Under the pieces are notes generated by a model. That model was not told the DNA's origin. It saw only the letters and a program-made list of their open reading frames with translations, and did not search any database. A stretch of 64,000 nt of DNA, from contig NKIU01000002.1 of NCBI GenBank assembly GCA_002256245.1, positions 496,001 to 560,000 on the forward strand, in the 5' to 3' direction. Source of the stretch: Pseudorhodobacter sp. PARRP1 (GTDB lineage: Bacteria > Pseudomonadota > Alphaproteobacteria > Rhodobacterales > Rhodobacteraceae). Both the position numbers and the translations under genes were made by a program. This document shows, piece after piece, positions 1 to 64,000 of the stretch. Every line of letters begins with the position of its first letter. Position 1 is the stretch's first letter.

Positions 1-186
1 ATCATCTCAGGCGCAGGCCACGACGCCTGCTGGATCAACCGCGTCGCGCCGACGGTGATGGTGATGTGCCCCTGCGTCGGTGGCCTGTCGCACAACGAAG
101 CCGAGGAAATCTCCCCGGAATGGGCAGCGGCAGGCACAGACGTTCTGCTGCACGCGGTGCTGGAAGTGGCGGGGGTGGTGGGGTGA
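1..186 (+). CDS. C-terminal end of an M20-type N-carbamoyl amino acid hydrolase / beta-ureidopropionase (partial)
   Basis: The window opens inside this gene; 61 codons remain before TGA at 184-186. The visible residues include SGAGHDA near the start and SHNEAEE further on, both typical of the C-terminal catalytic part of the Zn-dependent hydantoinase/carbamoylase amidase family (peptidase M20 fold). These enzymes hydrolyse N-carbamoyl-beta-alanine or N-carbamoyl amino acids, the last step of reductive pyrimidine or hydantoin breakdown. A dihydropyrimidinase 420 bp downstream supports the pyrimidine role. Substrate specificity cannot be told from the fragment. Confidence 0.8.
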   Translation: MISGAGHDACWINRVAPTVMVMCPCVGGLSHNEAEEISPEWAAAGTDVLLHAVLEVAGVVG

Positions 187-206
187 GCCTTTTCCCCAAA
201 CCCGAC

Positions 207-233
207 GCCGCCCCGGACGTGATCCGGGGCCTC
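207..233 (+). repeat. REP-like palindromic repeat, left arm
   Basis: A 27-bp copy containing CCCCGGACGTGATCCGGGG, which can fold on itself. It lies 20 bp upstream of the GIY-YIG gene. An inverted copy lies at 551-578, and the same element recurs as head-to-head pairs at 6542-6610 and 27116-27182. Confidence 0.85.
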
Positions 234-252
234 GACCCGAAGGGCGCATCCG

Positions 253-540
253 ATGGGATATTTCGTCTACATCATGGGCTCGCGTCCCGGCGGTGCGCTT
301 TACACCGGGTCCACCAACAACCTGCGCCGCAGGGTCGAAGAACACCGCGCAAAACTGCTGCCCGGTCATACCGCCAAATACAACATCACGCATCTCTATT
401 GGTTCGAAGAATGGCCGACCTATCACGAAGCCATGGAGCGCGAATTGCGGATCAAGGGCTGGAAGCGGGCGTGGAAAGACAAACTGATACTGGATGCAAA
501 CCCGGAATGGCGCGACGTTTCTGCGGATATTCCGTTCTGA
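253..540 (+). CDS. small GIY-YIG domain nuclease
   Basis: A 95-residue protein that is essentially one GIY-YIG domain. The N-terminal YFVYIM and the following LYTGSTNNLRRRVEEH carry the signature Tyr, Tyr-x-Gly and Arg/His residues of the UvrC/GIY-YIG nuclease fold (about residues 3-32). The protein ends shortly after the domain, so it resembles stand-alone UPF0213/YhbQ-like nucleases and not UvrC or homing endonucleases with DNA-binding tails. It is flanked by inverted REP-like repeats and interrupts a pyrimidine-catabolism gene group, so it is probably a passenger and not a pathway member. The start ATG at 253 leaves room for no longer N-terminus of the family. Its biochemical target is unknown. 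Confidence 0.85.
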   Translation: MGYFVYIMGSRPGGALYTGSTNNLRRRVEEHRAKLLPGHTAKYNITHLYWFEEWPTYHEAMERELRIKGWKRAWKDKLILDANPEWRDVSADIPF

Positions 541-550
541 GCAATGAAAC

Positions 551-578
551 GAGGCCCCGGATCAAGTCCGGGGCGGCG
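551..578 (-). repeat. REP-like palindromic repeat, right arm
   Basis: Inverted partner of the copy at 207-233, with core CCCCGGATCAAGTCCGGGG. It ends 26 bp before the dihydropyrimidinase start, so it forms part of that gene's leader. Confidence 0.85.
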
Positions 579-604
579 TGGGATAGGTTGAGGAATTGCG
601 CAAA

Positions 605-2056
605 ATGACCACAGTCATCAAAAACGGCACCATTGTTACCGCTGATCTGACCTACAAGGCCGATGTCCTGATCGAGCAAGGCAAGATCACCCAGATCGGC
701 CCGAACCTGCACGGCGACCGCAGCCTCGACGCCACGGGCTGCTATGTCATGCCCGGCGGGATTGATCCGCACACGCATCTGGAGATGCCGTTCATGGGCA
801 CCTACTCGGCGGATGATTTCGAATCCGGCACCCGGGCTGCGCTGGCAGGTGGCACCACGATGGTGGTGGATTTCGTGCTGCCGGGGCAGGGGCAGGGGCT
901 GATGGATGCGGCCCAAATGTGGCACAACAAATCCACCCGCGCGAATTGCGATTATTCCTACCATATGGCGATCACCTGGTGGGGCCAAAAGGTGTGGGAG
1001 GATATGGAGGCGTCCGTCAAAGCGGGCATGACCAGCTTCAAGCATTTCATGGCCTACAAGGGCGCGTTGATGGTCAACGATGATGAGATGTATCAATCTT
1101 TCAAACGGGTTGGCGATCTGGGTGGCCTTGCGATGGTCCATGCCGAAAACGGCGATGTGGTGGCGGAGTTGACCGCCAAACTGCTGGCCGAGGGCAACGT
1201 AGGCCCCGAAGCCCACGCCTATTCCCGCCCGCCGCAGATCGAGGGTGAGGCCACCAACCGCGCCATCATGATCGCCGACATGGCAGGCGTTCCCCTATAT
1301 GTTGTGCATACGTCTTGCGAAGATAGCCACGAAGCCATCCGCCGCGCGCGGATGCAGGGCAAGCGCGTCTGGGGCGAGCCGCTGATCCAGCACCTGACGC
1401 TGGACGAGAGCGAATACCAAAACCCCGATTGGGATCACGCCGCCCGCCGCGTGATGTCGCCGCCGTTCCGCAGCAAACTGCATCAGGATAGCCTGTGGGC
1501 GGGCCTGCAATCGGGGTCTTTGTCGGTGGTCGCCACCGACCATTGCGCCTTTACCACCGAACAAAAACGCTACGGTGTCGGCAATTTCTCAAAAATCCCG
1601 AATGGCACCGGCGGGCTGGAAGATCGGATGCCGATGCTGTGGACTTACGGCGTCGCCACCGGGCGCCTGACCCCGAATGAATTTGTCGCCGTAACCTCGA
1701 CCAACATCGCGAAAATCCTGAACTGCTACCCGCAAAAAGGCGCGGTTCTGGTCGGCGCTGACGCCGATCTGGTGGTGTGGGACCCTGAGAAGTCGAAAAC
1801 CATCGGTGCCGCCAATCAGCAATCTGCGATTGATTACAATGTGTTCGAGGGCAAAGCTGTCAAAGGCCTGCCCCGCTATACCCTGTCGCGCGGCGTGGTC
1901 TCGGTCGACGACGGCGAGATCAAAACCCGCGAAGGCCACGGCAAATTCATCGCCCGCGAGGCAAGGCCAGCGGTGAACCGCGCGCTGAGTGCTTGGAAAG
2001 ACTTGACCGCGCCACGCCCGGTGGCCCGGTCGGGTGTGCCTGTGACCGGGGTGTGA
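605..2056 (+). CDS. hydA: dihydropyrimidinase / D-hydantoinase
   Basis: A 483-residue cyclic amidohydrolase that opens the ring of dihydrouracil, dihydrothymine or hydantoins. Visible features are the metal-binding DPHTH near residue 60, the segment FKHFMAYKG near residue 150 containing the lysine normally carbamylated to bridge the two zinc ions, and the later metal ligands around VHAE, VHTS and TDHC. Length matches the family. ATG at 605 is preferred over TTG at 596 because GAGGA at 590-594 is well spaced from it. With the carbamoylase upstream and the importer downstream it forms a pyrimidine/hydantoin scavenging unit. Confidence 0.93.
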   Translation: MTTVIKNGTIVTADLTYKADVLIEQGKITQIGPNLHGDRSLDATGCYVMPGGIDPHTHLEMPFMGTYSADDFESGTRAALAGGTTMVVDFVLPGQGQGLMDAAQMWHNKSTRANCDYSYHMAITWWGQKVWEDMEASVKAGMTSFKHFMAYKGALMVNDDEMYQSFKRVGDLGGLAMVHAENGDVVAELTAKLLAEGNVGPEAHAYSRPPQIEGEATNRAIMIADMAGVPLYVVHTSCEDSHEAIRRARMQGKRVWGEPLIQHLTLDESEYQNPDWDHAARRVMSPPFRSKLHQDSLWAGLQSGSLSVVATDHCAFTTEQKRYGVGNFSKIPNGTGGLEDRMPMLWTYGVATGRLTPNEFVAVTSTNIAKILNCYPQKGAVLVGADADLVVWDPEKSKTIGAANQQSAIDYNVFEGKAVKGLPRYTLSRGVVSVDDGEIKTREGHGKFIAREARPAVNRALSAWKDLTAPRPVARSGVPVTGV

Positions 2057-2059
2057 GGG

Positions 2060-2518
2060 ATGAGCGAGACCTATACACATATCCCACGAAAGTACGTTTT
2101 CCGTGTAGGACTCGTGACGCTGTTCAGCACATTGATCCTCTGGATCTTCTTTAATATTGGTGCAGGCGCTCTGTCCGGTATCGATGGCACAGCTGCGGAC
2201 GGGGCCGCTTGGGGGGCCCTTTCTGCCTTTGTCTCACTGATACGGGTTCTGCCGATCCTGCTTGTAGCCTTAATCATCATGCAGATCCTTTGGACTCCGG
2301 TTTTCGCACTTCTGAGCAAGGCGGGCATGGAACTACCGCTCTCTGCCATGTTGACCGCTGCCCTGCTTTCTGGGTTACCGGTCCTGATCGCGTTCATGGT
2401 GCTAGGCAGAATCACATTCTACTACTTTCCGTTGCCTGTTGCCTTGTTTGCTCTTGTTACGAGCGTTGTGTTGGCGCGGCGGTATTCATTTGATCGCGAT
2501 GGGGCAATCAGGACATGA
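2060..2518 (+). CDS. integral membrane protein of unknown function
   Basis: A 152-residue hydrophobic protein with about four membrane segments (roughly residues 15-35, 50-75, 93-112 and 118-138). I recognise no family. It starts 3 bp after the dihydropyrimidinase stop and its stop overlaps the ATPase start by 4 bp, so it is cotranscribed with the uptake genes. Its codon use looks slightly less GC-biased than its neighbours. A role in transport or membrane assembly is only guilt by association. Confidence 0.75.
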   Translation: MSETYTHIPRKYVFRVGLVTLFSTLILWIFFNIGAGALSGIDGTAADGAAWGALSAFVSLIRVLPILLVALIIMQILWTPVFALLSKAGMELPLSAMLTAALLSGLPVLIAFMVLGRITFYYFPLPVALFALVTSVVLARRYSFDRDGAIRT

Positions 2519-3330
2519 GAGATAGTTTGTCCGCTTCCAACTTCGACCGCGTGCCTTCCCCGGTCATCGAGGCCCGCAACCTGCAACTGGTGTTCACCAC
2601 CAATGACGGCCCGGTGCAGGCTTTGAAAGACGTGAACCTGACCATCAACAAGGGCGATTTTGTTTCCTTCATCGGCCCAAGCGGTTGTGGCAAAACCACG
2701 TTCCTGCGCGCGATTGCGGCGTTGGAGCATCCCACGGGCGGCACCTTGACCGTCAACGGCCTGACCCCGGATGAGGCCCGCAAGCGCCGCGCCTATGGCT
2801 ATGTGTTTCAGGCGGCGGGGCTTTATCCTTGGCGCACGATTGCGGGAAATATCCGGCTTCCGCTTGAAATCATGGGGTTTTCCAAGGCGGATCAGCAGGA
2901 GCGGGTGGATCGCGTGCTGGAACTCGTCGAACTCAAAGGCTTTGGCAAGAAATTCCCGTGGCAGCTTTCCGGCGGCATGCAGCAGCGCGCCAGCATCGCC
3001 CGTGCTTTGGCCTTTGATGCCGATATTCTGCTGATGGACGAACCCTTCGGCGCGCTGGATGAGATCGTGCGCGACCGCCTCAACGAGGAGGTGCTGAAGC
3101 TTTGGGCGCGCACCGGTAAGACCATTGGTTTCGTTACCCATTCCATCCCCGAAGCCGTCTATCTTTCCACCAAGATCGTGGTGATGAGCCCGCGCCCCGG
3201 TCGGATTACCGATGTGATCGACAGCCCTTTGCCGCGCGAACGCCCCTTGGATATTCGCGACAGCAAAGAGTTCATCGAAATCGCCCACCGTGTCCGCGAG
3301 GGCCTGCGGGCCGGGCACGCCGATGAATAG
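2515..3330 (+). CDS. ABC importer ATPase (SsuB/TauB/ThiZ type)
   Basis: A 271-residue cytoplasmic ATPase. Walker A GPSGCGKT lies near residue 54, the signature LSGGMQQR near residue 148, Walker B ILLMDEPFGALDE follows, and the switch histidine lies in FVTHS. It belongs to the nitrate/sulfonate/hydroxymethylpyrimidine importer ATPases. Together with two permeases and a binding protein in the same operon it forms a complete importer, probably for a pyrimidine or hydantoin derivative, since the operon also encodes its catabolism. Confidence 0.92.
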   Translation: MRDSLSASNFDRVPSPVIEARNLQLVFTTNDGPVQALKDVNLTINKGDFVSFIGPSGCGKTTFLRAIAALEHPTGGTLTVNGLTPDEARKRRAYGYVFQAAGLYPWRTIAGNIRLPLEIMGFSKADQQERVDRVLELVELKGFGKKFPWQLSGGMQQRASIARALAFDADILLMDEPFGALDEIVRDRLNEEVLKLWARTGKTIGFVTHSIPEAVYLSTKIVVMSPRPGRITDVIDSPLPRERPLDIRDSKEFIEIAHRVREGLRAGHADE

Positions 3331-3339
3331 GGGCATGCG

Positions 3340-3672
3340 ATGAACCTTGTTACCCTCGCTTGGCTGGCTGCCTCGACGGCTGTTTTTGTGGCCGCGAATG
3401 GCGTGCTGAAAACCTACGCGCAGCAGGGCGGCATTTGGGTGCTGGCCGGGGCGCTGGCGTTGTTCTGCCTTGGCAATACGCTGATGGTGCAGGTGATGCG
3501 CGGCAATGGCCTGGGCGTCGCGATTGCGCTGTCGGTGGTGTTTCAACTGGTGGCGATCACCGCGATGGCGGTGGTGGTGTTTGGCGAGCGGCCCAGCCCT
3601 TTGCAACTGGCGGGCATGGCTTTGGGCGTGGTGGCGGTTTTGATGATCGCATGGCCGGGGGGGCAGGCATGA
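3340..3672 (+). CDS. small multidrug-resistance/EamA-like four-helix membrane protein
   Basis: A 110-residue protein with four hydrophobic helices and a C-terminal segment (VVFGERPSPLQLAGMALGVVAVLMI) of the SMR/DMT type; length fits a single SMR subunit. It begins 9 bp after the ATPase stop and overlaps the next permease by 4 bp, which places it inside the importer operon. Import operons of this class do not normally contain an SMR protein. It might export a product or help metabolite balance; the substrate is unknown. Confidence 0.7.
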   Translation: MNLVTLAWLAASTAVFVAANGVLKTYAQQGGIWVLAGALALFCLGNTLMVQVMRGNGLGVAIALSVVFQLVAITAMAVVVFGERPSPLQLAGMALGVVAVLMIAWPGGQA

Positions 3673-4529
3673 AGCGGGCGGCCCCCATCCTGACAGTCCT
3701 CCTGATCATCCTCGCCGTCTGGTATGCGGCGGCGGTCTGGATGAATGCGCCTTGGGCCTATGATCAGGCGGCGCGGGCGGATCAGGCTGCACCGACGTTG
3801 ATGCAACTGCCGGGGTTGACGCTGGATCAGGATCGCCCGGTTTTGCCCAGCCCGCATCAGGTGTTCACCGAACTCGCGAAATCGACCTTTGGCCTTGCGC
3901 CGAGTTCGAAGAAGTCGCTGGTCTATCATGCCTGGGTGACGCTGTCGGGCACGCTTTTGGGCTTTGCGGTTGGCACGGCTTTGGGTGTGCTGCTCGCGGT
4001 TGGCATCGTCTATTCCCGCGCGATGGATATGAGCGTGATGCCTTGGGCGATTGCGAGCCAAATGGTGCCGATCATTGCCTTGGCGCCGATGCTGGCGGTG
4101 GTGATGAACGCGGTGGGGGCGACGCCGCTGATGACCAAGGCGGTGATTTCCGCGTATCTAAGCTTCTTCCCGGTGGTGGTGGGGATGGTCAAAGGCCTGC
4201 GCAGCCCCGATGCGATGCAACTTGATCTGTTGCAAACCTATGCCACGCCGGGGCAGGCGGTGTTCTGGAAGCTGCGGTTGCCGTCCTCGATGCCCTACTT
4301 TTTCGCCAGCGTGAAGGTGGCGATTGCCGCCAGCCTTGTCGGTGCGATCGTGGCCGAGTTGAACCAGCAAGCCGGGCTTGGCGCGCGGCTGTTGCAGGGG
4401 TCTTATTATGGCCAGACCACGCAGATCTGGGCGGCTTTGTTCCTGTCGGCGATCTTGGCGGCGGTATTGGTGATGCTGGCGGGGCGGATCGAGCGCGGCG
4501 TGCTGGCCCGCATGGGGATGGCGCGATGA
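3669..4529 (+). CDS. ABC importer permease 1
   Basis: A 286-residue inner-membrane permease of the SsuC/TauC/ThiX type. It has an N-terminal helix, a long periplasmic stretch and then the BPD_transp_1 core. The coupling region reads roughly DLLQTYATPGQAVFWKLRLP, equivalent to the EAA loop. ATG at 3669 overlaps the preceding stop; longer in-frame extensions run antisense-like through the previous gene and were not used. It pairs with the permease at 4526-5377. Confidence 0.9.
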   Translation: MKRAAPILTVLLIILAVWYAAAVWMNAPWAYDQAARADQAAPTLMQLPGLTLDQDRPVLPSPHQVFTELAKSTFGLAPSSKKSLVYHAWVTLSGTLLGFAVGTALGVLLAVGIVYSRAMDMSVMPWAIASQMVPIIALAPMLAVVMNAVGATPLMTKAVISAYLSFFPVVVGMVKGLRSPDAMQLDLLQTYATPGQAVFWKLRLPSSMPYFFASVKVAIAASLVGAIVAELNQQAGLGARLLQGSYYGQTTQIWAALFLSAILAAVLVMLAGRIERGVLARMGMAR

Positions 4530-5377
4530 GCTGGATAATCGACCCTCGGCTGTGGTGCTTGCTGGCGTTCTGGGCGGGCGCGTGGTTGCTGAACTCGGAA
4601 CTCTCAAAAGGCCGTGCGGCTTGGGTGCGCTATGCGGTGCCGCTGGTGTTCGGGCTGGCGGTGCTGGTGCTGTGGCAGGCGGGCGTCACGGCGTTTGGCG
4701 TCAACAAGATCATCCTGCCACCGCCAAGTGACGTGATCGCGCGGATCGCAAGCAGTGGCCCGACGCTATGGGCCGATGTGGTGCAGACGTTCTTCAAGGG
4801 GGCTTTGTCGGGCTATGCCATCGGTTGCACGGCGGCGATGCTGACCGCGATTGCGATTGACCGCTCTCCGTTCCTGCAAGCGGGGCTGTTGCCGGTGGGG
4901 AATTTCGTCGCTGCCTTGCCGATTGTCGGCATAGCGCCGATTCTGGTGATGTGGTTCGGCTTTGATTGGCAGTCGAAGGCGGCGGTGGTGGTGGTGATGG
5001 TGTTCTTTCCGGTGCTGGTGAACACGATTGCGGGGCTGGCTGCCAGTGACACCATGCAGCGCGATCTGATGGCGACTTATTCGGCAAGCTACTGGCAGAC
5101 GCTGTTCAAACTGCGTCTGCCTGCCGCGATGCCGTTCATCTTCAACGGGCTGAAAATTGCGACAACTTTGGCGCTGATCGGCGCGATTGTTGCTGAATTT
5201 TTCGGCAGCCCTATCGTGGGCATGGGTTTCCGCATCGTGGCCGAGGTTGGGCGCTCGAATCCCGACATGGTTTGGGCCGAGATTGCGGTGGCGGCTTTGG
5301 CGGGATCGGCGTTTTATGGGCTGGTCGCGCTGATCGAGAAGCGGGTGACGTTCTGGCATCCGTCACAGCGAAACTAA
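4526..5377 (+). CDS. ABC importer permease 2
   Basis: A 283-residue membrane permease homologous to its neighbour at 3669-4529, with the EAA-like loop MATYSASYWQTLFKLRLPAA and about six helices. The start overlaps the previous stop by 4 bp, so translation is coupled. Two different permeases imply a heterodimeric channel, as in several riboflavin/pyrimidine-precursor importers of alphaproteobacteria. Confidence 0.9.
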   Translation: MSWIIDPRLWCLLAFWAGAWLLNSELSKGRAAWVRYAVPLVFGLAVLVLWQAGVTAFGVNKIILPPPSDVIARIASSGPTLWADVVQTFFKGALSGYAIGCTAAMLTAIAIDRSPFLQAGLLPVGNFVAALPIVGIAPILVMWFGFDWQSKAAVVVVMVFFPVLVNTIAGLAASDTMQRDLMATYSASYWQTLFKLRLPAAMPFIFNGLKIATTLALIGAIVAEFFGSPIVGMGFRIVAEVGRSNPDMVWAEIAVAALAGSAFYGLVALIEKRVTFWHPSQRN

Positions 5378-5438
5378 GAGATTGCGAAACTGAAAAACGA
5401 AACTGGCCCAAAACCGGGCTTCAACTTGGAGGTTGAGA

Positions 5439-6419
5439 ATGAAAAAGCTACTGACTTCGGCGCTGTTTCTGGCATTTGCTGGCAGCGCACAGGCAGCCGA
5501 TGATGTGACGCTGCAACTGAAATGGGTCACCCAAGGCCAGTTCGCGGGCTATTATGTGGCCGCAGCGAAAGGCTATTACGAGGAAGAAGGCCTGAACGTC
5601 ACCATCCTGCCCGGCGGCCCGGATGTGGCGCCCACGCAAGTGATCGCGGGCGGTGGTGCCGATGTGGTGATCGACTGGATGCCCTCGGCCCTCGCCGCGC
5701 GCGAAAAGGGTCTGGCACTGGTCAACATCGCGCAGCCGTTCAAATCCTCGGGCATGATGCTGACGTGTCTGAAGGAATCCGGCGTGGCGACCCCTGCGGA
5801 TTTCGCCGACAAGACTTTGGGCGTCTGGTTTGGCGGCAACGAATATCCGTTCCTGAACTGGATGAACAAGCTGGGGCTGAAAACCGATGGCTCGGCGGGT
5901 GGTGTCACCGTGCTGAAGCAGGGCTTCAACGTCGATCCCTTGCTGCAAAAGCAGGCGGCCTGCATCTCGACCATGACCTATAACGAATACTGGCAGGTGA
6001 TTGATGCCGGTGTGAAGCCGGAAGATCTGGTGACCTTCAAATACGAAGACGAAGGTGTGGCCACGCTGGAAGACGGGCTTTACGTCATGGAAGACAAGCT
6101 GAAAGACCCGGCGTTTGAAGACAAGATGGTGCGTTTCGTGCGCGCCTCGATGAAGGGCTGGAAATACGCCGAAGCCAATGGCGATGAGGCAGCCCAGATC
6201 GTGATCGACAACGATGCGACGGGTGCGCAGACCATCGAGCATCAAAAGCGTATGGTGGCCGAGATTGGCAAGCTGACCGCAGGTTCGAACGGCGCTTTGG
6301 ATGAGGCCGACTACAAGCGCACCGTGGCCGCGCTGATGTCGGGCGGGTCGGACCCGGTGATCACCAAAGAACCCGAAGGCGCATGGACCCATGCGATCAC
6401 CGACAAAGCGCTGCAATAA
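5439..6419 (+). CDS. NMT1/THI5-like periplasmic substrate-binding protein
   Basis: A 326-residue secreted protein. The signal peptide is MKKLLTSALFLAFAGSAQA with cleavage before ADDVTL. The mature protein begins with LQLKWVTQGQFAGYYVAAAKGYY, split here only by description, which is the hallmark of the NMT1/SsuA-like binding proteins for pyrimidine-like ligands. ATG at 5439 is chosen over TTG at 5433 because GGAGG at 5428-5432 fits it. It is the last gene of the operon, and a strong terminator follows. Confidence 0.92.
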   Translation: MKKLLTSALFLAFAGSAQAADDVTLQLKWVTQGQFAGYYVAAAKGYYEEEGLNVTILPGGPDVAPTQVIAGGGADVVIDWMPSALAAREKGLALVNIAQPFKSSGMMLTCLKESGVATPADFADKTLGVWFGGNEYPFLNWMNKLGLKTDGSAGGVTVLKQGFNVDPLLQKQAACISTMTYNEYWQVIDAGVKPEDLVTFKYEDEGVATLEDGLYVMEDKLKDPAFEDKMVRFVRASMKGWKYAEANGDEAAQIVIDNDATGAQTIEHQKRMVAEIGKLTAGSNGALDEADYKRTVAALMSGGSDPVITKEPEGAWTHAITDKALQ

Positions 6420-6440
6420 GCCTTTGTCGAGTTGAGAAAG

Positions 6441-6476
6441 ACGGGCGCGGGGGAAACCTCGCGCCCGTTTTGTTTT
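6441..6476 (+). terminator. rho-independent terminator of the pyrimidine uptake operon
   Basis: The 9-bp stem ACGGGCGCG / CGCGCCCGT is followed by TTTGTTTT. It lies 21 bp after the binding-protein stop. Confidence 0.9.
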
Positions 6477-6541
6477 GCGGGTCATCTGTATGCTGGCGAT
6501 GGCAGACGCAAGGTTGGAGCGGGCTTGTCACACATTCACAA

Positions 6542-6610
6542 CGCCGCCCCGGACTTGATCCGGGGCCTCAGGGCGACAGGTTGAGGCCCCGGATCAAGTC
6601 CGGGGCGGCG
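6542..6610. repeat. REPIN-like inverted pair of REP elements
   Basis: Two REP-like copies (6542-6570 and 6582-6610) face each other across 11 bp and form one long near-perfect palindrome. The core is CCCCGGACTTGATCCGGGG. It lies between the operon terminator and the XRE regulator gene. Confidence 0.9.
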
Positions 6611-6686
6611 CAGGGATGATTGCCATCCCGCCGTTGTAAACTTTTCCATTTCCTGTAAATCTTGCGCCAGCAGCAGGAGTTACGCC

Positions 6687-7922
6687 ATGCCGATCTCTGC
6701 CCTGACCGGAACCCGCCTGCGCGAGCGGCGCATCGCGCTGGGGTTGCGGCAGGCTGATCTGGCCGAAACGGTCGGCATCTCGGCGTCTTATCTGAACCTG
6801 ATCGAGCACAACCGCCGCCGCATTGCCGAGCCTTTGCTGGTGCGGCTGGCCGAGGCTTTGGGGCAACCGCTGCAAAGCTTCCATGAAGGTGTCGGCAGCG
6901 CCGTGATCGACGATCTGCGCGCCGCCGCCGCGCGGTTGCCGGGGGCCGAAATCGACCGCAGCGAGGATTTCGCAGCCCGCTTTCCCGGCTGGGCCGCCAC
7001 GGTGATCGGCCTGCACCAGCGCGTCGCAGGGCTGGAGCGCGCGCTGGAGGCGATGAACGACCGCATGAGCCACGACCCGCATCTGTCGGCCAGCCTGCAC
7101 GAAGTGCTGTCTGCGGTGGCTTCGGTGCGATCAACCGCGGCTATTCTGGCGGAAACGCAGGACATCGAACCCGAATGGCAGGCGCGTTTCCTGGGCAACC
7201 TGCAAGGCGACAGCAAGCGGCTGGCCTTGGGGGCGGAGGCGTTGGTGCGCTATCTGGATACGGCGGGGCAGGCGGACGAGCAGGGTCTGGCCTCGCCGCA
7301 AGAAGAGTTGGAGGCTTGGCTGGCCGCAAACGACTGGCAGGTGGGCGATGCGGGCGGTCTGGCCTCGGGCGCGGCGCGGCAGATGGCGGGGGCTTGGGCG
7401 GCGCTGGCTTCGCGTGATCTGGGGGCCTATCCTGCGGCGGGATTTGCGCAGGCCCTGGCCGAGCTTGGGCCAGACCCAGCGGCCCTTGCGGCGCGGTTTG
7501 GCGGCGATGTGCTGGCGGCGTTCCGGCGCATCGCGCTGCAACCGGGGGTTCGGGCGGGGCTGGTAATTTGCGATGCCTCGGGCACGCTGACCTTTCGCAA
7601 GCCGATTGCGGGCTTTGCGCTGCCGCGATTTGGCGCAGCCTGTCCGCTGTGGCCGTTGTTCAGCGCGCTGGCCCGCCCGATGACCCCCATTGAGACGGTG
7701 ATCGAAACCGCAGGCCCCACGCCGCAACGCTTTCGGGTGCGGGCGTTCTGCTTGCCGCATTTCCCGCAAGGCTTTCGCGGCCCCGAACTGCGCGAGGCGG
7801 CCATGCTGATCTTGCCCGAGGTTGGGCGCGCAGCAGAAGCGCTGGCGGTAGGCTCCACCTGTCGGATTTGTCAGCGCACAGAGTGCCCGGCGCGGCGGGA
7901 GCCTTCGATCTTGTCGGCGTAG
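6687..7922 (+). CDS. XRE-family regulator of the short-chain fatty-acid (RamB/DUF2083) type
   Basis: A 411-residue cytoplasmic regulator. Residues 8-65 form an HTH_3 domain (LRERRIALGLRQADLAETVG, then SYLNLIEHNRR). The C-terminus ends in CRICQRTECPARREPSI, a cysteine-containing motif characteristic of DUF2083/IcIR-like short-chain acyl-CoA regulators such as RamB. A CAGGAG Shine-Dalgarno stands 8 bp before ATG. The following response regulator and SSF-type kinase make control of acetate or other carboxylate metabolism plausible; that link is inference. Confidence 0.85.
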   Translation: MPISALTGTRLRERRIALGLRQADLAETVGISASYLNLIEHNRRRIAEPLLVRLAEALGQPLQSFHEGVGSAVIDDLRAAAARLPGAEIDRSEDFAARFPGWAATVIGLHQRVAGLERALEAMNDRMSHDPHLSASLHEVLSAVASVRSTAAILAETQDIEPEWQARFLGNLQGDSKRLALGAEALVRYLDTAGQADEQGLASPQEELEAWLAANDWQVGDAGGLASGAARQMAGAWAALASRDLGAYPAAGFAQALAELGPDPAALAARFGGDVLAAFRRIALQPGVRAGLVICDASGTLTFRKPIAGFALPRFGAACPLWPLFSALARPMTPIETVIETAGPTPQRFRVRAFCLPHFPQGFRGPELREAAMLILPEVGRAAEALAVGSTCRICQRTECPARREPSILSA

Positions 7923-7940
7923 TCGCAGCGGGGACGTGGG

Positions 7941-7974
7941 AGCCTCCTGCGGGGATATTTAAGAACGGATGAAA
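7941..7974 (+). repeat. intergenic GGGGATATTT-type repeat
   Basis: This copy reads AGCCTCCTGCGGGGATATTT and then AAGAACGGATGAAA. Related copies lie at 30641-30671, 39196-39218, 52550-52636 (an inverted pair) and 56797-56829, always between genes. Confidence 0.7.
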
Positions 7975-8042
7975 CTCCCAAGAGTGGGCTTCCTTTTGAC
8001 AGTGGGCGGCTTTGCGCCGATAGTCGCGCTCGGGGGAATGTC

Positions 8043-8408
8043 ATGCGCAAGGTTTTGCTGATCGAGGATGAGGCCAATATCGCCGAGGCGTTGCGGTTTA
8101 TCCTGTCGCGCGATGGGTGGGAGGTCTCGGTGGTATCCGATGGCGCTTTGGCCTTGGCCGAGGTGGCACGGTTGCGCCCCGATCTGGTGATTTTAGACTC
8201 GATGCTGCCGGGGATGAGCGGGCTGGAGATTTTGACGGCCCTGCGCGCTGACCCCGCCAATGCCGCGCTTCCGATCCTGATGCTGACCGCCAAGGGCCAG
8301 TTGCGCGACCGTGAGGCCGCCGAGCGCGCCGGGGTTTCGGCCTTCATGAGCAAGCCCTTCGACAATTCTGAAATCCGCGCCATGGTGCGCGATCTGTTGG
8401 GGGCGTGA
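8043..8408 (+). CDS. single-domain response regulator
   Basis: A 121-residue CheY-like receiver with no output domain. Visible key residues are the acidic pair E8/D9, phospho-acceptor D52 (VILDSMLPG), T82 (LMLTAK) and K104 (MSKP). Its stop overlaps the start of the next gene (TGATG), and the SSF-histidine kinase is two genes on, so it is the likely phosphorylation partner. Without an output domain it must act by protein contact or phosphotransfer. Confidence 0.93.
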   Translation: MRKVLLIEDEANIAEALRFILSRDGWEVSVVSDGALALAEVARLRPDLVILDSMLPGMSGLEILTALRADPANAALPILMLTAKGQLRDREAAERAGVSAFMSKPFDNSEIRAMVRDLLGA

Positions 8409-8662
8409 TGCGGCGCCCGCGCGCTCCGTTGTTTCTGGCCCGCGCGGTTTATCGCCAACGCCGCCTGCGCGACGCAGCCCGCCTGTTGCCGCTGGTGGGG
8501 CTGTTTCTGCTGCTGTTGCCGCTGATGTGGAGCGATGCCGCAGGCGCGGGGCGGCTGGCGGTTTATGTGTTTGCGGTCTGGGCCCTGCTGATCGGCCTTG
8601 CCGCTTACCTGGCCCCGGGCCTTGCCCAACCCGAGGCTGACGCGCAGCCCGAGGATAGTTGA
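8408..8662 (+). CDS. small two-helix membrane protein linked to an SSF-kinase
   Basis: An 84-residue protein with an Arg-rich N-terminus and two hydrophobic helices (about residues 25-43 and 50-70). It overlaps the response regulator stop and the kinase start, so all three are translationally coupled. Small membrane subunits also accompany SSF transporters, for example DUF485/DUF4212 beside acetate permeases. I cannot assign it to either family with certainty. Confidence 0.8.
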   Translation: MRRPRAPLFLARAVYRQRRLRDAARLLPLVGLFLLLLPLMWSDAAGAGRLAVYVFAVWALLIGLAAYLAPGLAQPEADAQPEDS

Positions 8663-11349
8663 TGCCGTTCAATGTGCTGGTGCTGACCTGTCTGGCCTAT
8701 GTGGCAGCGCTGTTTCTGGTGGCGTTCTGGGTGGAACGGCGGGCCTCGCGCGGTGAGATGCGGTTTTTGCGCTCGCCCTTGGTTTATACGCTGTCCTTGT
8801 CAATCTATTGCACGGCCTGGACGTTTTACGGCGCGGTGGGGTCGGCTGCGCGCTCGGGGTTGGAGTTTCTGACGATTTATCTTGGCCCGACGCTGGTGTT
8901 TGTCGGCTGGTGGTGGGTGCTGCGCAAGCTAGTGCGGATCGGGCGGATGCAGCGGGTGACCTCGATTGCCGATCTGATCTCTAGCCGCTATGGCAAGTCG
9001 AACCTGCTGGGCGTGCTGGTGACGGTGATCGCGGTGATCGCGGCCACACCCTATATCGCGCTGCAACTGCAATCGGTGACGCTGTCGTTTTCGGTCTTTG
9101 CGCAAGCCACGCCGGAAACCTGGGCGATGCCCGACCGCGATGCCACCGCGATTTGGGTGGCCGCAGGGCTTGCGCTGTTCACCATCCTGTTCGGCACCCG
9201 CAATCTGGATGCCAAAGAACAGCACCACGGCATCGTCATGGCGATTGCGGCTGAGGCCGTGGTCAAGCTGGTGGCGCTGTTGGCGGTGGGGATTTTCGTG
9301 GTCTGGGGGCTTGGCGGTGGCCCTGTCGCCATGATCAGCCGGATCGAGACCTACACCGATCCGAACTGGGCAATCCAGCCGGGGCGTTGGGGCGGATTGA
9401 TCTTTCTGTCCGCCGCCGCCGTGATCACGCTGCCGCGGATGTTTCAGGTGATCGTGGTCGAGAACAGCGATGAAAGCCACCTTGCCCGCGCGTCGTGGGC
9501 GTTTCCGACCTATCTGTTTCTGATCAGCCTGTTCATTTTGCCGATTGCATTGGTGGGGATGCAGCGGATGCCGCCCGGATCAAACCCCGACATGATGGTG
9601 CTGACGCTGCCGTTGCGCGAAGGGCAGGGTGGCCTTGCGCTGTTGGCCTTCCTTGGCGGCTTTTCGTCGGCCACCTCGATGGTGATTGTCGAGACGATTG
9701 CTTTGGCCACGATGGTGTCCAACCACATCCTGATGCCCGCGTGGTTGCGCTTGCGCCCGCAAGCCGCTGTCACCGGCGATCTGCGGGGCGCGATCCTGCT
9801 GTCGCGGCGGCTGTCGATTGTCGGCGTGCTGGCGCTGGGGTTGGAGTATTTCCGCCTGTCAGGGGGCTCTAGCGCGCTGGCGGCGATTGGCCAGATTGCC
9901 TTTGCCGGGATGGCGCAGGTGCTGCCTGCCATGCTGGGCGGGATCTTCTGGCGCGGTGGCACCAAGTTGGGCGCTGTATTGGGGCTGAGCATCGGCTTTG
10001 CCACCTGGGCCTATACGCTGTTTCTGCCGTCCTTCGGTGCGGGTGCGGTGATCTCGGCCGATGTGCTGCAATACGGGTTGTTCAACCTGCCGTGGCTGCG
10101 CCCGCAGGCGCTGTTTGGCACCGAAGGCATGGACCCGCTGAACCACGCGATCTTCTGGTCACTGGCGCTGAACATCGCGGGCTATGCCGCAGGCTCGCTG
10201 TTGTCGTTTCCCGATCCGGTGGAGCGGATTCAGGGCGCGGCCTTCGTCAACGCCTTTGATGATGAATTGCAGGCCGAACGTTTGGGCTGGACGCATGGGC
10301 AGGCCGAACCCGAGGCGCTTTTGAACATGGCGCAGCGTATTTTGGGCGACGAGGCCGCGATTTCGTTCTTTGAGGCCGAGGCACGCGCGCAAGGCAAGGC
10401 TGGTTTCCTGCCTGATCTGACCCCCGGTTTTCTGGCGGGGCTAGAGCGTAATCTGGCAGGCTCGGTCGGGGCTGCCACCGCGCATGCGATGATCAGCCAG
10501 CTTTTCGGCCGCGCCACGGTGACGGTCGAGGATCTGATGGCGGTGGCCACCGAGGCCGCGCAGATCATGGAATATTCGGCCCGGCTGGAAGACCAGCAGA
10601 CCGAACTTTCCCGCACCGCGCGGCAGTTGCGCGAGGTGAACGAAAAGCTGACCCAACTTTCGGTGCAGAAAGACGCGTTCCTCAGCCAGATCAGCCACGA
10701 GTTGCGCACGCCGATGACCTCGATCCGCGCGTTTTCCGAGATTTTGGCCGATGGCGATCTGCCCGGTCCGCGCGTGGCCGAATACGGCCAGATCATCCAT
10801 ACCGAGGCCCGCCGCCTGACCCGGTTGCTGGATGATCTGCTGGATTTGTCGGTGCTGGAAAACGGTGCGGTGCAGCTTGATCTGGGCCTTGCGCATCTGG
10901 GGCAGATGATCGACCGCGCTTTGGCTGCCGCCTCGCAAACCCGGCCCGAGCGCGCGTTTGACATTCAGCGCGACTACACGGCTGAAGAGATTTTCCTGCG
11001 CACGGATGCCGACAGGCTGGTGCAGGTGTTCATCAACCTGATCTCGAACGCCCGGAAGTATTGCGACGCGACGGCTCCGGTGCTGCGCATCGCGGTGCGG
11101 CAAAAGGGCGGGCGGGTGGTGGTGGATTTCATCGACAACGGTGCGGGCATCGCCAAAGAGGCGCGCGGGCTGATATTTGAGAAATTCGCCCGCCTGACGG
11201 ATGATGCGCGCGCGGGCGGCGCGGGGCTGGGGCTTGCGATCTGCCGCGAGATCATGGCCAATCTGGGCGGCACTGTCAGCTATTTGCCGGGGCAACGCGG
11301 TGCAGGATTTCGCGTCAGCGTGCCGCTGCGGATGGAAAAAACCGCCTGA
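8662..11349 (+). CDS. sodium:solute symporter-histidine kinase fusion sensor (CbrA/CrbS type)
   Basis: An 895-residue membrane sensor. Residues 1 to about 530 form a multi-helix SSF (PutP-like) transporter module, seen in SIYCTAWTFYGAVGSAARSG and FAGMAQVLPAMLGGIFWRGG. A linker follows. HisKA has the phospho-acceptor H679 in SQISHELRTPM. HATPase_c shows NLISNARKYC (N box), DNGAGI (G1) and GAGLGLAIC (G2). ATG at 8662 overlaps the previous stop. Related sensors couple sensing or uptake of small carboxylates or amino acids to gene control; the ligand here is unknown. No receiver is attached, so the separate receiver two genes upstream is the probable target. Confidence 0.93.
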   Translation: MPFNVLVLTCLAYVAALFLVAFWVERRASRGEMRFLRSPLVYTLSLSIYCTAWTFYGAVGSAARSGLEFLTIYLGPTLVFVGWWWVLRKLVRIGRMQRVTSIADLISSRYGKSNLLGVLVTVIAVIAATPYIALQLQSVTLSFSVFAQATPETWAMPDRDATAIWVAAGLALFTILFGTRNLDAKEQHHGIVMAIAAEAVVKLVALLAVGIFVVWGLGGGPVAMISRIETYTDPNWAIQPGRWGGLIFLSAAAVITLPRMFQVIVVENSDESHLARASWAFPTYLFLISLFILPIALVGMQRMPPGSNPDMMVLTLPLREGQGGLALLAFLGGFSSATSMVIVETIALATMVSNHILMPAWLRLRPQAAVTGDLRGAILLSRRLSIVGVLALGLEYFRLSGGSSALAAIGQIAFAGMAQVLPAMLGGIFWRGGTKLGAVLGLSIGFATWAYTLFLPSFGAGAVISADVLQYGLFNLPWLRPQALFGTEGMDPLNHAIFWSLALNIAGYAAGSLLSFPDPVERIQGAAFVNAFDDELQAERLGWTHGQAEPEALLNMAQRILGDEAAISFFEAEARAQGKAGFLPDLTPGFLAGLERNLAGSVGAATAHAMISQLFGRATVTVEDLMAVATEAAQIMEYSARLEDQQTELSRTARQLREVNEKLTQLSVQKDAFLSQISHELRTPMTSIRAFSEILADGDLPGPRVAEYGQIIHTEARRLTRLLDDLLDLSVLENGAVQLDLGLAHLGQMIDRALAAASQTRPERAFDIQRDYTAEEIFLRTDADRLVQVFINLISNARKYCDATAPVLRIAVRQKGGRVVVDFIDNGAGIAKEARGLIFEKFARLTDDARAGGAGLGLAICREIMANLGGTVSYLPGQRGAGFRVSVPLRMEKTA

Positions 11350-11414
11350 TGGTAACCCTTTGTTAGGGGCACCGGCCTAGTCTGCCACAAGGGCGGTCCG
11401 GTCAGGGGAAGCAA

Positions 11415-12377
11415 GTGGCAGAAGCACAGCAAGACAGTGTCATACGGCGCAAAATCGCCGCCGCGCGCGCGCAGATGGCCGAAGGTGGGCCGGGGGCTGA
11501 TCGGGGCTGGCGGCTGGCGCTGGCGCGTGCGGCGCGCGATCGGCTTGGCCTGCCGCTTGAGGTGACGGCGCTTGCCATGCAGCGCGCATCGCTGGCCGAA
11601 TTGCTGGAACTGCCGCCGCATCAGGCGCTGATTGCGGTGCTGCAAGGCCCCGCCGAAGGCATGGGCTTGCTGATCCTGTCGCCGCCCGTGCTTGCCGCGA
11701 TGATTGAAGCGCAGACTTTGGGCAAGGTTGCCACAGCGCCGCTGTCCAGCCGCAAGCCCACCCGCACCGACGCGGCCATGGTCGCGCCGATGCTTGATGC
11801 AGCGTTAGAGGAGTTGGAAGAGGCTTTGGCGCAAGAGGCCGATCTGCACTGGGCGGGCGGCTTTCGCTATGCCAGTTTTCTGGATGATCCACGTCCGCTG
11901 GGCCTGCTGTTGGAAGATATCGACTATCGGGTGATGACGGCGGATCTGTCGCTTGGGCTTGGCGCACGGCAGGGCGCGCTTTTGCTGGCTTTACCGGCAG
12001 AGGGCAAGGGCACGATGCCCACCGCGGCCACCGTCGCAGGGCCGGATGCTGCTGCACAAAGCGGGCAGGTGTTTGCGCAGGCGTTGGCGGCGCAGGTGGA
12101 TGCGGTGACCTGCGTGCTTGATGCCGTGGTCAGCCGTGTGTCGCTGCCGCTGGCGCGGGTGATGGCGCTGAAAGTGGGCGAGGTGATTGCCTTGCCACGC
12201 GCCGCAATTGACCGCATCAGCTTTGAAGGGCTGGATGGCCGCGCGCTGGCGGAAGGGCGGTTGGGGCAAAACCGGGGCATGCGCGCCATTCGTCTGGCAG
12301 GCAGCGATGGCGCAGCACCCCGGTCGGCGGCAGCCACATCTGGCGCCCTGGCCGAGCCTTTGCGCCAAACCGGATAG
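11415..12377 (+). CDS. FliM/FliN-family flagellar switch-like protein
   Basis: A 320-residue protein starting at GTG 11415 behind AGGGGAAG. The C-terminal portion (about residues 232-295) contains VSLPLARVMALKVGEVIALP and a following DGRALAEGRLGQNRG motif typical of the SpoA/FliN C-ring domain. The N-terminal part resembles the FliM middle domain. No other flagellar gene lies in the window, so it is separated from a flagellar cluster. A degenerate CtrA-like site (GTAA-N7-TTAG, 11352-11366) lies 49 bp upstream. It could be the true motor switch protein or a divergent paralogue. Confidence 0.75.
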   Translation: MAEAQQDSVIRRKIAAARAQMAEGGPGADRGWRLALARAARDRLGLPLEVTALAMQRASLAELLELPPHQALIAVLQGPAEGMGLLILSPPVLAAMIEAQTLGKVATAPLSSRKPTRTDAAMVAPMLDAALEELEEALAQEADLHWAGGFRYASFLDDPRPLGLLLEDIDYRVMTADLSLGLGARQGALLLALPAEGKGTMPTAATVAGPDAAAQSGQVFAQALAAQVDAVTCVLDAVVSRVSLPLARVMALKVGEVIALPRAAIDRISFEGLDGRALAEGRLGQNRGMRAIRLAGSDGAAPRSAAATSGALAEPLRQTG

Positions 12378-12399
12378 ACCCGCCCCACCACCACGGCCC

Positions 12400-12442
12400 C
12401 GATTTCTGAGACAGAAATCGTGCCGGAATTTGTGCAAATTCC
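12400..12442. repeat. double-hairpin intergenic palindrome
   Basis: The stem CGATTTCT/AGAAATCG (12400-12420) is followed after 4 bp by GGAATTT/AAATTCC (12425-12442). The same two-stem design with the same 4-bp gap occurs at 38400-38443. Both copies lie between converging genes. There is no T-run, so a classic terminator is not evident. Confidence 0.75.
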
Positions 12443-12536
12443 GCGCGGCGCATCTGCTTGAAGATGTTTCTAAACAATCACTCGCAAGCCTCTGAAACTC
12501 AACACATCTTGCGTTTCATCCGCCTGTGCGGCAGGC

Positions 12537-13439
12537 CTATTCCTTGCCGGCCTCTGCCGCCAAAGCGTCAATCTGTGCGCGCAGGTGTTCCAGACTGTAG
12601 CCAAACGCTGCCGGGGTGGCGATCAGCTCATCCGTGGGTTTGTGCCCCGCGTTCATCAACGCCCAGACCACCGAACAGCGGTTGCCCGATGCACAATAGG
12701 CAAAGACCGGCCCCGTCGCATCTGCCACCACCCGCGCCTGCAGCGCCAGATTCTCCATCGTCAGCGCGCCACTGATCACCGGGTTGGCGACAAACGTCAG
12801 CCCCAACGCCTCGGCCGCAGCCTTGACATGCGGCGTGTGCAGATGGGGGGGGATTTCGCCATCGGGGCGGTTGTCGATGATTGTGGTGTAGCCTGCTGCC
12901 TTGATGGCGGCCAGGTCTTCCAACGCGATCTGCGGCGAGACGGCATAAGTCGGGGTCAGGGCGCGAATATCCATGGTGCTCCTCGGTCGGGCGGCTTTGG
13001 GTCGTGGCAATGCGGGCAGGGCGGCAAGCCATGTCCGCAGCGCGGGTGCCGCGACCATACCGCCCAGCATCGCCAATAGAAAGACCAGACCGCCGCTGCC
13101 ACCAAAACTGAGCGATGCCAGCGCCGGGCCGGGGCAAAGCCCCGCCAAGGCCCACCCCATGCCAAACAGAACCGCGCCGAGTATCAGGGCGCGGTCGATC
13201 TCGCGGCGGGGGGGCGGGGGCAATGTGGCCCCCAGATAAGACCGATCGCGCCTTGCGGCCACGCGCCACGCCACCGCCATCGGCAAGATCGCGCCGCCCA
13301 TCACAAAGGCAAGCGTCGGGTCCCAATCGCCAAACACATCCAGCCAGTTCTGCACTTTTTGGGTGTCCGTCATCCCCGACAGACGCAGTCCCGCGCCAAA
13401 CAAGCCGCCAGACAGCAGCGCTACCGCGTAACGTTGCAT
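12537..13439 (-). CDS. pmpB: PmpB-type YeeE/YedE half-transporter fused to a DUF442/TIGR01244 sulfurtransferase
   Basis: One uninterrupted 300-residue frame. Residues 1 to about 150 match the DUF6691/YedE half (SGGLFGAGLRLSGMTD, GLCPGPALASL), a membrane protein for sulfur-compound transport. Residues 156-300 are a complete DUF442/TIGR01244 rhodanese-like domain with the active-site loop YCASGNRC. At the junction, ATG 12974 has its own Shine-Dalgarno (GAGGAG, 4 bp spacing), so a free 145-residue sulfurtransferase could also be made. The start at 13439 overlaps the pmpA stop (TGATG). In the Xylella/Agrobacterium bigR operon DUF442 is fused to the persulfide dioxygenase instead. Confidence 0.85.
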   Translation of the reverse strand: MQRYAVALLSGGLFGAGLRLSGMTDTQKVQNWLDVFGDWDPTLAFVMGGAILPMAVAWRVAARRDRSYLGATLPPPPRREIDRALILGAVLFGMGWALAGLCPGPALASLSFGGSGGLVFLLAMLGGMVAAPALRTWLAALPALPRPKAARPRSTMDIRALTPTYAVSPQIALEDLAAIKAAGYTTIIDNRPDGEIPPHLHTPHVKAAAEALGLTFVANPVISGALTMENLALQARVVADATGPVFAYCASGNRCSVVWALMNAGHKPTDELIATPAAFGYSLEHLRAQIDALAAEAGKE

Positions 13440-13870
13440 CAGATCCAGCCCGCCAGATGCCGCAGCACCAGCATGGTGACGCCGCCCGCCAGCACATAAA
13501 CCATGCTCGCGATGATCCCGCGCAGCGACAGCCGGGATATGCCACACACCCCGTGGCCCGAGGTGCAGCCATTGCCAAGCCGTGTGCCCAGCCCCACCAG
13601 AAGCCCGGCGCTGGCGATCACCCGCCAGTCCGAGGTCAGATGCGTAGCACCGCCGATCCACAGCCACATCACGCAGGGCACGCCGACCAACCCGGCCAGA
13701 AACACCAGCCGCTCGGCCCTGTTATCCGCGCCCGAGCCATCGACCAGCTCGCCGATGATCCCCGACGCCCCCATGATGCGGCCATTGAACAAAAGGTAGA
13801 TCGCCGCCGCGCCGCCAATCATCAGCCCGCCCGCAAAGCCCCACAGCCAATCCTGCATCTCAAAGCCCAT
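13439..13870 (-). CDS. pmpA: PmpA-type YeeE/YedE half-transporter
   Basis: A 143-residue membrane protein with about four helices and the family signature GNGCTSGHGVCGISRLS around residues 100-116, whose cysteines handle sulfur species in YeeE-type thiosulfate/sulfur transporters. It overlaps the dioxygenase by 11 bp upstream and pmpB downstream. An alternative start at 13858 would avoid the upstream overlap; neither start has a convincing Shine-Dalgarno. With PmpB it should form the two-part channel of a persulfide/sulfide detoxification system. Confidence 0.88.
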   Translation of the reverse strand: MGFEMQDWLWGFAGGLMIGGAAAIYLLFNGRIMGASGIIGELVDGSGADNRAERLVFLAGLVGVPCVMWLWIGGATHLTSDWRVIASAGLLVGLGTRLGNGCTSGHGVCGISRLSLRGIIASMVYVLAGGVTMLVLRHLAGWI

Positions 13871-14723
13871 TCAGCGGCACCTTAAGATACGACAGCCCGT
13901 TATCCTCGGGCTCGGGCATCTGCCCCGCGCGCATGTTGATCTGCAACGACGGTATGATCAGGCGCGGCATCGCCAGTGTGGCATCGCGCGCTTCGCGCAG
14001 CGCCACGAAATCCGCGCGGCTGCGCCCGCTGCCGATATGCACGTTCAGCGCCTTTTGCGCGCCCACCGTCGATTCCCACGCGAAAGTGTCGCGCCCCGGC
14101 GCTTTGTAATCATGCCCGACGAAAATCCGCGTGGCGTCGGGCAATGCCAGAATGCGCTGGACGGAATCGAACATCACCGCGGCCGACCCTCCCGGAAAAT
14201 CGCAGCGCGCCGTGCCGAAATCGGGCATGAACAGCGTGTCACCGACAAAGGCCGCATCGCCCGCCACATAGCTGAGGCAGGCCGGCGTGTGGCCGGGCGT
14301 GTGCATCACATCGACGCGCATTTGCCCCACCATCAGGCTGTCGCCGTCGCGGAACAGCCTGTCAAACTGGCTGCCGTCACGGGCAAAGCGGGTGCCCTCG
14401 TTGAACACCTTGCCAAAGGTTTCCTGCACCACCGTGATCTGATCGCCAATGCCGATTTTGCCGCCCAAAGCCTCTTGGATATAAGGTGCAGCCGAGAGGT
14501 GGTCGGCGTGGACATGGGTTTCCAAAATCCATTGCAGATCAAGGTCTTCGGCGCGGATATAGCCGATCACCGCATCGGCAGAGCGGGTGTCGGTGCGCCC
14601 CGAGGCATAGTCGAAATCCAACACGGAATCGACGACGGCACAGGCGCGGCCAGCCGGTTCGCGCAACAGGTAAGTGATGGTGTTGGTGGCTTCATCGAAA
14701 AACGCGTGAACGTCGGGGTGCAT
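13860..14723 (-). CDS. ETHE1-like persulfide dioxygenase (metallo-beta-lactamase fold)
   Basis: A 287-residue MBL-fold protein. Metal motif T-H70-V-H72-A-D74-H75 is followed by HTPGHTPACLSY and GDTLFMPDFGTARCDFPGG, the pattern of ETHE1/Blh persulfide dioxygenases that oxidise glutathione persulfide to sulfite. GAGGAG lies 6 bp before ATG. It is the first gene of the operon with pmpA and the pmpB-DUF442 fusion. A perfect FNR box lies 85 bp upstream of its start codon. Confidence 0.92.
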   Translation of the reverse strand: MHPDVHAFFDEATNTITYLLREPAGRACAVVDSVLDFDYASGRTDTRSADAVIGYIRAEDLDLQWILETHVHADHLSAAPYIQEALGGKIGIGDQITVVQETFGKVFNEGTRFARDGSQFDRLFRDGDSLMVGQMRVDVMHTPGHTPACLSYVAGDAAFVGDTLFMPDFGTARCDFPGGSAAVMFDSVQRILALPDATRIFVGHDYKAPGRDTFAWESTVGAQKALNVHIGSGRSRADFVALREARDATLAMPRLIIPSLQINMRAGQMPEPEDNGLSYLKVPLNGL

Positions 14724-14807
14724 CGCAAACTCCTCGGTCGGGTTGCCGCCAAGATAGGCGCTGTGCGCTTACATCACAATATCGGAATGTATTTTGCAGG
14801 GCGTCAG

Positions 14808-14821
14808 TTGATTTGCATCAA
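14808..14821. promoter_or_regulatory. FNR/FnrL binding site
   Basis: TTGATTTGCATCAA is an exact match to the FNR consensus TTGAT-N4-ATCAA. It lies in the divergent region between the persulfide dioxygenase (minus) and the DksA-like gene (plus). A TATTGT hexamer on the minus strand (14781-14776) would be a -10 that places the box near -44, a class II activating position for the sulfur operon. Confidence 0.75.
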
Positions 14822-14874
14822 CGACCCTCGGCGCTGTGCGGCTTAGGGTCAGCGCAGTTACGAAAGGACAGCGC

Positions 14875-15204
14875 ATGATCTCGGAGACCGACCACAAGGC
14901 GCAGTTGCAGCACCGATTGCAGGCCTTGACGCAGCGCTTGAACGGCATCTCGACCGCGCTTGACGCGCCGCACGCGCAAGATTGGGAAGACAATGCCACC
15001 GAGCGCGAGGGCGATGAGGTGCTTGAGGGCATCGGCCACGCGGGCGTTGCGGAAATCCGGCGGATCGAGGCCGCTTTGGCGCGCATCGCGGCGGGCGCAT
15101 ATGGCGTTTGCGTGCGCTGTGGCGCGGCCATCCCGGCGGCTCGGCTGGATGTGCTGCCCGACACACCCTTCTGCCCCACCTGTGCAGCCGAGGAGACAAA
15201 ATGA
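14875..15204 (+). CDS. DksA/TraR-family zinc-finger protein
   Basis: A 109-residue protein with an N-terminal helical coiled-coil region and a C-terminal C4 zinc finger (CVRCG near residue 80 and FCPTC near residue 101). This is the layout of short TraR/DksA-like proteins that act in the RNA polymerase secondary channel. Starts at ATG 14875 behind AAAGGA. It is shorter than housekeeping DksA (about 150 residues). The FNR box upstream and the coupled small ORF suggest a condition-specific role. Confidence 0.88.
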   Translation: MISETDHKAQLQHRLQALTQRLNGISTALDAPHAQDWEDNATEREGDEVLEGIGHAGVAEIRRIEAALARIAAGAYGVCVRCGAAIPAARLDVLPDTPFCPTCAAEETK

Positions 15205-15416
15205 TGACAGCCCACGTGATGAACTCTGTGTCGAGCGAGGTGCTGACGGCGACGCTGTCGGCGGAATCGGCCGCTTTAACCCTGCTGCTGGCAGAAATGC
15301 GCGCGCTCAGCGCGGTGATGCCGGGGGTAATGCCGGGCGTCGTGGCCCCCATAGCCTTGGCAACAGCCCCGACGCTTACCGCTGACGAGGCCCAATTTGA
15401 CAACATGCCGGTCTGA
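15201..15416 (+). CDS. small hypothetical protein coupled to the DksA-like gene
   Basis: A 71-residue protein whose ATG overlaps the DksA-like stop (ATGA) with GGAG just upstream. It is rich in Ala, Met, Leu and Val with repeated VMPG motifs, and could contain one amphipathic or membrane-interacting helix. I recognise no family. The tight coupling argues that it is real and functionally linked to its neighbour. Confidence 0.6.
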   Translation: MMTAHVMNSVSSEVLTATLSAESAALTLLLAEMRALSAVMPGVMPGVVAPIALATAPTLTADEAQFDNMPV

Positions 15417-15522
15417 CTCCGGCTGATCGCAAAAGCGCCCGCCCGCCGCAGCGCGCAGGTTGCCATTGCCAATGCTGCCGCATCGCCGCTTAATGCAGAT
15501 GTGGTTTGGTGGAGCGGCGGAT

Positions 15523-17346
15523 ATGGACGGCAAGGCCCTGACGGACGCGGTGCGTGTCGAACGCAAAGGCGCTGTGTTGCTGCTTATTCTGGCGCATCGG
15601 CCGGTGAATGTGCTGTCGCATCATCTGCGCGCGATGTTGTCGGCGGCGCTTGCGGAACTGGCGACAAGCGATCTGGCGGCGGTGGTGATCGCCTCGGATC
15701 TGGCGCTGTTTTCGGCGGGCGCGGATCTGTCGGAACTGGGCAAGGCGGCGGGTGCGCCGCGGATGTCGGATCTGTGTTTGCAGATCGAGAATTTTCCCAA
15801 GCCGGTGATTGTGGCGCTGAACGGCAGCACGCTGGGGCCGGGGCTGGAATTGGCTTTGGCCGCGCATGGCCGCATTGCCAGCCCCGCCGCGCAGTTGGGC
15901 TTGCCCGAGATCGGTCTGGGCCTTGTGCCCGAGGCGGGGGCGACGCAGCGCCTGCCGCGTCTGGTTGGGGCGGCGGCGGCGTTAAAGCTGATGCTGGAAC
16001 CCGCACCGATCAGCGCGGCCCAAGCCTTGACCATCGGCTTGGTGGATGAGGTTGTCGAGGGTGATTTGCGTGCCGAAGCCTGCGCTTTTGCGGAACGGAT
16101 GGCTGCGGCCTTGCGCGGTGCCGCGCCCTTGAAAACCGCTGACCGGCGCGATGGTCTGCGCGATGGCCGGGGCTTTCAGGCCGCGGTTGCTGCGGCACGG
16201 GCGCGCTATGCGGCCTCGCCCTTGCCCGCGCCGCTGCATCTGGTGGCCTGTGTCGAGGCGGCGCAACTTTTGCCGCTGGAACAAGGCCTTGCCTTCGAGG
16301 CTGCGGCCTACGAAACCCTGATTGCCACGCCGCAGGCGCAAGGCTTGCGTCACGCGTTTCAGGCCGAGCGGCGCGCGATGTTGCCGCCGGCGGCCTTGGC
16401 GCGCACAGCCCCGGCCAAGCTGGAAAGCCTTGCGGTCTGGGGGGCCTCTGATCCGGCGGCTGCGGTGGTGTTGCAGGCTTTGGCGGCGGGACTGCGCGTC
16501 AGCCTGATCGAGCCTGCACGCGACGCACTTGTGGGCGCGTTACAGAAAATCGCGGCCCAGCAAGAGGCCGCTGTGGCCGAGGGCCGCATGACGCCCGAGG
16601 CCCGCGACGCCGACTGGGCACGGCTGAGCACCGGGTCGGGATTGGGCGCGGGTGTTGATCTGGTGCTGAACAACGCAGACGGCCCCCCCGCCTTGCCAGA
16701 GCCGAGCATCCCGGTGATCGCATTGGGCGCTTTGCCTGCGCGCGGTGCGGGCACGCGGGTGGGCCTCAGCCCGGCCTTGGCTGCCGGATTGGTGGCAGAG
16801 CTTGCGGCGGGGGCAGATGCGCCGCCCGCGACGCAGGCGATGGGGCTGGCTTTGGCGCGCCGTCTGGGCTGGAAGCCGGTGTTCACCGGCCCCGGTGGGC
16901 CAATCGACCGCCGCCTGCGCGCGGCCATGTCCGCCGCCATTGCGCAGCTTGAGGCCGAGGGGGTGACGCGCCCGGTGATTGGCGCCGCGCTGGGATCGTT
17001 CGGCATTGGTGTGTCTGCGCGTGGCCCGCTGCCTGCGCCGCCCGCGGGGGCAAAACAGGTGCTGGACGCCTGCCTTGCGGCGATGGCCAATCAGGGCGCG
17101 CGGCTGATCAGCGAAGGTGTCGCGCGCAGGCCGCTGGATGTCGATGCCGCGGCGGTTCTGCATGGCATATTCCCGCGCTGGCACGGCGGGCCATTGTTTC
17201 AGGCCGACACGCGCGGGCTGCTGGTCTTACGCGCCGATCTGCGCAAACGGGCCGAGGTTGCGCCGCAGATTTACGCGCCCGATGCGCTGTTTGATCGCCT
17301 GATCGCCGATGGCCGCGATTTTGCATCGCTGAACCGCGCGCCGTAG
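15523..17346 (+). CDS. FadJ/FadB-like protein with intact enoyl-CoA hydratase and eroded dehydrogenase domain
   Basis: A 607-residue protein laid out like the beta-oxidation multifunctional enzyme. The crotonase domain (about residues 1-190) keeps both catalytic glutamates, in GPGLELALA and GLPEIGLG. The second half should be 3-hydroxyacyl-CoA dehydrogenase. Its NAD loop reads WGASDPAAAVVLQ in place of GxGxMG, the HFFSPA catalytic-His segment reads VGLSPA, and a stretch normally between them is missing; the C-terminal FPRWHGGP motif remains. Normal enzymes are about 100 residues longer. Start ATG 15523 is preferred to 15460. Hydration activity is likely; NAD-dependent oxidation is doubtful. 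Confidence 0.85.
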   Translation: MDGKALTDAVRVERKGAVLLLILAHRPVNVLSHHLRAMLSAALAELATSDLAAVVIASDLALFSAGADLSELGKAAGAPRMSDLCLQIENFPKPVIVALNGSTLGPGLELALAAHGRIASPAAQLGLPEIGLGLVPEAGATQRLPRLVGAAAALKLMLEPAPISAAQALTIGLVDEVVEGDLRAEACAFAERMAAALRGAAPLKTADRRDGLRDGRGFQAAVAAARARYAASPLPAPLHLVACVEAAQLLPLEQGLAFEAAAYETLIATPQAQGLRHAFQAERRAMLPPAALARTAPAKLESLAVWGASDPAAAVVLQALAAGLRVSLIEPARDALVGALQKIAAQQEAAVAEGRMTPEARDADWARLSTGSGLGAGVDLVLNNADGPPALPEPSIPVIALGALPARGAGTRVGLSPALAAGLVAELAAGADAPPATQAMGLALARRLGWKPVFTGPGGPIDRRLRAAMSAAIAQLEAEGVTRPVIGAALGSFGIGVSARGPLPAPPAGAKQVLDACLAAMANQGARLISEGVARRPLDVDAAAVLHGIFPRWHGGPLFQADTRGLLVLRADLRKRAEVAPQIYAPDALFDRLIADGRDFASLNRAP

Positions 17347-17358
17347 CGGCAGCCGCAC

Positions 17359-17574
17359 TCAGGCCAGAATGACCCCGACCACCACCATGATCAGCCCCAG
17401 AAACGACACCGCCAGCGCCCCCATGTTCCAGGCCACCACGCGCTGCATGGCGCGGCGGGCCTGATCGTCGGGCAGCGCCTGGCGTTTGATGCCCAGCACC
17501 AGCTTGATGCACCAGCCAAGCCCTGCGATGCCCAAAAGCGTAAGCCCGGTGCCGATCCAGATCACGATGTGCAT
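17359..17574 (-). CDS. small two-helix membrane protein
   Basis: A 71-residue protein with two hydrophobic helices (about residues 3-27 and 45-70) and a basic loop between them. GGGAGG precedes the ATG at 17574 with good spacing. It converges with the FadJ-like gene, ending 12 bp away. I recognise no named family. Confidence 0.65.
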   Translation of the reverse strand: MHIVIWIGTGLTLLGIAGLGWCIKLVLGIKRQALPDDQARRAMQRVVAWNMGALAVSFLGLIMVVVGVILA

Positions 17575-17707
17575 CTTATGCCTCCCTGAAAACCCGCCCC
17601 TGCGGTAACGCCCTTGGCAAAGCCTTGCAAGCCTTCGCGCGCTGCGCTTGATCCCGCGCGCTGCGCCCTATAGGAAAAGCCAAACCCAAAGCAGAAGAGC
17701 CCCCGCG

Positions 17708-17962
17708 ATGAATGATGTAACTGCCGCCTATACCGTGACCGCCGACGAGCTGCGCCAATTCATCGAGCGCGCCGAGCAACTTGCCTCTGAGAAAAAGGAC
17801 GTGGCCGAGCAGGAGAAAGAGCTGTTCGCCGAAGCCAAGGGCCGCGGTTATGACACCAAGGTGATGCGCAAGGTGATCGCGCTGCGCAAGCGCAAGCCCG
17901 ATGAGATTGCCGAAGAAGAGGCGATCATCGACATGTATAAAGCCGCGCTGGGGATGCAGTAA
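17708..17962 (+). CDS. gapR: GapR-type DUF2312 nucleoid-associated protein
   Basis: An 84-residue protein matching UPF0335/DUF2312 almost end to end: a helical N-terminus (ELRQFIERAEQLASEKKDVA) and the conserved core GRGYDTKVMRKVIALRKRK. In Caulobacter the homologue GapR is a tetrameric clamp that binds overtwisted DNA ahead of replication and transcription. Start ATG 17708 gives the usual family length. It stands alone, with a hairpin 58 bp beyond its stop. Confidence 0.93.
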   Translation: MNDVTAAYTVTADELRQFIERAEQLASEKKDVAEQEKELFAEAKGRGYDTKVMRKVIALRKRKPDEIAEEEAIIDMYKAALGMQ

Positions 17963-18020
17963 CCGTCGCAGATGCAGTCCGGTCGCCCGCGCGGCTAGTG
18001 ACTTGCACCGATACGACCTT

Positions 18021-18042
18021 CGCGCCACACGATCCGGTGTGG
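18021..18042 (+). terminator. hairpin downstream of gapR
   Basis: Perfect 8-bp stem CGCCACAC / GTGTGGCG with a 6-nt loop. There is no clear T-run, so it may be a 3'-end stabiliser or a weak terminator. Confidence 0.5.
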
Positions 18043-18128
18043 CGCGGGGGGCTAAGGCCCGGATTTTCAGCATTTGCGCCAACGGCTGCGCATCTTGCCG
18101 CAGAATTTTCCCCGCTTATTGTCCCCGC

Positions 18129-19001
18129 TTACGGTGCGATGAACTGCACGCCCGGCATATGGGCGATGCGATACACATCTTCCTCATAAAGTGCGGTCAA
18201 TTCATCGACGGTGGCCGCGGTCCAGCCGGGCATCGACACTTCGGCATTGATGCGATCGGGCAGCGCGAACTTGTCAAGAAACGCCGAGACGATCTTGCGC
18301 CACTGCATCGTCGATGCCGGTGGGTGACTATCAAGATAGCTTTGCAGCCGCGACAGCCCCTCGCCCGACATCAGCGTGGCCAGCAGATCGGTCTCGCCAT
18401 CCAGCACGACATCCTCGGGCAAACCTGCCACCGCGCGCAACACCTCGGGCCAGATCAGCGGCGTGTCTTCGTCGCACCAGATCGTCAGCGGCGTGCCGGG
18501 GTTAAGCGCAAGGATACGCTGCACCACCTCGGACCAGTGCAACTGAAAGATATCCGCCGTGCCGATGAATTCGGCATAGGTCTTGTTCGGCAGCTTTTCC
18601 AGCAGCGCAGGCAAGAAGGTTGCCGGGTTGCGGATCGCCAGATGAAACTCGGCCTCGATCTCGGGGAAGATCTGGCTGAAGGCGCGCACGCGCTCTCCGG
18701 CGGCCGGGTAGAGTGTGCCATCAAGCGCCCAAGGGGCCAGTGACAAAAAGCTGTCCCACGACAGGATCATGCGGTCGGCGATATCTTCTTCCATGATCTT
18801 GTCAAGGATCAGCGCCTGCGTGTCCCGGCTGGCGGCGCTGCCCTTCAACTGGATAGCGGTGTCGCGCAGCAAATTGCGGTAGCGTTTCGGCCCCGGCACG
18901 ACGATGCCATGCTCGGCCAGCAATTCACGGTTTTTCAGAAGACATTTCAGCAGCCGCTCTTCATCGGTGAAGTGCGCGCCAAGGTGATAGACGATCCGCA
19001 T
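18129..19001 (-). CDS. conserved hypothetical, possibly sulfotransferase-like
   Basis: A 290-residue soluble protein. ATG 19001 gives MRIVYHLGAHFTDEERLLKC, whose start resembles the beta-strand and loop that begins sulfotransferase-like P-loop proteins, but no clear PAPS-binding motif is visible. Upstream in-frame extensions run into the opposite-strand permease region and were not used. The gene is divergent from the permease, with the two starts about 90 bp apart. Function unknown. Confidence 0.65.
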   Translation of the reverse strand: MRIVYHLGAHFTDEERLLKCLLKNRELLAEHGIVVPGPKRYRNLLRDTAIQLKGSAASRDTQALILDKIMEEDIADRMILSWDSFLSLAPWALDGTLYPAAGERVRAFSQIFPEIEAEFHLAIRNPATFLPALLEKLPNKTYAEFIGTADIFQLHWSEVVQRILALNPGTPLTIWCDEDTPLIWPEVLRAVAGLPEDVVLDGETDLLATLMSGEGLSRLQSYLDSHPPASTMQWRKIVSAFLDKFALPDRINAEVSMPGWTAATVDELTALYEEDVYRIAHMPGVQFIAP

Positions 19002-19088
19002 TGGGGGGTGGCCTGCCTGCTTGTTCTTGTTGTCGCAACTATAGTGGGTTTTCTTTACAGGGAAATAGCTTTCCGCTATCTGGCGCGG

Positions 19089-20756
19089 ATGATGCCTTTG
19101 CAAAACACTCGGAAATCATCGCGGCTTCAGCGCATCAGGGCGCTGCGCTGCGATATCTGGTCGCTGGGCGCGCTGCTGGTGGGCGGCATCGTGCTGGTGC
19201 CGATGCTGGCGGTGGTGTGGATCGCGTTTCATCCCACCGAAAACATCTGGCCGCATCTGCTTTCCACCGTGTTGCCGCGCTATTTCACCGCCACGCTGCG
19301 GATGATGCTGGGCGTAGGCGTGCTGTCGGCGGCGATGGGGGCGGGGGCGGCTTGGCTGGTGGTGATGTATCGCTTTCCGGGCAGCCGGGTGCTCGACTAT
19401 GTCTTGCTGTTTCCGATGGCGATCCCGGCCTATGTCGGCGCCTATGCGCTGGTGGATTTTCTGGATTACGCAGGCCCGTTGCAGATCGCCCTGCGCGCGA
19501 CCTTTGGCTGGCAGAACGCCCGCGACTATTGGTTTCCCGAGATCAACTCCGAGCCTGCGGCGATTCTCGTGCTGTCGGCGGCGCTTTACCCTTACGTCTA
19601 TCTGATGACACGCGCAGCGCTGCGCGAGCAGTCGGGCGCAAGCTATGAGGTGGCGCGCTCGTTGGGCCTTGGGCCGTGGGCGATGTTCTGGCGGCTGGGT
19701 CTGCCGCTGGTGCGTCCGGCGGTTGCGGCAGGCGTCGCGCTGACCATGATGGAGACGGTGGCCGATTTCGGCACGGTTTCCACCTTTGGCGTGCAGACGC
19801 TGACGACCGGAGTGTTCTCTACCTGGTTGAACGGCGGCAATGCGGGGGGGGCTGCGCAACTGGCCGGGGTGATCCTGGCCTTGGTGCTGGTGCTTCTCAG
19901 CATCGAGCATTTGGGGCGTCGCAATGCGCGCTTTCACCGCCCGTCGCGCGCATCCCGCCCGGTCAGCCCGATTGCGCTGCACGGCGTGCAGGCGGGCTGT
20001 GCGACGGCGCTGTGCCTCATCCCGTTCCTGCTTGGCTTTGCGCTGCCGACCGCCGTGATGCTGGGCCATGCGCTGGCCAAGCCGCAGATGTGGCTGGCAC
20101 CGGGGCTGCTTGAGGCCGCGCTGAACACGGTGATCGTGGGCGGAGTTGCGGCGATCCTGACCGTGCTTGCGGCGCTGTTTCTGGTTTACGGGGTGCGGAT
20201 GGCCGGGCGCAGCTTGGCCCGCACCGTGCTGCCGGTGACGACACTGGGCTATGCGATGCCCGGCGCGGTGCTGGCGGTGGGGCTGCTGCTGCCCTTGGCC
20301 GCCCTTGATCACCGCGTGGCCGATCTGGTGCTGGCGGTGACCGGTCACGATCCGGGGCTTATGCTGACGGGCACGGCGGCGGCGATTGTGCTGGCCTATC
20401 TGGTGCGGTTTTTCGGCATCGCACAGGGTGCGGTCGATTCGGCCTTCGGGCGGATTTCGCCGTCGCTGCCCCTGGCCGCGCGCAGCCTTGGGCGCGGGCA
20501 GGGCGGCACGCTGCGCGACGTGTATCTGCCCTTGATGCGCGGCTCGGTGCTGACGGCGCTGCTGTTGGTGTTTGTCGAATGCGTCAAGGAATTGCCCGCC
20601 ACCCTCTTGCTGCGCCCGTTCAACTTCAACACCCTCGCGACCCGGGTTTACGAACTTGCCAGCCTTGAGCGCATCGGCGAAGGCGCCCCCGCCGCGCTGA
20701 TCGTCACCGCGATGGGGCTGGCAGCCGTCGCGCTGCTGGTGCGCGCCACCCGTTAG
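19089..20756 (+). CDS. Fbp/Afu-type iron(III) ABC permease with two fused permease domains
   Basis: About 555 residues with around twelve membrane helices and two BPD_transp_1 units. The coupling loops are YEVARSLGLGPWAMFWRLGLP and, in the second half, LAARSLGRGQGGTLRDVYLP (shown in part). This duplication is characteristic of FbpB/SfuB ferric-iron permeases. No ATPase or binding protein lies next to it, so the rest of the transporter is elsewhere. The start is uncertain: ATG 19089 or 19092, without a good Shine-Dalgarno. Confidence 0.85.
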   Translation: MMPLQNTRKSSRLQRIRALRCDIWSLGALLVGGIVLVPMLAVVWIAFHPTENIWPHLLSTVLPRYFTATLRMMLGVGVLSAAMGAGAAWLVVMYRFPGSRVLDYVLLFPMAIPAYVGAYALVDFLDYAGPLQIALRATFGWQNARDYWFPEINSEPAAILVLSAALYPYVYLMTRAALREQSGASYEVARSLGLGPWAMFWRLGLPLVRPAVAAGVALTMMETVADFGTVSTFGVQTLTTGVFSTWLNGGNAGGAAQLAGVILALVLVLLSIEHLGRRNARFHRPSRASRPVSPIALHGVQAGCATALCLIPFLLGFALPTAVMLGHALAKPQMWLAPGLLEAALNTVIVGGVAAILTVLAALFLVYGVRMAGRSLARTVLPVTTLGYAMPGAVLAVGLLLPLAALDHRVADLVLAVTGHDPGLMLTGTAAAIVLAYLVRFFGIAQGAVDSAFGRISPSLPLAARSLGRGQGGTLRDVYLPLMRGSVLTALLLVFVECVKELPATLLLRPFNFNTLATRVYELASLERIGEGAPAALIVTAMGLAAVALLVRATR

Positions 20757-20812
20757 CAAATCGCAAGCACCCCCTTGCCACCGACCACGCCTGACGATAT
20801 TTGAAACGGGTC

Positions 20813-20888
20813 GCCCTTATAGCTCAGCTGGTAGAGCACCTGATTTGTAATCAGGGGGTCTCGGGTTCGAATCCTGATGGGGGCACCA
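20813..20888 (+). tRNA. tRNA-Thr (anticodon TGT)
   Basis: A 76-nt cloverleaf with encoded CCA. The acceptor stem is GCCCTTA/TGGGGGC (two G-T pairs), the anticodon stem CCTGA/TCAGG encloses TTTGTAA, and the T-arm reads TCGGGTTCGAATCCTGA. The TGT anticodon reads ACA threonine codons. Confidence 0.97.
20876..20888 (+). repeat. possible attL: tRNA 3' end
   Basis: GATGGGGGCACCA at the tRNA 3' end is repeated exactly at 21711-21723, 835 bp downstream. A duplicated tRNA 3' end is the usual trace of site-specific integration. Confidence 0.5.
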
Positions 20889-21710
20889 TTTATCTTCTAG
20901 CTATACTCAATCATATAACGATTTCACCATTTTAACGCCTCCCTCGGTCCACATTAAGGTCCACAGGAGATTCACATTCATGAGTGTTACGGCGACACTG
21001 AAATATCAGTGCGACCTTGGTGGAGATCGTTGGGATTTTGCGCGTTCCTCTTATGCTATCTCTGCCAGTCAAATAGTTGTGGTGAAATGCTTTGAGGTTA
21101 ACCTGATATCCTTGCTGCCTCCCTCTCTCAAATTGCGCGAGATCAGGAGGAGTTGTGGTTCCGAACAAAATTGCCTTATTGACGAGATCGCCTGCCGCGT
21201 GGCACCCTTTGGGGGCGGATATTGGGTTGATTGCCGTCTTCCCAATATCATCCACGCGGCAGACTCGCCGGAGCCAGCTAGGGCAGGGAAACACTCTCAG
21301 ATGCAGGATGCGTCGTTAGCGCATCCATTAGTTGCGCATGAGTTTCAGTAGTTTTCCTGCCTAAGCCTCTCTAACGTGAGGCAAATCTTAGGGCGCATCA
21401 ACGCATTTTTTACCCTTACGCACCAGATTTTGTGCTTGACCCACATGCCGTGTGCAGCCCTGAGGAGCTTAGGATATTCTAAGTATTCAAACATTTTCTG
21501 CACCACGAGACGGCGATTGTTCGCAATGAGACCAAAAGACATCGCTTGATCGCGGAGAGTATGGGCGAACGGGACACGCTTCCAACTTTGGCGGAGAGAT
21601 TTTCAGGTCGGCAAACAAGGCTACGTTAGGTCCACAATTAAGGGCGCGGAGAGTTCTAAAGCTTTGATATGATATACATTTGAGGTGCTCGATTTCCCGG
21701 TGCTACGCCC
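20889..21710. mobile_element. AT-richer remnant bounded by tRNA-derived repeats
   Basis: This 822-bp stretch is visibly richer in A and T than the rest of the window and lies between the tRNA end and its 13-bp copy. It contains short open frames only: 20980-21351 on plus (123 codons, AGGAG upstream of ATG) and 21345-21542 on minus (65 codons). Neither resembles an integrase or any protein I know. I read it as the residue of an excised or decayed integrative element; no integrase is left. Confidence 0.45.
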
Positions 21711-21723
21711 GATGGGGGCACCA
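21711..21723 (+). repeat. possible attR: copy of tRNA-Thr 3' end
   Basis: Exact 13-bp copy of 20876-20888 (GATGGGGGCACCA). The sequence just before it, GGTGCTACGCCC, does not match the tRNA. Confidence 0.5.
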
Positions 21724-22272
21724 AATCACCACTCTGGTTTTGGTTGCCGATGCGGGCGCGGTGTGACTCGTATTGATTCTGTCACTGTGTTCACAATCCC
21801 TTTAGAGGACCTGAGCGTCGCTGTTCCACCAGTCTGGAAGGCATGACTGCGGCCGCAAGCATTGGCGTCCGAGGCGAGACAGAAGTCTTGAAGACATGAC
21901 CTGATCGCATCGCGACGCATTGGGGGCGATACGAAGGCTCCTGTTGCACTGACATCGCGTTTTGTAGATCTGAACCGCTGGCCTAGTCGCGTGTTTGAGG
22001 CATACGACGGCACCACGATCCTTGTGAGAACGGCTGCCGTGCAGGTTCTGTTTTTCGGCCAACCATGATTGCGCCAAAGATCGGGTTTTGGTCCAAGGCA
22101 CCGGATTTGCGGGCGAGGCGCATGCGGTGATCGTGGCGCAGGTGAACAACATCGCCACTGTGCCCGCGTTCAGCGTCGATCCTTCCGCGTCCGGTGGCTG
22201 GCTGCCTTGCTGCTTGAACGGTGTTTGGCTTCGTGTCATGCCTGCTTGGCACAAGGTCAGCCCGGAGCATGA
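21724..22272. other. 549-bp gap without a recognisable gene
   Basis: It lies between the putative attR and dgkA. Open frames on both strands are short or overlap each other, and none shows a familiar motif or good Shine-Dalgarno. GC content rises toward dgkA. It may contain fragments of a lost gene. Confidence 0.5.
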
Positions 22273-22635
22273 ATGCGCCTTTTCGATGAAATCCGCCGGA
22301 TCGGACAAACGGCGGGCTATTCGCTTGCGGGGTGGCAGCATGCTTGGCGTGCCGAGAAAAGCCTGCGGCAATGGGCCTATGTGAACCTTGCGGCATGGGT
22401 TGCCTTGATTGCCCTGCGACCGCCTTTGTGGGCCTGCGCGATGATCGTCGCACAAGGGTTACTGCTGCTGGCGTTCGAGTTGATAAACTCCGCGATCGAG
22501 GCCACCATCGACTATATCTCGACCGCGCGGCATCCGCTGGCCAAGGCCGCCAAGGATACCGGCTCGGCTGCGGTGGCGGTGATGGGTTTGGCCTATATCG
22601 CCACTTGGGTCTTTGTGCTGCTTGCCCTTTTCTGA
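22273..22635 (+). CDS. dgkA: diacylglycerol kinase (DgkA)
   Basis: A 120-residue protein with three membrane helices. It shows the small prokaryotic DAGK motifs ELINSAIEATID (residues near 74-85) and AKDTGSAAV, including the catalytic/metal-binding glutamates. It phosphorylates diacylglycerol released from phospholipid headgroup turnover. Length equals the family. The upstream DNA is decayed, so it may be the first intact gene after the accessory insert. Confidence 0.92.
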   Translation: MRLFDEIRRIGQTAGYSLAGWQHAWRAEKSLRQWAYVNLAAWVALIALRPPLWACAMIVAQGLLLLAFELINSAIEATIDYISTARHPLAKAAKDTGSAAVAVMGLAYIATWVFVLLALF

Positions 22636-22671
22636 CGCGGCGCTAGGCTTGCGGGCAGAGCGGAGGCACCT

Positions 22672-23400
22672 TTGACCGATAGCAAACACATACTGATCAC
22701 CGGCGCGGGGTCGGGCATTGGCCGGGCGACAGCGCGGCTGTTTCTGGCGGCGGGCTGGAACGTCGCGCTGATGGGGCGCCGGGCCGAGGCTTTGGCTGAA
22801 ACCGCAGGCACGCATCCTGCCACGCTGCTGCCCGCCGACGTCAGCAACCCCGCCGAGGTTGAGGCGGCTTTTGCCAAATTGCCCCGGCTGGATGTGCTGT
22901 TCAACAACGCAGGCATTTCCGCCCCCGCCGCGACGATTGATGAAATCTCGGTGGAACAATGGCTTGCGGTCAGCAACACCAACATCACCGGCATGTTTTT
23001 GTGCGCGCGGGCGGCGTTTCGGATGATGCGGCATCAATCCCCGCGCGGCGGGCGCATCATCAACAACGGCTCGATCTCGGCGCATGTGCCGCGTCCGGGT
23101 TCGGTGCCCTACACCATGTCGAAACATGCGGTCACCGGCCTGACCCGCACGCTGGGGCTGGACGGTCGCGCCTTTGACATCGCGGCAGGCCAGATCGACA
23201 TCGGCAACGCCCTAACCGATATGGCGGCGCAATTCACCGAAGGCGTACGCCAGGCCAATGGCCAGACCGCGACGGAGCCGGTGATGGATGTCGCCCATGT
23301 CGCCGATGCGGTGCTGCACATGGCCAACCTGCCGCTGTCGGTCAACGTGCCCTTCATGACGATCATGGCGCGCGACATGCCCTTTATCGGGCGCGGCTAG
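22672..23400 (+). CDS. short-chain dehydrogenase/reductase
   Basis: A 242-residue classical SDR: cofactor loop TGAGSGIG (residues 10-17), NNAG near residue 82, catalytic Ser in NNGSISAH, and YTMSK (Tyr/Lys) near residue 147. It starts at TTG 22672 with GGAGG ideally placed. Substrate unknown. Confidence 0.88.
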   Translation: MTDSKHILITGAGSGIGRATARLFLAAGWNVALMGRRAEALAETAGTHPATLLPADVSNPAEVEAAFAKLPRLDVLFNNAGISAPAATIDEISVEQWLAVSNTNITGMFLCARAAFRMMRHQSPRGGRIINNGSISAHVPRPGSVPYTMSKHAVTGLTRTLGLDGRAFDIAAGQIDIGNALTDMAAQFTEGVRQANGQTATEPVMDVAHVADAVLHMANLPLSVNVPFMTIMARDMPFIGRG

Positions 23401-23501
23401 GGCTGACGCACATTGCGGCAAATGCCAAAGCCCCTTAGTCCAACAGCGACGTCCAAGCCGCAACGGCTGGGACGCTGTGCAAAAGGATTGTGGTGAAGGT
23501 G

Positions 23502-24328
23502 ATGATTCCGTTCAATAAGCCAGCCGTCGCCGGGCAAGAATTCAGCTTGTCGTAACAAGCGGTGGATCGCGGGCAGCTTTCGGGGGACGGGCTGTTCACC
23601 AAGCGTTGTTCGGAACACATCGTTGCCATGACCGGCGCGCGTGCGGCCTTGCTGACCCATTCCTGCACCGCCGCACTGGAAATGGCCGCGATTTTGGCTG
23701 ATCTGAAGCCAGGAGACGAGGTGATCATGCCCTCGTTCACCTTCGTGTCGACCGCCAATGCGGTGGCGTTGCGTGGGGCTGTGCCGGTGTTTGTCGATAT
23801 CGACCCGTCCAGCCTGAATATGGACCCCGACAAGACCGCCGCCGCCGTCACCACGCGCACGCGTGCGATTTTTGCGGTGCATTACGCGGGCTTCCCGGCC
23901 GATATGGACCGTCTTGCCGAAATCGCCCGCGCGCATGATTTGCTGTTGGTCGAAGATGCCGCACAGGCGCTTGGCTCTACCTGCAAGGGCAGGCTGGCGG
24001 GGTCGCTTGGTGATCTGGCGCCGATACAACCGGAAACGGCCGTGTTTTCTATCTGATGATGCGCGGCATCGAGGATCGCGATGGCTTTATCGCGCATATG
24101 GGCCGGGCCGAAATCATCATGTCGTTGCATTATGTGCCGCTGCATGCGGCCCCTGCCGGACTGCGCTGTGGGCGCAGCGATGGCGCTTTGCCGGTGACAG
24201 ACGCCGTTTCAGCGCGGTTTGTGCGCTTGCCGATTTATTTTGGCCTGTCAGATGCCATCGACTGCGTGATCAGCGTGACGCGCAACTATTTGCGCGCAAA
24301 ACCGGCGGCGGCATCACGGCATATCTGA
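23502..24328 (+). pseudogene. decayed DegT/DnrJ/EryC1 (WecE-like) sugar aminotransferase
   Basis: The reading begins MIPFNKPAVAGQEFSL as in WecE-type PLP aminotransferases and hits TAA at 23553. The same frame continues with CSEHIVAMTGARAALLTHSC and VEDAAQALGS (PLP-site region) up to about 24010. It then jumps, with frameshift and loss of a large internal segment that includes the PLP lysine, to a C-terminal piece (HYVPLHAAPAG at about 24125) ending at 24328. One nonsense mutation plus an internal deletion make it non-functional. Confidence 0.85.
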
Positions 24329-24339
24329 ACGTCAGCCAA

Positions 24340-24816
24340 ATGTGGGCCATGGGCTTTGCAAGCCTAGGGCAGAACGTGAAAATCAACGACAAGGCTGCGA
24401 TCTATAGCGCAGAACAAATGCAGATTAGCGATCACGGCTGGATTGATGATTTCTGTGTGGTGTCTGCTCGCCTTGCTATCGGTCGAAATTTGCATGTCGC
24501 CCCATTTTGTTTGCAGGCCGGGGCGGTGCAGGGGACCACGCTGGAGGATTTTGCAGGCTTGGCTGACCGGGTCAGCGTGTTCGCGCAGTCGGATGATTAT
24601 TCGGGGGCGAAGATGACCCATCCTGCGGTGCCCGCGCGCCATAGGGCCGCGCGGTGTGCTGTGGTGCGGATTGGACGGCACTCTCTTGTCGGGGCAGGGG
24701 CATAGATTGCGCCGGGGGTGATTTTGGCCCAAGGCACCGCCGTGTGGGCCGCATCTCTTATGCTGCGCTCGACCGAAGCTTGGACGATTTACGCCGGAAG
24801 CCCCGCGCGCGCTTAA
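24340..24816 (+). pseudogene. decayed hexapeptide-repeat acyltransferase
   Basis: Starts at ATG 24340 and shows left-handed beta-helix repeats (IGRNLHVAPFC, VRIGRHSLVGAGA). TAG at 24703-24705 interrupts the frame. Translation beyond it continues the family pattern (IAPGVILAQGTAV, then WTIYAGSPARA) to TAA at 24814. Such enzymes acetylate sugars in surface-polysaccharide synthesis. The adjacent genes are also broken, so the whole locus is decaying. Confidence 0.82.
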
Positions 24817-24915
24817 ACCGCGCAGTCGGGATTTGCTGATGCAAGAGCATGACCATCTTCGCGAAGATAAGCCTGCAACGGCGGCCATACCGGTCGCGAA
24901 AGGGCAGAGAGCAAG

Positions 24916-25627
24916 ATGAACAAGCGCCGGAACTACATCGTCTTCGAGCCGGGGTGTGATCCCGATAGCCCGCCCCGCCGATCTGACATCCTGCAGCAGT
25001 GTGGTGTATCCAGAGGTGCCTTTGGGCATTGCTTTGGCCGTCCGGCACCTTACGCGTTGGCTGCTCTACAAGCAGGGTCTGCGGGCACCTTACAACGTTA
25101 CCTCTGATGAGATGTTCTTTCGCACCGGCGAAATGTCCGATTTGCCTGATCCGACCGGAGGCGCTCCCGAACTGTTCGTCAGGCGGATCAATCCAGCTTC
25201 TCGCAACGAACCCCGCTCTGATCGCAAAGGCGCCTGCTTTATTCTGCGCAAGGGCGATGCCAAGCCGCGCATCCCTGAAACCGCACAGGCGATCCAGATC
25301 GACGGCTTGTCGCACGCCGAAATCTCGGCGGTGTTCAACCGCTGCACGACGTTCTATTCCTACGACGAGGCGACACTTTACTCGCAATACGCCGCGATCT
25401 GTGGCTGCGACAGCGTGGTGATCCCCAGCCTTTACCCATCGCGCGCCGAATGGGTGCAATCACACGCTTTGGCGCGCTATGGCGTGGCGTATGGTCTGGA
25501 CGATCTGGATCACGCCCGGGCCACCCGGCATCTGACCTTGGGGGTGTTGCAGGCGCAAGAGGCCAAGGGGATGCAAAGCGTGCAGGCATTTGTCGAACTG
25601 ACGCAGGCGCGGTTTGGTGCGCGCTGA
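24916..25627 (+). pseudogene. frameshifted WavQ-like surface-polysaccharide protein
   Basis: MNKRRNYIVFEPG begins at ATG 24916, but the family-like body (VVYPEVPLGIALAVRHLTRW, then FNRCTTFYSYDEATLYSQYA and CGCDSVVIPSLYPS) is in another frame from about 24956. The body resembles capsule/LPS-locus WavQ-type glycosyl proteins. A frameshift near 24955 separates the two parts. A shortened product starting at GTG 24956 (223 residues) cannot be excluded. Confidence 0.65.
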
Positions 25628-25669
25628 TCGGGCCAGAATCGGGGCAAAACCGGTCAGACCCCGCGCCAA

Positions 25670-26008
25670 TCAGCGCTTGTCGCCGCAAAACATCTCATAA
25701 ACCAGCGCCACCATGGCGCGCACTTTGGGGTCTTTGATGGCGTAGAAGATCACCTTGCCGTCGCGGCGTGCGGCCACCAGCCCTTCGCTGCGCAGCCGTG
25801 CAAGATGCTGGCTGACCGCCGCCTGCCGCGCGCCGATCAATGCCTCCAGCGTGGTGACCGATTTCTCGCCCGAGGACAGATGGCACAGGATCATCAGGCG
25901 GCCCTCATGCGACAGGGCTTTCAGGAAAGCCGCAGCTTCGGCTGCGCGTTCGGCCATCTCATCTGCCGATGGGGCGGGATGCTCTCGGTCTATGGTCCGT
26001 GCGGTCAA
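25670..26008 (-). CDS. sqrR: ArsR-family persulfide-sensing repressor (SqrR/BigR-like)
   Basis: A 112-residue winged-helix repressor with the recognition segment ARQAAVSQHLARLRSEGLV. Two cysteines, C42 in LMILCHLSSG and C108 in EMFCGDK, match in position the pair that forms a tetrasulfide bridge in SqrR (Rhodobacter capsulatus) and BigR. It therefore probably senses sulfide-derived persulfides. It is not beside its likely target, the dioxygenase/pmp operon 11 kb away. It is transcribed divergently from the PHP gene, 123 bp apart. Confidence 0.85.
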   Translation of the reverse strand: MTARTIDREHPAPSADEMAERAAEAAAFLKALSHEGRLMILCHLSSGEKSVTTLEALIGARQAAVSQHLARLRSEGLVAARRDGKVIFYAIKDPKVRAMVALVYEMFCGDKR

Positions 26009-26131
26009 TGCAGGGCTCCTCGGCGGCGCTGTTGGCGGGTGTTAGCACGAATAACCACGCCGCGCGAGGGGGCGTCACTGGACTGTTGCGCTGGCATGGT
26101 TAGTGTGCGCCGCAAAACTCAGGAGCCTATG

Positions 26132-27091
26132 ATGCAACGCGATCCCGCCTTCACCGCGCCCGGCCAATTTTGGCGCGGCAATCTGCACACGCATTCCACC
26201 CGGTCTGATGGTGTGCTGGCCCCCGAAGAAGTCTGCCGCCGCTATAAGGCAGAAGGCTATGATTTCATTGCGCTGACCGATCATTTCGTCGGCATCTACG
26301 GCTATCCGATTGTCGATACCAAACCTATGCGCGACGCAGGTTTCACCACGATTCTCGGGGCGGAACTGCATTCCGGTGCGATGGCGAATGGCGAGTTGTG
26401 GCACATTCTGGCGGTCGGCCTGCCCGCCGATTTCGCGGCCTCGAACAGCCCCAGCTTTCTCCCCGTGGCAGGGCAGGAAACCGGGCCCGAGATTGCCGCG
26501 CGCGCGGTGGCTGCCGGGGCGTTCGTGGCGATTGCGCATCCGCAATGGTCAGGTCTGACGCTGGCCGATGCCCGCAGCATCACCGCCGCCCATGCGGTAG
26601 AGGTCTATAACACCGGCTGCGACACGGGTTGCGATCGCCCGGACGGCTTTGCCATCGCGGATTTGCTGCTGACCGAGGGGCGGCGGTTAAGCATGATCGC
26701 CACCGATGACGCGCATTTCTCGGAGCCTGACCATTTCGGCGGCTGGGTGATGGTGAAAGCGCAAGCCAACACGCCCGAGGCTTTGCTGGCGGCACTGAAG
26801 GCGGGGCATTTCTACTCCAGCCAAGGGCCGGAACTGCGCGATGTGCGCATCGAGGGCGATCACGTGGTGGTCGAATGTTCGGCTGCGGTTTCGGTGGTGG
26901 CCATCGGGCATGGCACGGGGGCGAAAGCCGTGCATGGCCATTCGCTGACCCGCGCCGAAGTGCCGCTGGCCCGGCTGAACAACTCGCCTTGGGTCCGGGT
27001 GGCGGTGATTGATGCGCATGGCAAACGCGCGTGGTCGAATCCGATCTGGCTGGAAGGCCAGCCCGCGAGAAACCCGCGCGTGGCAGGCTAG
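26132..27091 (+). CDS. PHP-domain phosphoesterase
   Basis: A 319-residue protein with PHP metal motifs: H19-x-H21 in NLHTHSTRSDG, LTDH, the Glu in GAELHSG, AIAHPQW and ATDDAH. The PHP fold binds up to three metals and hydrolyses phosphoester bonds. A C-terminal all-beta tail (about residues 245-319) resembles bacterial PHP proteins of unknown substrate. AGGAG at 26121-26125 favours ATG 26132 over the adjacent ATG 26129. Confidence 0.85.
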   Translation: MQRDPAFTAPGQFWRGNLHTHSTRSDGVLAPEEVCRRYKAEGYDFIALTDHFVGIYGYPIVDTKPMRDAGFTTILGAELHSGAMANGELWHILAVGLPADFAASNSPSFLPVAGQETGPEIAARAVAAGAFVAIAHPQWSGLTLADARSITAAHAVEVYNTGCDTGCDRPDGFAIADLLLTEGRRLSMIATDDAHFSEPDHFGGWVMVKAQANTPEALLAALKAGHFYSSQGPELRDVRIEGDHVVVECSAAVSVVAIGHGTGAKAVHGHSLTRAEVPLARLNNSPWVRVAVIDAHGKRAWSNPIWLEGQPARNPRVAG

Positions 27092-27115
27092 GCGCGCGAC
27101 CAGTCGCATGAACTC

Positions 27116-27182
27116 CGCCGCCCCGGACGTGATCCGGGGCCTCCGGTCACACACGAGGCCCCGGATCAAGTCCGGGGCGGCG
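27116..27182. repeat. REPIN-like inverted pair of REP elements
   Basis: Copies at 27116-27143 and 27155-27182 face each other across 11 bp, the same geometry as 6542-6610. The pair sits between the converging PHP and LysR genes and ends 6 bp before the LysR stop. Confidence 0.9.
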
Positions 27183-27187
27183 CTGGT

Positions 27188-28054
27188 TTAGCCCCGCGCG
27201 GGGTCGCTGCGCAGGAACCGCTTCGCCAACATCCGCGTCAGCTTGCGATGGGCTTTCGACACCCGCTGGCGCAGATGCATCGCGGCAAACACCGGCTGGT
27301 CAATCGCCTCGACATCCGCCACATATTTGAACCGCCCGGTGGCCACCATCTCGGCGGCCTTCTCGGCCATGACAAACCCCGATCCCCCCATCGCCAACAG
27401 CAGCGACGCGATGGTCGAGCTTTGCCCCACCGACAACGGCGCGCCGATCAACTCGGGCAGGGCGGTGCGATGCGCTTGCTCAAACGCCGCCGAGAAATGG
27501 CCCGAAATATACGTCTCGGGTTTGATCTCGGCGCGCGTCTCGGCATCCGAACTGATCAGGCGATAGGGCAGGTCGGCGAGGGTCACAAAATGCAGATCGG
27601 GATGCGGCTTCGGCGTGAACATCACCGCGAAATCATGCACGCCCGCGACGATATCGGCACACATCTGGGCCGAATAATCCGGCTCGATATAAAACGCCAT
27701 CTGCGGAAACATCCGGCGGAAATCGGCCAGCAGATCACCGATATAGGCGTCGGCCAGATCATTCTGGATGCCAATCCGCATGATCGCCGCAGCCTCACCC
27801 GTGGGGGCAACCGCGCGCTTGGCCTCGTTCCAGTCCCGGCGCAGCATCCGGGCATGGGTCTCAAACCGCAAACCCTCGGTGGTAAGGTCAGTGCCTGCGC
27901 GCGAGCGTGTGAACAGCCGCGCCCCCACCGCAGCCTCAAGCGTCTGCACGCGGGCCGAAACGGTCGATTGCGTCACATCCAGCCGCTCGGCGGTGCGGTG
28001 AAAGCTGCGGGTTTCCACAAGGTCAAGGAAGGTATCAAGAAGTTCGATTTGCAT
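27188..28054 (-). CDS. LysR-family regulator of the methylated-amine operon
   Basis: A 288-residue protein: N-terminal HTH (FLDLVETRSFHRTAERLDVT, then QSTVSARVQTLE) and a C-terminal substrate-binding domain. ATG 28054 is chosen because the longer frame adds 18 residues of unlikely sequence. It is divergent from the FAD/GcvT operon, and a dyad matching a LysR box lies between them, so it probably controls that operon in response to a pathway metabolite. Confidence 0.9.
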   Translation of the reverse strand: MQIELLDTFLDLVETRSFHRTAERLDVTQSTVSARVQTLEAAVGARLFTRSRAGTDLTTEGLRFETHARMLRRDWNEAKRAVAPTGEAAAIMRIGIQNDLADAYIGDLLADFRRMFPQMAFYIEPDYSAQMCADIVAGVHDFAVMFTPKPHPDLHFVTLADLPYRLISSDAETRAEIKPETYISGHFSAAFEQAHRTALPELIGAPLSVGQSSTIASLLLAMGGSGFVMAEKAAEMVATGRFKYVADVEAIDQPVFAAMHLRQRVSKAHRKLTRMLAKRFLRSDPARG

Positions 28055-28088
28055 GGGTCCGCTCCGCCGTTTGTCCGAAGTTATGCTC

Positions 28089-28107
28089 TGATCGGTTCGT
28101 TCGATCA
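28089..28107. promoter_or_regulatory. probable LysR-type operator
   Basis: TGATCGGTTCGTTCGATCA is a perfect 6-bp inverted repeat with a 7-bp spacer, containing ATC-N9-GAT typical of LysR boxes. It lies 35 bp from the regulator start and 75 bp from the operon start. Confidence 0.65.
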
Positions 28108-28182
28108 ATAGCGCAGCTTTGGGGGAATTGAAACCCTAAAGCCGCCGCCCGATAACAGGGCGGCAAAGACCCCGGAGCAAGC

Positions 28183-30615
28183 ATGTCAGATTTCCCGAAA
28201 ACCGCGCGCGTTGTGATCATTGGCGGCGGTGCCGTTGGTGCGTCCAGCCTTTACCATCTGTGCAAAGCGGGCTGGACCGATTGCGTTCTGCTGGAGAAAA
28301 ACGAGTTGACCGCGGGCAGCACTTGGCATGCGGCGGGCAATGTGCCGACGTTTTCCTCCAGTTGGTCGATCATGAACATGCAGCGCTATTCGGCCGAGCT
28401 TTACCGGGGCTTGGGCGAAGCTGTTGATTACCCGATGAATTACAACGTCACAGGGTCGATCCGCCTTGCACACACCGAGGAACGTTTGCAGGAATTTGAG
28501 CGCGTTGTCGGCATGGGCCGCTATCAGGGCATGGATCTGAAGATCCTGACGCCCGATCAGATTGCCGAAGTTTACCCCTTCATCGCCACGCATGATCTGG
28601 TGGGCGCGCTTTATGATCCCTACGACGGCGATATTGACCCGGCGCAACTGACGCAGGCCTTGGCCAAAGGCGCGCGTCAGATGGGGGCGCGGATTGAACG
28701 CTTCTGCCCCGCAACCGGCGTGCGGCGCGAGGGTGACGAATGGGTGGTTGAGACTCACAAGGGCGACATTCGCTGCGAAATCGTCGTCAACGCGGCGGGC
28801 TATTATGCGCGCGAGGTCGGCAAATGGTTTGGCCGCGACGTGCCGATGATGGTGATGAGCCACCAATACATGCTGTTCGACACCATCCCCGAGGTTGAGG
28901 CCCGCACCAAGGCCGTCGGCCACAAGCTGCCGCTGCTGCGTGATGTCGATAGCAGCTACTACCTGCGGCAAGAGAAAAACGGCTTCAACCTTGGCCCCTA
29001 TGAGGGGAACTGCCGCGCGCATTGGATCAGCAAGGATGATCCGTTCCCGGAAGATTTCAGCTTCCAGCTTTTCCCGGATGATCTGGAGCGGTTGGAGTGG
29101 CACATCAACGACGCCATGGCGCGGGTGCCCTTGCTGGCGCAGGCGCCGCTGACCAAAGTGATCAACGGCCCGATCCCCTACACCCCCGACGGCAACCCGC
29201 TGATCGGCCCGATGCCCGGCGTGCCCAATGCGTTCGAGGCTTGCGTGTTCACCTTTGGCATCTGCCAAGCCGGGGGCGCGGGCAAGGTCTTGGCCGAATG
29301 GATCACCCAAGGGGCGACCGAATGGGACATGTGGTCTTGCGATCCGCGCCGCTTCACCGGGTTTGAGGATCAGGATTACTGCATCGCCAAGGGCATGGAG
29401 GTTTACGGCCACGAATACGCCATCCACTTCCCGCATCACGTCTGGGGCGAGGGGAGGGGCAAGAAACTCTCGCCGCTGCACGCCCGCACCGCCGCTTTGG
29501 GCGCGCAATTCGGCCCGTTCAACGGCTGGGAGCGCCCGCTGTGGTATGCCCGCCCCGGCGATGATACGTCCGAGACCGCGCAGCGGACATGGGCGCGCAA
29601 GGGGCCATGGTTTGACGCGGTAAAGGCCGAATGTGAAACCGTGCGCGACGGTGTGGGCGTGCTGGATCTGCCGGGGTTCTCGCGGTTCGAGGTTGAGGGG
29701 GAGGGCGCTGCCGATTGGCTGGCGGGCCGGATTTCCGGCGCTTTGCCGAAAGTAGGCCGCATGGGTCTGGCGTATTTCCCCGACGACAAGGGCCGGATTG
29801 TCACCGAAATGTCGGTGGTGCGGCGCGAAGAGGATGCCTTCACCCTGATCACCGCCGCCGTGGCGCAAAGCCACGACGCCGACTGGCTGCGTCGCGATCT
29901 GCCTGCTGGGCTGACTTTCCGCGACCGCACCAATGAGTTCACCTGCCTGATCGTCACCGGGCCTAAGTCTCGGGAATTGCTGGCCGGTTTGACCAACGCC
30001 GACCTGTCCGCGCCGTGGCTTTCGGTGCAGGCGGCGGCGGTGGCCGGGCAGGATTGCGCCCTGTTCCGGGTGAGTTTCGCGGGCGAGTTGGGGTGGGAAG
30101 TTCACGCCCCCCCCGCCCGGATGCCCGCGATTTACGACGCTATCCTTGCGGCGGGGGCCAAGCCGTTTGGCATGTTCGCGCTGAATTCCTTGCGCATCGA
30201 GAAGGGCTATCGCGCGTGGAAGGGCGATCTTTCCACCGACTACACCCTGCTGGAAGGCGGGCTGGAGCGGTTCATCAAATTCGACAAACCGCAGGATTTC
30301 CCCGGCAAGGCAGCGCTTCTGGCGCAAAAGCAGCGCGGTGTGGCCAAGCGTTTCGCGACACTGGTGATCGACGCCGGCGATCAAGACCCGCCCTATATGT
30401 CCACGATCTGGTCGGGGGATCAGGTGGTGGGCGAGTTGACCAGCGGCTACTTTGGCCACCGCGTTGGCGCCTGCATCGGGCTTGGCATGCTGCGCGCCGA
30501 TCTGAACCAGCCGGGGCAGGCGGTTGAGGTTGAGATTTTCGGCAAACGCTATCCAGCGGTGGTGCAGGCAGACGCACCGCTGTGGGATGCCAAGAACGAG
30601 CGTATCCGCGCGTGA
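28183..30615 (+). CDS. FAD-dependent oxidoreductase/GcvT fusion (dimethylglycine or sarcosine dehydrogenase family), copy 1
   Basis: An 810-residue two-part enzyme. The N-terminal DAO/FAD domain has GGGAVGASS (residues 14-22) and STWHAAG, whose His carries covalent FAD in dimethylglycine dehydrogenase. From about residue 430 the protein is GcvT-like (aminomethyltransferase), which passes the formaldehyde-level carbon to tetrahydrofolate. These enzymes oxidatively demethylate N-methylated glycines and related amines. Gene order with a second copy and an MttB homologue supports stepwise demethylation of a quaternary amine; the exact substrate is unknown. Confidence 0.9.
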   Translation: MSDFPKTARVVIIGGGAVGASSLYHLCKAGWTDCVLLEKNELTAGSTWHAAGNVPTFSSSWSIMNMQRYSAELYRGLGEAVDYPMNYNVTGSIRLAHTEERLQEFERVVGMGRYQGMDLKILTPDQIAEVYPFIATHDLVGALYDPYDGDIDPAQLTQALAKGARQMGARIERFCPATGVRREGDEWVVETHKGDIRCEIVVNAAGYYAREVGKWFGRDVPMMVMSHQYMLFDTIPEVEARTKAVGHKLPLLRDVDSSYYLRQEKNGFNLGPYEGNCRAHWISKDDPFPEDFSFQLFPDDLERLEWHINDAMARVPLLAQAPLTKVINGPIPYTPDGNPLIGPMPGVPNAFEACVFTFGICQAGGAGKVLAEWITQGATEWDMWSCDPRRFTGFEDQDYCIAKGMEVYGHEYAIHFPHHVWGEGRGKKLSPLHARTAALGAQFGPFNGWERPLWYARPGDDTSETAQRTWARKGPWFDAVKAECETVRDGVGVLDLPGFSRFEVEGEGAADWLAGRISGALPKVGRMGLAYFPDDKGRIVTEMSVVRREEDAFTLITAAVAQSHDADWLRRDLPAGLTFRDRTNEFTCLIVTGPKSRELLAGLTNADLSAPWLSVQAAAVAGQDCALFRVSFAGELGWEVHAPPARMPAIYDAILAAGAKPFGMFALNSLRIEKGYRAWKGDLSTDYTLLEGGLERFIKFDKPQDFPGKAALLAQKQRGVAKRFATLVIDAGDQDPPYMSTIWSGDQVVGELTSGYFGHRVGACIGLGMLRADLNQPGQAVEVEIFGKRYPAVVQADAPLWDAKNERIRA

Positions 30616-30624
30616 CCGACCAAG

Positions 30625-30642
30625 CCGGGGGCCAGCCCCCGG
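30625..30642 (+). terminator. GC hairpin between the two FAD/GcvT genes
   Basis: Stem CCGGGGG / CCCCCGG with a 4-nt loop and no T-run. It may attenuate or stabilise the mRNA without ending transcription. Confidence 0.4.
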
Positions 30643-30671
30643 ACCCCCGGGATATTTATGAACAGATGAAA
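30641..30671 (+). repeat. intergenic GGGATATTT-type repeat
   Basis: GGACCCCCGGGATATTTATG followed by AACAGATGAAA matches the copies at 7941-7974 and 56797-56829. It lies just before the start of the second FAD/GcvT gene. Confidence 0.65.
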
Positions 30672-30679
30672 GACAAGTG

Positions 30680-33127
30680 ATGGCTCAGGTTCCAGGCAAA
30701 GCGCGGGCGGTGGTGATTGGCGGGGGCGTCTCGGGCTGCTCGGTGGCCTATCATCTGGCCAAGATGGGTTGGAGCGATGTGGTGCTGTTGGAGCGCAAGC
30801 AGTTGACCTCTGGCACCACCTGGCATGCGGCAGGGTTGATCGGGCAGTTGCGCGGATCGGCCAATATGACCCGGTTGGCGAAATATTCGGCGGACCTTTA
30901 CGTCAAACTCGCGGCAGAGACCGGGGTAGAGACGGGGATGCGGCAGGTGGGTTCCATCTCGGTGGCACTGACGCAAGCGCGGCGTGAGGAGTTGTTGCGC
31001 CAAGCCACCGTCGCGCGGATTTTCGATGTGGATGTCACCGAAATCTCGCCGTCAGAGGTCAAGGCGATGTATCCGCATCTGAACGTGTCGGATGTGGTGG
31101 GCGCGGTGCATCTGCCGCTGGACGGTCAATGCGACCCTGCCAACATCGCCATGGCCTTGGCCAAGGGCGCGCGGATGCGCGGCGCGCAGATTTTTGAGCA
31201 TACCAAAGTCACCGGCGTCACCAAGGCCAACGGCAAAGTCACCGGCGTTGATTATGTCGATGCCAACGGCGAGCCCGGCCATATCGCCACCGATGTGGTG
31301 GTGAACTGCGGCGGCATGTGGGGCCGCGATCTGGCCGAGGCCAGCGGCGTCACCTTGCCGCTGCACGCCTGTGAGCATTTCTACCTCATCACCGAGCCGG
31401 TGCAGGGCCTTGGCCACTTGCCGGTGCTGCGGGTGCCCGATGAATGCGCCTATTACAAATCTGACGCTGGCAAAATGATGATCGGCGCGTTCGAGCCCAA
31501 AGCCAAACCCTGGGGCATGAACGGCATCCGCGACGATTTCATGTTCGACACTTTGCCCGAAGATTGGGATCATTTCCAGCCGATCCTGGAAGACGCGATG
31601 AACCGGATGCCGCTGTTTCAGACGGCTGGCATTCACACCTTCTTCAACGGCCCGGAAAGCTTTACGCCGGATGACCGCTACTATCTGGGCGAAGCGCCGG
31701 AGCTTGGCGGCTATTGGGTGGCGGCGGGCTATAACTCGGTCGGCATCGCGGGGTCTGGCGGCGCAGGCATGGCTTTGGCGCATTGGATCGTCGAGGGCGA
31801 AGCCCCCTTCGATCTGTGGGAGGTCGATATCCGCCGCGCCCAGCCGTTCCAGAAAAACCGCAAATACCTGAAAGAGCGCGTCACCGAAACCCTCGGCCTG
31901 CTTTACGCCGACCACTTCCCCTACCGTCAGGTCGCGACCAGCCGCGGTGTGCGGCGCACGCCGCTGCACGAGCATCTGAAAGCCCGCGGCGCGGTGTTTG
32001 GCGAGGTTGCGGGCTGGGAGCGCGCAAACTGGTTCGCCAATGAGGGCCAAGAGCGGGAATACCGCTATAGCTGGAAGCGGCAGAACTGGTTTGACAACCA
32101 GAAGGCCGAGCATATGGCCGTGCGCACCGGCGTCGGCTTTTTTGACATGACCTCGTTCGGCAAGATCAGGATTGAGGGCCGCGATGCCTGCGCCTTCCTG
32201 AACAAGGTCTGCGCCGCCGAGATGGATGTGGCGGCGGGCCGCATCGTTTACACGCAAATGCTGAACCACAAGGGCGGCATTGAATCTGATCTGACCGTGA
32301 CGCGGCTTTCGGAAACTGCCTATCTTGCCGTGGTGCCGGGCGCGACCTTGCAGCGCGATCTGGCATGGCTGCGCCGCCATCTGGGCGACGATTTCGCGGT
32401 GATCACCGATATGACGGCTGCGGAATCGGTGCTGTGTGTGATGGGGCCGAAAGCGCGCGATCTGATGCAGGCCGTCAGCCCGAATGATTTTTCCAACGCC
32501 GCGCATCCGTTTGGCACCATGCGCCAGATTGAGGTCGGCATGGGCATCGCGCGGGCGCATCGGGTGACCTATGTCGGCGAACTCGGCTGGGAGTTGTATG
32601 TCAGCGCCGATCAAACCGCGCATGTGTTTGAGGCCCTGGAGGAGGCCGGGGCCGATCTGGGGTTGAAGCTGTGCGGCTTGCACACGCTGGATAGCTGCCG
32701 CATCGAGAAAGCCTATCGTCACTTCGGCCATGATATTACCGATGAAGATCATGTGCTTGAGGCAGGGCTTGGCTTTGCGGTGTCAAAGAAAAAGCCAAGC
32801 TTCATCGGCCGCGATGCCGTGCTGGCCAAGGCCGAGGCGGGGTTGGAGCGCAAACTGGTGCAGTTCCGCCTGAAAGACCCCGAGCCGTTGCTGTTTCATA
32901 ACGAGGCGGTGGTGCGCGATGGCGTGATTGTCGGCCCGGTGACAAGTGGCAACTATGGCCATTTCCTCGGCGGCGCGATTGGCCTGGGCTATGTGCCCTG
33001 CAAGGGGCAGTCCGACGCAGAAATTCTGGGCGCGCGCTATGAAATCGAAGTGGCAGGCGTGCGGCACGAGGCCGTGGCCAGCCTGACGGCAATGTATGAT
33101 CCAAAATCCGAACGGGTGCGTGCCTGA
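30680..33127 (+). CDS. FAD-dependent oxidoreductase/GcvT fusion, copy 2
   Basis: An 815-residue paralogue of the preceding gene. It has GGGVSGCSVAYHL near residue 14 and the covalent-FAD motif TTWHAAG, followed by a C-terminal GcvT half ending in conserved KPSFIGRDAVL and VTSGNYGHFLGGAIGLGYV-type segments. ATG 30680 is chosen over the adjoining GTG. Two such enzymes in one operon suggest successive removal of two methyl groups or two related substrates. Confidence 0.9.
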   Translation: MAQVPGKARAVVIGGGVSGCSVAYHLAKMGWSDVVLLERKQLTSGTTWHAAGLIGQLRGSANMTRLAKYSADLYVKLAAETGVETGMRQVGSISVALTQARREELLRQATVARIFDVDVTEISPSEVKAMYPHLNVSDVVGAVHLPLDGQCDPANIAMALAKGARMRGAQIFEHTKVTGVTKANGKVTGVDYVDANGEPGHIATDVVVNCGGMWGRDLAEASGVTLPLHACEHFYLITEPVQGLGHLPVLRVPDECAYYKSDAGKMMIGAFEPKAKPWGMNGIRDDFMFDTLPEDWDHFQPILEDAMNRMPLFQTAGIHTFFNGPESFTPDDRYYLGEAPELGGYWVAAGYNSVGIAGSGGAGMALAHWIVEGEAPFDLWEVDIRRAQPFQKNRKYLKERVTETLGLLYADHFPYRQVATSRGVRRTPLHEHLKARGAVFGEVAGWERANWFANEGQEREYRYSWKRQNWFDNQKAEHMAVRTGVGFFDMTSFGKIRIEGRDACAFLNKVCAAEMDVAAGRIVYTQMLNHKGGIESDLTVTRLSETAYLAVVPGATLQRDLAWLRRHLGDDFAVITDMTAAESVLCVMGPKARDLMQAVSPNDFSNAAHPFGTMRQIEVGMGIARAHRVTYVGELGWELYVSADQTAHVFEALEEAGADLGLKLCGLHTLDSCRIEKAYRHFGHDITDEDHVLEAGLGFAVSKKKPSFIGRDAVLAKAEAGLERKLVQFRLKDPEPLLFHNEAVVRDGVIVGPVTSGNYGHFLGGAIGLGYVPCKGQSDAEILGARYEIEVAGVRHEAVASLTAMYDPKSERVRA

Positions 33128-33135
33128 TCACGCCA

Positions 33136-33159
33136 TCGGGAGGGCAGCCGCCCTCCCGA
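33136..33159 (+). terminator. perfect 10-bp hairpin before the MttB-like gene
   Basis: TCGGGAGGGC / GCCCTCCCGA with loop AGCC. It lacks a T-run, so partial termination or mRNA processing between operon genes is more likely than full termination. Confidence 0.5.
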
Positions 33160-33197
33160 ACCCTCCCGTCGCGTGCTGAACACAAAGGAAGACCAAA

Positions 33198-34760
33198 ATG
33201 AGCGATCTTGGCGATATCGGTGAAGTTTGCGAACCCGCACGGGCGCGGCGCTCGGGTGGGCGCACGGCGCGGGTGGCGCTGCGGGCGGCACCTTTGGCCG
33301 ACGATGTGAAGCCCGTGCGCGGCGGGATGGCGGGCGGGCAGTATAAACCGCTGACCGATGCCGGGATACAGCAGATCCATGCCGCAGCGCTGGATGCGTT
33401 GGAGCAGATCGGCCTGAGCCAAGCCCCGCCGTCTGGGGTGAAGCTGTTGACCGAAGCCGGCGCCATTCAGGGCGACGATGGCCGCATCCGGTTTCCGCGG
33501 GCCTTGGTCGAGGATATGCTGGCGGTGGCCGCGCGCGGCATCACGCTGCATGCGCGCGACCCCAAGCACGACCTGCATCTGAAGGGCAACAATGTGCATT
33601 TTGGCACAGCCGGGGCGGCGGTGCATATCGTTGATCCGATCAGTCTGGACTACCGTGAGTCCACCGCGCAGGATTTGTATGACGCTGCACGGCTGGTCGA
33701 TAATCTGGACAACATCCACTTCTACCAGCGCACGATGGTCTGCCGCGATGTGGTGGACAATCAGGAAATGGACCTGAACACGCTTTACGGCTGCCTTGCG
33801 GGCACCACAAAGCATGTCGGCACCAGCTTTTCCGACCCGTCACATGTCGCGGCCTGTTTTGACATGATCTACACCGTGGCGGGGGGCGAGGACAAATGGC
33901 GCGAGCGCCCCTTTGTCAGCAATTCCAACTGCTTCGTCGTCCCACCGATGAAATTCGCCGAGGAATCCTGCATCACCATGGAGGATTGCATCCGCCGCGG
34001 CATGCCGATGCTTTTGCTGTCGGCAGGGCAGGCGGGGGCGACGTCTCCGGCGCCGATCGCGCTGACGATTGTTCAGGCGATCGCGGAATGCTTGGCGGGC
34101 GTGGTCTATGCCAATGCGATCAAGAAAGGCGCGCCCTGCATCTTTGGCACCTGGCCCTTCGTGTCCGATCTGCGCACCGGGGCGATGTCGGGCGGCTCTG
34201 CCGAGCAGGCGCTGCTGACCGCCGGTTGTGCGCAGATGCACCATTTCTACGACCTGCCGGGCGGTGCTGCCAGCGGCATCTCGGACAGCAAACTGCCCGA
34301 CATGCAGGCCGGATGGGAGCAGGGCATCACCAACTCGCTCGCAGGCCTTGCGGGCCTGAACATGTGCTACGAGGCCGTGGGGATGCACGCGAGCCTGCTG
34401 GGCTTCTGCCTTGAATCGCTGGTCTTAGGCGACGACCTTCTCGGCCAGGCCATGCGCCTTGTGCGCGGCATTGACGTCACCCCCGACAGCACCAGCATCG
34501 AGGCGATGAAGGAAGTTTGCCTTGGCGGCCCCGGCCACTATCTGGGCAGCGATCAGACCCTGAAACTGATGCAGACCGAATATATCTACCCCGCCGTCGG
34601 CAATCGCATGTCGCCGAAGGAATGGAACGAGGCCGGCAAGCCGCTGCTGCTTGACGCGGCCATCGCGCGCAAGAATAGTATCCTCGCCCGCGCCGGAAAC
34701 GTGATTGATCCGCAGATCGACGCGATCATCCGCGCCAAATACAACATCTACTTCCAGTGA
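33198..34760 (+). CDS. MttB-family (trimethylamine/betaine) methyltransferase, non-pyrrolysine type
   Basis: A 520-residue TIM-barrel protein of the trimethylamine methyltransferase family, recognisable by the region SAGQAGATSPAPIALTIVQA and its overall length. There is no in-frame TAG, so it lacks the pyrrolysine of true MttB and belongs with the glycine-betaine-type (MtgB) branch. Those enzymes normally pass a methyl group to a corrinoid protein; none is encoded nearby. Strong AAAGGA precedes ATG. It probably performs the first demethylation of a quaternary amine. Confidence 0.88.
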   Translation: MSDLGDIGEVCEPARARRSGGRTARVALRAAPLADDVKPVRGGMAGGQYKPLTDAGIQQIHAAALDALEQIGLSQAPPSGVKLLTEAGAIQGDDGRIRFPRALVEDMLAVAARGITLHARDPKHDLHLKGNNVHFGTAGAAVHIVDPISLDYRESTAQDLYDAARLVDNLDNIHFYQRTMVCRDVVDNQEMDLNTLYGCLAGTTKHVGTSFSDPSHVAACFDMIYTVAGGEDKWRERPFVSNSNCFVVPPMKFAEESCITMEDCIRRGMPMLLLSAGQAGATSPAPIALTIVQAIAECLAGVVYANAIKKGAPCIFGTWPFVSDLRTGAMSGGSAEQALLTAGCAQMHHFYDLPGGAASGISDSKLPDMQAGWEQGITNSLAGLAGLNMCYEAVGMHASLLGFCLESLVLGDDLLGQAMRLVRGIDVTPDSTSIEAMKEVCLGGPGHYLGSDQTLKLMQTEYIYPAVGNRMSPKEWNEAGKPLLLDAAIARKNSILARAGNVIDPQIDAIIRAKYNIYFQ

Positions 34761-34767
34761 GGACGCC

Positions 34768-36198
34768 ATGATCTCTGCCAACATGACCAAATTCTACATC
34801 AACGGCGCCTGGGTTCAGCCGAACTCGGCCGCGCGGATGGGTGTGGAAAATCCGGCGACCGAGGAAATCGTGGCCGAAGTCGCCTTGGGCAACCAAGCCG
34901 ACATTGACGCCGCCATCGCCGCCGCCCGTGCCGCGTTTGACGCTTACACCGTCTGGCCGGTGCAAAAGCGCATCGACCTCGTGAAGCGCATTCTTGAGGT
35001 TTACAACGCGCGCTACGAAGATTTCGCGCAAGCGATGTCCACCGAGATGGGCGCGCCGATTGAATGGGCGCGCGGCGCGCAGGCTTGGGCGGGGCAGGTG
35101 CATATCGAGGCCACCATCAAAGCTGCCGAGGAAATGGCGTGGGAATATTCGCGCGGCACCACCCGCATCGTGCATGAAGGCATCGGCGTCTGCGCGCTGA
35201 TCACGCCGTGGAACTGGCCGATGAACCAGATCGCCTGCAAGGTCGCCCCCGCGCTGATCGCAGGCTGCACCATGGTGCTGAAACCGTCGGAAATCGCACC
35301 ACTTTCCGGCGTTCTGTTCGCCGAGGTTTGCCACGAGGCTGGCGTGCCCCCGGGCGTGTTCAACCTGGTGAACGGCACCGGCCCCGAGGTTGGCGCGCGG
35401 ATGTCGGCGCACCCCGAGGTGGATATGGTGTCCTTCACCGGCTCGACCCGTGCGGGCACCGCTGTCGCCGCCGCCGCTGCCCCGACCGTCAAGCGCGTGG
35501 CGCAGGAACTGGGCGGCAAATCGGCCAATATCATCTTGCCGAGCGCCGATCTTGCCGCCGCTGTCGCCGCGGGTGTCAACGCGATCATGTCGAACACCGG
35601 CCAATCCTGCGATGCGCCGACCCGGATGTTCGTGCAGCGCGACCAACAGGCGCAAGCCTTGGCCGTCGCCAAGGAAACCGCCGAGGCGCTGATCCCCGGC
35701 GATCCGACGCTCACGACCACCACGATGGGCCCGCTGATCTCAAAAACCCAGTGGGAGAAGGTGCAGCGCCTGATCCAAGCCGGGATTGACGAAGGCGCAA
35801 CCTTGGTCACAGGCGGCTTGGGCCGCCCCGCAGGCCTCAACCACGGCTGGTTCGCCAAGCCCACCATCTTCGGCGATGTGCAGAACGAGATGACGATTTC
35901 CAAGGAAGAAATCTTCGGCCCGGTGCTGTCGATCCTGCCCTATGACACCGTCGATGACGCCGTGCGGATGGCCAATGACACGGTTTACGGTCTTGCCGCC
36001 TATATCGCAGGCCCGGTGGAAGACGCCAAGCCCGTCGCCCGCCGTCTGCGCGCAGGCACCGTGAACCTCAACTACCCCGATTGGGATACATCCGCGCCCT
36101 TCGGCGGCTACAAGCAATCGGGCAACGGGCGTGAATATGCCGATTGGGGCATCCACGACTTCTGTGAAATCAAGGGCATCGTCGGCTACGGCGACTAA
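34768..36198 (+). CDS. NAD(P)+-dependent aldehyde dehydrogenase
   Basis: A 476-residue ALDH. Catalytic Cys281 lies in NTGQSCDAP, the general base Glu247 in QELGGKS, and the cofactor segment is FTGSTRAG. ATG 34768 (GAGG just upstream) lies 7 bp after the MttB-like stop. It may oxidise a semialdehyde or betaine aldehyde produced in the pathway. Similar ALDHs act on 4-trimethylaminobutyraldehyde or betaine aldehyde; substrate not determined. Confidence 0.92.
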   Translation: MISANMTKFYINGAWVQPNSAARMGVENPATEEIVAEVALGNQADIDAAIAAARAAFDAYTVWPVQKRIDLVKRILEVYNARYEDFAQAMSTEMGAPIEWARGAQAWAGQVHIEATIKAAEEMAWEYSRGTTRIVHEGIGVCALITPWNWPMNQIACKVAPALIAGCTMVLKPSEIAPLSGVLFAEVCHEAGVPPGVFNLVNGTGPEVGARMSAHPEVDMVSFTGSTRAGTAVAAAAAPTVKRVAQELGGKSANIILPSADLAAAVAAGVNAIMSNTGQSCDAPTRMFVQRDQQAQALAVAKETAEALIPGDPTLTTTTMGPLISKTQWEKVQRLIQAGIDEGATLVTGGLGRPAGLNHGWFAKPTIFGDVQNEMTISKEEIFGPVLSILPYDTVDDAVRMANDTVYGLAAYIAGPVEDAKPVARRLRAGTVNLNYPDWDTSAPFGGYKQSGNGREYADWGIHDFCEIKGIVGYGD

Positions 36199-36200
36199 AC

Positions 36201-36243
36201 CGGATTTCGCGCGAAATCCGTTACGATTTTCGCGCGAAAATCG
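36201..36243. repeat. two adjacent perfect palindromes
   Basis: CGGATTTCGCGCGAAATCCG (36201-36220) and CGATTTTCGCGCGAAAATCG (36224-36243) are each perfect 20-bp palindromes separated by 3 bp. They resemble the double-hairpin elements at 12400 and 38400. They lie between two genes of one operon. Confidence 0.75.
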
Positions 36244-36268
36244 CCTATCTGCGGCGAAAGGGAGCATT

Positions 36269-37168
36269 ATGCATTACGGATACATCGGCCTTGGCAACCT
36301 CGGGGCCGCCTGCGCGGGCTGTTTGCTGAAAGCGGGCTTTCAGGTCACGGTTTACGATCTGAACCCCGCATTGGCCGCCCCTCTGATCGCGCAAGGCGCG
36401 GTGTTGGCGACCAGTGCCGAGGCTTTGGCGGCCTCGGTCGATCATGTCATCACCTGTCTGCCATCGCCTGCGGTGTCCGAGCGTGTGCTGCGCAGCATCC
36501 TGCCGCATATGAAACAGGGCGCGTCGTGGCTGGAAATGTCCACCTTGGGCCGGGATGAGGTTTTGAAACTCGCCGCCGTCGCGACTGATGCGGGCGTGCG
36601 CATGATGGAGCTTCCCGTCACCGGCGGCGTGCATCTGGCCTATCAGGGCAAGATCACCATGCTGGCAGGCGGCGACCGAGACCTGTTCGACCTGCACCAT
36701 GCGGCGATGCAGGCGATGGGTGACAAGATTTTCCACATGGGGCCGTTGGGATCAGCCTGTATTATCAAGGTGATCACCAACATGCTGGCCTTCATCCACC
36801 TGAAAGCCACGTCCGAGGCCCTGATGCTGGCCAAGCGCGGCGGGCTTGATCTGGCGCAAGCTTGGCATGCCATTGCGGCCTCGTCCGGCAACAGTTTCGT
36901 GCATGAAACCGAAGGTGCTTTGATCCTGAACGGCTCGTATGATGTGGCGTTCAATGTCGATCTGGCGCTGAAAGATCTGGGCTTTGCCTTGGGCTTTGGC
37001 CGCGAGTTTGGTGTGCCGCTGGATTTGGCCTCCATGACCAACCAGACCTATATCGCCGCCAAAGCCGCCTATGGTGGCGAGGCGCAATCGCCGATGATCG
37101 CCAAGCTGCTGGAAGACCTTCTCGGCACCGATCTGCGCGCCGAAGGCTTTCCGGCGCGGCTGGAATAG
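36269..37168 (+). CDS. 3-hydroxyisobutyrate-dehydrogenase-family NAD(P)-dependent oxidoreductase
   Basis: A 299-residue beta-hydroxyacid dehydrogenase: Rossmann loop GYIGLGNLGAA at the N-terminus, the substrate motif TGGVHLAYQGKITMLAGG, and a catalytic lysine in IIKVITNML near residue 170. ATG 36269 follows GGGAG. It closes the putative betaine/amine operon and could handle a hydroxy-acid or tartronate-semialdehyde-like intermediate. Confidence 0.88.
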   Translation: MHYGYIGLGNLGAACAGCLLKAGFQVTVYDLNPALAAPLIAQGAVLATSAEALAASVDHVITCLPSPAVSERVLRSILPHMKQGASWLEMSTLGRDEVLKLAAVATDAGVRMMELPVTGGVHLAYQGKITMLAGGDRDLFDLHHAAMQAMGDKIFHMGPLGSACIIKVITNMLAFIHLKATSEALMLAKRGGLDLAQAWHAIAASSGNSFVHETEGALILNGSYDVAFNVDLALKDLGFALGFGREFGVPLDLASMTNQTYIAAKAAYGGEAQSPMIAKLLEDLLGTDLRAEGFPARLE

Positions 37169-37202
37169 CGGCTTGCGGACGGGGGGCTTTTCGGCAAAAC
37201 TG

Positions 37203-37274
37203 TTAACAAAACCTTAAAGTCACCACCCTAACCCATTGAAATGGATCAGGGTTTTTTGGTCCCGAGTTGGGACC
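37203..37274 (+). promoter_or_regulatory. 72-bp CtrA-box/dyad element, copy 1
   Basis: The order is TTAACAAAACCTTAA (a full TTAA-N7-TTAA CtrA-type site, 37203-37217), 5 bp, CCACCCTAA, 2 bp, CATTGA, 18 bp, and the dyad GGTCCCGAGTTGGGACC (37258-37274). A second copy with identical spacing lies inverted at 61500-61571. Here it ends 13 bp before the cystathionine-lyase-like start, so it probably contains that gene's promoter. Confidence 0.7.
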
Positions 37275-37287
37275 ACAGAAAGACGCC

Positions 37288-38394
37288 ATGGATAGAGCCT
37301 CTCAAACCCGCGTCGCCCAACTGCTGCACCACCGCAGCGCTGGCTTGAAAAAAGGCGATCCGATCAGCCTGCCCATCGTCCCCGCCGCGACCTTCCATTT
37401 GCCCGAGGTTGCGGGGGCCAGCCATTTCTACGGCCGCAACGGCATGACCACATGGGAGGCGGTGGAGGACCAACTGGCGCTGCTGGAAGACGCCCCCTGC
37501 ATCAGCTTCCCCTCCGGCATGGCCGCGATTTCCGCAGCCCTGATGGCGACGCTGAAAGTCGGGGCCAGACTGATCATTCCAGCGGACGGCTACTACGTGA
37601 CCCGCGTGCTGTCCGAAGGGTTTCTGGCCCCATTCGGCGTCGAGGTGGTGGAAATCCAGACCGCCGCCTACGCCACCCACGATTTCACCGGCGCAAGCGT
37701 GGTCTATCTTGAAACCCCGTCCAACCCCGGTCTCGACGTGGTCGATATCGCCGCCGTCTCCGTCCGCGCCCATGCAGCCGGGGCCGTGGTGATCGTGGAC
37801 AACACCACGATGACCCCGCTGCTGCAACGCCCGCTCGATCTCGGCGCCGATCTGGTCGTGGCCGCCGACACCAAAGCCCCCGCCGGCCATTCCGATGTGC
37901 TGTTCGGCCATGTCGCAGGCCGCGATGCCACCCTGATGGCGCGGGTGAAGGATTGGCGCCGCCTGTCCGGCGCCGTGCCGGGCCCGTTTGAGGCATGGCA
38001 GGTGCATCGCGGCATCGAGACGCTAGAGGTGCGGCTGGAGCGGATGTGCGCCAGTGCCGGGGTGATTGCTGCGCGGTTGCAGGCGCATCGGGCGGTGGCC
38101 AATTTGCGCTATCCTGGGCTTGCGAGTGACCCTTCTTATGCGATTTCCAAAGCGCAGATGGCGGGATTTGGCTTTCTGATCGGCTTTGAGCTAACAGACG
38201 AGGCGCGCGCCGAGCGGTTCTTGGCCGACTGCCCCTATATCGTGCAATCGACCAGTTTCGGCGGCACCCACACCTCGGGCGAGCGCCGGGCGCGGTGGGG
38301 CGATAAGGTCGCGCCCGGGTTTATCCGGCTTTCGGTGGGCATTGAGCCGCTGGAGCCGTTGTGGCAAGCGATGGACGCGGCGCTGAGCGCCTGA
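37288..38394 (+). CDS. metC: cystathionine beta-lyase-like PLP enzyme
   Basis: A 368-residue Cys/Met-metabolism PLP enzyme. The PLP lysine is K196 in AADTKAPAGHSD, phosphate-binding SFPSGMAAIS lies near residue 73, and VDNTTMTP near residue 170 precedes it. The C-terminus QSTSFGGTHTSGE fits MetC. ATG 37288 follows AGAAAG. It would release homocysteine, ammonia and pyruvate from cystathionine, or cleave a related thioether. The CtrA-type element directly upstream is unusual for this function. Confidence 0.85.
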   Translation: MDRASQTRVAQLLHHRSAGLKKGDPISLPIVPAATFHLPEVAGASHFYGRNGMTTWEAVEDQLALLEDAPCISFPSGMAAISAALMATLKVGARLIIPADGYYVTRVLSEGFLAPFGVEVVEIQTAAYATHDFTGASVVYLETPSNPGLDVVDIAAVSVRAHAAGAVVIVDNTTMTPLLQRPLDLGADLVVAADTKAPAGHSDVLFGHVAGRDATLMARVKDWRRLSGAVPGPFEAWQVHRGIETLEVRLERMCASAGVIAARLQAHRAVANLRYPGLASDPSYAISKAQMAGFGFLIGFELTDEARAERFLADCPYIVQSTSFGGTHTSGERRARWGDKVAPGFIRLSVGIEPLEPLWQAMDAALSA

Positions 38395-38399
38395 GCGGG

Positions 38400-38443
38400 C
38401 GATTTCCGAGGCGGAAATCGTGACGGAATTTTTATTAAAATTC
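38400..38443. repeat. double-hairpin intergenic palindrome
   Basis: CGATTTCC/GGAAATCG (38400-38420) is followed after 4 bp by GGAATTT...AAAATTC (38425-38443). It is the counterpart of 12400-12442 and again lies between converging genes. Confidence 0.75.
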
Positions 38444-38462
38444 AGATACTTGGCGGGCGTTG

Positions 38463-39119
38463 TTAAAGTAGATTGAGAAGCCGGGTTGCCTCATCACGCG
38501 GATGAACCAGGGGCGCGCGGTCTTCGCCGGGAAAGAAGCGCGCGCGGGTGGCGGTGGGCATCGGCGCGGGCGTCTCGATCCGCACTTGCGGGCCGATGTT
38601 CGCATTCTCGGCGGCCCAGCTGCGCGCCAAGGCGATTTGTGCGGCTTTGCTGGCTCCGTATGCGCCGAAGAATTTGTCGCCTGCGCGCGGATCGTCAAAG
38701 AACATCGCCTGGCCGTCGCCTGCGCGCAGCAGGGGTTCCACCATCGGGATCAGCGTGCCAGTGGCGCGGACATTGGTGGCGATGCTTTTGTCCCAGTCTT
38801 TCACATCGAGCGAACCCGCGGGGGCAAGCGGAGCCGCGTGGATCGCCGTGTGAATCCACAGGTTCAGCTGGCCCCAGCGCTGATGGATCGACAGGCACAG
38901 GTGCCGCATCGCGTCATCATTGGTCACGTCCATAGGTGCCAGCGTCAGCCCGCCTGCGCCGGGAAGTTTCAGGGTTTTGACGCGGTCATCCAATTCTTCC
39001 AAACCGCCGACGGTCCGCGCCACGGCCACGACATGCCAGCCGCGCGCGGCCAGTTGTTCGGCCATTGCAGCGCCAAGGCCACGCGAGGCTCCGGTGATCA
39101 GGGCTGTGCGTTCGGTCAT
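38463..39119 (-). CDS. short-chain dehydrogenase/reductase
   Basis: A 218-residue SDR: TGASRGLG near residue 9, Asp in PMDVTNDD, and YGASKAA with the catalytic Tyr/Lys. The usual NNAG is replaced by HTAIHAAP and the catalytic serine region reads FDDPRAG, so activity may be altered. It converges with metC and is last in the purF-side series. Confidence 0.82.
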   Translation of the reverse strand: MTERTALITGASRGLGAAMAEQLAARGWHVVAVARTVGGLEELDDRVKTLKLPGAGGLTLAPMDVTNDDAMRHLCLSIHQRWGQLNLWIHTAIHAAPLAPAGSLDVKDWDKSIATNVRATGTLIPMVEPLLRAGDGQAMFFDDPRAGDKFFGAYGASKAAQIALARSWAAENANIGPQVRIETPAPMPTATRARFFPGEDRAPLVHPRDEATRLLNLL

Positions 39120-39171
39120 GGGTTATCCTTTGGGCGGCTGGGTATGCTGGGGCTGTGCAAGCCTCTGGCTA

Positions 39172-39193
39172 ACCGGAATTCTTGAATTCCGGT
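39172..39193. repeat. short palindrome ACCGGAATT-CTTG-AATTCCGGT
   Basis: Perfect 9-bp stem with a 4-nt loop in the gap between two minus-strand genes, 53 bp upstream of the SDR start. It is followed immediately by GGATATTTGAGCCAAGGTGA (39196-39215), a copy of the GATATTT repeat. Confidence 0.65.
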
Positions 39194-39232
39194 CTGGATA
39201 TTTGAGCCAAGGTGAAAGGGCAAGGGGGCGGG

Positions 39233-39778
39233 CTACTCGGTGGCGTTGTGGCGCACGCTCCACTCGGTCATGGCGGCGTCGAGATCGCCTTTGGCGCCGA
39301 TCCAGTTCCAGAATTTCGGGAAATCCTGCTGCATGGTCTCCATGCGCATCTGCATCACTTTGGTTTTGTCGCGCAGGAAATAGGTGATGTTGCTGGTGAT
39401 CGTGTCGATCATGTCTTCGGCAATCGCGGTGATGTCGGTGCCCGGTTTGCGCAGCGGAAGGTTGCACAGCATGGTTTCGCGGTAGGCCTTGACCAGCCCG
39501 TAATTCTTGCGCGCGACGTAGGATTGAATGACGGCGTCGCGGTCGCGGGTCAGGTGGACGTAAAACGGCGCATCGCCGAAGGCGGCGTCCAGCTTGCCTG
39601 TCCACCATGCCAGGCGGTTGTCGATTTCGATATGGTTGTCCGGGTATGCGAAGCGGTTTGCGCCCAGAAGATGCGTGCGCGATTCGTGCTTTGCGGTGAA
39701 GTTAGTCATGTGTTCGGCTGCGCGCGTGAAGGTTTTCGAGCCGCAGCGGCCGGTGCATAGGACGAATACTTGGGTCAT
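39233..39778 (-). CDS. sulfotransferase-like P-loop protein
   Basis: A 181-residue protein. The N-terminal loop CTGRCGSKTFTRAAEH resembles the 5'-phosphosulfate-binding loop of sulfotransferases, and LTRDRDAVIQSYVARKNYG resembles the 3'-phosphate-binding region. Shorter than typical family members (about 250-300 residues). It overlaps the DUF1801 gene by 4 bp, so it is coupled to the purF operon. Confidence 0.75.
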   Translation of the reverse strand: MTQVFVLCTGRCGSKTFTRAAEHMTNFTAKHESRTHLLGANRFAYPDNHIEIDNRLAWWTGKLDAAFGDAPFYVHLTRDRDAVIQSYVARKNYGLVKAYRETMLCNLPLRKPGTDITAIAEDMIDTITSNITYFLRDKTKVMQMRMETMQQDFPKFWNWIGAKGDLDAAMTEWSVRHNATE

Positions 39779-40125
39779 GGGGCAATTTCGGTTTGGCGGG
39801 CGCGGATGATCTGGGTGATCAGCGCCAGCGGCAGGGGGTGGTCAGGCGTGAACAGCACGCCGGATTTTGAAGTTTTGAACGGCGCGCAGTCGATATGCGC
39901 GACGATGTTGCCGGAATGCGGATAGAGGCCAAGGTGATGGGTGAAGGCGGCGTAACCTGCCACCATCTTGCCCTTCGGCTTTGGGTCGCGAAAGCCGGGC
40001 ATGGCGTAGGACATGCACTCGATGTGGTCAGGCAACAGCGATTTAAGCTGAGCGCGCAGCGTTTCGGCTGCGGCCCGGAAATGGGGCGGTAGGGCGGTAA
40101 GGTAGGCCTCTACCTCTGCGCTCAT
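39775..40125 (-). CDS. DUF1801 protein
   Basis: A 116-residue protein with the YdhG/DUF1801 pattern: MSYAMPGFRDPK in the middle, HHLGLYPHSG, and a C-terminal KSGVLFTPDHPLP. The biochemical role of the family is unknown. Overlaps both purF (ATGA) and the sulfotransferase-like gene. Confidence 0.85.
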   Translation of the reverse strand: MSAEVEAYLTALPPHFRAAAETLRAQLKSLLPDHIECMSYAMPGFRDPKPKGKMVAGYAAFTHHLGLYPHSGNIVAHIDCAPFKTSKSGVLFTPDHPLPLALITQIIRARQTEIAP

Positions 40126-41585
40126 TCCGCCGCTTTCATCTCGAAACCTTCTTCGATCTTGTCGGAAGGTGCGATGGGATATTCGCCCGAGAAGCAGGCG
40201 TCGCAGTATTTCGGCGAAGCGGCGTCGCGACCTGCGGCTTCACCTGCGGCGCGGTAGAGGCCGTCAAGCGTGATGAATTTCAGGCTGTCGACGCCGATCC
40301 AGTCGCGCATTTCGTCCTCGGTCATGGTGGCTGCAAGGAGTTTGGAACGCTCGGGCGTATCGACGCCGTAAAAGCACGGCCATGCGGTGGGGGGGGAGGC
40401 GATGCGGAAGTGAACTTCGGCGGCACCGGCCTCGAGGATCATGTCCTTGATTTTGCGGGAAGTTGTGCCGCGCACGACCGAGTCGTCCACCAGGATCACC
40501 CGCTTGCCCTTGATCAGCGCGCGGTTGACGTTCAGCTTCAGGCGCACGCCCATGTTGCGGATCGACTCACTGGGTTCGATAAAGGTGCGGCCCATGTATT
40601 GGTTGCGGATGATGCCCATCGCGTAGGGGATGCCGGATTCCTGGCTGTAGCCGATGGCGGCGGGGGTGCCGCTGTCGGGGACGGGGCAGACGAGGTCGGC
40701 GTCAACCGGGGCTTCTTTCGCCAGTTCGACACCGATCTGACGGCGGGTTTCATAGACCGAGCGGCCGCCAAGGATGCTGTCGGGGCGGCTGAAATAGACG
40801 TGTTCAAAGATGCAAAAGCGTGATTTGGCGGGGGTGAACGGGCGGGTCGATTGGATTTTGCCGTCCTCGATCACCACCATTTCGCCGGGCTCGATCTCGC
40901 GGACAAACTCGGCCCCGATGATGTCGAGGCCGCAGGTTTCCGACGAAAGCGCCCAAGCAGAATCGCCGATACGGCCCAGCACCAGCGGGCGCACGCCCAA
41001 CGGATCGCGGACACCGATCAGTTTGGTGCGGGTCATCGCAACGACGGAAAACGCGCCTTCAACGCGGCGCAGGGCGTCTTTGATGCGTTCGGATATGTTT
41101 TTCTGGATCGAGCGGGCCATCAGGTGGATGATGCATTCGGAATCTGACGACGACTGGAAGATCGAGCCGCGCTCGATCAACTCACGCCGCAGGGCGCTCG
41201 CGTTGGTGAGGTTGCCGTTGTGGGCGATGGCGGCCCCGCCCATGGAAAACTCGCCAAAGAATGGCTGCACGTCGCGGATGGCGGTGGCCCCCTTTGATCC
41301 GGCGGTGGAATAGCGGACGTGGCCGATGGCGAGGCTGCCCGGCAGGGTTTCCATCACATCGGGTTTGGTGAAATTGTCGCGGACATAGCCAAAGCGGCGG
41401 GCCGAGTTGAAGCCGGTGGTCGGATCGTATGAAACGATGCCGCCCGCTTCCTGGCCGCGGTGTTGCAGGGCGTGCAGGCCAAGGGCTACGAAGTTTGACG
41501 CATCGGAAACACCGATCACGCCGAAGATTCCGCACTCCTCCTTCAGCTTGTCATCGTCGAAAGGATGGGCATAGAAGGGTTGCAT
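40122..41585 (-). CDS. purF: amidophosphoribosyltransferase
   Basis: A 487-residue first committed enzyme of purine synthesis. Cys18 (EECGIFGVIG), exposed by removal of a 17-residue propeptide, is the N-terminal glutaminase nucleophile; the PRPP loop is VILVDDSVVRGTTS. The glutaminase half continues with GHVRYSTAGSKG. Length fits. It follows cvpA as in E. coli. Confidence 0.97.
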   Translation of the reverse strand: MQPFYAHPFDDDKLKEECGIFGVIGVSDASNFVALGLHALQHRGQEAGGIVSYDPTTGFNSARRFGYVRDNFTKPDVMETLPGSLAIGHVRYSTAGSKGATAIRDVQPFFGEFSMGGAAIAHNGNLTNASALRRELIERGSIFQSSSDSECIIHLMARSIQKNISERIKDALRRVEGAFSVVAMTRTKLIGVRDPLGVRPLVLGRIGDSAWALSSETCGLDIIGAEFVREIEPGEMVVIEDGKIQSTRPFTPAKSRFCIFEHVYFSRPDSILGGRSVYETRRQIGVELAKEAPVDADLVCPVPDSGTPAAIGYSQESGIPYAMGIIRNQYMGRTFIEPSESIRNMGVRLKLNVNRALIKGKRVILVDDSVVRGTTSRKIKDMILEAGAAEVHFRIASPPTAWPCFYGVDTPERSKLLAATMTEDEMRDWIGVDSLKFITLDGLYRAAGEAAGRDAASPKYCDACFSGEYPIAPSDKIEEGFEMKAAE

Positions 41586-41695
41586 GGAGCCTCCGAATCC
41601 GGGTTCGTTCGCGCCCTTGATGTAGGGCGAAAGGGGGGGAATGTCACCCCCCTGTTACCCGCCTTTATGCTGCAATGCGGCAGAGAGGTTGTGCA

Positions 41696-42307
41696 TCAGT
41701 TCGACGGAGCGGTTTCTGGCGCAGGTGTGGGCGCGATTTGTGGCGTCACGGTGGTTTCGCGCGCGCAGGTGGCGGTCAACTCGTTATAGCGCGCCACCAC
41801 CCAGTTGGGGGCATCTGTGGGAACCGCCGAGTTGATGTCGCCCTGGAATGAGGCGAAAATCTTGGCCGAGCGCGAGTTGTCCACCATCGGCACGGTGTTG
41901 GCGGCGACGGCACGGTCATAGACCAGAAACGCGATGCCAACCAGCAAGACGCCGCGCACGACCCCGAACAAAAAGCCCATGCCCTGATCCAAGCCGCCCA
42001 GCACGGACCGCTGCACGACCGAGGAGAACAGCGGGGTGAACAGGGCTGCGATGATCAGACCCACCGCAAAGACCGCCGCGAAGCCTGCGATCAGCGACAG
42101 TTCGCAATTCTCAAGGAATTTGCCGACGGCGGGGATTTCCTTGACCAGCGGTTGCGCTTGGGCGGCAAACATATAGGCCAGCACGGCCGCGCCGACCCAG
42201 CCGACAATCGCCATCACCTCTCGCACGAAACCGCGCGAATAGGCGAGGATCGCCGACAGCACGATGATGCCAGCGACGCCCGCATCAACAAGGGTAAAAC
42301 CTTCCAT
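41696..42307 (-). CDS. cvpA: CvpA-family membrane protein
   Basis: A 203-residue protein with four membrane helices in the first 130 residues and the family segment AYSRGFVREVMAIVGWVGA. The C-terminal tail is Pro/Ala/Thr-rich. CvpA proteins are needed for colicin V production in E. coli and for envelope stress tolerance. It sits between radA and purF; 110 bp separate it from purF. Confidence 0.92.
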   Translation of the reverse strand: MEGFTLVDAGVAGIIVLSAILAYSRGFVREVMAIVGWVGAAVLAYMFAAQAQPLVKEIPAVGKFLENCELSLIAGFAAVFAVGLIIAALFTPLFSSVVQRSVLGGLDQGMGFLFGVVRGVLLVGIAFLVYDRAVAANTVPMVDNSRSAKIFASFQGDINSAVPTDAPNWVVARYNELTATCARETTVTPQIAPTPAPETAPSN

Positions 42308-42324
42308 CTTCCGCTCCTAAAGGC

Positions 42325-43683
42325 TTAGCCCGCCCCAAACATTTCACCGACGAAAGCCGTGAGGTCCGGCATTTGCCGCACCTTCATGCCCTCGACCTGC
42401 CCAAGCTTAGACCCCTTGGGCGCGATTGCCTGTGAGAAACCAAGTTTTGCGGCTTCTTTCAACCTGTTTTCGGTCTGACTGACCGGGCGCAGGGCCCCGG
42501 AGAGGCTGATTTCTCCGAATAACACTGTTTCCGGCGGAATGCTGACGTCTTCGCGGGCCGAAATGAGTGCTGCGGCAACGGCAAGATCGGCGGCAGGTTC
42601 GGTCACGCGCATGCCACCCGCGACGTTGAGAAACACATCCAGCCCCGCAAACGGGATGCCGCAGCGGGCTTCCAGCACGGCGAGGATGGTAGAGAGCCTG
42701 CCTGAGTCGAGGCCCACAACCGTGCGGCGCGGGGTGCCGAGGGGGGAGGGCGCGACGAGGGCCTGAATTTCGGTCAACACGGGTCTGGTGCCTTCGATAC
42801 CTGCAAAAACCGCCGAGCCGGGGGTGGGCTGGCCGCGTTCGGACAGGAATAGTGCCGAAGGGTTAAGGACCTGTTGCAAGCCGTCGCCGGTCATCTCGAA
42901 CACGCCAATCTCATCGGCGGGGCCGAAGCGGTTTTTCACCGCGCGCAGGATGCGGAACTGGTGGCCACGTTCGCCCTCAAAGTAAAGCACGGTATCGACC
43001 ATGTGTTCGACCACGCGCGGGCCGGCGATCTGGCCGTCTTTGGTGACATGACCCACCAAGATCACCGCCACACCGCGACGTTTGGCGAAGGTGACAAGCT
43101 CGTGTGCGGCGGCGCGGACTTGGCTGACCGAACCGGGCGCGCTATCGACGGTATCGAGCCACATGGTCTGGATGGAATCGATGATGGCAAGGCCGGGGCG
43201 TTCGTTGTCGAGCGTTGTCAGGATGTCGCGCAGGTTGGTTTCGGCACCCAAGGCGACGGGCGATTGCGTCAGGCCAAGGCGCGCTGCGCGCATCTGCACT
43301 TGGGCGGTGGCTTCCTCGCCCGAGATATAAAGGCATTTGACGCCGTGGCGTGAGAACGACGCCGCGGCCTGCAACAGCAGCGTCGATTTGCCGATGCCGG
43401 GATCGCCGCCGACAAGGATGGCCGAGGCTGGCACAAGGCCGCCGCCCAGCACGCGGTCTAATTCTTCGATGCCAGAGGAGGCGCGGGGTGGGGCCTCGCC
43501 CACGGTGGCAAGGTCGGTCAGGTGGATGGCGCGGCCCTTGCCGCCCAAGGCTTTCGGGCCAGCCGACAGGGGCGCTTCCTCGACCAAGGTATTCCAGCCG
43601 CCGCAGCCTTCGCATTTGCCGATCCATTTGCGATGGGATGCGCCGCAGGTGGTGCAGGTGAACGTGGGGGAGTTTTTGCTCAT
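42325..43683 (-). CDS. radA: DNA repair protein RadA
   Basis: A 452-residue RecA-like branch-migration ATPase. It has an N-terminal C4 zinc finger (CTTCG, CEGCGGWN), Walker A GGDPGIGKST, the RadA-specific KNRFG, and a C-terminal Lon-like domain with GLDSGRLSTILAVLE. ATG 43683 (MSKNSP) is chosen in place of the longer 43701 start. It promotes recombination intermediates. Confidence 0.96.
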   Translation of the reverse strand: MSKNSPTFTCTTCGASHRKWIGKCEGCGGWNTLVEEAPLSAGPKALGGKGRAIHLTDLATVGEAPPRASSGIEELDRVLGGGLVPASAILVGGDPGIGKSTLLLQAAASFSRHGVKCLYISGEEATAQVQMRAARLGLTQSPVALGAETNLRDILTTLDNERPGLAIIDSIQTMWLDTVDSAPGSVSQVRAAAHELVTFAKRRGVAVILVGHVTKDGQIAGPRVVEHMVDTVLYFEGERGHQFRILRAVKNRFGPADEIGVFEMTGDGLQQVLNPSALFLSERGQPTPGSAVFAGIEGTRPVLTEIQALVAPSPLGTPRRTVVGLDSGRLSTILAVLEARCGIPFAGLDVFLNVAGGMRVTEPAADLAVAAALISAREDVSIPPETVLFGEISLSGALRPVSQTENRLKEAAKLGFSQAIAPKGSKLGQVEGMKVRQMPDLTAFVGEMFGAG

Positions 43684-43713
43684 GGCTTTCCATGCCCGCA
43701 AATCGGCGTGGCC

Positions 43714-44136
43714 TCAAGATGTTTCCGTTTTGTGCGATATGAACAGCGAGACGAGGATGCAGGCGGTGAACAGATAGAGGCCCCATGCGGTTTCAATCGT
43801 GACATAGCCCGCACCTTTGGCGATGACGAGGTAGAGCGCGATCAGGAACACCTCGGCCATCGCCAGCTTGCCCAAGGCGTGCAGCGCGGGCAGGGTTTTC
43901 GGTGACAGCAGGCCAAAGTGGATCAGCGCAAGGCCAAGGGTTTTGGCGAAGGGCGCGAAGACCGCCAGGAAGGTGACGAGCAGGGCAAACGCGGGGTCGC
44001 TGCCCCACAAGGATTGCAGGCCGGTGATGACCGAGATTTCATCCATGCCAAAGATCGGCAGCAAGGCCGCGCGCAGCAGGGGGGCGAACCATGCGACCGG
44101 AAACGCGATGAGCAGGGCAAGGTTGAGATATTTCAC
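43714..44136 (-). CDS. PqiA-family (paraquat-inducible protein A) membrane protein
   Basis: A 140-residue protein with about four helices, starting at GTG 44136, which overlaps the previous stop (GTGA). The segment LGKLAMAEVFLIALYLVIAK matches one PqiA half; only one such unit is present, compared with two in E. coli PqiA. Upstream in-frame codons are not homologous. It may act in lipid trafficking at the inner membrane. Confidence 0.75.
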   Translation of the reverse strand: MKYLNLALLIAFPVAWFAPLLRAALLPIFGMDEISVITGLQSLWGSDPAFALLVTFLAVFAPFAKTLGLALIHFGLLSPKTLPALHALGKLAMAEVFLIALYLVIAKGAGYVTIETAWGLYLFTACILVSLFISHKTETS

Positions 44137-44873
44137 AGCAAGGCCAAGGTCAGCAGAATAGCTGCAAGGGGAAGCGAGAACGCAAAGCCGATCAGGCCGT
44201 AGCCCAAGGCGCCCACAATGCCGCCCAGCAGGAATGTGCCCAAGAGTTGCAGCAGGATGGCAAGTTTTGCGCGGTCGGCACGGATCGGGGCATGGAAGGC
44301 GCGGCCATAGACGGCGCGCCCAAGTTCGATGCCGACATCGGTGATCATGCCGGTGGCGTGGGTGGTGCGGATGCGGGCGTAAGAGATTTTGGTGATGGTG
44401 GCGTTTTGCAGGCCCATGATGAAGCACAAAAGCGCAAGGCCCGCGGTGTGGGCAAGGTTTGGCGGCAGCGGTGTTGCCCCAACGGCGGCAAGGGCCGCCA
44501 GCAAAGCGCCTTGCAGGCCGATGGGCAGGGAATATTGGTGGGCGGGCTTGTGGGCGCGGCCCCAGTTGATCACGATGGCCGAAGTGGCGGCCCCGCAGAT
44601 GAAAAGGCTGATCGCGAACAGGCTTTGCATCACAAGGGCAAGGTTGTGCAGCACCAGATTGTCAGCCAGCGCCGAAAGATAGCCGGTCATGTGCGAGGTG
44701 TAGCTGCCCAGCAGGATGAAGCCGCCTGCATTGGCCGCCCCCGCAATGCCCGCAAGGATCAGCGCCAGCGCACGGTCAGAGCTTGCAGCGCGGTGGTGCG
44801 CAGCGATCAGCCGGACGCGGCGCAGGGCTGCGGATCGGGGCTTGGCGACTTTTGGCTTTGGCGCGGGGGACAT
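44133..44873 (-). CDS. DUF1275 (YoaK-like) membrane protein
   Basis: A 246-residue protein with six predicted helices and the family features GAANAGGFILLGSYTSHMTG near residue 45 and CFIMGLQNATITK near residue 150. The N-terminal 30 residues are basic. Function of the family is unknown. Confidence 0.88.
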   Translation of the reverse strand: MSPAPKPKVAKPRSAALRRVRLIAAHHRAASSDRALALILAGIAGAANAGGFILLGSYTSHMTGYLSALADNLVLHNLALVMQSLFAISLFICGAATSAIVINWGRAHKPAHQYSLPIGLQGALLAALAAVGATPLPPNLAHTAGLALLCFIMGLQNATITKISYARIRTTHATGMITDVGIELGRAVYGRAFHAPIRADRAKLAILLQLLGTFLLGGIVGALGYGLIGFAFSLPLAAILLTLALL

Positions 44874-44948
44874 GACGGCTCGGGGTTGGGGCGGCTTCGG
44901 ATAAGGCTTGGCCCAGTGTTACGCCCTGCACAGCCCTGCGCAAGCGCG

Positions 44949-45716
44949 CTATTTGCCGGGTTTCGGCAAGGCGACCACATTGGCGTCGCGGTGATCTTCC
45001 ATATCGAAGTCATAGCCCAAGGTTGGCAGAATTTCCTTCAGATCGGCCTCTAGCCGCCGCAGTTGCACTTGCGCCTGAACTTCCTCGGCCTGCACATCGC
45101 CCATCCAGCGGCGCAACTCGTCACAGGTGCGGCGCGCGATGGCCAGACGGTCGGTCAATTGCTGAACCTCTTCCTGACGTTGTTGCAGAAAGCTTTTGGC
45201 GCGGGCGACCTTGATGTCGGAATAGGCCTGCGCCAGCTCGCGCGTCTCAAGGCTCATATGGGCTGCCAGTTGCAGCAACTCGGGTTCAAGTTGCTGAAAA
45301 TCGGGGTGGTTGCGCAGATGCTCCATCCGCGCGCGCATCGCTTCAAACTCTCCGGAAAGCGCGAAGGCACCGGCACGGTCGGCGGCATGGGCCTGCCGGT
45401 AGGCCTGCGCCACATCATCGCGGCCCATCGCAAAGCTGCGGTGGCTCCGCTCCAGCCGAGCCATGCGGGTGTTGGCGGGCAGGTAGAACGTCATCAGCAC
45501 CAGCATGACGGTCAGGCCAAGTTGCAGCCACATCCCGGCATTGGGCAAGGCTGTGCCGCCAAAGAACAGCGCGACCTGCGGCCAAGGCAACATGCCGAAT
45601 GCGGCGGCGAGGCTGGCGGTGCTCAACATAAGCGCCAGTATCACGATCATCACCTGCGCTGCGGTTTGAACCACAGCGCGCGCCGTCTGCCCCGTCTCGC
45701 GCCAATTCACCGACAT
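44949..45716 (-). CDS. membrane-anchored coiled-coil protein
   Basis: A 255-residue protein: two N-terminal helices (about residues 18-45 and 57-78) and a long charged helical region from about 100 to 235 predicted to form coiled coil (QQRQEEVQQLTDRLAIARR). ATG 45716 follows a G-rich Shine-Dalgarno; longer starts add a basic unlikely leader. Not recognised by family. Confidence 0.7.
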   Translation of the reverse strand: MSVNWRETGQTARAVVQTAAQVMIVILALMLSTASLAAAFGMLPWPQVALFFGGTALPNAGMWLQLGLTVMLVLMTFYLPANTRMARLERSHRSFAMGRDDVAQAYRQAHAADRAGAFALSGEFEAMRARMEHLRNHPDFQQLEPELLQLAAHMSLETRELAQAYSDIKVARAKSFLQQRQEEVQQLTDRLAIARRTCDELRRWMGDVQAEEVQAQVQLRRLEADLKEILPTLGYDFDMEDHRDANVVALPKPGK

Positions 45717-45900
45717 CATACCCCCACCATACATCCGACCCGCCGCGCCGCCTTGCGACCTGCGTTTGTAAGATACCTTTCGGAATTGCCGGAATTTTGC
45801 AAACAATTTGCTTCAATCGCAGTAACTTAGCGATCAAATCGCCATTCTGGCGCAGGGTTGTTTCGGCTTCGGAAACAGTCACACAACCGCTGCGGGAAAG

Positions 45901-46299
45901 CTAGGCGGCGGGTGCCACAAATGCGTAATAGGCCAAGGCCGCCACGACCAGCGCGCCGCAGAGAATCACCAGCAGATGCGCCCAGCGGGGGTTCAGACCC
46001 GAGCGCCACGCCTCGCGCAGCCAGTCTTGCAGCACATAGCCGAAGGTGAACAGCGTCATCGAGCGGTTCATGCCCAAAAGATCCGCCTCGGTGGGGTGCC
46101 AAGGTGCCAGCATCCATAACGTCAATGCAATCGAGGTGATGATCTGCACCCATGCCAGAATACGATCGTCCGAGCGCGCGTTCAGGCTGGCGATACCTGC
46201 GACGGCGATGGCCGCAGGCAGCAGCGCGATGGCAACCGCCACCATGGGGCGCTGCGAAATAGCGATCAGTTGCGCGCCAAGGCCAAGAACGTCGGTCAT
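45901..46299 (-). CDS. four-helix membrane protein downstream of mlaF
   Basis: A 132-residue hydrophobic protein with helices around 18-38, 48-66, 78-92 and 106-128. It overlaps mlaF by 4 bp and is the last gene of the alr-mlaE-mlaF operon. No family recognised. A link to envelope lipid transport is contextual. Confidence 0.7.
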   Translation of the reverse strand: MTDVLGLGAQLIAISQRPMVAVAIALLPAAIAVAGIASLNARSDDRILAWVQIITSIALTLWMLAPWHPTEADLLGMNRSMTLFTFGYVLQDWLREAWRSGLNPRWAHLLVILCGALVVAALAYYAFVAPAA

Positions 46300-47042
46300 C
46301 GGACAGATTCGATCGGGCCGTCGGCGCGGCCATGGATGAATTGCTGCAAATAGGGGTCGTCAGCCTGATCCATATCGCCCACCGGGCCAGTCCAGCGGAT
46401 CAGCCCATCGTGCAGCATCGCCACCCGGTCAGCAATGGCGCGGACCGAGGACATATCATGGGTGATCGTCATCGCGGTCGCCCCCATTTCGGTGACAATC
46501 TCGCGGATCAGCGCGTTGATCACGCCGGACATGATCGGATCAAGCCCGGTGGTGGGCTCGTCAAAGAAGATGATCTCGGGCTCGGCGGCAATCGCACGGG
46601 CAAGGCCGACGCGCTTTTGCATACCGCCCGAAAGCTCGCCCGGGAACTGATCTGCGACCTCGGGCTTCAGCCCGACGCGGCGTAACTTTTCGATGGCGAT
46701 GGCGCGGGCTTCGTCTTTCGGGCGCTTGCTGGCGCCGCGCATCAGGCGGAAGGCGACGTTTTCCCAGACGCGCAAGCTGTCAAACAGCGCACCGCCCTGA
46801 AACAACATGCCGAACCGGGCAAGGAACGCATCGCGGTTGGCTTCGCGCACATCGGCGCCGTCCAGTGTGATGCGCCCGGAATCAGGCGTGACCAGCCCAA
46901 GGATCGACTTCAACAGCACCGACTTTCCGGTGCCAGAGCCGCCGATCACCACCATGCTTTGCCCGCGCGGGATGGTCAGGTTGACGCCGCGCAGCACATG
47001 GTTCTTGCCAAAGGTTTTGACGACGCGGGAAAGCTCTATCAT
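46296..47042 (-). CDS. mlaF: ABC ATPase MlaF (phospholipid transport)
   Basis: A 248-residue ATPase: Walker A GGSGTGKS (residues 34-41), signature LSGGMQKRVGLARA, Walker B IIFFDEPTTGLDP. This combination and the adjacent MlaE permease identify the Mla phospholipid transporter that maintains outer-membrane asymmetry. ATG 47042 overlaps the mlaE stop. MlaD (MCE protein) is not in this operon. Confidence 0.92.
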   Translation of the reverse strand: MIELSRVVKTFGKNHVLRGVNLTIPRGQSMVVIGGSGTGKSVLLKSILGLVTPDSGRITLDGADVREANRDAFLARFGMLFQGGALFDSLRVWENVAFRLMRGASKRPKDEARAIAIEKLRRVGLKPEVADQFPGELSGGMQKRVGLARAIAAEPEIIFFDEPTTGLDPIMSGVINALIREIVTEMGATAMTITHDMSSVRAIADRVAMLHDGLIRWTGPVGDMDQADDPYLQQFIHGRADGPIESVR

Positions 47043-47833
47043 GATCCGAACATCACCGAGGTCAGCACGAAGTTGGCAGCAAGGATCAGGATTGACGCAG
47101 TTGCCACGGCGTTCTTGGTGGCCGATCCCACACCTTGCGCACCGCGGCCCGAGTTCATGCCATAGTAGCAACCGATCAGCGTGGCGATGAAGCCAAACAC
47201 AGCGCCCTTGATCAAAGACGACACCACATCCGGGGTCTGCAGAAAATCGACAGTGTTCTTGATGTAGCTGGCGCGGTTGAAGCCCAACTGCTCGGTCGAG
47301 ACCAGAAAGCCGCCCATGATGCCAATGATATCGCCCACCCCAACCAGCAGCGGCACGGTCAGAAAGCCCGCCAGCACACGCGGAACCGTAAGGTATTTCA
47401 TCGGGTTGGTCGAAAGCGTGGTCAGCGCGTCGATCTGTTCTGTCACCTTCATCGTGGCGATTTCGGCAGCGATGGATGACGTGACGCGGGCCGCGATCAT
47501 CAGGCCGACCAGCACGGGGCCAAGTTCGCGCACCATACCGATGGCCACGATTTGCGGCACCACGGCTTCGGCCGAAAAGCGTTGGCCGCCGGCGTAGATT
47601 TGCAACGCCAATGCCCCGCCGGTGAAGATCGCGGTAAGGCCCACGACCGGCAGCGAGAGCCAGCCCACTTGCAGCAGGGCCGAGAAAAACTCGCGCCGGT
47701 AAAACGGCGGGCGGACGATGTGATACAGCGTGATGGCCGCATAGATTGCAACCCTGCCCACCGCGGCCAGCGCGTTGAACGTGGCACGGCCAAGGCTGGC
47801 AAGGCCTGCTTCGGGCAGGGCAAGCAGGCTCAC
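47039..47833 (-). CDS. mlaE: MlaE-type ABC permease
   Basis: A 264-residue MlaE/YrbE permease with about five helices and family motifs: [16 protein letters not shown] near residue 100 and [14 protein letters not shown] just after. It overlaps alr by 4 bp upstream and mlaF downstream. Confidence 0.93.
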
Positions 47834-48879
47834 GCGGTGCCCTCGTAGTAACGGCGGGTGTAGCGGGAGCTGAGACCTGTCAGGATTTCGTAACCGATGG
47901 TGCCTGCAATATCGGCCAGATCATCGGCTGACTGGTTCGGGCCGATGATATCGAGATAGCGCGGGATTTGTGGCAGATGGCTGATATCGACGGTGATCAG
48001 ATCCATCGACACCCGTCCGATCAGCGGGCAGGGCGTGTCGCCATCCCACAGCACCGCGTTGTTTGACAAGCTGCGCGGCAGGCCATCGGCGTAGCCCGCC
48101 GACAGGGTGGCCACCGTCGAAGGCGCTTCTGCGATCCAGGCGCAAGAATAGCCCACAGCCTCACCGGGGGCGACGGCGCGGGTCTGGATCACCGGCAGCG
48201 ACAGCGTGACGGCAGGGCGCGCGGCCTCATAGGGGCGGCCGCCATAAAGGCCGATGCCGGGGCGGGTCAGGTCAAAGTGATACTTCGGCCCGAGCAGGAT
48301 GCCGCCAGTCGCTGCCAGCGAGCGCGGCACGCCGGTGCCGTTGGTCATGGCAAGGAACGTCGCAAGCTGGGTCTCATTCAGGCCATGGTCGGGATCATCG
48401 GCGCAGGCCAGATGCGACATCAAGAGTTCAGGGCCAGCTTCCAGCACGAAAGGGGCAATCGCCTCCCATTCGGGTTCTTCCATGCCAAGCCGGTTCATGC
48501 CGGTATCGAGTTGCACACCGAAGGCCTGTCCCGGCAGTGATTCGAGATGGCGCGTGACTTGATCCAGACTGTTGAGCATCGGGGTCAGATCCAGATCGCC
48601 GATCATGTCGGTATCGCCGGGCATGTGGCCCGACAGGATGCAGATCTGAGGGCCTGGCCCGAGGACTTGCCGCAGCGTCGCACCCTCTTCGGCCACGGCC
48701 ACGAAAAACCGCCGTGCACCGGCTTGCGCCAGGGCACGCGCGACCCGCGTGATGCCAAGCCCATAGGCGTCGGCTTTGACCACGGCTGCGGTCTGCACCC
48801 CCGAAGCGGAGGCTTTATCCAACGCCCGCCAATTGGCGGCGATGGCGTCGAGGTCGATGGAGAGCGTTGCTGTTGACAT
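47830..48879 (-). CDS. alr: alanine racemase
   Basis: A 349-residue PLP enzyme producing D-alanine for peptidoglycan. PLP lysine K35 lies in [12 protein letters not shown]; the catalytic tyrosine lies in [10 protein letters not shown]. It heads the alr-mlaE-mlaF-45901 operon with 4-bp overlaps. Its place near dnaB is typical in alphaproteobacteria. Confidence 0.96.
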
Positions 48880-49090
48880 AGGCTGGTTTTGACAGGGCCG
48901 TGCGCGGGGTCAAGGGGGAATTCGCGACTGAGCGTGAACTGGGGCGATCTTGGGTGGCATCGAGCCACCACGCGATCGCTGCTGCCGCGGGGATTTGCCG
49001 GAAAGCTGGCTTTTATGGCAGATGTCCGCGCTTGCGGTGGTCACATTTCAGATACCGCAACCCGGCCCGGCCAACACGGGGTTCGGGCGC

Positions 49091-50044
<954 letters not shown>

Positions 50045-50093
50045 CTACGTCGGGGATATCTCTGCCAATGTGAAACGACAGCGTCGGTTGGTA

Positions 50094-51605
50094 TCAGAAC
50101 CCGACGTCGTCGCCGGGGCCAGAGCCTTGCCATTGCTTTGCAAGGTTGCCAAAGCGGGTGAAGCGCCCCTCAAACGACAGTTCGACCGAGCCGATCGGGC
50201 CGTGGCGCTGCTTGCCGATGATGACTTCGGCCTTGCCGCGCACCTGCTCCATCACAACCTGCCACTGCGCGATTTTTTCCAACTCGTGATCGCCGGGTTT
50301 TTCGCGTTCTTTGTAGTATTCGTCGCGATACACGAACATCACCACATCGGCGTCTTGCTCGATCGAGCCGGATTCGCGCAGATCCGACAGTTGCGGACGC
50401 TTGTCTTCGCGGCTTTCAACCTGACGCGAAAGCTGGCTGAGGGCGATCACCGGAATATTCAGCTCCTTGGCGATCGCCTTAAGGCCTTGGGTGATTTCCG
50501 AGACTTCCTGCACCCGGTTGTCGCCTTTGCCGGTGCCCTTGAGCAGTTGCAGATAGTCGATGATCAGCACGTCCAGCCCATGCGTGCGTTTGAGGCGGCG
50601 GGCGCGGGCGGCGACCTGGCTGATCGGAAGGGCCGGGGTGTCGTCGATGTAGAGCGGGCAGGATTCAAGTTCCTTTGCCGCTTCGACGAACTTGCGGAAC
50701 TCGAATTCCTGCATGTCACCGCGCCGGATTTGCTCGGACGGCACTTCCGAGGCTTCAGACAGAATGCGGGCGGCGAGTTGTTCCGAGCTCATCTCAAGGC
50801 TGAAAAAGCCTACCACGCCGCCTTCGACCGCCCCCTCGTGGCCCTCGTGTGTGCGGCCGCGCTTGTAGGCTTTGGCGACGTTGAAGGCGATGTTGGTGGC
50901 AAGCGAGGTTTTGCCCATCGAGGGGCGACCGGCAAGGATCAGAAGGTCAGAGGCGTGCAGGCCGCCGAGTTTCTTGTCGAGATCAATCAACCCCGTTGAA
51001 ATGCCAGCCAGACCACCGCCGCGCTGGTAGGCCGCGTTCGCCGAGTTGACAGCCTCTGTCACCGCTTTCAGGAATGATTGAAAGCCGCGTTCCGCAACGC
51101 CCTGTTCGCCCAATTTGTAAAGCCGCTGTTCGGCCTCTATGATTTGATCCTTCGGTTCGGAATCAATCTCGACCTTGGCAGCTTTGGCGGTCAGATCACG
51201 GCCCAACGCCATCAACTCGCGCCGCACGGCCAGATCGTAGATCATCTGCGCATAGTCGCGCGCCGCATAGGATGAAATCGCAGCCCCCGCCAGACGCACC
51301 AGATAGGACGCGCCGCCAAGCTCCTTCAGCCCGTCATCATCCTCGAAATACACTTTCAGCGTAACCGGCGAGACGAGCGCGTTTTTCTGGATACGGGCGG
51401 CGGCGCGTTCAAAGATGCGCTGATGCACCGGATCAAAAAAATGCTCGGGCTTCACCAGCGAGGCTATGCGGTCATAGACATCGTTGTTGGTCAGGATCGC
51501 GCCCAGCAGTTGCTGCTCGGCCTCGATGTTATGCGGCAGCGCCTCGGTTTCCGGGGCGGCGGGAAGGGCCGGCGGCATCGGGCGGAGGGTGGCGAGTTCG
51601 TTCAT
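50094..51605 (-). CDS. dnaB: replicative DNA helicase DnaB
   Basis: A 503-residue hexameric helicase. The N-terminal domain begins PHNIEAEQQLLGAIL; the ATPase core has Walker A AGRPSMGKTS, Walker B LIIDYLQL and the arginine-finger region KQRHGPIG. ATG 51605 is preferred over 51617 because GAGG lies 6 bp before it. DnaA-box-like sites lie in its upstream region. Confidence 0.97.
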   Translation of the reverse strand: MNELATLRPMPPALPAAPETEALPHNIEAEQQLLGAILTNNDVYDRIASLVKPEHFFDPVHQRIFERAAARIQKNALVSPVTLKVYFEDDDGLKELGGASYLVRLAGAAISSYAARDYAQMIYDLAVRRELMALGRDLTAKAAKVEIDSEPKDQIIEAEQRLYKLGEQGVAERGFQSFLKAVTEAVNSANAAYQRGGGLAGISTGLIDLDKKLGGLHASDLLILAGRPSMGKTSLATNIAFNVAKAYKRGRTHEGHEGAVEGGVVGFFSLEMSSEQLAARILSEASEVPSEQIRRGDMQEFEFRKFVEAAKELESCPLYIDDTPALPISQVAARARRLKRTHGLDVLIIDYLQLLKGTGKGDNRVQEVSEITQGLKAIAKELNIPVIALSQLSRQVESREDKRPQLSDLRESGSIEQDADVVMFVYRDEYYKEREKPGDHELEKIAQWQVVMEQVRGKAEVIIGKQRHGPIGSVELSFEGRFTRFGNLAKQWQGSGPGDDVGF

Positions 51606-51691
51606 CGGGTGCCTCATGCTCTGAGCCGGAGATACCGGTCAGGGGGCGTTATTGCCCCATCTTGGCCCGCCGCGATAGGCAGGCATATCTT

Positions 51692-51852
51692 GGTGGATAA
51701 GTCTGAATTGAGTCGCAGGGCGACAGTGCAATCTACCACATCTTGCGATGCCATGGCGGATATTCCACCACGGAGCCCGAGAATCGGCAGAGTTATTCAC
51801 ACAGCACGCACAGCGCGCGGGGCGTGCGCGGACAAAAGAATTCTGTGGATTA
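51692..51852. promoter_or_regulatory. cluster of three DnaA-box-like 9-mers upstream of dnaB
   Basis: TTATTCACA (51793-51801) fits the TTATNCACA consensus. TTATCCACC (complement of 51692-51700) and TAATCCACA (complement of 51844-51852) each differ by one base. The rest of the 244-bp dnaB-pyrE gap shows no ORF. Confidence 0.4.
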
Positions 51853-52530
51853 CTTTGCGCCGCGTGCTGCCTGCCAAGCGCGCGGGTCGTGCAGAAACGC
51901 CTCAACCTCGGCCAAGGTCTTGGCATCAAAGGCACCTTGGCTGCGGGCCTCGGCCAGCACATCCCACCATGTGCACAGATGGTGCAGGGCCACCCCATGA
52001 TCGGCAAGGCGCTGCGTGGTTTCGGGGAAAATACCGTAGTAGAAAATCACCGCCGTATGCGCACAGGTCGCGCCGGTCTCGCGGATGGCATCGACGAACG
52101 ACAGCTTCGATCCGCCGTCGGTGGTCAGATCTTCCACCAGCAGCACGCGCTGACCTTCGCGCATTTCGCCCTCGATGCGGGCATTGCGGCCATAGCCTTT
52201 GGGCTTTTTGCGCACATAGGTCATCGGCAGGGCAAGCCGCTCGGCCACCCATGCCCCAAATGGAATGCCTGCGGTTTCGCCGCCCGCGATGTTGTCAAAT
52301 GCCTCAAAGCCAGCGTCGCGCATCACGGTGACGGTTAGAAAATCCATCAGGGTGGCGCGAATACGCGGGTAGCTGATCAGCTTGCGGCAGTCGATATAAG
52401 TCGGGCTGGGCAAGCCGCTGGCAAGGGTGAAAGGCGTCTCGGCGTTGAAGTGCACCGCCTTGATCTCCAACAGAGCGCGCGCGGTAAGGCGGGCGATTTC
52501 TTCACGCGCGGGAAAGCTGGTGGGGATCAT
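51850..52530 (-). CDS. pyrE: orotate phosphoribosyltransferase
   Basis: A 226-residue pyrimidine synthesis enzyme converting orotate and PRPP to OMP. The PRPP loop reads [15 protein letters not shown] and the mobile loop [13 protein letters not shown]. Shares strand and pathway with pyrC, 120 bp upstream. Confidence 0.95.
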
Positions 52531-52549
52531 GGCAGTTCCTTTCTGGGGC

Positions 52550-52636
52550 TTTCATCCGTTTTCAAATATCCTCGCCGAAGGCTTGTGCCGCTGATGCGGG
52601 ATGCAGCGTCGGGGATATTGAGACCAAGATGAAACG
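52550..52636. repeat. inverted pair of GATATTT-type repeats
   Basis: A reverse copy (52550-52580, TTTCATCCGTTTTCAAATAT) faces a forward copy (52609-52636, GTCGGGGATATTGAGACCAA) in the pyrC-pyrE gap. The pair could fold into a hairpin in the pyrE leader. Confidence 0.6.
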
Positions 52637-52649
52637 GCTTGGTAATGGT

Positions 52650-53693
52650 TCAGGCCTCGACGTGCCAATGCACGGCAAAGCCGGGGTTGAAGACGGTGAC
52701 GGGGCCTGCTTCGGTGAGAATTTTCTCGGGAAAGCTTTGCGGGTTTTCGTGTTTCACAAGGGTGAGCGTGGTCTCATTCACCGGCAAGCGGTAGAACGCG
52801 GGGCCGTTCAGGCTGCTGAAGGCCTCGAGTTTGTCGAGTGCGGCTTCTTCTTCGAACACGTGGGCCAGCAGCGGCATGGTGTTGGTGGCCGTAAAGCAAC
52901 CCGCGCAACCACAGGCATGTTCTTTCAGCGCATCAACATGCGGGGCCGAGTCGGTGCCCAGAAAGAAGCGCGCATCGCCCGAGGTGGCGGCTGCGCGCAG
53001 GGCAAGGCGGTGCTTTTCCCGTTTGGCAACCGGCAGGCAATAGTAGTGCGGCCGGATGCCCCCCGCGAGGATGTGGTTGCGGTTGATGATCAGATGATGC
53101 GTGGTGATGGTTGCTGCCAGATCCTCGCCCCCGCTGCGGGCATAGGCCACGCCATCCTCGGTGGTGATATGCTCCATCACCACGCGCAAACCGGGGATGC
53201 GGCGGCGCAACGGGTCAAGGACGGTGTCGATAAACACAGCCTCGCGGTCGAAGATATCCACCGACGGGTCGGTGACTTCGCCGTGCAGGCACAGCGGCAG
53301 GCCGATCTCGGCCATCTTTTCCAGCACGCCCTGCACCTTGTCGAAATCCTTCACACCCGAGTGCGAATTGGTGGTGGCCCCTGCGGGATAAAGTTTGACG
53401 GCCTTCACCAGCCCCGAAGCGGCAGCGGCAGCGACATCGGCGGCATCGGTGCCTTCGGTAAGGTACAGCGTCATCAGCGGCTCGAACGCAGCACCCGCGG
53501 GCAATGCCGCCAGAATGCGGTCCCGATATGCCGCGGCCTGCGCGCCGGTGACCACGGGCGGCACCAGATTGGGCATGATGATCGCGCGGGCGAAATGCCG
53601 CGAGGTTTCGGGCAGCACCCCTTTCAGCATCGCGCCATCGCGCAGGTGCAGGTGCCAGTCATCGGGGCGGCGAAGCGTAAGGCTCTGTGTCAT
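52650..53693 (-). CDS. pyrC: dihydroorotase (class II)
   Basis: A 347-residue amidohydrolase. It has DWHLHLRDG (residues 12-20) with the HxH zinc ligands, the carbamylated-lysine segment [10 protein letters not shown] near residue 95, and LCLHGEV and VMEHIT ligands. Catalyses ring closure of carbamoyl aspartate. Confidence 0.96.
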
Positions 53694-53886
53694 GGCGACC
53701 CAGATAGCCTACGGGCGGATGATTCTCTAGGGGCCGTTTCTGGGTGTCGATGTCTTACGCAAACGGCAGGTCAGCGGAGCAGGTTGCGGGTTCTGCACGT
53801 CATGCACCGCCAACGTGCGCAGAAATCTCTTGCTGCGGTGCGGCATGGGGCTGCATACTCTGCCCGGGCCAGTGCAGGAGCGCGAC

Positions 53887-54195
53887 ATGAAACTGATGAC
53901 ACCGTTTGATTTTATGGCACCGCTCTTGGAAGCTGGCCGGATCATGGCAGAATCGCAGATGGTGATCGGGATGCGGTTGGCCGGAATGGCGGGGCTTTGG
54001 CCGATGCCGCAATCGGAAACCGATCGCATGATGTCCGAAAAGCTGTCAGCGGGAATGGATTCGGCACATGCCGCGTTGCAGAGCGGTATGGCGGGCGGTA
54101 ACATTTCCGACATGGCGATGGCGGCGATGAAGCCGGTGCGCGCCAAAACACGCGCCAATGCCAAAAGGTTGCAGCGCAACGTGACAGGCGGCTAA
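53887..54195 (+). CDS. small Ala/Met-rich conserved protein
   Basis: A 102-residue helical protein rich in Met and Ala, with GGAG 8 bp before ATG 53887. The pattern (FMAPLLEAGRIMAESQMVIG, then a Lys/Arg tail) recalls small phasin-like proteins, but I cannot assign it. It is cotranscribed with the next gene, 9 bp away. Confidence 0.6.
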   Translation: MKLMTPFDFMAPLLEAGRIMAESQMVIGMRLAGMAGLWPMPQSETDRMMSEKLSAGMDSAHAALQSGMAGGNISDMAMAAMKPVRAKTRANAKRLQRNVTGG

Positions 54196-54204
54196 GGGGA
54201 ACGG

Positions 54205-54600
54205 ATGCGACAGGTTTGGTTGGGCGCGGCCCTGATGATGGTGGCCGTGCCGGTGTGGGCGCAGGATGTCGATTGCGCCAACGCAGAGACGCAGGTTGAA
54301 CTGACCTACTGCGCCGAACAGGATTGGCTGGCCGCAGATGCCGATCTGAATACGGCCTATGCCGCAGCGCGGGCGCAGATGCAGGGCATTGACGCCGATC
54401 TTGATGCCGACGAACGCGGGGCTGCGAATTTCCTGCGCGATGGTCAGCGCGCTTGGGTGACGTTTCGCGATGCCACCTGTGCTGCGGAAGGCTACACCAT
54501 GCATGGCGGATCGGCCGAACCGATGGTCATCTACGGCTGCCGCGCCCGCCTGACCGCGCAGCGCACCGCCGATCTGGAAGCCATGACCGAAGAATATTGA
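54205..54600 (+). CDS. LprI/DUF1311-type periplasmic protein
   Basis: A 131-residue secreted protein: signal peptide MRQVWLGAALMMVAVPVWA cleaved before QDVDCA. Cysteine pattern DCANAETQVELTYCAEQ and a C-terminal DATCAAEG...YGCRA match the DUF1311/LprI lysozyme-inhibitor-like domain. Confidence 0.85.
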   Translation: MRQVWLGAALMMVAVPVWAQDVDCANAETQVELTYCAEQDWLAADADLNTAYAAARAQMQGIDADLDADERGAANFLRDGQRAWVTFRDATCAAEGYTMHGGSAEPMVIYGCRARLTAQRTADLEAMTEEY

Positions 54601-54650
54601 ACACCTGCGCTGCTTGCTGCGCGGGGTTTTCGTTTACTGTGGATTGGAAC

Positions 54651-55595
54651 CTAAAGATCGGGGCCCGAAATCCGCTCGGTCAATTTTGCAAGGCGTCGCG
54701 AAAAACTGGGCGCGCGCAGGCGGTTGGTGACAGAGCGGCACACCATGATTGCAAGCTTGGTGCGGCCGAGGTTTTCCGTCTTGGCAAGGATGGCGCGCAG
54801 ATAGGGCGAGTAGTTTCGCCGCGCCCGCCACAGCACCGCAAAGCTTTGTGCGGTCAACACACCAGCCATCGCCTGATCAACCAGAGCGGGCAATATGCCG
54901 CTGCCAATCAGCGCCGGTTCCAGATTGTCACCCATGTGCCGCGCAGACAGCCGCGTGATATAGGGCGCGCGGAACAGGCTGGCGTGCATCGCCTCAACGG
55001 CGATGGTGTTATCATGGATCACCACGGCCTGCGCAGCACCTTCCAGCATGTCGGGCGCATAGCCGTAGCGCGAGGTGAAATCGCGCCGACGCGCTGCCAG
55101 ATCGCGCCGGTCCCAGCGGCTTTGCGACGGCTCCAGCGTGGCGCGTGGGTTCAACGCCAGCACCTGGGCACCAGGTGCGGTGACGGCAAATGCACAGGCA
55201 GCATGGCCAGCCATGCCCGCGCCGTAGAACAGCACCTGATCAAAATCTTCGAAAAACGCGTCATCGACCTGACGGTCGAAAAAGCCATAAACGGCGGGGT
55301 CGCGAAACCATGTGTCGCCATCGGCGATGATCGTCAGCACCGACCAGCCATGCGCGCGCGCCATACTGTCGGCAAGGGGCATTTGATCGGGGCGTGCAAG
55401 CACGGCGTCAACCGTTTCAAAGCTGACCAGAAGCGTCGTGCCTTCATCCGCAAAATAGGCCCAATGCGCATCGCCAAGGCTGTGGAAATAGCCCGAATCC
55501 TCGGTGGCCTGCTCCATCCGCTGCTCCCACGCGTCGCGGTCGGGCAGGCTGTCGATGGGTGCAGGACGCGTGGCCAAATCGGCGGTATCGGTCAT
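54651..55595 (-). CDS. conserved hypothetical protein of Rhodobacteraceae type
   Basis: A 314-residue soluble protein with an internal GAGMAGHAACAFAVTAPGAQ segment like the nucleophile elbow/Rossmann-type turn of an alpha/beta fold. Similar proteins are often labelled phosphoadenosine phosphosulfate reductase, but the PAPS motif is not visible, so I leave it unassigned. Start ATG 55595 (MTDTAD) or 55610. It may act with the glycosyltransferase upstream. Confidence 0.65.
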   Translation of the reverse strand: MTDTADLATRPAPIDSLPDRDAWEQRMEQATEDSGYFHSLGDAHWAYFADEGTTLLVSFETVDAVLARPDQMPLADSMARAHGWSVLTIIADGDTWFRDPAVYGFFDRQVDDAFFEDFDQVLFYGAGMAGHAACAFAVTAPGAQVLALNPRATLEPSQSRWDRRDLAARRRDFTSRYGYAPDMLEGAAQAVVIHDNTIAVEAMHASLFRAPYITRLSARHMGDNLEPALIGSGILPALVDQAMAGVLTAQSFAVLWRARRNYSPYLRAILAKTENLGRTKLAIMVCRSVTNRLRAPSFSRRLAKLTERISGPDL

Positions 55596-55715
55596 TTTAC
55601 ATCCAATCAAACACGGAACAGGGCTAAATCACGGCTTTGTGCCATAATCTGCCCTAAGGCGCGTAACGGCAAGCGAAGATCGCGCCACACTAGCATCGCG
55701 TTTGTGAACATTGGG

Positions 55716-56765
55716 TTAAGACTGTTTCAGGCTGTCGAGTCTGGCCGCCATCTGGGCGTGCTTTAGAACGTTCAGCGCACGTTCCGGTTGCAATACCTGT
55801 GACGGCGGCGTCATCAGCAACCGACCGAACAGTGCGCGCCAAGGCTCTTGTTGCATCAAGGTTGCAAAGCGTGACCGGCGCCATTGCACGGCTTGCAAGT
55901 GCAGCGGTCCCAGCACCGGATCGGCCATCAGCTCAGCCCGAAGCGGCGCAGAGTTCAGGGCTTGGATCGAGTTGTCCGCGACGGCGCTGAAGTTGCGCTC
56001 TACCCAATAGCTCATGTCAAACGCCGCCGCGTCGCGGTTGGCGCGGCCGCGATCGGCCTTGACCAGATAGTTCTGCATCGACCCCAGCGCGTAATGGTTC
56101 AGTTGCACCAGTTGATAATTGTCGCGGCTGTAGTCGGAAAATATCCGGTTTTGCGGAAAATCGGCGGGCAGCGCGCGACCCGAGCCGTCATACCATCTGG
56201 CAAGACCCGCCCGTGCAGGGTCTGGGCTGCGCGGGCGGTGCACCCCCAGCTTGCGGTAGCTGCCGTCGTTGCGAAACAACGTCTTGAACAGTTGCGCCCG
56301 CCATGGCCAGGCGAAGGTCGCTGGTGCTGCGTGGGTGAAGGTTTCGGTGATCGGCTGATCGGCAATCTCAATCACCCCGGCGTTGCCAAACATCCGCCAG
56401 GTCAGCGCGATGGCGGTGGCATCAGGCAGGGCGTTCAGCAAAGCACTCAGGCTGCGGTCGCCCGTGTGGATGTTGACAAATTCGTCGATGTCGCAAAACA
56501 GCAGCCAATCAGCATCTGCAACCAAAGGATGTTTGTCGGCGGCCTTCAGCATCGCCCATTGCGGCCCCTCGGGGTGGGGGCCATCGTGGCGGACATGCGT
56601 AAGCCATCCCATTGCCGCAAGCCGGTCCAGCATCACATCGGTGCCGTCGCTGCAATCGTTGGAATAGACCAGAAAATCGGTGAACCCGCAGGCACGGTGA
56701 TGCGCCAGCCATTCGATCAGAAAGGCGGCTTCGTTTTTGACTCCAAGCAGACAGGTGGCGCGCAT
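55716..56765 (-). CDS. glycosyltransferase family 2-like protein
   Basis: A 349-residue protein beginning MRATCLLGVKNEAAFLIEWL with the DUF4422/GT2_4-like pattern: VYSNDCSDGTDVMLDRL, and the metal motif DID in LLFCDIDEFVN near residue 95. No membrane helix, so cytoplasmic. It probably transfers sugars to surface glycans. ATG 56765 is used. Confidence 0.85.
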   Translation of the reverse strand: MRATCLLGVKNEAAFLIEWLAHHRACGFTDFLVYSNDCSDGTDVMLDRLAAMGWLTHVRHDGPHPEGPQWAMLKAADKHPLVADADWLLFCDIDEFVNIHTGDRSLSALLNALPDATAIALTWRMFGNAGVIEIADQPITETFTHAAPATFAWPWRAQLFKTLFRNDGSYRKLGVHRPRSPDPARAGLARWYDGSGRALPADFPQNRIFSDYSRDNYQLVQLNHYALGSMQNYLVKADRGRANRDAAAFDMSYWVERNFSAVADNSIQALNSAPLRAELMADPVLGPLHLQAVQWRRSRFATLMQQEPWRALFGRLLMTPPSQVLQPERALNVLKHAQMAARLDSLKQS

Positions 56766-56796
56766 TCTGATCCTTTGCGGCGGCGGGGATAAAGGG

Positions 56797-56829
56797 GCCT
56801 CCGGCGGGGATATTTGGACAGAGAGGATG
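56797..56829 (+). repeat. intergenic GGGGATATTT-type repeat
   Basis: GCCTCCGGCGGGGATATTTG followed by GACAGAGAGGATG, between the divergent glycosyltransferase and MBL-hydrolase genes. Confidence 0.65.
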
Positions 56830-56901
56830 CCCAAAGGGAAGAGGGGAACTTGACGCTTTGGCATGGCGTCGGCAAGCATGCCGCAAGTGGGGGGGATTTT
56901 G

Positions 56902-57771
56902 ATGCTGTCACATCTGCGGGTTCTTGAGCCGCATCCGGGAATTCTTGCGTTTTATGATGGCCGCGTGGCGGGGCACCGCTTTGCCGCTGGGCCAAACTGG
57001 GTCGATGATGGCGCGTTGTCGCTTGGCATCGCATCCTACGCGCTGATCGAAGGCGCGCAGGCGATTGTCTATGACACCCATGTGTCGGTCCCGCATGGGC
57101 GGTTGATCCGACAGGTGCTGCACCAACGCGGGGTTACCGAGATCCGGGTGGTGCTGTCGCATTGGCATCTGGATCATGTGGCGGGCACCGAAGCCTTTGC
57201 GGGCTGTCAGGTTATCGCCAATGCCCGCACCCTGGCGCATCTGACGGCGCGCCGCGCCGCGATCGAGGCGGGCACCGACCACGGCCTGCCCGCGATCGCT
57301 CCGCTGATCCTGCCTGATTTGGTGTTTGAGGGGCGGATGACGCTTGATCTGGGCGGCGCGCCGGTTGAGTTGATCGAGGCCAATATCCATTCCGACGATG
57401 CCACCGTGCTGTGGCTGCCCGAACGCGGCATCCTGCTGGCGGGTGACACGGTAGAGGATTGTGTCACCTACGTGGGCGCACCCGAGGATTTCGACATCCA
57501 TCTGGCTGACATTGCCCGGCTGCAGGCGCTGGGCGCGCGATGGGTGTTGCCCAACCATGGTGCCGCCGAGGTGATTGCGGCCGGCGGCTACAAGCCCGAC
57601 CTGTTGGCCGCGACAGCAGATTACATCCGGCATTTGCAAGCCGACGACCCGCGCCCGATGGCCGATATCATCGCACCTTGGCTGCACAACGGCACGCTGC
57701 GCTATTTCGCGCCCTACGGCGATGTCCACGCCCAGAACCGCGCAAGGGTTCAGGCCTTGGCGCCGCGTTGA
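56902..57771 (+). CDS. metallo-beta-lactamase-fold hydrolase
   Basis: A 289-residue MBL protein with SHWHLDHVAG (zinc HxHxDH), GDTVEDCVTY and PNHGAAE. ATG 56902 follows a G-rich Shine-Dalgarno; a longer start at 56863 exists. Substrate unknown. Confidence 0.85.
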   Translation: MLSHLRVLEPHPGILAFYDGRVAGHRFAAGPNWVDDGALSLGIASYALIEGAQAIVYDTHVSVPHGRLIRQVLHQRGVTEIRVVLSHWHLDHVAGTEAFAGCQVIANARTLAHLTARRAAIEAGTDHGLPAIAPLILPDLVFEGRMTLDLGGAPVELIEANIHSDDATVLWLPERGILLAGDTVEDCVTYVGAPEDFDIHLADIARLQALGARWVLPNHGAAEVIAAGGYKPDLLAATADYIRHLQADDPRPMADIIAPWLHNGTLRYFAPYGDVHAQNRARVQALAPR

Positions 57772-58068
57772 TGGAAACGCTGTGGGTTGGGCGATCAGGG
57801 GAACCAATGGAGCGCCGCGGCGTTTGCAGCAATGAGGCAGAGTGCACCAAAGGCGATCTGGTGCACGCCACGACACGAACGTCAGCGCATTGGGAGGTGT
57901 GTTAGCCGATATCACGTCGAACCCGTGCGAAACCGCCGTGGTTTCACCAATAGTTTAGCCGCTGCTATCGCATATCACCGCCCTTCCTGCGCTTTGATGC
58001 CATAGCGACGGCCCGGTTCGGAATCAGTCACGAACCACAGCCGACATGCGAATTTGAAAGGACGACCG
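57772..58068. other. 297-bp intergenic region with one hairpin
   Basis: Between the MBL hydrolase and the OmpA gene. A perfect 8-bp stem GTGCACCA / TGGTGCAC (57842-57866) may terminate the upstream transcript, though it lacks a T-run. The remainder should hold the OmpA promoter; no ORF is supported. Confidence 0.5.
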
Positions 58069-60408
58069 ATGAGAAGAATGCTAGGAACCACCACCGCTTT
58101 GTCGATGGCGATGTTCAACGTGCAGCCGTGGCCGTTGATGGCACAGACGTTGACCGACAGCGGCGCTGTTGTGGCCGCTGATGGCACTGTTTTGTGCGAA
58201 CCCACCGCTGACGCGGCCTGCGATCCGGCGGCCTTCGTCGATCAGGCCAACGCAATCGCGGCGCGCATGGCGGAACAGGCGGCGCAAGCCGACGCGGCGG
58301 CGCAGGCTGAAGCAGAAGCCGCCGCTCAGGCGCAAGCCGAGGCAGATGCCGCCGCGCAAGCGCAAGCCGATGCGGAAGCTGCCGCGCAAGCAGAAGCCGC
58401 CGCACAAGCACAAGCCGACGCCGAAGCTGCCGCTCAGGCAGAGGCTGACGCCAAGGCACAGGCCGATGCCGAAGCTGCCGCACAGGCAGAGGCTGACGCC
58501 AAGGCACAGGCCGACGCAGATGCCGCTGCTCAGGTCGACGCTGACGCCAAGGCACAAGCCGACGCAGATGCAGCCGCTCAGGCAGAGGCCGACGCCAAGG
58601 CGCAAGCCGATGCAGATGCCGCTGCACAGGCTGAAGCCGATGCGAAAGCCGCCGCTGAAAGCGAAGGTGCTCCTGCACCTGATGCTATGCCAGCAGATCC
58701 GGCCCCCGCAGATACCGCCGACGCCCCGGCAGAGGATGCCGCTACGCCTGATGCGACAGCCCCCGACGCCACCGCAACCGAAGCCGCTCCGGCAGATGCG
58801 GCCCCGGCAGAGACCGCCGACGCCCCGGCAGAGGATGGCGCTACCCCCGACGCAACTGCACCCGACGCGACAGCCCCAGACGCTACAACCCCAGACGCTA
58901 CAACACCTGACGCAACTGCACCCGACGCGGCTGCAACTGACGCCGCCCCAGACGCTGCTGCAACCGATGCGACCGCAACGGATAGCCCGGCCATACTGCC
59001 TGCAACCGTGACCGATCCGGCCACGGGCGAGACGCTTGTGGTTGATCCGGCCACCGGTGCAGCCGTGACCGAAGAACAAGCCGCCGCCATGGCCGCCGAG
59101 CAAGAAAAATCGCTGGCCGAAGCACAGAAGGAAATCGCTGTCGAAGCAGACGGCACCGTGGTTGACCCATCCGCGGGCCTGAAAACCGCACCGGCTGAAA
59201 CCGACCCCAATGCAGCGCCGGTCGATGTGCCAGTGGCCTCCGAAGCCGAAGTCGAAACCCTGAGCAACCTTCTGGCGCAGCCCGAGGGTGTGGACCCTGC
59301 GACCTTGGGCGCTGCGACCGCGCTCGCCGCAACCCCGTTGGCAGAAGGTGAAAAGCCCGCCGATCTGCAACCCTCACAGGATGCCGTGACCTCGCTGACC
59401 GAAAAACTCACCGAGGGCAGCGTCCGCTCGTCCACGCAGGAATTTGCAGCGGCCCCGGTGATGCTGGGCAGCGACAAAAAGAAAAAGAGTGGTCTGTCCG
59501 ATCTTGAGAAAGTCGGCCTCATTGCGCTGGGCGCTTTGGTGGTCGGTGCCATCATCAAGGACAACAACAAGGATCGCCGTGGCCGCGAAGGCTCGCAAGT
59601 CGTGTCCAACACCGGCGACCGCGTTGTCGTCCTGAAGCCCGATGGCACCTATCAGGTCTATAAGGATGACGATGCGGTGCTGCGTCAGCCTGGGTCCAAT
59701 GTGCGCACCGAAACCTATCGCGACGGGTCTTCCCGCACCATTGTTGAACGCACCGATGGCACCCAAGTGGTCACCGTGCGGGATGCGACTGGACGCGTTC
59801 TGCGCCGCTCGCAATATGACAGCCGTGGCCGCGAACTGGTGCTGATCGACGATCTGGAACCCGAACGCGTGGTTATCGTGCGCGATCTGCCGAAGCCGCG
59901 CGAAAATCGCGTGGTGATCTCGACCAAGGACAACGATTACGCCCTGAAAGCCGCGTTGGCCGCCAAGGACATCGAAAAGGTTGGCCGCACCTTCAGCTTG
60001 CGGCAGGTCCGCGAGATCCCCGAAGTGCGCCATCTGGCTGCGACGATTGACGTGGACAACGTGAACTTCGCCTCGGGCTCTGCGGCGATCACGGCGGACG
60101 AGGCTTCGGATCTGGCCGATCTGGGCAGCCTGATGCAGGAACTGCTCGACAAGAACCCCGGCGAGATGTTCCTGATCGAGGGTCACACCGATGCCACCGG
60201 CAAGGCTGCGATGAACCTTGCCTTGTCGGACCGCCGTGCGGAATCCGTGGCTTTGGCGCTGACCGAGTATTTCGACATCCCGCCGGAAAACATGGTCATT
60301 CAGGGTTACGGCGAAACCGAGTTGCGCATCGACACGCAAAAGGATGAAAAGCGCAACCGCCGCGTCGCGGTGCGGATCATCACGCCGCTGCTGTCGGTCG
60401 GCAAGTAA
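58069..60408 (+). CDS. OmpA-family protein with long Ala-rich repeat region
   Basis: A 779-residue envelope protein. A signal peptide ([20 protein letters not shown] region) is followed by an Ala/Glu/Asp/Gln-rich stretch (about residues 75-205), including four 16-residue repeats, then a Pro/Ala/Thr/Asp-rich linker (about 205-310), a glycine-zipper-like hydrophobic segment ([15 protein letters not shown] near 485), a beta-rich part with YQVYKDDD, and a C-terminal OmpA domain ([31 protein letters not shown]) that binds peptidoglycan. AAAGGA supports ATG 58069. Confidence 0.9.
58438..58629 (+). repeat. 48-bp tandem repeats encoding [16 protein letters not shown]
   Basis: Four consecutive 48-bp units in frame inside the OmpA gene, each giving a 16-residue helical repeat with small substitutions, plus a fifth partial unit. 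Confidence 0.85.
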
Positions 60409-60427
60409 CACCGCCAAGACCAATGCA

Positions 60428-60453
60428 AGGCCCCGCGGGAAACCTCGGGGCCT
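60428..60453 (+). terminator. hairpin after the OmpA gene
   Basis: Stem AGGCCCCG / CGGGGCCT with a 10-nt loop, 19 bp after the stop. Only a short T-stretch (CGTTT) follows. Confidence 0.65.
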
Positions 60454-60454
60454 C

Positions 60455-60484
60455 GTGCGTTTGAATATGGTGCGTTTGAATATG
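60455..60484 (+). repeat. 15-bp tandem duplication
   Basis: GTGCGTTTGAATATG occurs twice head to tail and is then followed by GTGCAACC, just after the OmpA hairpin. Confidence 0.85.
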
Positions 60485-60533
60485 GTGCAACCCCACGCTT
60501 TGCGGCAAGTTGCCCGCCTGAAGGAGTATCCAC

Positions 60534-61496
60534 ATGAGCCACGATCTGATCCCCGAAGCGGCCTTGGACTGGGCGCGCGCTGGCAAGGCTGCGGCGATTG
60601 CCACGGTGGTGGAAACCTGGGGTTCGGCACCACGGCGGGCGGGCAGCCAGATGGCGGTGTCGGACCAGGGCGAGATGGTCGGCTCGGTCTCGGGCGGCTG
60701 TGTCGAGGGCGCGGTGGTGCTGGAGGCGATGGAGGCGATTGCCGCCGGGGTGCCGCGCCTGCTGACCTACGGGGTGGCCGACGACTCTGCCTTCGCGGCG
60801 GGCCTTGCGTGTGGCGGCACGATCCGGGTGCTGGTTGAACCGGTCGCGCCGATGCTGCCGGTGCTGGCGGCGCTGGTGGCGGTGCGGGCGTCGCGGCGGG
60901 CGGTGGGCTATGTGGTGGATATGGCCGACTGGAGCCGCCAGTTGATCGCGCCGGGGCAAGACGGTGCGGTGGATGCGCGGCTGCGGGGCGATAAGGCGGG
61001 GATTGAGGACGGCCGCTTCATCGCGCCGCACAATCCGCCGCTGCGGCTGATCGTGGTTGGGGCTGTCCATGTGGCGCAGCCTTTGGTCGTGATGGCGCGG
61101 CTGGCGGGGTATGATCCGGTGGTGGTCGATCCGCGCGAAAGTTTTGCCGCCGCCGCCCGGTTTCCCGGCGAGACCGTGCTGGACATGTGGCCCGATGAGG
61201 CGCTGACCGGGCTGGCGCTGGACGGCCGGACGGCGGTGGTGACGCTGACCCATGATCCGAAACTGGACGATCCGGCCATCGCGGTGGCGCTGCGGTCGGG
61301 GTGCTTTTATCTGGGCTGTCTGGGGTCACGAAAAACCCATGCAGCGCGGGTAGAGCGGCTGCGGGCGGCGGGGTTCTCGGAGACCGAAATCGCGCGCATT
61401 CATGCCCCGGTTGGGCTGGCCATCGGGGCGCAGGGGCCGGGGGAAATTGCGGTTTCCATTCTGGCGCAGGTGACGGCGGTTTTGCGCGGGGTATAG
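60534..61496 (+). CDS. XdhC/CoxI-family protein
   Basis: A 320-residue protein with both XdhC halves: N-terminal TVVETWGSAPRRAGSQMAVS and VSGGCVEGAV, and a C-terminal Rossmann-like domain (VVGAVHVAQPLVVMARLAGY, GCLGSRKTHAARVERL). XdhC proteins insert sulfurated molybdenum cofactor into xanthine dehydrogenase and related enzymes. No molybdoenzyme gene is next to it in the window. Confidence 0.9.
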   Translation: MSHDLIPEAALDWARAGKAAAIATVVETWGSAPRRAGSQMAVSDQGEMVGSVSGGCVEGAVVLEAMEAIAAGVPRLLTYGVADDSAFAAGLACGGTIRVLVEPVAPMLPVLAALVAVRASRRAVGYVVDMADWSRQLIAPGQDGAVDARLRGDKAGIEDGRFIAPHNPPLRLIVVGAVHVAQPLVVMARLAGYDPVVVDPRESFAAAARFPGETVLDMWPDEALTGLALDGRTAVVTLTHDPKLDDPAIAVALRSGCFYLGCLGSRKTHAARVERLRAAGFSETEIARIHAPVGLAIGAQGPGEIAVSILAQVTAVLRGV

Positions 61497-61499
61497 GCC

Positions 61500-61571
61500 G
61501 GTCCCAACTCGGGACCTTTTTTAGTGATTTGAAATCAATGCCTTAGGGTGGACATTTTAAGGATTTGTTAA
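61500..61571 (-). promoter_or_regulatory. 72-bp CtrA-box/dyad element, copy 2
   Basis: On the minus strand the order is TTAACAAATCCTTAA (61571-61557), 5 bp, CCACCCTAA, 2 bp, CATTGA, 18 bp, GGTCCCGAGTTGGGACC (61516-61500), with spacing identical to 37203-37274. It lies between the 3' ends of two converging genes. On the plus strand the dyad followed by TTTTTT (61517-61522) also makes a good terminator for the XdhC-like gene. Confidence 0.7.
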
Positions 61572-61620
61572 GGGTTTCACCCGTTCTGCCGCCGTTTGGG
61601 TGCCCATCGCCTGATCTGGT

Positions 61621-62208
61621 CTAGCGATCATTCAGCCCCTTGCCCTGCAGAATGCGTGCGCTGTGTTTGTGGATGCGCGCGGTCTTGGTGGCCGAGGCTT
61701 TGGCCTGTTGAAAATGCAAAAGATACCCCCGCCTGCGCCCCGGCGTCAGCGCGTCAAAGGCTTCGGCAAGGTCCGGGTCTTCGGCAAGCGCGGCGCTTAA
61801 TTCATCGGGGTAGGGCAGATCATCCTTGGCAAAGGTGATCCGCGCCCCCGAGGTTTCCAAGCCGATGGCGGCGCGGATATAGGCGCGCAGGGTTTCGGCG
61901 GCGGCGCTGATCTGCGCCAGATCGGTGAATTTCACCATCCGCACCGCGCGCGAATGCTCGCCGGGGCGTTGCAGCATCGCGGCGGTGTCATCCAGCAAGG
62001 CACCCTTGAAAAAGCCCAAGGTCGCTGCATCCTTGAAGCCCCAGAGCAGGGCTACATTGCCGCCGTCATGGCAATAACACGGCCCGCGCCATTTGTAGGT
62101 TTCGTGCAATCCGCAGTCGAGCAGGACGGCGCGCAGCGCCCCTAACTCGGCACGCCAGATCGGGGCCGCGTCAAAGAACGCGGCAAGTCTTGCGTCCACC
62201 TCGGCCAT
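61621..62208 (-). CDS. YdeI/OmpD-associated family protein
   Basis: A 195-residue protein with an N-terminal DUF1801 domain (ETYKWRGPCYCHDGGNVALL) and a C-terminal bacteriocin-resistance YdeI/OmdA helical motif (LTPGRRRGYLLHFQQAKASA, then TKTARIHKH). The role is unclear; it is probably monocistronic. Confidence 0.88.
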   Translation of the reverse strand: MAEVDARLAAFFDAAPIWRAELGALRAVLLDCGLHETYKWRGPCYCHDGGNVALLWGFKDAATLGFFKGALLDDTAAMLQRPGEHSRAVRMVKFTDLAQISAAAETLRAYIRAAIGLETSGARITFAKDDLPYPDELSAALAEDPDLAEAFDALTPGRRRGYLLHFQQAKASATKTARIHKHSARILQGKGLNDR

Positions 62209-62315
62209 GATCCCCCCCCGTTTGTGCCGCTGTCAGGGGTAGCGCAGGCAAAAACCGCTGTCTATCGCGCTGCAGCGGCGGGCGGCACAACCGCGCAAGA
62301 CACCGGGATAGGGGC

Positions 62316-62342
62316 AAAGAAAAAGGGGGCCACTGGCCCCCC
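62316..62342 (-). terminator. rho-independent terminator of infC
   Basis: On the minus strand GGGGGCCAGTGGCCCCC is followed by TTTTTCTTT. It begins 34 bp after the infC stop. Confidence 0.92.
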
Positions 62343-62376
62343 ATCGTTTGCTTGCAACAGATTGTGCGGTTTGCGC

Positions 62377-62916
62377 CTATTTCGGCGAAACCATCATCAC
62401 CATCTGGCGGCCTTCCAGCCGCGGCATCGATTCGATCTTGCCCGCTTCGCCCACGTCGGCGGCGACGCGGTTCAGCAGTTCAAGGCCCAGTTCCTGGTGC
62501 GCCATCTCGCGGCCACGGAAGCGCAGGGTGACTTTCACCTTGTCGCCCTCTTCGAGGAATTTCAGCACCGAGCGCATCTTCACGTCATAGTCATGCGTGT
62601 CGGTGCCGGGACGGAACTTGATTTCCTTGATCTCGATGATGTGCTGCTTCTTGCGGGCTTCGGCCTCACGCTTTTGCTGTTCATATTTGAACTTGCCGAA
62701 ATCCATGATCTTGCACACGGGCGGTTCGGCATTCGGCGAGATTTCCACCAGATCGAGCCCGGCTTCCTCGGCCATCTGCATCGCGCGTGCGGGGGTGACG
62801 ACACCGACATTTTCCCCATCTGCGCCAATCAGGCGAATCTCGGGCGACCGGATGCGATCGTTGATGCGCGGGCCGGTTTCGCGTTGCGGCGGGGCATTGT
62901 GAGGTCTGCGGGCTAT
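62377..62916 (-). CDS. infC: translation initiation factor IF-3 with probable AUA start
   Basis: A 179-residue protein if begun at ATA 62916: the sequence [20 protein letters not shown] is the usual N-terminus of alphaproteobacterial IF3. AAAGGA lies 8 nt before the ATA. No ATG, GTG or TTG lies at a suitable place; the nearest in-frame ATG adds 27 atypical residues. The two IF3 domains are clear ([27 protein letters not shown]). E. coli infC starts at AUU and is autoregulated because IF3 rejects non-standard starts, so the same control is expected here. rpmI and rplT do not follow. Confidence 0.9.
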
Positions 62917-63110
62917 GGTGGTGGTCCTTTGAATGGTTGTCGGCTGGCGCAAGATAGTCTTGGTTGGCCCCCGCTTCAACCTGAAAAGCCGCAGCAATTG
63001 CGTATGGTTTGGGGTGAGGCCGCCTGCAAGCGGGCGCGGGCCTTTTCTTTTACCATCGATTCTGTCATAGGCGGCGCAACCGAAGTGTAATCGGTAGTGG
63101 GAGAATGATC

Positions 63111-63662
63111 ATGAACAAGAACGTCCTTATCGGCATCGTGCTGATCGCTTTGGCTGGCGCTGGCTATTACCAGTTCAGCATGAAGCCGGCACAGGAAGCT
63201 GCGGCGACGGCTGCGGCAGAGGCCAAGGCTGCAGAAGAAGCCGCAACCAAGGCCGCAGAAGAAGCGGCAGCGGCGACCAAGAAAGCGGCAGATGATGCGG
63301 CTGCGGCGGCGGCTGCGGCGGCGAATGATGCGGCTGCGGCTGCGACCACCGCGGCCAATGATGCGGCGGCTGCTGCCACCGACGCAACCGCTGCTGCCAC
63401 CACCGCTGCCACCGATGCGACCGCTGCTGCCACCACCGCTGCCACCGATGCGACCGCTGCTGCAACCTCGATGGCCAGCGATGCCATGGCGGCTTTGGAC
63501 CCGGCGAATTTTGATGCTGTCAAGGTCAAGGCGCTGATCGACGCATCGGCACTGGATGACGCGCTGAAAACCACGCTGAAAACCGGCGTTGATGCGGCCG
63601 CCACCGATGCTGCGAAAGTGCCGGAAGCTTTGGCTGCCGTGAAAACCGCTTTGGGCATGTAA
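63111..63662 (+). CDS. membrane-anchored Ala-rich repeat protein
   Basis: A 183-residue protein. Residues 4-20 (VLIGIVLIALAGAGYYQF) form an N-terminal anchor. A Lys/Glu/Ala-rich region follows, then 11-residue repeats (TDATAAATTAA, DNA 63378-63468) and a compact C-terminal helical segment (about 125-183). ATG 63111 has better spacing from GGGAG than 63105. No family recognised. The composition suggests a periplasm-spanning helical spacer. Confidence 0.7.
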   Translation: MNKNVLIGIVLIALAGAGYYQFSMKPAQEAAATAAAEAKAAEEAATKAAEEAAAATKKAADDAAAAAAAAANDAAAAATTAANDAAAAATDATAAATTAATDATAAATTAATDATAAATSMASDAMAALDPANFDAVKVKALIDASALDDALKTTLKTGVDAAATDAAKVPEALAAVKTALGM

Positions 63663-63684
63663 GCCTACGCCTTTGGGCAAAGCG

Positions 63685-63718
63685 GGCCGCGCCGGGGATA
63701 CCCCGGGCGCGGCCTTTT
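63685..63718. terminator. bidirectional terminator
   Basis: Strong stem GGCCGCGCC / GGCGCGGCC with an inner GGGG/CCCC, followed by TTTT on plus. It lies between the converging Ala-rich gene and the RES gene. Confidence 0.85.
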
Positions 63719-63730
63719 CATGTCAGGGCA

Positions 63731-64000
63731 TCATGTCAGGCGGTGCTCGGTGTCGATCAGCTTCAGGCCCGCCCAGTGCCACAGCACCAGATTGCGCGCA
63801 TCGGCTGCGGCTCCCTTGGCGAAGGATGGCGCTATCAGGCCGTGGTAGCCTGCGGCGATCAGCGCCTCGGCGATGTCCTGGGCCTTGGATGTGCCACGGG
63901 CCATCATCTGCAAGCGCCAGTCGTCAGCGGCAAGATCGGCGGCGCTGATGCCGTGGGCGGCCAGGTGCGCGGGGTTCAAGCTGTCGAAGAGGTTGTCAAG
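63731..64000 (-). CDS. RES-domain NAD+-degrading toxin (C-terminal part)
   Basis: The gene enters from beyond the right edge; 89 codons plus stop are visible. GYHGLIAPSFA and NLVLWHW are the conserved end of RES domains, the toxins of RES-Xre toxin-antitoxin pairs that consume NAD+. The antitoxin gene would lie outside the window, upstream of this gene. Confidence 0.8.
   Translation of the reverse strand, partial: LDNLFDSLNPAHLAAHGISAADLAADDWRLQMMARGTSKAQDIAEALIAAGYHGLIAPSFAKGAAADARNLVLWHWAGLKLIDTEHRLT

Follow-up and report, generated by a model that had tools for sequence, protein, structure and literature searches.

A GIY-YIG nuclease gene between inverted REP arms: a candidate partner for CGTC-type palindromic repeats

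Might a nuclease gene that lies between two facing palindromic repeats be the partner of those repeats, i.e., in the manner of a RAYT transposase and its REPINs? The question is raised by a locus found at the start of a 64,000-nucleotide stretch of DNA from Pseudorhodobacter sp. PARRP1. That stretch as a whole, here termed the window, holds a small GIY-YIG gene between two REP arms, and the same arms recur in it as short pairs.

The gene unit and its repeats

Read in order, the locus consists of the end of an M20-family gene, a left REP arm, the GIY-YIG gene, an inverted REP arm, and then an amidohydrolase gene. The 3' end of the upstream gene, of the M20 peptidase/amidohydrolase family (PF01546), is at 1..186 of the forward strand. 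It is followed by the left arm (206..233, forward strand), with tag CGCC at 206-209, stem at 210-217, loop at 218-222, stem again at 223-230, and tail CTC at 231-233. The GIY-YIG nuclease gene, of 95 aa, occupies 253..540 of the forward strand, and the right arm (551..578, reverse strand) is an inverted version of the left arm with one loop base different. A hydA-like amidohydrolase gene (PF01979; 605..2056, forward strand), which takes the name hydA from a first-pass annotation of the window, comes next. Both flanking genes are the usual neighbours in the family, on the left and on the right respectively. Each arm, as read from the sequence and with a consensus drawn over 14 pairs of the same genome, is a hairpin with an 8-bp stem and a 5-base loop, preceded by the 4-base outer tag CGCC and followed by the tail CTC. 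The first-pass annotation had described two REP arms facing each other over 317 bp around a complete GIY-YIG gene, and this is confirmed by the sequence along with the match to PF01541 (E 7.5e-16). The inverted-flank score at the gene is 27, versus a control of 614 window positions, one per 100 bp, of which four score at least 14 and none at least 20. The gene is present as one copy in its own genome.

Within Pfam the protein matches PF01541 only, with no HUH/tyrosine Y1 domain, and NCBIfam holds no family for it at E 0.001. The domain, with its conserved Y, Y, R, E, and N, fits the GIY-YIG nuclease superfamily. Conserved in the window protein are Y6, Y17, R27, H31, E64, and N83, and among these, presumably, are the residues which are catalytic in other GIY-YIG enzymes; those invariant in 31 relatives include R27, H31, E64, K68, N83, and W86, and Y6 and Y17 are almost invariant. 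As judged from dN/dS values of 0.036-0.063 among three genus members, two of the three pairs being close to saturation at synonymous sites, the gene is shown to be under purifying selection. The predicted structure (pLDDT 90.5) has as its closest fold UPF0213 (1zg2; E 1.2e-4), which is the sole match below 0.001, followed more weakly by Slx1 (E 0.0076). Slx1 is a branched-DNA nuclease, and the likeness of the modelled fold would suit action on hairpins.

Two short head-to-head REP pairs, REPIN-like in form, are found further along the window, at 6542..6610 and 27116..27182 (neither assigned to a strand). Both had been described as facing over 11 bp, which is so for the second pair but not for the first, in which 13 bp separate the tails. 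Allowing up to three mismatches, the core pattern is matched 13 times in the window versus 0.32 expected, a count reached in none of 100 shuffles; these 13 matches represent six exact sites, scored on both strands, plus one weak site. Genome-wide (4.35 Mb) there are 120 exact core matches and none to the reversed control. Among the first 100 copies listed are 35 head-to-head pairs, one tail-to-tail pair, two direct (HT) pairs, and 24 singles, with 22 of the 35 head-to-head pairs having an offset of 39 bp. No match to the repeats is found in Rfam at gathering threshold. As a separate observation, Rfam PYLIS_3 (the pyrrolysine insertion sequence, mttB) scores over its cutoff at 34278-34377 of the window, that is, in alpha-proteobacterial DNA.

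Comparisons within the genus yielded no clean target site and no clean insertion of a short pair. For the 6542-6610 pair, the REP core (up to three mismatches) is missing from the nine orthologous spacers fetched from the genus. The site orthologous to that of the 27116-27182 pair is without the pair in one genome (G297) and has a single REP in another (G298). Comparison with G297 at C20, by way of overlapping alignments, looks like a local duplication in the PARRP1 genome rather than an insertion.

Framing of related genes and the repeats of their genomes

Relatives consist of 30 family loci (L031-L060) together with 63 of 66 loci from a species collection, three short partial matches (L116, L121, L123) having been dropped from the gene table. 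The protein tree holds 91 of these 93 loci, with L079 and L111 (framing scores of 25 and 9) left out as too short after their stop, and divides into clades of 62 and 29 rows with support of 100/99. It is from this tree that clade membership is taken, replacing a regex split. By 'framed' is meant here that an ungapped inverted match with a score of at least 14 exists between a gene's two 350-bp flanks. One locus (L089) is without an upstream flank, hence 61 members of the 62-row clade are testable.

Framed in this sense are 48 of those 61, among them 28 of the 30 family loci, versus 2 of 29 in the short sister clade. Controls are random positions, intergenic and other alike, and these pass in 5 of 885 cases in the longer loci and in 3 of 520 in window plus genus DNA. 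Framed tree loci span Proteobacteria, Thermodesulfobacteriota, Acidobacteriota, Chloroflexota, Cyanobacteriota, and Patescibacteria-type genomes, the non-proteobacterial records being mostly metagenome bins, in which stray contigs are possible; the sole Armatimonadota locus in the tree is unframed. It had been asked early on whether close GIY-YIG homologues are always repeat-flanked; 13 of the 61 fall below threshold, which counts against a partnership. Nine of these 13 (L038, L039, L063, L069, L070, L082, L087, L088, L091) bear a REP-like hairpin on at least one side and two (L067, L090) have other hairpins only. Scans for REP-like hairpins found none at L065, L093, L193, or L205. The frame of L059 is a long inverted repeat (GTCATTGCGAGG...), different from the short-hairpin REP kind.

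Within the short sister clade, the genes at 448-699 of L097 and 9998-10252 of L108 are framed by exact inverted arms starting ACCCCCACACC, which lie close to both gene ends, score 13 and 20, and are unlike REP hairpins. These two loci come from one Omnitrophota bin and one Patescibacteria bin.

Of 34 matching records in a plasmid collection 17 were fetched, and nine of the 17 pass the framing test, including loci of Sinorhizobium meliloti, Azospirillum lipoferum, Novosphingobium, Sphingobium, and Shinella, and a Neisseria gonorrhoeae record (L197). Four others (L194, L200, L202, L203) are below threshold yet have hairpins on at least one side, the Planktothrix and Spirosoma homologues of this collection have no REP-like hairpins, and two (L204, L208) resemble another GIY-YIG group by motif. 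The Neisseria record has arms CCGTCATTCCCGCGCAGGCGGGAATC, called dRS3-like here because Di Nocera et al. equate Neisseria CGTC-1 repeats with dRS3. Its GIY-YIG homologue is surrounded by several such dRS3-like repeats, which would link dRS3 to this GIY-YIG family. Two gene settings may be recorded as well. The A. lipoferum unit (L196, 1489-1782) sits between sufB and sufC. The unframed, plasmid-borne Planktothrix homologue (L193, 1495-1779) has a type IIL restriction gene on one side and the DISARM gene drmA on the other, possibly a defence context.

Do the arms also correspond to the enzymes they frame and to the repeats found elsewhere in the same genomes? Of 74 cases with a readable tag, 61 have the closest tagged arm facing outward. 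Eight loci (L069, L071, L075, L076, L078, L083, L084, L091) have a ATTCCGGC arm, with a 4-base loop, on one or both sides. Their genomes hold, in that order, 56, 19, 53, 12, 22, 28, 13, and 15 copies of ATTCCGGC and 0, 0, 1, 0, 13, 3, 1, and 0 copies of ATTCCCGC. The genomes of two ATTCCCGC loci (L074, L113) have 0 and 0 copies of ATTCCGGC versus 8 and 6 of ATTCCCGC. These ten loci are those whose own arm core was counted across the genome, and in each the matching repeat is more numerous than the rival core; the other 20 loci of the search were scored with ATTCCGGC and ATTCCCGC and not with their own core. Among short-clade genomes the ATTCCGGC/ATTCCCGC search gave 0/14 and 1/14. Arms of L068 and L073 have 9-base loops, and the 4-base-loop core occurs once in the genome of L068 and not at all in that of L073. 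Counting against a partnership are abundant repeats that are unlike the gene's arms, as seen at L066 (160 copies), L088 (21 and 47), and L064 (12).

Three family genomes carry two such genes beside different REP types, that is, TCCCCGC at L051 and GCCCCGGA at L210 (G003), GTCCCGGG at L041 and ACCCTCGGG at L211 (G230), and ATTCCCGC at L053 and ATACTCCGC at L212 (G054). G054 also has a third GIY-YIG gene, which belongs to another type and is without arms. In G003 a loose pattern for the first REP type has 12 matches (control 1), of which three adjoin the gene, and the second REP core has 11 copies. Against a partnership, L210 and L211 have upstream arms only and failed the inverted test, with scores of 10 and 9. 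Also against it, the arm type of G231 amounts to the two flanking arms plus one loose match (control 4), i.e., arms without visible dispersal.

That arm class tracks enzyme lineage is supported. Loop length, of 4 or 5, requires 10 changes on the protein tree versus 24.9 with shuffled labels, and none of 200 shuffles is as low; this is a check of clustering alone, and close relatives favour such a result. The check leaves out seven loci that have no hairpin with a loop of 4 or 5 bases, and L204, L208, L213, and L214, which by motif are other GIY-YIG types, were set aside beforehand. The labels of L042, L059, L067, and L090 rest on hairpins that possibly are not REPs, and L127 and L128 duplicate the genes of L061 and L062.

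Repeat number, as had been suggested for comparison, correlates with presence of the gene. The gene is found in 31 of 295 family genomes, one of which (G120) is counted on a weak, unframed match. At least five copies of two REP cores, taken together, are seen in 17 of the 31 gene-bearing versus 14 of the 264 gene-less family genomes (odds ratio 22, p 2e-11, treating genomes as independent and ignoring kinship), and mean copies of the two cores are 18.9 with the gene versus 1.7 without. The remaining 14 of the 31 have fewer than five copies of the cores searched, which speaks against a partnership. In several of these low-count genomes (G025, G054, G231, G258) the gene adjoins REPs of other types, and the true correlation may therefore be stronger.

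Repeats can also be numerous without the gene. Such family genomes include G116 (236 copies), G277 (31), and G105 (27). A profile search for the gene in the 14 repeat-rich, gene-less genomes plus G247 gave one marginal match (E 0.0099) in a 634-aa frame. Within the genus the gene is present in 3 of 15 genomes, having 120, 16, and 3 repeats, and the 12 without it have 58, 7, 6, and 1, along with eight zeros. The 58 copies are those of G297, which in the two regions compared has repeat sites in common with the PARRP1 genome, with flank identity of 83-90%. At least those repeats, therefore, would be older than the separation of the two genomes, and loss of the gene from G297 is probable. Equal abundance of repeats in genomes lacking the gene was to tell against the idea; G116 and G297, rich in repeats without the gene, go part of the way, but overall repeats are commoner where the gene is present.

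Position of the gene and rival explanations

The main rival to a role in repeat spread is a hairpin-processing host enzyme. That is, a structure-specific host nuclease might trim or remove REP hairpins or cruciforms, for the sake of genome hygiene or expression control, with the gene's arms as sites of autoregulation in cis and no dispersal taking place. A pure remover should reduce repeats, yet mean copies of the two cores are higher with the gene than without (18.9 versus 1.7), and arm class tracks enzyme lineage and, in ten loci, dispersed copies as well. On the other side are the weak similarity in fold to Slx1, the retention of repeats by several genomes without the gene, and the gene itself, which is stationary, mostly single copy, and under purifying selection. 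On balance this explanation is unlikely, if still worth serious consideration.

How stationary is the gene? Homologues of the left neighbour, the right neighbour, or both adjoin it in 24 of the 31 gene-bearing family genomes (both in 21), with one of the 24 (G003) having upstream arms only, and in 28 of the 31 there is one gene match per genome. A fresh mobile insertion at the window site is ruled out by the same neighbours being found across genera. The idea of a mobile insertion into a catabolic gene group is not supported, given the same 24 of 31. The gene does not look recently mobile; given those shared neighbours it looks instead to be stationary and repeatedly lost, or else gained at a fixed site. 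From 11 of the 14 other genus genomes the spacer separating the M20-family gene from hydA was fetched. It holds the unit in two (G305, G300), is short in five (G299, G307, G301, G247, G296), and is filled by other sequence in four (G297, G298, G304, G306). From the nine spacers without the unit (of the L160-L170 set) the REP core, at up to three mismatches, is missing. Whether empty sites exist between the carbamoylase, i.e., M20-family, gene and hydA had been asked, and 9 of 11 spacers are without the unit, but none is a clean empty site, as divergence hides the exact junctions. The spacer (187-604 of the window) is possibly an insertion hotspot.

A full transposon, with the short pairs as internal-deletion derivatives (MITE-like), could explain why unit and pairs have the same arms and why arms are missing from nine of the eleven genus spacers. 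It is nonetheless quite improbable, as one match is the case in 28 of 31 genomes and the same neighbours in 24 of 31, while repeats number tens in many genomes. Several autonomous copies at different sites, as belong to an insertion sequence with MITEs, were not found. Slightly less probable still is a homing-like gene, the nuclease of which would cut the empty M20-family gene/hydA spacer and be copied in, with REPs as flanks or by-product. The fold is a homing fold, presence is patchy (31 of 295) and mostly at one site, and gene distances correlate weakly with those of the neighbours (Mantel r 0.11 and 0.19, versus 0.37 for the neighbours with each other). That weak correlation is not decisive, however, since gene and neighbour trees reject each other but so too do the trees of the neighbours, and homing leaves unexplained both the dispersal of the framing repeats and their match to genome-wide families. 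Coincidence, in which REPs gathering in intergenic gaps happen in some cases to flank the gene, accords with REPs being mostly intergenic (excerpts of PMC3733652) but is scarcely credible, chance flanking being largely ruled out by the controls (5 of 885 and 3 of 520, at random rather than solely intergenic positions, versus 48 of 61) and by the 2 of 29 of the sister clade.

A proposed partnership and its comparison with known systems

The reading preferred here, and judged reasonably probable, is that the GIY-YIG gene encodes the cognate enzyme of its genome's CGTC-type REPs, that is, as a two-part system like that of RAYTs and REPINs but with a GIY-YIG enzyme in place of a HUH tyrosine transposase. 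Such a partnership with an unrelated nuclease had been the central suggestion of the first-pass annotation, and it is largely supported, by framing, by the link of arms to enzyme lineage, by the match of arms to genome where searched, and by the correlation with copy number. As the partner so far lacking for this widespread class of repeats, the enzyme is a strong candidate.

The gene would in this partnership remain at one place between its REP arms, these serving as a nearby source or as control sites. Its enzyme would recognise the hairpins or cruciforms that REPs of its own family form and may cut near the hairpin foot, beside the CGTC/CGCC tag, with cutting presumably driving the rare copying of head-to-head REP pairs to other intergenic sites. 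Hydrolysis of DNA by GIY-YIG enzymes passes through no covalent intermediate, so host repair would probably finish the transfer. More broadly, the GIY-YIG nucleases of this clade could be a second, independently evolved class of REP propagators, spreading CGTC-type palindromes in many phyla, including the dRS3-like repeats beside the Neisseria homologue, by a route that relies on hydrolysis and repair and differs from known transposase chemistry; the chances of this seem about even. Should the proposed partnership be right, the same alliance with palindromic repeats would have arisen convergently in two unrelated nuclease folds, and the routes by which DNA spreads within bacterial genomes would include GIY-YIG chemistry. 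A small, specific candidate enzyme, moreover, makes the open question of CGTC REPs directly testable.

No link of GIY-YIG genes with REPs appears among the literature matches listed, as drawn from open PMC text (preprints excluded). With small GIY-YIG proteins of the UPF0213 type and with Slx1 the present protein shares fold and conserved residues. Prokaryotic Slx1-like nucleases are described in PMC1564403, available excerpts of which mention no association with repeats; the short sister clade here, too, is mostly unframed.

The likeness to RAYTs and REPINs is found in a gene framed by REPs of its genome's own family, usually as a single copy at a fixed locus (here one match in 28 of 31 and the same neighbours in 24 of 31), in dispersed head-to-head pairs, in more repeats with the gene, and in repeats persisting where the gene is absent (for the RAYT side, excerpts of PMC8049555 and PMC3686654). 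Thus E. coli REPINs are commoner in RAYT-bearing genomes (Park 2021), and repeats remain, as here, in genomes without a RAYT (Nunvar 2013), according to those same excerpts. The differences are in the enzyme, which is GIY-YIG (PF01541), of putative activity, rather than HUH/tyrosine, and in the tag, which is CGCC here and CGTC in many relatives versus GTAG in RAYT REPs.

In Di Nocera et al. 2013 (PMC3733652, cited here and below from excerpts), CGTC-tagged REPs form a large class that spans five phyla but is mostly alpha-proteobacterial; these repeats "apparently lack a dedicated transposase", and that text ties no enzyme to them. They include Neisseria dRS3 (= CGTC-1), have TGTC and CCTC as named tag variants, and mostly have CCA as unpaired tail. 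Window repeats appear to resemble these, having like them an outer tag, a stem of 8-9 bp, and a loop of 4-5 bases (8 and 5 in the window), and with head-to-head dimers predominating (here 35, among the first 100 copies listed). Window copies differ in having tag CGCC and tail CTC rather than CGTC and CCA, while among relatives' arms many have a CGTC or TGTC tag and many a CCA tail. Where those excerpts report no associated transposase, there is here a GIY-YIG gene that is framed by such repeats.
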